Shown here piece by piece: positions 1 through 12,993 of a DNA stretch of 12,993 nt. The notes under the pieces are model-generated. The model was given only the letters and a program-made list of their open reading frames with translations. It was not told the origin of the DNA and ran no database searches. Source of the DNA: an uncultured Magnetococcales bacterium (GTDB lineage: Bacteria; Pseudomonadota; Magnetococcia; Magnetococcales; Magnetaquicoccaceae); assembly GCA_903913345.1 (NCBI GenBank), contig CAIWLA010000726.1, positions 1-12,993 of the forward strand, read 5' to 3'. The translations under genes were made by a program, and so were the position numbers. Positions within the stretch are counted from its first letter, which is position 1. The number at the start of each line of letters is the position of its first letter.

Positions 1-1
1 G

Positions 2-64
2 ACCGAAAAAGGGCTGCAAGAGTGGGTGGAGCCTCTTCTGTCCACGACATCCGCCGAAAAATGA
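2..64 (+). CDS. C-terminal end of an upstream gene, unidentified (partial)
   Basis: Frame 2 is open from the window edge and ends at the TGA at 62-64. The 20 visible residues (ending ...EPLLSTTSAEK) look like an ordinary soluble C-terminus. The frame stops about 15 bases before the cutA start, as expected for the preceding gene of an operon. Too little is present to name a family. All three frames are open in this short stretch, so the frame choice is tentative; it rests on the sensible residue composition and the position of the stop. Confidence 0.4.
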   Translation, partial: TEKGLQEWVEPLLSTTSAEK

Positions 65-78
65 GGAGCGAAGAGGGC

Positions 79-414
79 ATGTCTGGTCTGGAAGCCGATC
101 TGATTCTGGTCTGGACCACCTTCCCGGAGGAGGCGTTGGCCATCTCGGTGGCCGACAGTCTGGTGGATGAACAGTTGGCCGCTTGTGTGCATGTATTGCC
201 GGGTGGACGATCCGTCTATCGCTGGCAAGGCGAAATCCATCGGGATGCGGAATGGACCCTGCTGATCAAGACGAGGCAGGCGGTCTATCCCCGGTTGGAG
301 GCCCGTCTGCGGGCACTGCATCCGTATGATGTCCCGGAAATTCTGGCCACCCCGGTGACCCGGAGTCTGCCCGCCTACCAGGAATGGCTGATGGCCGTTG
401 TTCGAGAACCGTGA
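79..414 (+). CDS. cutA: CutA family divalent-cation tolerance protein
   Basis: A small CutA1 protein of 111 residues, close to the usual 105-115. CutA1 proteins form very stable trimers with a ferredoxin-like fold and are linked genetically to copper/divalent metal tolerance; the molecular role is not settled. Visible family signatures are the N-terminal strand with WTTFPEE (residues 12-18), the EQLAACV segment (31-37), SVYRWQGEI (45-53) and HPYDVPEI (81-88). I chose the ATG at 79 because AGGAG lies at 64-68 and the CutA fold starts directly after it. An in-frame ATG at 61 and a GTG at 22 would only add a non-conserved leader. The stop is followed five bases later by the ccdA start, which suggests co-transcription with the thiol transporter; this is often seen in proteobacteria, where cutA sits beside dsbD/ccdA-type genes. 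Confidence 0.9.
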   Translation: MSGLEADLILVWTTFPEEALAISVADSLVDEQLAACVHVLPGGRSVYRWQGEIHRDAEWTLLIKTRQAVYPRLEARLRALHPYDVPEILATPVTRSLPAYQEWLMAVVREP

Positions 415-419
415 GGAGT

Positions 420-1157
420 ATGGATGTGGAAAATGTCTCGGTGGCGGCCGCGTTGCTGGCTGGGCTGCTCTCTTTTGTCTCGCCCTGCGTCCTGCCGTTG
501 GTACCCGCCTATATCAGTTTCATGACGGGGGTCTCCGTCACGGGGATGCGCACGGGGGAGGAGGGGGCGGGACGCTGGCAGGTCGGTCTGCACAGCCTCT
601 TCTTCGTGTTGGGATTTTCCACCGTCTTCATTGCCCTGGGGGCCTCGGCCACCTTTCTCAGTCGCCTCTTGCTGCAACACATGCAGTTGTTTGCCCAGGT
701 GGGCGGCGGTCTGATCATCCTCTTCGGGCTGCACTACATGGGCCTGTTGCGTGTGGATCTCCTCAACCGGGAGGCCCGATTCAATCCGCAAAAAAAACCG
801 CCGGGTCTGCTGGGGGCCTATCTGATCGGTCTGGCCTTTGCGTTTGGCTGGACCCCTTGTGTGGGGCCTATCCTGGCCGGTATTCTGGCGATAGCCGGTG
901 CCCAGGAGAGTGTCTATCAAGGGATTCTCCTGCTGGCGATCTATTCGGCGGGGTTGGGTATCCCTTTCATCCTGGCCGGATTGGCCATCAACCGTTTTTT
1001 TCAATTTTTCACCCGCATTCGCAGCCATTTGCATCAGGTGGAGAAGGTGTCCGGTGCCTTGCTGGTGGCGGTCGGTGCGTTGATACTGTTCGGCAGTTTT
1101 AATCAATTGTCCGTTTGGCTGATCCAGTGGTTTCCCTGGTTGGCCTCTGTGGGATGA
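420..1157 (+). CDS. ccdA: CcdA/DsbD-type cytochrome c biogenesis thiol-reductant transporter
   Basis: An inner-membrane protein of about 245 residues that passes reducing equivalents from cytoplasmic thioredoxin to periplasmic thiol proteins for cytochrome c maturation or disulfide reduction. It shows six hydrophobic stretches. The redox cysteine pair typical of the family is visible: Cys23 in FVSPCVLPL in the first segment and Cys147 in GWTPCVGPIL in the fourth. Length fits stand-alone CcdA; there is no N-terminal periplasmic domain or C-terminal thioredoxin domain as in full DsbD. The ATG at 420 is only one base from AGGAG (414-418), so the GTG at 426, seven bases from it, may be the true start and costs just two residues. 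The gene is tightly spaced between cutA and pyrF. The symbol could also be given as a DsbD-like transporter. Confidence 0.9.
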   Translation: MDVENVSVAAALLAGLLSFVSPCVLPLVPAYISFMTGVSVTGMRTGEEGAGRWQVGLHSLFFVLGFSTVFIALGASATFLSRLLLQHMQLFAQVGGGLIILFGLHYMGLLRVDLLNREARFNPQKKPPGLLGAYLIGLAFAFGWTPCVGPILAGILAIAGAQESVYQGILLLAIYSAGLGIPFILAGLAINRFFQFFTRIRSHLHQVEKVSGALLVAVGALILFGSFNQLSVWLIQWFPWLASVG

Positions 1158-1170
1158 GGGGGAGGCGCGT

Positions 1171-2127
1171 ATGACGGGTTTTGCGGATCGGTTGATCGAC
1201 CGGGCGATGGTCTGCCAATCGCGTGTGATTGTGGGTCTGGATCCGGATGTGGTCCACTTTCCCGCCTATCTCCAGGACCAGCTGCGCCGCCATCCCACCG
1301 AGGAGCAGTTGGAAGAGGTGGTGGTGGCGTTCAATCGGGTGGTGATTGAGGCGACGGCAACGGAGGCGGTCGCCTACAAACCGCAGGCCGCTTTTTATGA
1401 ACAGTATGGACTGGCGGGCATGAAGGCATTGCAGCGGACCCTTGCCTTGCTGCGTGATCAGGGGCTGCTGGTGATCATGGACGCCAAGCGCAATGATGTG
1501 GCCCATACGGCGGGGGCCTATGCGACGGCCTGGCTTGCCCCGCGCCATCCCCTGTTCGGCACCCCCAATCCGTGGCAGGTGGACGCCATCACCCTCAACG
1601 GGTATCTGGGGAGCGATGGGATTTATCCCTTCCTGGAGAGCAATGCCGAGGCGGGGCTGTTTGTCCTGACCCGCACCTCGAATCCCTCGTCGGGTGAATT
1701 GCAGGATCTGCCCGTGTGGGAGGAGGGGATTGGTCGGGGGGCAACGGTGGCGGAAAAAATGGCTTCTCTTGTGCATGAGTGGGGTCAATCGGGGTTGGGT
1801 CGGCACGGTTTTTCGTCGGTGGGCATGGTGGTGGGGGCGACCTATCCAGAGGTGGCTGGCCGGTTGCGGCATATCGCGCCGAACGCCCTGTTTCTGATGC
1901 CCGGTGTGGGGGTGCAAGGGGGCACTTTGGAGGCGATTGTGGCCGGGGCCGGGGCGGGTGGCATGGGGGCGTATGCGGCGTCATCCCGTGGCCTGCTCTA
2001 TCCCTTTCATCCAGAAGAGTTGGCGGACGCGCGCTGGTCGGAGCAGGCCACGGTGCGCATGGCCTCTGCCGCCCGGACCTTGCGCCGGGCCATTCAGGAA
2101 AAAGTGGGTTCTGCCTCGGCCCGGTGA
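1171..2127 (+). CDS. pyrF: Orotidine 5'-phosphate decarboxylase, type 2
   Basis: Catalyses the last step of UMP synthesis, decarboxylation of orotidine 5'-phosphate, as a cytoplasmic TIM barrel. The catalytic Lys/Asp cluster is DAKRND at residues 104-109. GLDPD (22-26), YKPQAAFYE (69-77), TLNGYLG (141-147), the VLTRTSNPSS region (165-174), VGATYPE (221-227) and the phosphate-binding MPGVGVQGG (243-251) match the longer type 2 enzymes rather than the ~230-residue E. coli form. At 318 residues it is at the long end of that group. The start ATG is preceded by GGAGG at 1161-1165, and only 13 bases separate it from ccdA. It is probably the last gene of this unit, because a 220-base intergenic region follows. 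pyrD lies at the other end of the window on the opposite strand. Confidence 0.95.
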   Translation: MTGFADRLIDRAMVCQSRVIVGLDPDVVHFPAYLQDQLRRHPTEEQLEEVVVAFNRVVIEATATEAVAYKPQAAFYEQYGLAGMKALQRTLALLRDQGLLVIMDAKRNDVAHTAGAYATAWLAPRHPLFGTPNPWQVDAITLNGYLGSDGIYPFLESNAEAGLFVLTRTSNPSSGELQDLPVWEEGIGRGATVAEKMASLVHEWGQSGLGRHGFSSVGMVVGATYPEVAGRLRHIAPNALFLMPGVGVQGGTLEAIVAGAGAGGMGAYAASSRGLLYPFHPEELADARWSEQATVRMASAARTLRRAIQEKVGSASAR

Positions 2128-2239
2128 GGGTACAGCACGGCGGATCCCCTCGACCGGGCAATCCACTGTGTACTCTGAAAAATACATTGCATTTTTCATT
2201 GGGAATTGTCATTCTAGCGGGCAAGTGTGCGTGTATGGG
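2128..2239. other. Intergenic region with imperfect hairpin after pyrF
   Basis: This stretch holds an imperfect dyad: GTACA near 2130 pairs with TGTAC near 2172, with an inner GGAT/ATCC pairing. It could end pyrF transcription, but no T-run directly follows the stem, so it is not a convincing intrinsic terminator. No coding frame of interest was seen. Confidence 0.3.
2176..2198. repeat. AT-rich inverted repeat between pyrF and flgB
   Basis: TGAAAAAT at 2176-2183 and its exact reverse complement ATTTTTCA at 2191-2198 are separated by seven bases. The 8-bp perfect dyad lies about 65 bases upstream of the promoter candidate for the flagellar operon. It could be a regulator-binding site or part of a terminator after pyrF; the sequence alone does not decide. 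Confidence 0.5.
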
Positions 2240-2269
2240 TTGGCCGATGGGAGAACGACAAGGTATAAT
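2240..2269 (+). promoter_or_regulatory. Candidate sigma-70-type promoter for the flagellar operon
   Basis: A perfect TATAAT at 2264-2269 has TTGGCC (4 of 6 matches to TTGACA) at 2240-2245, with an 18-base spacer. Transcription would begin near 2276 and give a leader of roughly 70 bases rich in T (2277-2306) before flgB. The match is good for the -10 and modest for the -35. It is inferred from sequence only. Confidence 0.45.
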
Positions 2270-2347
2270 ACAGTTCTTACCTGTTGTTTTCTTTGTTGTT
2301 TTTTGGTGTCTGGATTGCCGACGTCCAACGTTGATCGGGAGGATGAG

Positions 2348-2761
2348 ATGGCTGAGTTGGGTTTGCTGGGGCCTGCCGGGACGTTCAAGTCCAATCTTTT
2401 GGACTTGCGTCAGCAGCGTCAGGAGATTATCTCCTCCAATGTAGCCAATGCGAATACCCCTGGCTACAAGGCGCAACGGTTTGAATTTGAGAACGTTCTG
2501 AAGGATTCCCTGCCGCCTCTGGACGAGTTGCCCATGGCGCGCACGGCGGCGCAACATTTGCCCAAGGGTTATTCTGCTCCGGTGGCCGGGGAGCTTCAGG
2601 CGGTGGAGACCTCCGTTCCCAAGGGGGATGGCAACAGCGTGGACATGGAACAGGAGATGGCCCAGCAGGCGGCCAACCAACTGTTGTACAATTTTGCAGC
2701 ACAATCATTGAACAGTCAGATTGGCACATTGCGTATGGTCATCACGGGCAATGTGCAGTAA
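2348..2761 (+). CDS. flgB: Flagellar basal-body proximal rod protein FlgB
   Basis: A component of the proximal rod in the periplasm, exported by the flagellar type III apparatus. It has 137 residues, the normal size for FlgB. The N-terminal rod-protein signature is clear: SSNVANANTPGYKA (residues 30-43) followed by FEFENVL. The C-terminal helix with MEQEMAQQAANQLLYN and ...RMVITGN is typical of the axial coiled coil. The start ATG follows GGGAGGA (2337-2343) at good spacing. An ATG at 2343 is out of frame, and the longer in-frame extension into the T-rich leader has no conservation signature. It is the first gene of the flagellar cluster, with flgC 30 bases downstream. Confidence 0.95.
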   Translation: MAELGLLGPAGTFKSNLLDLRQQRQEIISSNVANANTPGYKAQRFEFENVLKDSLPPLDELPMARTAAQHLPKGYSAPVAGELQAVETSVPKGDGNSVDMEQEMAQQAANQLLYNFAAQSLNSQIGTLRMVITGNVQ

Positions 2762-2791
2762 CACCCGATTGGGACAGACCAGGGGGTTGTG

Positions 2792-3217
2792 ATGGATTTT
2801 TTGACATCGTTTCAAGTAACCGCCTCTGCCTTGACGGCGGAGCGTTTGCGGATGAATATAACGGCTGAAAATGTGGCCAACGCGCAAACGACACGCACGG
2901 TGGAGGGGGGTCCGTACAAGCGTCGGGATCCCGTCTTTGTGGCCCAACCGTTTGACGAAATGTTGAGCCAGGAGCAGATGGCCGGTTCGACCGGGGTGGC
3001 GGTTGAGCGGATCCATGTGGATGAGAGACCCCCGCGGCGTCAGTATGATCCGGGCCATCCCGATGCCAAGGCGGATGGCTATGTGGAGATGCCGAACATT
3101 GATACGGTGACGGAGATGGTCAACATGATGTCGGCGACCCATGCCTACGAAAACAATGTGACCGTGTTGAATGCTTCCAAGGCCATGGCCCTGAAGGCAT
3201 TGGAAATTGGTCGTTAA
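2792..3217 (+). CDS. flgC: Flagellar basal-body rod protein FlgC
   Basis: The second proximal rod protein, 141 residues, as usual for FlgC. The rod-family N-terminus has the ANVANAQTTRT-like signature (residues 27-37, here preceded by NITAE), then PYKRRDPVF. The C-terminus has the VNMMSATHAYENN ... NASKAMALKALEIGR helix conserved among FlgC/FlgG-type axial proteins. A GTG at 2789 directly precedes the ATG at 2792; the ATG was preferred because AGGGGG (2781-2786) is then five bases away. It sits between flgB and fliE with short gaps, consistent with one polycistronic message. Confidence 0.95.
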   Translation: MDFLTSFQVTASALTAERLRMNITAENVANAQTTRTVEGGPYKRRDPVFVAQPFDEMLSQEQMAGSTGVAVERIHVDERPPRRQYDPGHPDAKADGYVEMPNIDTVTEMVNMMSATHAYENNVTVLNASKAMALKALEIGR

Positions 3218-3232
3218 GGGGGAGGTATACAG

Positions 3233-3550
3233 ATGTCCATTCAGGGCGTTTCCAGTACCCCATTGCCCAGCCTGCTCTCTTCATTGACCACCGATGTGGT
3301 CAGCGCGGGGAAGGGGGGCGTTTGGGAGTCGTTTTCCACCATGTTGGCGCAACAGGTCAAGGAGACCGATCGCTTGCAGAAGGAATCCAGTCATTTGACT
3401 GAACGGGCCTTGTTGGGTAATGCCGGGGTGAGTATTCATGAAGCCCAGATTGCCAGTTCCGAGGCGGAACTGCATTTGCGCCTCTTGCTCCAGGTGCGCA
3501 ACAAGGCTTTGGATGTGTACCACGAAATCATGACCATGCCGACAGCCTAG
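3233..3550 (+). CDS. fliE: Flagellar hook-basal body protein FliE
   Basis: FliE is the small adaptor between the FliF MS ring and the rod, and is needed early for export. This copy has 105 residues, close to the usual ~100. The diagnostic C-terminal half is present: SIHEAQIASSEAELHLRLL with VRNKALDVYHEIMTMP (residues 66-103), matching the family pattern of a VMIA..kA.lslqll..vRNKlv.AYqEIMrM type helix pair. A strong GGGGGAGG (3218-3225) lies eight bases from the ATG. It follows flgC by 15 bases. After it comes the only large gap in the operon, 123 bases before fliF. Confidence 0.95.
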   Translation: MSIQGVSSTPLPSLLSSLTTDVVSAGKGGVWESFSTMLAQQVKETDRLQKESSHLTERALLGNAGVSIHEAQIASSEAELHLRLLLQVRNKALDVYHEIMTMPTA

Positions 3551-3579
3551 GCATGTCTGGCCTCTGTATGGTATTGGGC

Positions 3580-3595
3580 TGGCACGTGGTACGCA
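3580..3595 (+). promoter_or_regulatory. Candidate sigma-54 (RpoN) promoter before fliF
   Basis: TGGCACG at 3580-3586 is an exact match to the -24 consensus. After four bases comes ACGCA (3591-3595) where TTGCA is expected, so the diagnostic GG-N10-GC spacing is kept but the -12 box has two mismatches. It lies about 80 bases before the fliF ATG in the one larger gap of the operon. A perfect palindrome CACCGGTG follows at 3610-3617. RpoN commonly drives middle flagellar genes, which makes it plausible, but it could be chance. Confidence 0.35.
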
Positions 3596-3673
3596 CGATG
3601 GGGGGTTTTCACCGGTGTGAATGCCGTACATCCCGATATTATGCCTGTGGAAAAAATTGGGAAATGAAATACC

Positions 3674-5314
3674 ATGGCTGAATCTCCTGCTGTTGTTCCG
3701 CAGACCTCTTCGAACCTGATGGATTCTGTGGTCCGTTTCATGTCGCAGTTGCCTTTGGGTGGTCGCAACGGTCTTTTATTGGCCATTGGGGCGACCGTAT
3801 TGGCACTGTCCATCATGATCTGGTTCGCCACGCGACCCGCCTACAAGATGCTCTTTTCTGGATTGCCCCAGGAAGAGACAGGGCGCATCATCGAACATTT
3901 GAACAAAATGAAGGTTCCGTACCAGATTGGGCCGGGTGGTGCATCGGTGGATGTACCGGCGGATCGGGTCTATGACCTGCGTCTGGAGCTGGCCACCCAG
4001 GGGCTTCCCAAGCAGGGGACCGGGGTGGGTTTTGAGTTGTTTGACAAGGGCAACTTGATGGGGATGACCGATTTTGTGCAGCGCATGAACTACCAGCGTG
4101 CGCTGCAAGGGGAGTTGGCCCGTACCATCGAAAGCATCTCTGCTGTGCATACGGCTCGTGTTCATCTGGTTTTGCCCAAGCCCTCCCTGTTTGTCACCGA
4201 GGCCCGTCCGGCGACCGCTTCGGTCATCATGGAGCTGGCCCATCCCCTGCAGCCCAAGCAGGTGGAGGGGATTGTCCATTTGGTGGCGACGGCGGTGGAG
4301 GGGTTGGAAGAGAACAATGTGACCTTGCTGGATGGCAAGGGCAACCTGATCGCCGGTGGTCGCACCGCCTCGAAGGATGGCCGCATGGGGGCGGATGAGA
4401 CCCTGACCATGCAGCAGCAGGTGGAAAAGGGGCTGGAGGATCGTGCCCAGGCCATGTTGGACAAGGTGATCGGGGTGAGTTCCAGCGGTGTCAGCAAGAG
4501 CATTGTGCGCATTACCGCCGAGTTGGATCTCTCCCGTACCGAACGCCAGGAGGAAATTTTTGATCCGGTTGGTCAGGGTGGCGTCCCCCGCAGTGAGCAA
4601 TCGGTCAACGAGAGCAGTCGGGGTGATTTTGGGGTGGGTGGTACGCCCGGTGTGCGTGCCAACGATGCCAACGATGCCGCCAAGAGCGGGGGCAACGGCT
4701 CTTCACAGGTGCGCAATACCGAACGAGACACCACCAACTTTGAAATTTCCAAAACCGTCAACAAGATCCTGATGCCGGTAGGGACCATCAAACGTCTCTC
4801 GGTGGCGGTACTGGTGGATACACCGGAAGAGAGTCCGACCGGTGACAAAACGGGCAACAAGAAACGTTCCGAAGAGGAGATGGCGCGCCTGCAAAAGATT
4901 GTCGAGCGGGCGGTGGGGTTTGACGGCAAGCGGGGCGATACCATTGAGATGGCCAGTGTACCGTTTGAACGGGTGCTGACCTCGGAAGATACGGCTCCCC
5001 GGTTTTGGCAGTCTGCCGAGTTCTGGTTGCAATTGGCGTTGGCCATTGCCATCCTCTCGCTGCTCATTCTGGTCCTGAAACCGATGATGACCGAGTTCCT
5101 GATGGGGGAAAGGGTGGCGGAGAGTACGGGTATTCCGGCGGCGGTGGCGGCGTTGGATCAGCAATTGGTGGCCGAGGGTGTGGGTGCCATGCCGTCTGAA
5201 GAGCCGTTGCGGGTACGGACACCAGACCGCAGCATCAAAATGACCCAACAGATGATCATGGACAACCCGGAAGAGGCGAGGGAGATCATCCGCAGTTGGA
5301 TGGCGCAGGAATAA
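3674..5314 (+). CDS. fliF: Flagellar MS-ring protein FliF
   Basis: FliF builds the MS ring in the inner membrane, the base on which rod, switch and export gate assemble. The 546 residues match the usual 520-580. It shows a first membrane helix at about residues 33-52, then the YscJ-type ring-building domain (FSGLPQEE at 61-68, the ATQGLPKQGTGVGFELFD region at 107-124, MNYQRALQGELARTI at 138-152, ARVHLVLPKPSLF at 161-173). A flexible Gly/Ser/Asn-rich loop follows at about 300-350, then a second membrane helix at about 449-468. The C-terminal tail (about 517-546, PEEAREIIRSWM) is the FliG-binding segment. The Shine-Dalgarno is weak (GGGA at 3658-3661, 12 bases away). A tiny out-of-frame ATG at 3664 opens six codons across the start. 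Confidence 0.96.
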   Translation: MAESPAVVPQTSSNLMDSVVRFMSQLPLGGRNGLLLAIGATVLALSIMIWFATRPAYKMLFSGLPQEETGRIIEHLNKMKVPYQIGPGGASVDVPADRVYDLRLELATQGLPKQGTGVGFELFDKGNLMGMTDFVQRMNYQRALQGELARTIESISAVHTARVHLVLPKPSLFVTEARPATASVIMELAHPLQPKQVEGIVHLVATAVEGLEENNVTLLDGKGNLIAGGRTASKDGRMGADETLTMQQQVEKGLEDRAQAMLDKVIGVSSSGVSKSIVRITAELDLSRTERQEEIFDPVGQGGVPRSEQSVNESSRGDFGVGGTPGVRANDANDAAKSGGNGSSQVRNTERDTTNFEISKTVNKILMPVGTIKRLSVAVLVDTPEESPTGDKTGNKKRSEEEMARLQKIVERAVGFDGKRGDTIEMASVPFERVLTSEDTAPRFWQSAEFWLQLALAIAILSLLILVLKPMMTEFLMGERVAESTGIPAAVAALDQQLVAEGVGAMPSEEPLRVRTPDRSIKMTQQMIMDNPEEAREIIRSWMAQE

Positions 5315-5386
5315 AACCGGTTGCTTGGATACAACATCTTGACCATTGGCTGGATGCGTGGTTGATGCAGACGGATGGGGTTGCGT

Positions 5387-6457
5387 ATGGAAACACAGGG
5401 ATGGGAAAGCGGTGGGGGTGATTCGGTTTCCCGTCGCGGGGCACCAAAGATGCGGTTGAGCGGCAAGGAGAAGGCGGGTATTTTTCTCCTGTCGTTGCCG
5501 GATGAGGATGCCAAAAGGATCATGGAGGGGATGCAGGAAAACGAGTTGCGTGAGCTTTCCCGGGTCATCTCCCGCATGGGTGTCATGCCGCCGGATGCGG
5601 TGCAGGCGGTGCGGCAGGAGTTTCTTGACAAGTTTGAACTGAAAATGTTTGACGTTCGTGGTGGCCAGAACAAGGTGAAGGATCTGCTGACCAAGACGTT
5701 GGGCAAGGATCGTGCCCGTCAACTGTTGAAGGATGTGCAGTCTGGTCCGAAGAGTACCCCCTGGGAGGTCTTGAATGCCATGGAACCGGCCCTGGTGGCC
5801 ACCTTTCTGGCCAGCGAGCATCCCCAGAGTGTCTCCCTGATTGTGTCGCAGTTGCAACAGGAACATGCGGCCCTGGTGATCGACCATTTGGCCACCGAGA
5901 TGCAGCAACAGGTTGTCTATCGGATGGCCCGGATGAATACCCTGCCGCCGGGTGCCCTGGAGGATATTGAGGCCTCTCTGTTGACCGAATTGAATGCCCT
6001 GGGTGTGGCCCGCAGCGGTCGGCAACAGGAGGGTGGTGGGACCAAGAAGGTGGCCGAACTGCTCAACCTGATGAGCCGGGAGATTTCGGACAAGTTGTTG
6101 GCCTATCTGGACGAAGAGGACAATCCGCTGGCGGAGAGTGTGCGCAAGGAGATGTTCCTGTTCGAGGATCTCCTGCTCATGGACGATCGCAGTTTCCAGA
6201 CGTTGCTGAGAGAGGTTTCCAACGACGAATTGCTGACGGCCATGAAGGGGGCCGACGATCGGCTCCGGGAGAAATTTTTCCAGAACATGTCCGAACGGGC
6301 GGCGGAAATGTTGCGCGAGGATCTGGAACTGCTCGGTCCGGTCAAGGTGGTCGATGTGGAAACGGCCCAGCAGGCCATTCTCAAGGCGGCGCGGCGTCTG
6401 GAGGCGGAAGGTTCCATTGTGATCATGGGCAAGGGTTCCGATGACCTGGTGATGTAG
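5387..6457 (+). CDS. fliG: Flagellar motor switch/rotor protein FliG
   Basis: FliG sits on the cytoplasmic face of the MS ring and transmits stator torque; it also binds FliM for switching. The N-terminal FliF-binding domain (about residues 25-115) is followed by the ARM-like middle domain with EHPQ at 144-147, the MFLFEDL motif at 256-262 (MFxF hinge) and the C-terminal charged torque helix (KGADDRLREKF at 287-297, MSERAAEMLREDL at 301-313). The key charged positions of E. coli FliG appear kept in sign: Lys287, Arg304, Glu311-Asp312, Lys320 (Arg in E. coli). I chose the ATG at 5387 because GGATGGGG lies at 5373-5380. The ATG at 5375 adds four residues, and one at 5450 would remove a poorly conserved N-terminal leader of about 21 residues. 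The length of 356 is slightly long. Confidence 0.95.
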   Translation: METQGWESGGGDSVSRRGAPKMRLSGKEKAGIFLLSLPDEDAKRIMEGMQENELRELSRVISRMGVMPPDAVQAVRQEFLDKFELKMFDVRGGQNKVKDLLTKTLGKDRARQLLKDVQSGPKSTPWEVLNAMEPALVATFLASEHPQSVSLIVSQLQQEHAALVIDHLATEMQQQVVYRMARMNTLPPGALEDIEASLLTELNALGVARSGRQQEGGGTKKVAELLNLMSREISDKLLAYLDEEDNPLAESVRKEMFLFEDLLLMDDRSFQTLLREVSNDELLTAMKGADDRLREKFFQNMSERAAEMLREDLELLGPVKVVDVETAQQAILKAARRLEAEGSIVIMGKGSDDLVM

Positions 6458-6491
6458 TCGTTGGGATATTGCGGGCGAGAGGAAGGCAGCA

Positions 6492-7631
6492 ATGGCGGTT
6501 TTCTTGGACGGGATCATCAAGCAAGAGGCGTTGGATGTCTTGCCGCAACGGGTCTCCTTCCAGGATCTGGTCGGGGATGACCGGCGAAATCAGGGGGAGA
6601 TGTTTGTCCGCTTTTTGCCCGGTGGTCGTCTGCCTGAGCGGCCGGAAGAGCGCGAGCCACCGGAAATCTCCGAAGAGGAGTTGCATCAGAGGCGTCTGGA
6701 GACCATTGAGCGGGAGACCTATCAAAAGGCCTTTGCGGCGGGCGAGGAGGCGGGTCTGGCTCTGGGCGAACAGACGATGGAGCACGAGATGGCGCGTCTC
6801 TTGCCGCAGTTTGAGTCGGTGCTGCGGCAGTTGGATGCCCTTCCCAAGCGGGTTTTTGCCAGTGCCGAACGGTTTTTGGTGGAAACCGCCATCATGATGA
6901 CCCGTGCGTTGCTGGCCCATGAATTGACGATCAATCCCGAGGAGATTGCCCATCGGGTGCGGCGGTTGCTCGAACAGTCTGCCGGTCGTCGGGATATTGT
7001 CATCCATCTGGCCCCGGACAATGCCGCCTTGTTGCAAAATTCCGGTGAGTTTGAGTCGTTGCGGATTGAAGAGGACCCTTACATGGCTCTCGGATCGGTG
7101 CGTATGGAGAGCGATTTTGGGGGCATCGAGGATAATCTGGAACGGCAGTTGGCCGAGATGGAAGCGGGTTTGCGTGATTATTTGCAGGATCGTCTGCAAG
7201 CCAGTGGTTGTGATGATTTAGCCCTTTCTGCCCGGCAATTTGCCGAGCGGGCCTCGAAGCGTCCGTTGTCCCTGCCTGTCAAAAATCCCTCTTCCCAGGA
7301 AAGACCCTTGGCACACTCGCCCATCTCTGCGGATGGGGAGGGTTTTCCCCGTCCTGTTCAGCCGGTGCAGTTGGGGGATATTGCGGGTGCCCTCGCCGAT
7401 GGTCACGATCAGGAGGCGGCCTGGGTGGATGAAGGGGGTGCGGTCGCGGAGTCGTGGGAGGAGGAGGTTTCCTGCATGGACGAGACGATTGTCTCGACGG
7501 CCACGGGTCGGGTGGGTGCCGGGCAATGGGGTGGGGGTGAGGAGGCCGATTTCCGTGCTCAGCCTGATGCCATGGAAGAGATCGAGCCGGTTGCAGTACA
7601 GCCGTTGTCCCGTGACGATGAAAACGTTTGA
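6492..7631 (+). CDS. fliH: Flagellar export ATPase regulator FliH with long C-terminal tail
   Basis: A FliH/YscL-type stator of the flagellar export ATPase; it dimerises and binds FliI at the cytoplasmic base. Residues 1-237 look like FliH: a variable N-terminus, charged helix with small-residue repeats (AFAAGEEAGLALGEQ, 80-94), a helical region (100-162) and the C-terminal fold DIVIHLAPDN ... LRIEEDPYMALGSVRMESDFGGIEDN (168-215) with a final coiled helix to 237. Residues 238-379 are a low-complexity, acidic, Gly/Pro-rich extension that the normal ~230-250-residue family lacks. Its frame stays open and overlaps the fliI start by 14 bases, so it is translated unless processed. AGAGGAAGG lies just before the ATG. 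The gene follows fliG by 34 bases. Confidence 0.88.
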   Translation: MAVFLDGIIKQEALDVLPQRVSFQDLVGDDRRNQGEMFVRFLPGGRLPERPEEREPPEISEEELHQRRLETIERETYQKAFAAGEEAGLALGEQTMEHEMARLLPQFESVLRQLDALPKRVFASAERFLVETAIMMTRALLAHELTINPEEIAHRVRRLLEQSAGRRDIVIHLAPDNAALLQNSGEFESLRIEEDPYMALGSVRMESDFGGIEDNLERQLAEMEAGLRDYLQDRLQASGCDDLALSARQFAERASKRPLSLPVKNPSSQERPLAHSPISADGEGFPRPVQPVQLGDIAGALADGHDQEAAWVDEGGAVAESWEEEVSCMDETIVSTATGRVGAGQWGGGEEADFRAQPDAMEEIEPVAVQPLSRDDENV

Positions 7632-8949
7632 TATTCCCTGGGCCGATTATCAGGCATCGGCGCGGGCCGGTTTGGGTTTGTTGCGCACGGGCAAGGTTTC
7701 CCAGGTGGTGGGGTTGCTGGTGGAGGGGGATGGGCCAGCGGCTTCGATTGGTGACATGTGTGAGATTTTCCCGGAAAACGGGGACCACCCGATCAAGGCG
7801 GAGGTGGTGGGATTTCGCAACAAGGCGTTGTTGTTGATGCCTTTGGGTGCCTTGCGTGGCATTCATCCGGGCAGTCGGATTGTCTCCCATGGTCGCCCGG
7901 AAGATGTGGCGGTGGGCGAAGGTTTGTTGGGACGGGTGATTGATCCGATGGGGGGGCCTTTGGATGATGGTCCCCTTTTGGTGCTTTCGGAACGGATGCC
8001 GTTGTATGCGGATCCGGTCAATCCCATGGTGCGTCGCCGTATTGACACGGTTCTGGATCTGGGGGTACGGGCCATCAACGGCCTCTTGACGGTTGGCCGG
8101 GGGCAGCGGGTTGGCATCTTTTCCGGGTCTGGTGTGGGCAAGAGCACCCTGTTGGGCATGATGGCGCGTTATACGGCGGCGGATATCAATGTGATCGCGC
8201 TGGTGGGGGAGCGTGGTCGTGAGGTGGTGGAGTTTATTGAAAAGGATTTAGGCCCGGAGGGGATGGCGCGTTCGGTGGTGGTGGTGGCCACCTCCGATCA
8301 ACCGCCCTTGTTGCGTTTGCGGGCGGCCTTTCTGGCGACGGCCATTGCCGAATATTTTCGTGCCAAACAGAAACATGTCTTGTTGTTGATGGATTCCGTG
8401 ACCCGTTTTGCCATGGCGCAACGGGAGGTGGGTTTGACCCGTGGCGAGCCACCCACCACGCGCGGGTATCCCCCTTCCACCTTCATGTTGTTGCCTCGTC
8501 TATTGGAGCGGACCGGGCGGGACCATGGCGATGGGAGCATTACGGGGCTGTATACCATCCTGGTGGAGGCGGACGATCTGCAAGATCCGATTGCGGATGC
8601 GGTTCGGGGTATTCTGGATGGTCATATTGTCCTCTCCCGCACCCTGGCGGCGGCCAATCAGTATCCGGCGATTGATGTCCTGGAATCCCTCTCCCGTTTG
8701 ATGGAATCCCTGGCCGATCCCAAGCAAAAGCGGTGGGCGGGTCGTCTGCGGGAGGCCCTGGCCACCTACAGTCGGGCCGAAGATATGGTCAATATTGGTG
8801 CCTATGCCGCTGGCAGCAACCCACAGATCGACAATGCCCTGAAGCTGATCACCCCCATTCGTAATTATCTGCGCCAACCGGTGGAACAGGGGTGTACCCT
8901 GGAGGAGAGCATTCGGCAACTGGGGGTGATTTTTCCGGGGTCGGCGTGA
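7618..8949 (+). CDS. fliI: Flagellum-specific export ATPase FliI
   Basis: The hexameric ATPase that energises flagellar protein export, related to the F1 beta subunit. Of 443 residues, about 1-100 form the N-terminal beta barrel. The ATPase core has Walker A SGSGVGKST (169-177), the catalytic-Glu motif GERGRE (197-202) and Walker B LLLMD (255-259) followed by SVTRFAMAQRE. The type III ATPase segment GEPPTTRGYPPSTF (276-289) and ADDLQDPIAD (318-327) separate it from F1 and Rho. The ATG at 7618 lies inside the fliH 3' end, 14 bases before the end of the fliH stop, with no Shine-Dalgarno upstream, so translation is probably coupled to FliH. It is the last flagellar gene in the window; fliJ, its usual follower, is not seen. 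Confidence 0.97.
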   Translation: MKTFDIPWADYQASARAGLGLLRTGKVSQVVGLLVEGDGPAASIGDMCEIFPENGDHPIKAEVVGFRNKALLLMPLGALRGIHPGSRIVSHGRPEDVAVGEGLLGRVIDPMGGPLDDGPLLVLSERMPLYADPVNPMVRRRIDTVLDLGVRAINGLLTVGRGQRVGIFSGSGVGKSTLLGMMARYTAADINVIALVGERGREVVEFIEKDLGPEGMARSVVVVATSDQPPLLRLRAAFLATAIAEYFRAKQKHVLLLMDSVTRFAMAQREVGLTRGEPPTTRGYPPSTFMLLPRLLERTGRDHGDGSITGLYTILVEADDLQDPIADAVRGILDGHIVLSRTLAAANQYPAIDVLESLSRLMESLADPKQKRWAGRLREALATYSRAEDMVNIGAYAAGSNPQIDNALKLITPIRNYLRQPVEQGCTLEESIRQLGVIFPGSA

Positions 8950-9030
8950 AGGATGCGTTGGTTGGCCTTTCACGGGAGCCCCGATCCTTTTGTGAGGAGA
9001 CGCGCAGCATCGAGTTCAGGGAGCATGGCC

Positions 9031-9309
9031 ATGTTGAAAAGCTACGAAGCGGTTCTTGATCATGGTACCATTCGCTGGTTGGGTGCTCCGCCTGCTGTCG
9101 AGGAAGCACGTCTCATTATTACCGTATTGCCCGAAAAAGCCACAAAAGACCAGAACGGTCATCCGTGCCGTCGACCACCGGAAGGGATGAAAGGCAGACT
9201 ACGTATCGTGGGTGATATGGTCACCTCGCCCTACTCCGAAGAAGAGTGGGCATCCATGTTCGAACGGACCTCTCGGCAACTCGAAGGTGAACCAGAGGCT
9301 TTCAAATGA
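9031..9309 (+). CDS. Antitoxin-like small protein (VapB-type partner of the adjacent PIN remnant)
   Basis: A 92-residue protein with an N-terminal segment MLKSYEAVLDHG-IRWLG (residues 1-17), ARLIITVLPE (26-35) and a C-terminal KGRLRIVGDMVTSPYSEEEW (54-73). This layout, a small beta domain, a charged linker and a conserved 'GD(I/M)V..P..EEEW' tail, resembles small antitoxins commonly encoded just before PIN-domain toxins (from memory of the family, not searched). The ATG at 9031 has AGGGAG (9018-9023) at seven bases. An ATG at 9025 is too close to it, and the longer frame from 8953 adds a leader without family features. The stop TGA overlaps an ATGATG, the usual coupling point for a toxin start, but the downstream toxin is in another frame. 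Confidence 0.65.
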   Translation: MLKSYEAVLDHGTIRWLGAPPAVEEARLIITVLPEKATKDQNGHPCRRPPEGMKGRLRIVGDMVTSPYSEEEWASMFERTSRQLEGEPEAFK

Positions 9310-9546
9310 TGGATTCCGAGTGTTGATTCTGGATACGCACATCTGGATTTGGTGGGTCAACCAGGATGCGCATCTGCCTGGGGTGATTGCGAAGCGAATC
9401 GAGCGGGGTGGAGAAAGGTTGGCCATCTCCAGCGCATCGATTTATGAGGCATTGCTGCACATTCGACGTGGACGTCTCATTGTCGAAGGGCCACCGGACG
9501 AGTGGCTTCAGATCGCCACCGAGGATGCTGAGATCACGATTCTGAC
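9309..9546 (+). pseudogene. Truncated PIN-domain (VapC-like) toxin remnant
   Basis: The frame holding codons 9314-9546 encodes RVLILDTHIWIWWVNQ, the N-terminal PIN motif with the first acidic residue (Asp at 9332-9334). It continues with ISSASIYEALLHIRRGRL, the second acidic position (Glu at 9446-9448). PIN toxins are RNases of about 125-140 residues needing three or four acidic residues. Similarity stops after ...DAEITIL near 9540, so the C-terminal half with the remaining acidic residues is absent. The frame continues to 9721 but only as out-of-frame sequence under hicB. No ATG begins the frame: the ATGs at 9306 and 9309 are one base out of register, which points to a small deletion near 9317. 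GTG at 9287 or 9320 could still serve. I infer a non-functional remnant. Confidence 0.65.
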
Positions 9547-9891
9547 ATGGAGAACAAAGAGAGTTTCAACGGATACACGCTGTCTGTCTGGCAGGATGCC
9601 GATGGAGACTGGATGGCCTGCCTGGAGGAGATGTCATCCATCTCGGTATTTGGTGCGTCTCCAGAAGAGGCTGTGTCAGAACTCAGCATGGCGTGGGCGG
9701 CCGCCAAGGAGAGCTTTATAGCCAACGGGGAGGCCGTTCCGGTCGCTCCAAGCCGCAAACAATACGGCGGGCATTTCAATGTCCGAATCGCAAAAACACG
9801 GCACCGCAGGCTGGCTGTTGAGGCCGCAAGGGAAGGGGTCTCACTCAATTCGCTGGTGGCTGGCAAGTTGTCAGCCACCACATCGGTTTAA
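9547..9891 (+). CDS. HicB-family antitoxin-like protein (orphan)
   Basis: A 114-residue protein in two parts. Residues 8-70 fit the HicB partial RNase H-like fold: GYTLSVWQDADGDWMACLEEM, then the SVFGASPEEAVSELSMAW helix. Residues 76-110 (HFNVRIAKTRHRRLAVEAAREGVSLNSLVAGKL, quoted in short parts: FNVRIAKT, LAVEAA, GVSLNSLV) form an Arc/MetJ-like ribbon-helix-helix DNA-binding region. In complete systems HicB neutralises the HicA mRNA interferase and represses the operon. No HicA-like frame is present on either side, so this looks solitary. There is no clear Shine-Dalgarno. The start coincides with the point where the PIN toxin homology breaks off, suggesting a recombination join. It is convergent with the gene at 9920, with only 28 bases between. 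Confidence 0.75.
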   Translation: MENKESFNGYTLSVWQDADGDWMACLEEMSSISVFGASPEEAVSELSMAWAAAKESFIANGEAVPVAPSRKQYGGHFNVRIAKTRHRRLAVEAAREGVSLNSLVAGKLSATTSV

Positions 9892-9919
9892 TCATGCCGA
9901 CACCTGGCTGCATTTCCCC

Positions 9920-11254
9920 CTACACCGCCTCCCTTCTTCGCACAAACCGGATATGATTGGCGCGATAGGTGGCATCGCGTCCGGGTGTCACCTCGAATTC
10001 GATCAGATCGCCAGGGGCCGGGGTCTGTTCCGGGTCCGCCAGTTCGGAAATGTGCAGATAAATATTGTTGCGCCGACACTTGGCAAAACCATACCCCTTG
10101 TCGGCAAAATAGACGGTGACAATGGCCTGTTCGGTGGTCCCCAACACCAGATTGTCGCCCGTTTCGGCCTGCTGGGAGAGCTTTTCCCCCTGGTGCAGCG
10201 TGATCTCCGTGGCAATCAATCCCTCGGTATCCGATCCCGACCCCACCACAAATTCCACCACATCATGGACCTGCAACGGCAGATCACGACTGATATGGGG
10301 CAAAATAAAAAAACGAATCACCTCAGATGCCTGATTTCGAATGGAAATATGACCGGAACCATTGGCCTCCAGTGAGGCAATCTGGCCGATCAGACGACTC
10401 CCCATCACCAGTACAGAACAGGCCTGCGGGCGACCCTCCTTGCCGGGCTTGATCACAAATTGCACCGGATCATTCTCCTGAATGACCGCCTGTCCAACGA
10501 CATAACTCATATGGAAGTAGACTTCTTTGTATTCGTTCTCTTCCGTATAATACTGGATAAATCCAAACCCCCTCTCCCTTTTGAAGGCCGTGATGGTGCC
10601 AAAATAGAGGGCTTCCGCCTCTGGAGGGGGTGTTTTGTCCACTCGGCACTCGCCCATCGGATGGGTGGTCAGATAGTGGGTGGGGGTGGCTTGCCAAAAA
10701 ATGGAGTCGCTGCGGACGGTGCCTTTGATGCCGTGCAGCGGGCAGGGGGGCAGTTCGACAAAGTAGCCCTCCAGGGGACGTTGCTGCCGGAGACCCGCCT
10801 GGGAATGGATTTCAGGCAGTTCCGGGGCGGAGTCGGGGGAACGGTGCAACAGGATGGCATGGCCGTGCGCCCGGTCGCAGAGGGCCTGGGCAATATCCAC
10901 CGCCGTGCTCAGATAGTCGAACACCCCCTCATCCACGGCCAACCGTACAAAGGAACCCGTGGCGATCCCCATTTTTCCGGAGAGGCCCGTTTCCGCATAG
11001 GGCAACCGTTGGTGCAATGCCTCCTGAATCTCGATGGCGGCCTGCACCGCCAGGGCCGGTTGCTCGAAGGCCGTCAGGAGTCCATCGCCCAGGGATCGGA
11101 CCATTTCACCCTGCCTGGCCTGGATCACCTCTTTGGCAATGGTGTAAAAGGCGGTGAGCAACCGCGCCCAATCCCCTCCTGCCAGAGCGGTTTTCAAGAG
11201 ATCGGCATTGTGAATACGGACGCAACAAAAGGTCTTGTAAGGGGTGGTGATCAT
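9920..11254 (-). CDS. Degenerate class III nucleotidyl-cyclase domain fused to three cold-shock domains
   Basis: A 444-residue fusion. Residues 1-187 follow the cyclase homology domain order: N-terminal strand ([12 protein letters not shown]), helix, [17 protein letters not shown] (50-66), GIATGSFV (96-103), [14 protein letters not shown] (112-125), GHAILL (131-136) and the final HGIKGTV (174-180). One metal-binding Asp (D57 of GDG) is kept, but the first Asp position seems to be Arg13, the substrate Lys is Arg53, the catalytic Asn is Asp120 and the Arg is Ala124, so cyclase activity is unlikely. Residues 216-284 are a cold-shock domain with RGFGFI (228-233) and VYFHMS (245-250). Residues 287-355 are a degenerate copy (GHISI). 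Residues 374-438 are a third copy with KGYGFAK (386-392) and IYLHIS (398-403). The ATG overlaps the isomerase stop as ATGA and lacks a Shine-Dalgarno. I infer an RNA-binding protein with a regulatory pseudo-cyclase head; it is cytoplasmic. Confidence 0.8.
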
Positions 11255-11898
11255 GGGGGTGTGGAACCATCTCCTGCCGGATGTGGCGTTGTCTGGGGTG
11301 GCTGGGTGGCCGTTTGTCGGCGTGCGGACTGGATCACCACTGGTTCCACCGGGACATCGCCGCTCTTGGTCTTGACGGTCGCGATGCGATCCAGCACCTC
11401 CATTCCCTGCACCACTTTGCCGAAGACGGCATAGCCAAAGTCCCGACTGCCATGATCCAAAAAGGTATTATCGACCACGTTGATAAAAAACTGCGCCGTG
11501 GCACTGTCCTTGGCCGAGGTGCGCGCCATGGCGAGGGTGCCGCGCCCGTTTTTCAGGCCGTTGTCGGCCTCATTGCGAATGGCCGGTTGGGTGGGCTTTT
11601 GCTGCATGTCCGGGGTAAAACCACCACCCTGAACCATGAAGCCCTTGATGACCCGATGGAAGATGGTGCCATCATAAAAATGGGCATCGACATAATCGAG
11701 AAAATTTTTGACGGAAATCGGTGCCTTTTCCGCATCCAACTCGATGGTTATATCGCCCAGGGAAGTGGTCAGAACCACCATGGTATGTTCTCCTGTCTGA
11801 AGGTGTGGGTGCCCGGCCTCTGGATGGTCGGCATGGGCGAATGATGAGATGAACAGTGTCAACAGGGATAAAATACTATAAAAAAGGCGACGAATCAT
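11251..11898 (-). CDS. Cyclophilin-type peptidyl-prolyl cis-trans isomerase, exported
   Basis: Catalyses cis-trans isomerisation of X-Pro bonds, here probably in the periplasm. The N-terminus is a Sec signal peptide (MIRRLF..., hydrophobic core to residue 20, AHA at 21-23 as cleavage site). The cyclophilin domain spans about 39-192, with the active-site [13 protein letters not shown] (80-92; Arg82, Phe87, Gln90), the MART(S)[12 protein letters not shown] strip (125-140) and [17 protein letters not shown] (154-170). A Pro/Thr-rich tail of about 23 residues follows ([17 protein letters not shown]). The ATG at 11898 was chosen; a TTG two codons upstream is the alternative. GGAGA lies about 10 bases before it. 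It is PpiA/PpiB-like, and the export signal favours the periplasmic type. pyrD lies 66 bases upstream and the cyclase/CSD fusion overlaps its stop. Confidence 0.9.
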
Positions 11899-11964
11899 GG
11901 TCAAAAGATCTCCGGTTTCAGAGGGTAAAGGCTGGCAGGGCGCGGGGCGTCCAATCGGGGCAGT

Positions 11965-12894
11965 TTATGCGTTGTTCAGGGTTCCCGTCAATGCTGTCAC
12001 GTGGGCAATTTGGTGTTTTTCAAGATAAAGGGCAATGCCGGTGGCGATTTCCCCCCCCAGCAGGGGATTGCGGAACAAGGCGGTGCCGATGCCGATGGCA
12101 CTGGCCCCCACCACCAAAAATTCGATGGCATCCTCGGTGGAGGCAATGCCGCCCTGGCCGATGATGGGAATGCCGTGAGGGGCCGCCACCTGATGCAGTT
12201 GCCACACCTTGAGCAGGGCGACCGGTTTGATGGCTGGCCCGGAGAGTCCCCCCTGTCGATTGCCCAGGATGGGGCGTCGGGTGGTACTATCCACGGCCAT
12301 GCCCATCAAGGTGTTGATGGCGGAGAGGGCATCCGTGCCCGCCTCGATGGCGGCGGTGGCGATGGGGCGGATATCGGTGACGTTGGGGGAGAGTTTGGTG
12401 ATGATCGGTTTGGTGGTGGCCTGGCGCACGGCGGCCACCACCTGGGCGGCCGTGCGGGGGTCGGCCCCGAAGGCCGCGCCCCCCTCTTTGACGTTGGGGC
12501 AGGAAATATTGATTTCGATGCCATCGACCGGGCTGTCATCAAACAGTCGGGCCACGGCGGCATAGTCGTCGATCGTGGATCCGGCAATATTGGCGATCAG
12601 GCGGGTGGGCAGGTGGGCCAGTCGGGGCAGAATCCGATCGATCACAAAACGGGCACCGGGATTTTGCAGGCCGATGGCATTGAGCAGACCGCAGGGGGTC
12701 TCTGCCAGTCGGGGGGGCGGATTGCCCAGGCGGGGTTCCAGGGTGGTCCCCTTCAAACAGAGGGCACCGATGGAGGCAAAATCAAAGCCGTCCAAGGTGG
12801 CCAACTCTTCGCCAAAGCCCACGCAACCGGAGAGCAATATCACGGGATTGGTCAGAGGAATGCCCGCCAGGTTGAGGTGCAGGGCCTCGTTCAT
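11965..12894 (-). CDS. pyrD: Dihydroorotate dehydrogenase, class 1B-like catalytic subunit
   Basis: Oxidises dihydroorotate to orotate using FMN, the fourth step of pyrimidine synthesis, as a cytoplasmic TIM barrel. At 309 residues it fits class 1. The catalytic base is Cys132 in EINISCPNVKEGG (127-139), which separates it from class 2 membrane enzymes that use Ser. Other signatures are LCLKGTTLEPRLGNPPPR (46-62), AIGLQNPG (73-80), NTLMGMAVD (194-202), GGLSGPAIKPVAL (215-227) and the FMN phosphate loop IPIIGQGGI (242-250). Class 1B enzymes work with the electron-transfer subunit PyrK, which is not in the window and may lie upstream (to the right of 12993). No clear Shine-Dalgarno precedes the ATG. 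Transcription may come from beyond the hairpin repeats and continue to the isomerase. Confidence 0.95.
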   Translation of the reverse strand: MNEALHLNLAGIPLTNPVILLSGCVGFGEELATLDGFDFASIGALCLKGTTLEPRLGNPPPRLAETPCGLLNAIGLQNPGARFVIDRILPRLAHLPTRLIANIAGSTIDDYAAVARLFDDSPVDGIEINISCPNVKEGGAAFGADPRTAAQVVAAVRQATTKPIITKLSPNVTDIRPIATAAIEAGTDALSAINTLMGMAVDSTTRRPILGNRQGGLSGPAIKPVALLKVWQLHQVAAPHGIPIIGQGGIASTEDAIEFLVVGASAIGIGTALFRNPLLGGEIATGIALYLEKHQIAHVTALTGTLNNA

Positions 12895-12924
12895 CGTTGT
12901 CGTGGGTGTCTTGCTATTGCGGGT

Positions 12925-12992
12925 CCAGGGGGATCATCCCCCTGGTGGGGTCCAGGGGCAACGCCCCTGGTGGGGTTCGGGGCAAAGCCCCG
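12925..12992. repeat. Three consecutive GC-rich hairpin repeat units
   Basis: Three adjacent dyads lie 25-27 bases apart. The first is CCAGGGGGA/TCCCCCTGG (12925-12945, loop TCA). The second is CCAGGGGC/GCCCCTGG (12952-12970, loop AAC). The third is CGGGGC/GCCCCG (12978-12992, loop AAA). The spacers contain GTGGGGT and the units share a GT(C/T)C(A)GGGG core, so they are diverged copies of one palindromic element. The array reaches the window edge and may continue. It lies in the 5' region of pyrD. It looks like an intergenic palindromic (REP-like) repeat family; function unknown. Confidence 0.75.
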
Positions 12993-12993
12993 C

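Follow-up and report, generated by a model that had tools for sequence, protein, structure and literature searches.

A class III cyclase homology domain without its catalytic set, fused to three cold-shock domains in Magnetococcales

Introduction

Class III nucleotidyl cyclases act as dimers, asymmetric pairs exist among them, and their two-metal mechanism requires both metal-binding aspartates. The nearest solved relative of the cyclase homology domain (CHD) described here is Ma1120 (PDB 4wp8; E 1.8e-18), a class III adenylyl cyclase of Mycobacterium avium. Ma1120 is an active enzyme with the metal Asp, Lys and Arg present and no cold-shock domain (CSD), unlike our protein; both lack the catalytic Asn, for which Ma1120 carries Ala (PMC4215837).

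The cold-shock proteins CspA, CspB and CspE share RNP1/RNP2-like motifs with two of the CSDs described below, but are single-domain proteins of ~66–70 aa, whereas our protein is multi-domain. In Unr/CSDE1, a eukaryotic protein which unlike ours has nine CSDs and no cyclase domain, binding CSDs are parted by a pseudo-CSD; such pseudo-CSDs are reported to set the spacing of the binding CSDs (PMC7383231). The sequence pattern of our protein fits this arrangement, and Unr structures gave weak profile matches from its family. The PycC models of the Pycsar system (PADLOC) are matched by the CHDs of relatives from outside the order Magnetococcales (P0073, E 9.8e-19; P0067, 1.3e-13).

Each half of the fusion is already known, and the public (JGI) name of some relatives, "class 3 adenylate cyclase/cold shock CspA family protein", records the pairing too. 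No CHD-CSD protein or cyclase/RNA-chaperone link was found in the literature searched, most subscription journals being outside its scope.

The protein is encoded in a stretch of 12,993 nucleotides, hereafter the window, from an uncultured Magnetococcales bacterium with a genome (G000) of 3.63 Mb in 729 contigs. With moderate confidence, we explain it as a former cyclase-CSD enzyme that became a pseudo-enzyme, the CHD being kept as the structural or regulatory head of a nucleic-acid-binding multi-CSD protein.

Gene and domain architecture

The open reading frame at 9920-11254 on the minus strand (coordinates including the stop codon) starts with ATG and encodes 444 amino acids, made up of a class III CHD (residues ~1-201) followed by three CSDs. 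Profile searches and homologues bear out the earlier note on this DNA, in which a cyclase-like head and three CSDs had been read in one protein.

9920..11254, minus strand: whole gene, pseudo-cyclase / cold-shock protein (ORF reading and homologues)
10652..11254, minus strand: putative CHD, residues 1-201, core 7-142 (phmmer/hmmsearch to Ma1120; PF00211 E 0.053)
10400..10606, minus strand: CSD1, residues 217-285, Pfam 219-282 (Pfam 46.1 bits for the isolated domain; conservation)
10199..10399, minus strand: CSD2, residues 286-352, a pseudo-CSD lacking the RNP1 aromatics (hhalign; collinear with the outgroup CSD2)
9941..10135, minus strand: CSD3, residues 374-438 (Pfam 25.2 bits alone, slightly below the cut-off of 27; hhalign to CSD1 94.6%)

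Homologues comprised 58 further Magnetococcales-type proteins with 39-75% identity and the more distant P0060 (32%). No inner stop codon was present in any listed match of the gene among the relatives' genomes searched; given this and the homologues, the fusion is not a chance one. The named homologues belong to Magnetococcales, some of them listed by a genus of the order; the one exception, P0058, carries the name "Alphaproteobacteria bacterium" and is, by eye, almost identical to the protein of genome G018.

The cyclase part was recognised by phmmer against PDB sequences, where the window protein matched Ma1120 structures with E 2.2e-7, and by a profile of the 60 homologues, which matched them over residues 9-142 at the E value given above. 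By this sequence relation, the N-terminal domain belongs to the class III nucleotidyl cyclase CHDs. The isolated CHD scored 13.6 bits with PF00211 (cut-off 21.9), and 21 of 60 family members matched PF00211 at E <= 1, the best being the outgroup P0060 (1.2e-7). On the whole window protein Pfam found CSDs only, and NCBIfam gave for the cyclase part only a LipJ match below cut-off (16.9 of 800 bits). Pfam and NCBIfam alone would therefore miss the cyclase part, the CHD being too diverged for Pfam. The profile check suggested by the earlier note confirmed CSD1 and CSD3 by PF00313, while for the CHD PF00211 stayed below cut-off and the family profile found Ma1120. Two further matches were set aside, NCBIfam "retron Se72 effector" (37.2 bits, cut-off 82) and PADLOC CSD_V, each of which covers the CSD only.

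On the whole protein PF00313 scored 68.1 bits in two stretches corresponding to CSD1 and CSD3; isolated CSD2 gave no match to it. Aromatic and histidine residues of the RNP1/RNP2-like motifs were present in all 55 full rows for CSD1 (F230, F232, Y246, H248) and in 54 of 55 for CSD3 (Y388, F390, Y399, H401). The earlier reading that these two copies keep such motifs therefore stands, and to judge from motif they are ordinary CSDs. CSD2 was related by hhalign to CSD1 (82%) and CSD3 (58%) and has S300 and H302 where RNP1 aromatics belong; the outgroup CSD2 in P0060 still reads FGFIT.

Catalytic positions

Residues were counted in an alignment of 60 proteins with P0060 set apart, leaving 59 Magnetococcales-type members, window protein included. 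The positions concerned are as follows.

11216..11218, minus strand: Arg13, first metal-Asp position (alignment to Ma1120 and family)
11096..11098, minus strand: Arg53, substrate-Lys position (R or K in 55/59)
11084..11086, minus strand: Asp57, second metal Asp (D in 37/59)
10916..10918, minus strand: Asp113, purine-specifying Asp (D in 51/59)
10895..10897, minus strand: Asp120, catalytic-Asn position (D/E in 56/59; D in 22/22 outside the order)
10883..10885, minus strand: Ala124, transition-state Arg position (R in 16/59)
10733..10735, minus strand: His174, position of the LKG Lys (K in 0/59; K in 19/22 outside the order)

In the HMMER alignment, R13 corresponds to the first FTD aspartate of Ma1120 (metal Asp 1), R53 to its Lys, D57 to metal Asp 2, D113 to the purine Asp, D120 to A164 at the Asn position and A124 to R168. 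The earlier calls for R13, R53, D57, D120 and A124 were correct; the kept D113 and the further loss at H174 were absent from them. The Lys of LKG is the phosphate-binding Lys of mammalian adenylyl cyclase.

At site 13 the 59 members have R (48), K (7), E (1) or a gap (3), so that R or K occupies 55 of the 56 readable rows, and both metal aspartates are kept in none of the 59 (56 readable at this site). Site 53 is R in 28 and K in 27; site 120 is D in 41, E in 15, Q in 2 and N in 1; at site 124 many members have A, L, E, Q or H. At the transition-state Asn and Arg the window protein has D120 and A124, so the catalytic residues are missing there too. The catalytic set has been lost throughout the Magnetococcales clade. 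Loss of the Asn alone means little, because active Ma1120 has Ala and all 22 outside relatives have Asp at this position; the catalytic loss described in the earlier note is confirmed for the set, while the missing Asn carries little weight as its sign. As read from the alignment, the telling loss is the change of metal Asp 1 to Arg or Lys together with the disappearance of the LKG Lys.

On the purine side the window protein has Arg53 for Lys and keeps Asp113. In a rival reading, the CHD might bind a purine nucleotide (NTP, cNMP or RNA nucleobase) without metal and so switch the CSDs, and Arg13 might take over the charge of the metal; both proposals seem to us possible, if on the unlikely side, and they hold that place because K/R53 and D113 are kept. 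Among 195 CHD positions, R13, D113, D120 and R53 rank 29th, 40th, 43rd and 52nd in conservation, and genome G000 has 18 matches to cNMP-binding domains (17 over cut-off) as well as cyclases with canonical motifs by eye. Against this, D57 ranks 94th, site 124 varies freely (146th), and the metal Asp 1 and LKG Lys are gone; with neither the metal site nor the phosphate site left, NTP is unlikely to be bound in the ordinary way. The earlier note's proposal of a switch that senses a nucleotide or a partner is a possible reading.

Relatives outside the order and origin

The earlier note had not recognised the domain combination as standard. This needs correction, since the fusion is no single case: the window protein belongs to a Magnetococcales family, itself part of a wider CHD-CSD group. 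A search for proteins with like domain order, using P0060 and a profile of its relatives, gave 22 CHD-CSD-type proteins including P0060 itself (P0060-P0073 and P0079-P0086), from Streptomyces, Mycobacteriales, one deltaproteobacterial MAG (P0086) and others. They share the domain order of the window protein (P0060 with 32% identity). Seven are of the P0060 kind (P0060-P0064, P0085, P0086); alignment gives three CSDs in P0060-P0064 and P0086, and P0085 (407 aa) shows two.

The 15 actinobacterial-type relatives, the named ones of which are from Streptomyces and Mycobacteriales, have two CSD-like units, in most rows below the Pfam cut-off or unseen by Pfam. By hhalign, the first Streptomyces-type unit matches CSD1 of the window family at 96.1% and the second matches CSD1, CSD2 and CSD3 at 71.5-82.5% (CSD1 71.5%, CSD3 82.5%). 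Pfam sees both domains in 9 of the 22 (P0060-P0063, P0065, P0066, P0068, P0085, P0086), and we do not claim all 22 as clear CHD-CSD proteins; in the remainder the CSDs, or for P0064 the CHD, fall below cut-off or rest on alignment and hhalign. Our own Pfam scan of these relatives left out P0082 and P0084.

In contrast to the Magnetococcales-type members, the outside relatives keep D-K-D-D-D-R at the six sites in 21 of 21 readable rows; in P0064, where the N-terminus with site 13 is missing, the remaining five are unchanged. A tree of 76 rows placed all 54 Magnetococcales rows in one clade (SH-aLRT 100), with the enzyme-like P0086 as sister (99). The tree was made by a quick method without bootstrap. 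The actinobacterial rows, which long branches separate from the rest, were chosen as its root, and five of the 59 Magnetococcales-type rows (P0013, P0022, P0052, P0058, P0059) were left out. As the alignments read, Asp at the Asn position is old and predates the Asp-to-Arg change at site 13. The pattern is most simply explained by a single loss of the metal site along the stem of Magnetococcales, the ancestor being enzyme-like and, as we suppose, active.

Two relatives of the Streptomyces-type protein lie on plasmids of Mycolicibacterium crocinum (L079 6917-8143) and Mycobacteroides abscessus (L080 7917-9146); both are annotated as hypothetical, and a DUF6290 gene is directly upstream of each.

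Distribution and selection

Among 120 relatives searched in all, 34 of the 47 Magnetococcales genomes contain the gene; G043 has only part of it, where a contig begins. The 13 genomes without it include the one-contig G027 and six more of at least 93% completeness; the function is therefore dispensable for the order. A scan of a contig collection gave 28 loci, 27 from Magnetococcales and one from Moraxella, the latter matching a single CSD. In 398 genomes drawn from the phylum, the matches listed contained no full-length match outside the order, only CHD matches.

Mean pairwise identity, calculated on 55 of the 59 Magnetococcales-type rows, was 0.39 for the CHD, 0.78 for CSD1, 0.55 for CSD2 and 0.71 for CSD3; the linker after the CHD had 0.35, so that CHD and linker are the least conserved large parts. 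Omega was estimated from eight gene pairs, pairs or domains with saturated dS not being counted, and was 0.13-0.22 for the CHD (6 of 8 measurable), 0-0.10 for CSD1 (6 of 8), 0.02-0.21 for CSD2 (6 of 8) and 0-0.10 for CSD3 (7 of 8). All domains are under purifying selection, looser in the CHD, with CSD1 and CSD3 almost frozen. The middle CSD, which the earlier note called degraded, is degraded in motif, yet these omega values show its sequence to be conserved.

The low identity of CHD and linker compared with CSD1 and CSD3 could also mean that the CHD is a decaying remnant without a job and the CSDs alone matter. This is quite improbable: CHD omega is not near 1, inner stops are absent from every listed match, F63, G100, A129 and W187 of the CHD are invariant in 60/60, and R/K13 has been newly fixed.

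Other CHDs of Magnetococcales were also seen. One from the genome of the window protein (L009, G000:C404:6277-6597; 20.7 bits, below the PF00211 cut-off) seems degenerate, with Arg at the first metal Asp and His/Ala at the Asn/Arg places by eye. Another (L075 2320-3273, G028:C78) is of the D-K-D-D-D-R type by eye, with no CSD in its readable part; after the CHD come a KEQ repeat and masked sequence, and a neighbouring gene looks Fic-like by eye.

Genomic neighbourhood

Upstream of the fusion gene are two genes.

11251..11904, minus strand: cyclophilin-type peptidyl-prolyl isomerase gene, TTG start in the ORF list (PF00160 E 9.4e-51)
11965-12894: pyrD, preceding the cyclophilin gene (PF01180 E 2.6e-75)

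The cyclophilin stop codon overlaps the ATG of the fusion gene by 4 bases. Of the 30 relatives whose DNA reaches far enough upstream, 27 have a cyclophilin gene immediately before the fusion gene, and further neighbours varied. This count comes from the 34 gene-bearing genomes; in G030 and G043 the contig stops too close to the gene, and the upstream DNA was unread in G021 and G040, where cyclophilin and fusion gene are on different contigs. A fixed cyclophilin operon as a family-wide rule is ruled out by G018, G036 and G025 (families f2, f5 and f9). Of the 27 Magnetococcales contig loci, 24 have upstream cyclophilin DNA and three (L061, L063, L066) are cut off near the gene; in 17 of these 24 loci the cyclophilin stop and a possible start codon of the fusion gene overlap by 4 bases, and in 7 a gap of 9-89 bases lies between the two genes. 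Cyclophilin genes were found in 17 of 19 genomes checked, fusion-less genomes included, so cyclophilin does not depend on the fusion. Direct contact of the two proteins is not claimed, and by eye the cyclophilins start like signal peptides. At one locus (L040 8916-10004) the adjoining cyclophilin has a long C-terminal extension (ORF of 362 aa vs. 217 in the window). In G018 (L077 3644-4546), which represents a divergent family, the fusion gene is head to head with a gene resembling, by eye, a cyclic-nucleotide-binding protein.

Pycsar membership of the window protein was rejected: its PycC match has E 0.0062 only, and there was no effector among the flanking genes scanned, namely cyclophilin and PyrD on one side and PIN/HicB-like ORFs on the other.

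The degenerate CHD might instead pair with a canonical CHD of the organism, modulate the activity of that cyclase and so couple the state of RNA to cNMP synthesis. Asymmetric pairing is known among class III dimers, and G000 has nine PF00211 matches (eight over cut-off), several with full motifs by eye. Neither half-site is kept, however, the metal Asp pair being lost and the Arg too, and a CHD profile run on 369 ORFs (window and 27 loci, up to 10 kb on each side) found fusion genes only, with no other CHD near them; 25 fusion genes were matched, two were masked by an antisense ORF and one was a fragment. We regard such a partner subunit as very doubtful.

On the other side of the fusion gene, the region 8953-9891 contains toxin-antitoxin-like pieces: a PIN-domain ORF (9212-9721; PF01850 E 1e-5) and, overlapping it, an ORF of the HicB family (9547-9891; PF05534 E 4.4e-11), the PIN match ending roughly at the start of the HicB ORF and no HicA being noticed. 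Beyond them, at ~2350-8949, lies a flagellar cluster with flgB, flgC, fliE, fliF and fliG by eye and FliH and a FliI-type ATPase by Pfam, adjoining pyrF, a DsbD/CcdA-like gene and cutA.

Discussion

The explanation that we prefer is that within an older CHD-CSD family the cyclase head of the Magnetococcales branch would have ceased to be an enzyme, remaining as a structural or regulatory head on a protein that binds nucleic acids. CSD1 and CSD3 probably bind single-stranded RNA (or DNA) via their conserved aromatic faces, as their motifs suggest, and CSD2 may be a non-binding spacer fixing the geometry of the two, by analogy with the pseudo-CSDs of Unr. The CHD most likely dimerises like class III domains; from such a dimer it follows that one particle would bear six CSDs.

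In each active site of a class III dimer, the equivalent of position 13 belongs to one subunit and that of position 120 to the other. R or K at site 13 occurs together with D or E at site 120 in 52 of 56 readable members (4 of 56 are without the pair), and we therefore propose a dimer lock, in which Arg13 from one chain and Asp/Glu120 from its partner would span the former active site and hold the dimer together, their contact standing in for metal and nucleotide. R vs. K at site 13 does not track D vs. E at site 120 closely. That the cyclase site was rebuilt into such a lock, giving a permanent nucleotide-free dimer with six CSDs, and that the protein descends from a hitherto undescribed family of CHD-CSD enzymes whose synthesis of cyclic nucleotides is controlled by CSD-bound RNA, is an unlikely though tenable elaboration. 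We infer that the protein is not catalytic, and likewise that it binds RNA, forms dimers with this salt bridge, and acts in the cell as RNA chaperone or translation regulator.

Some observations count against parts of the preferred explanation. A pure scaffold need not keep D57 and D113, which are nevertheless common; CSD3 alone falls just below the Pfam cut-off, and Asp120 is older than the Asp-to-Arg change. That the protein still makes a cyclic nucleotide or a related product by unusual chemistry, as the frequency of D57 and D113 and the tolerance of class III sites to some change (active Ma1120 without Asn; PMC4215837) might suggest, is most improbable with no member keeping both metal aspartates, the LKG Lys gone in 59/59 and site 124 so often A, L, E, Q or H.

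A head that has lost its catalysis, in a family with living enzyme-like relatives for comparison, would show cleanly, before and after, how a signalling enzyme turns into a pseudo-enzyme. The fusion links cyclic-nucleotide enzymes with RNA-chaperone domains, and if the enzyme-like relatives are RNA-gated cyclases, they would represent a new input to second-messenger signalling.
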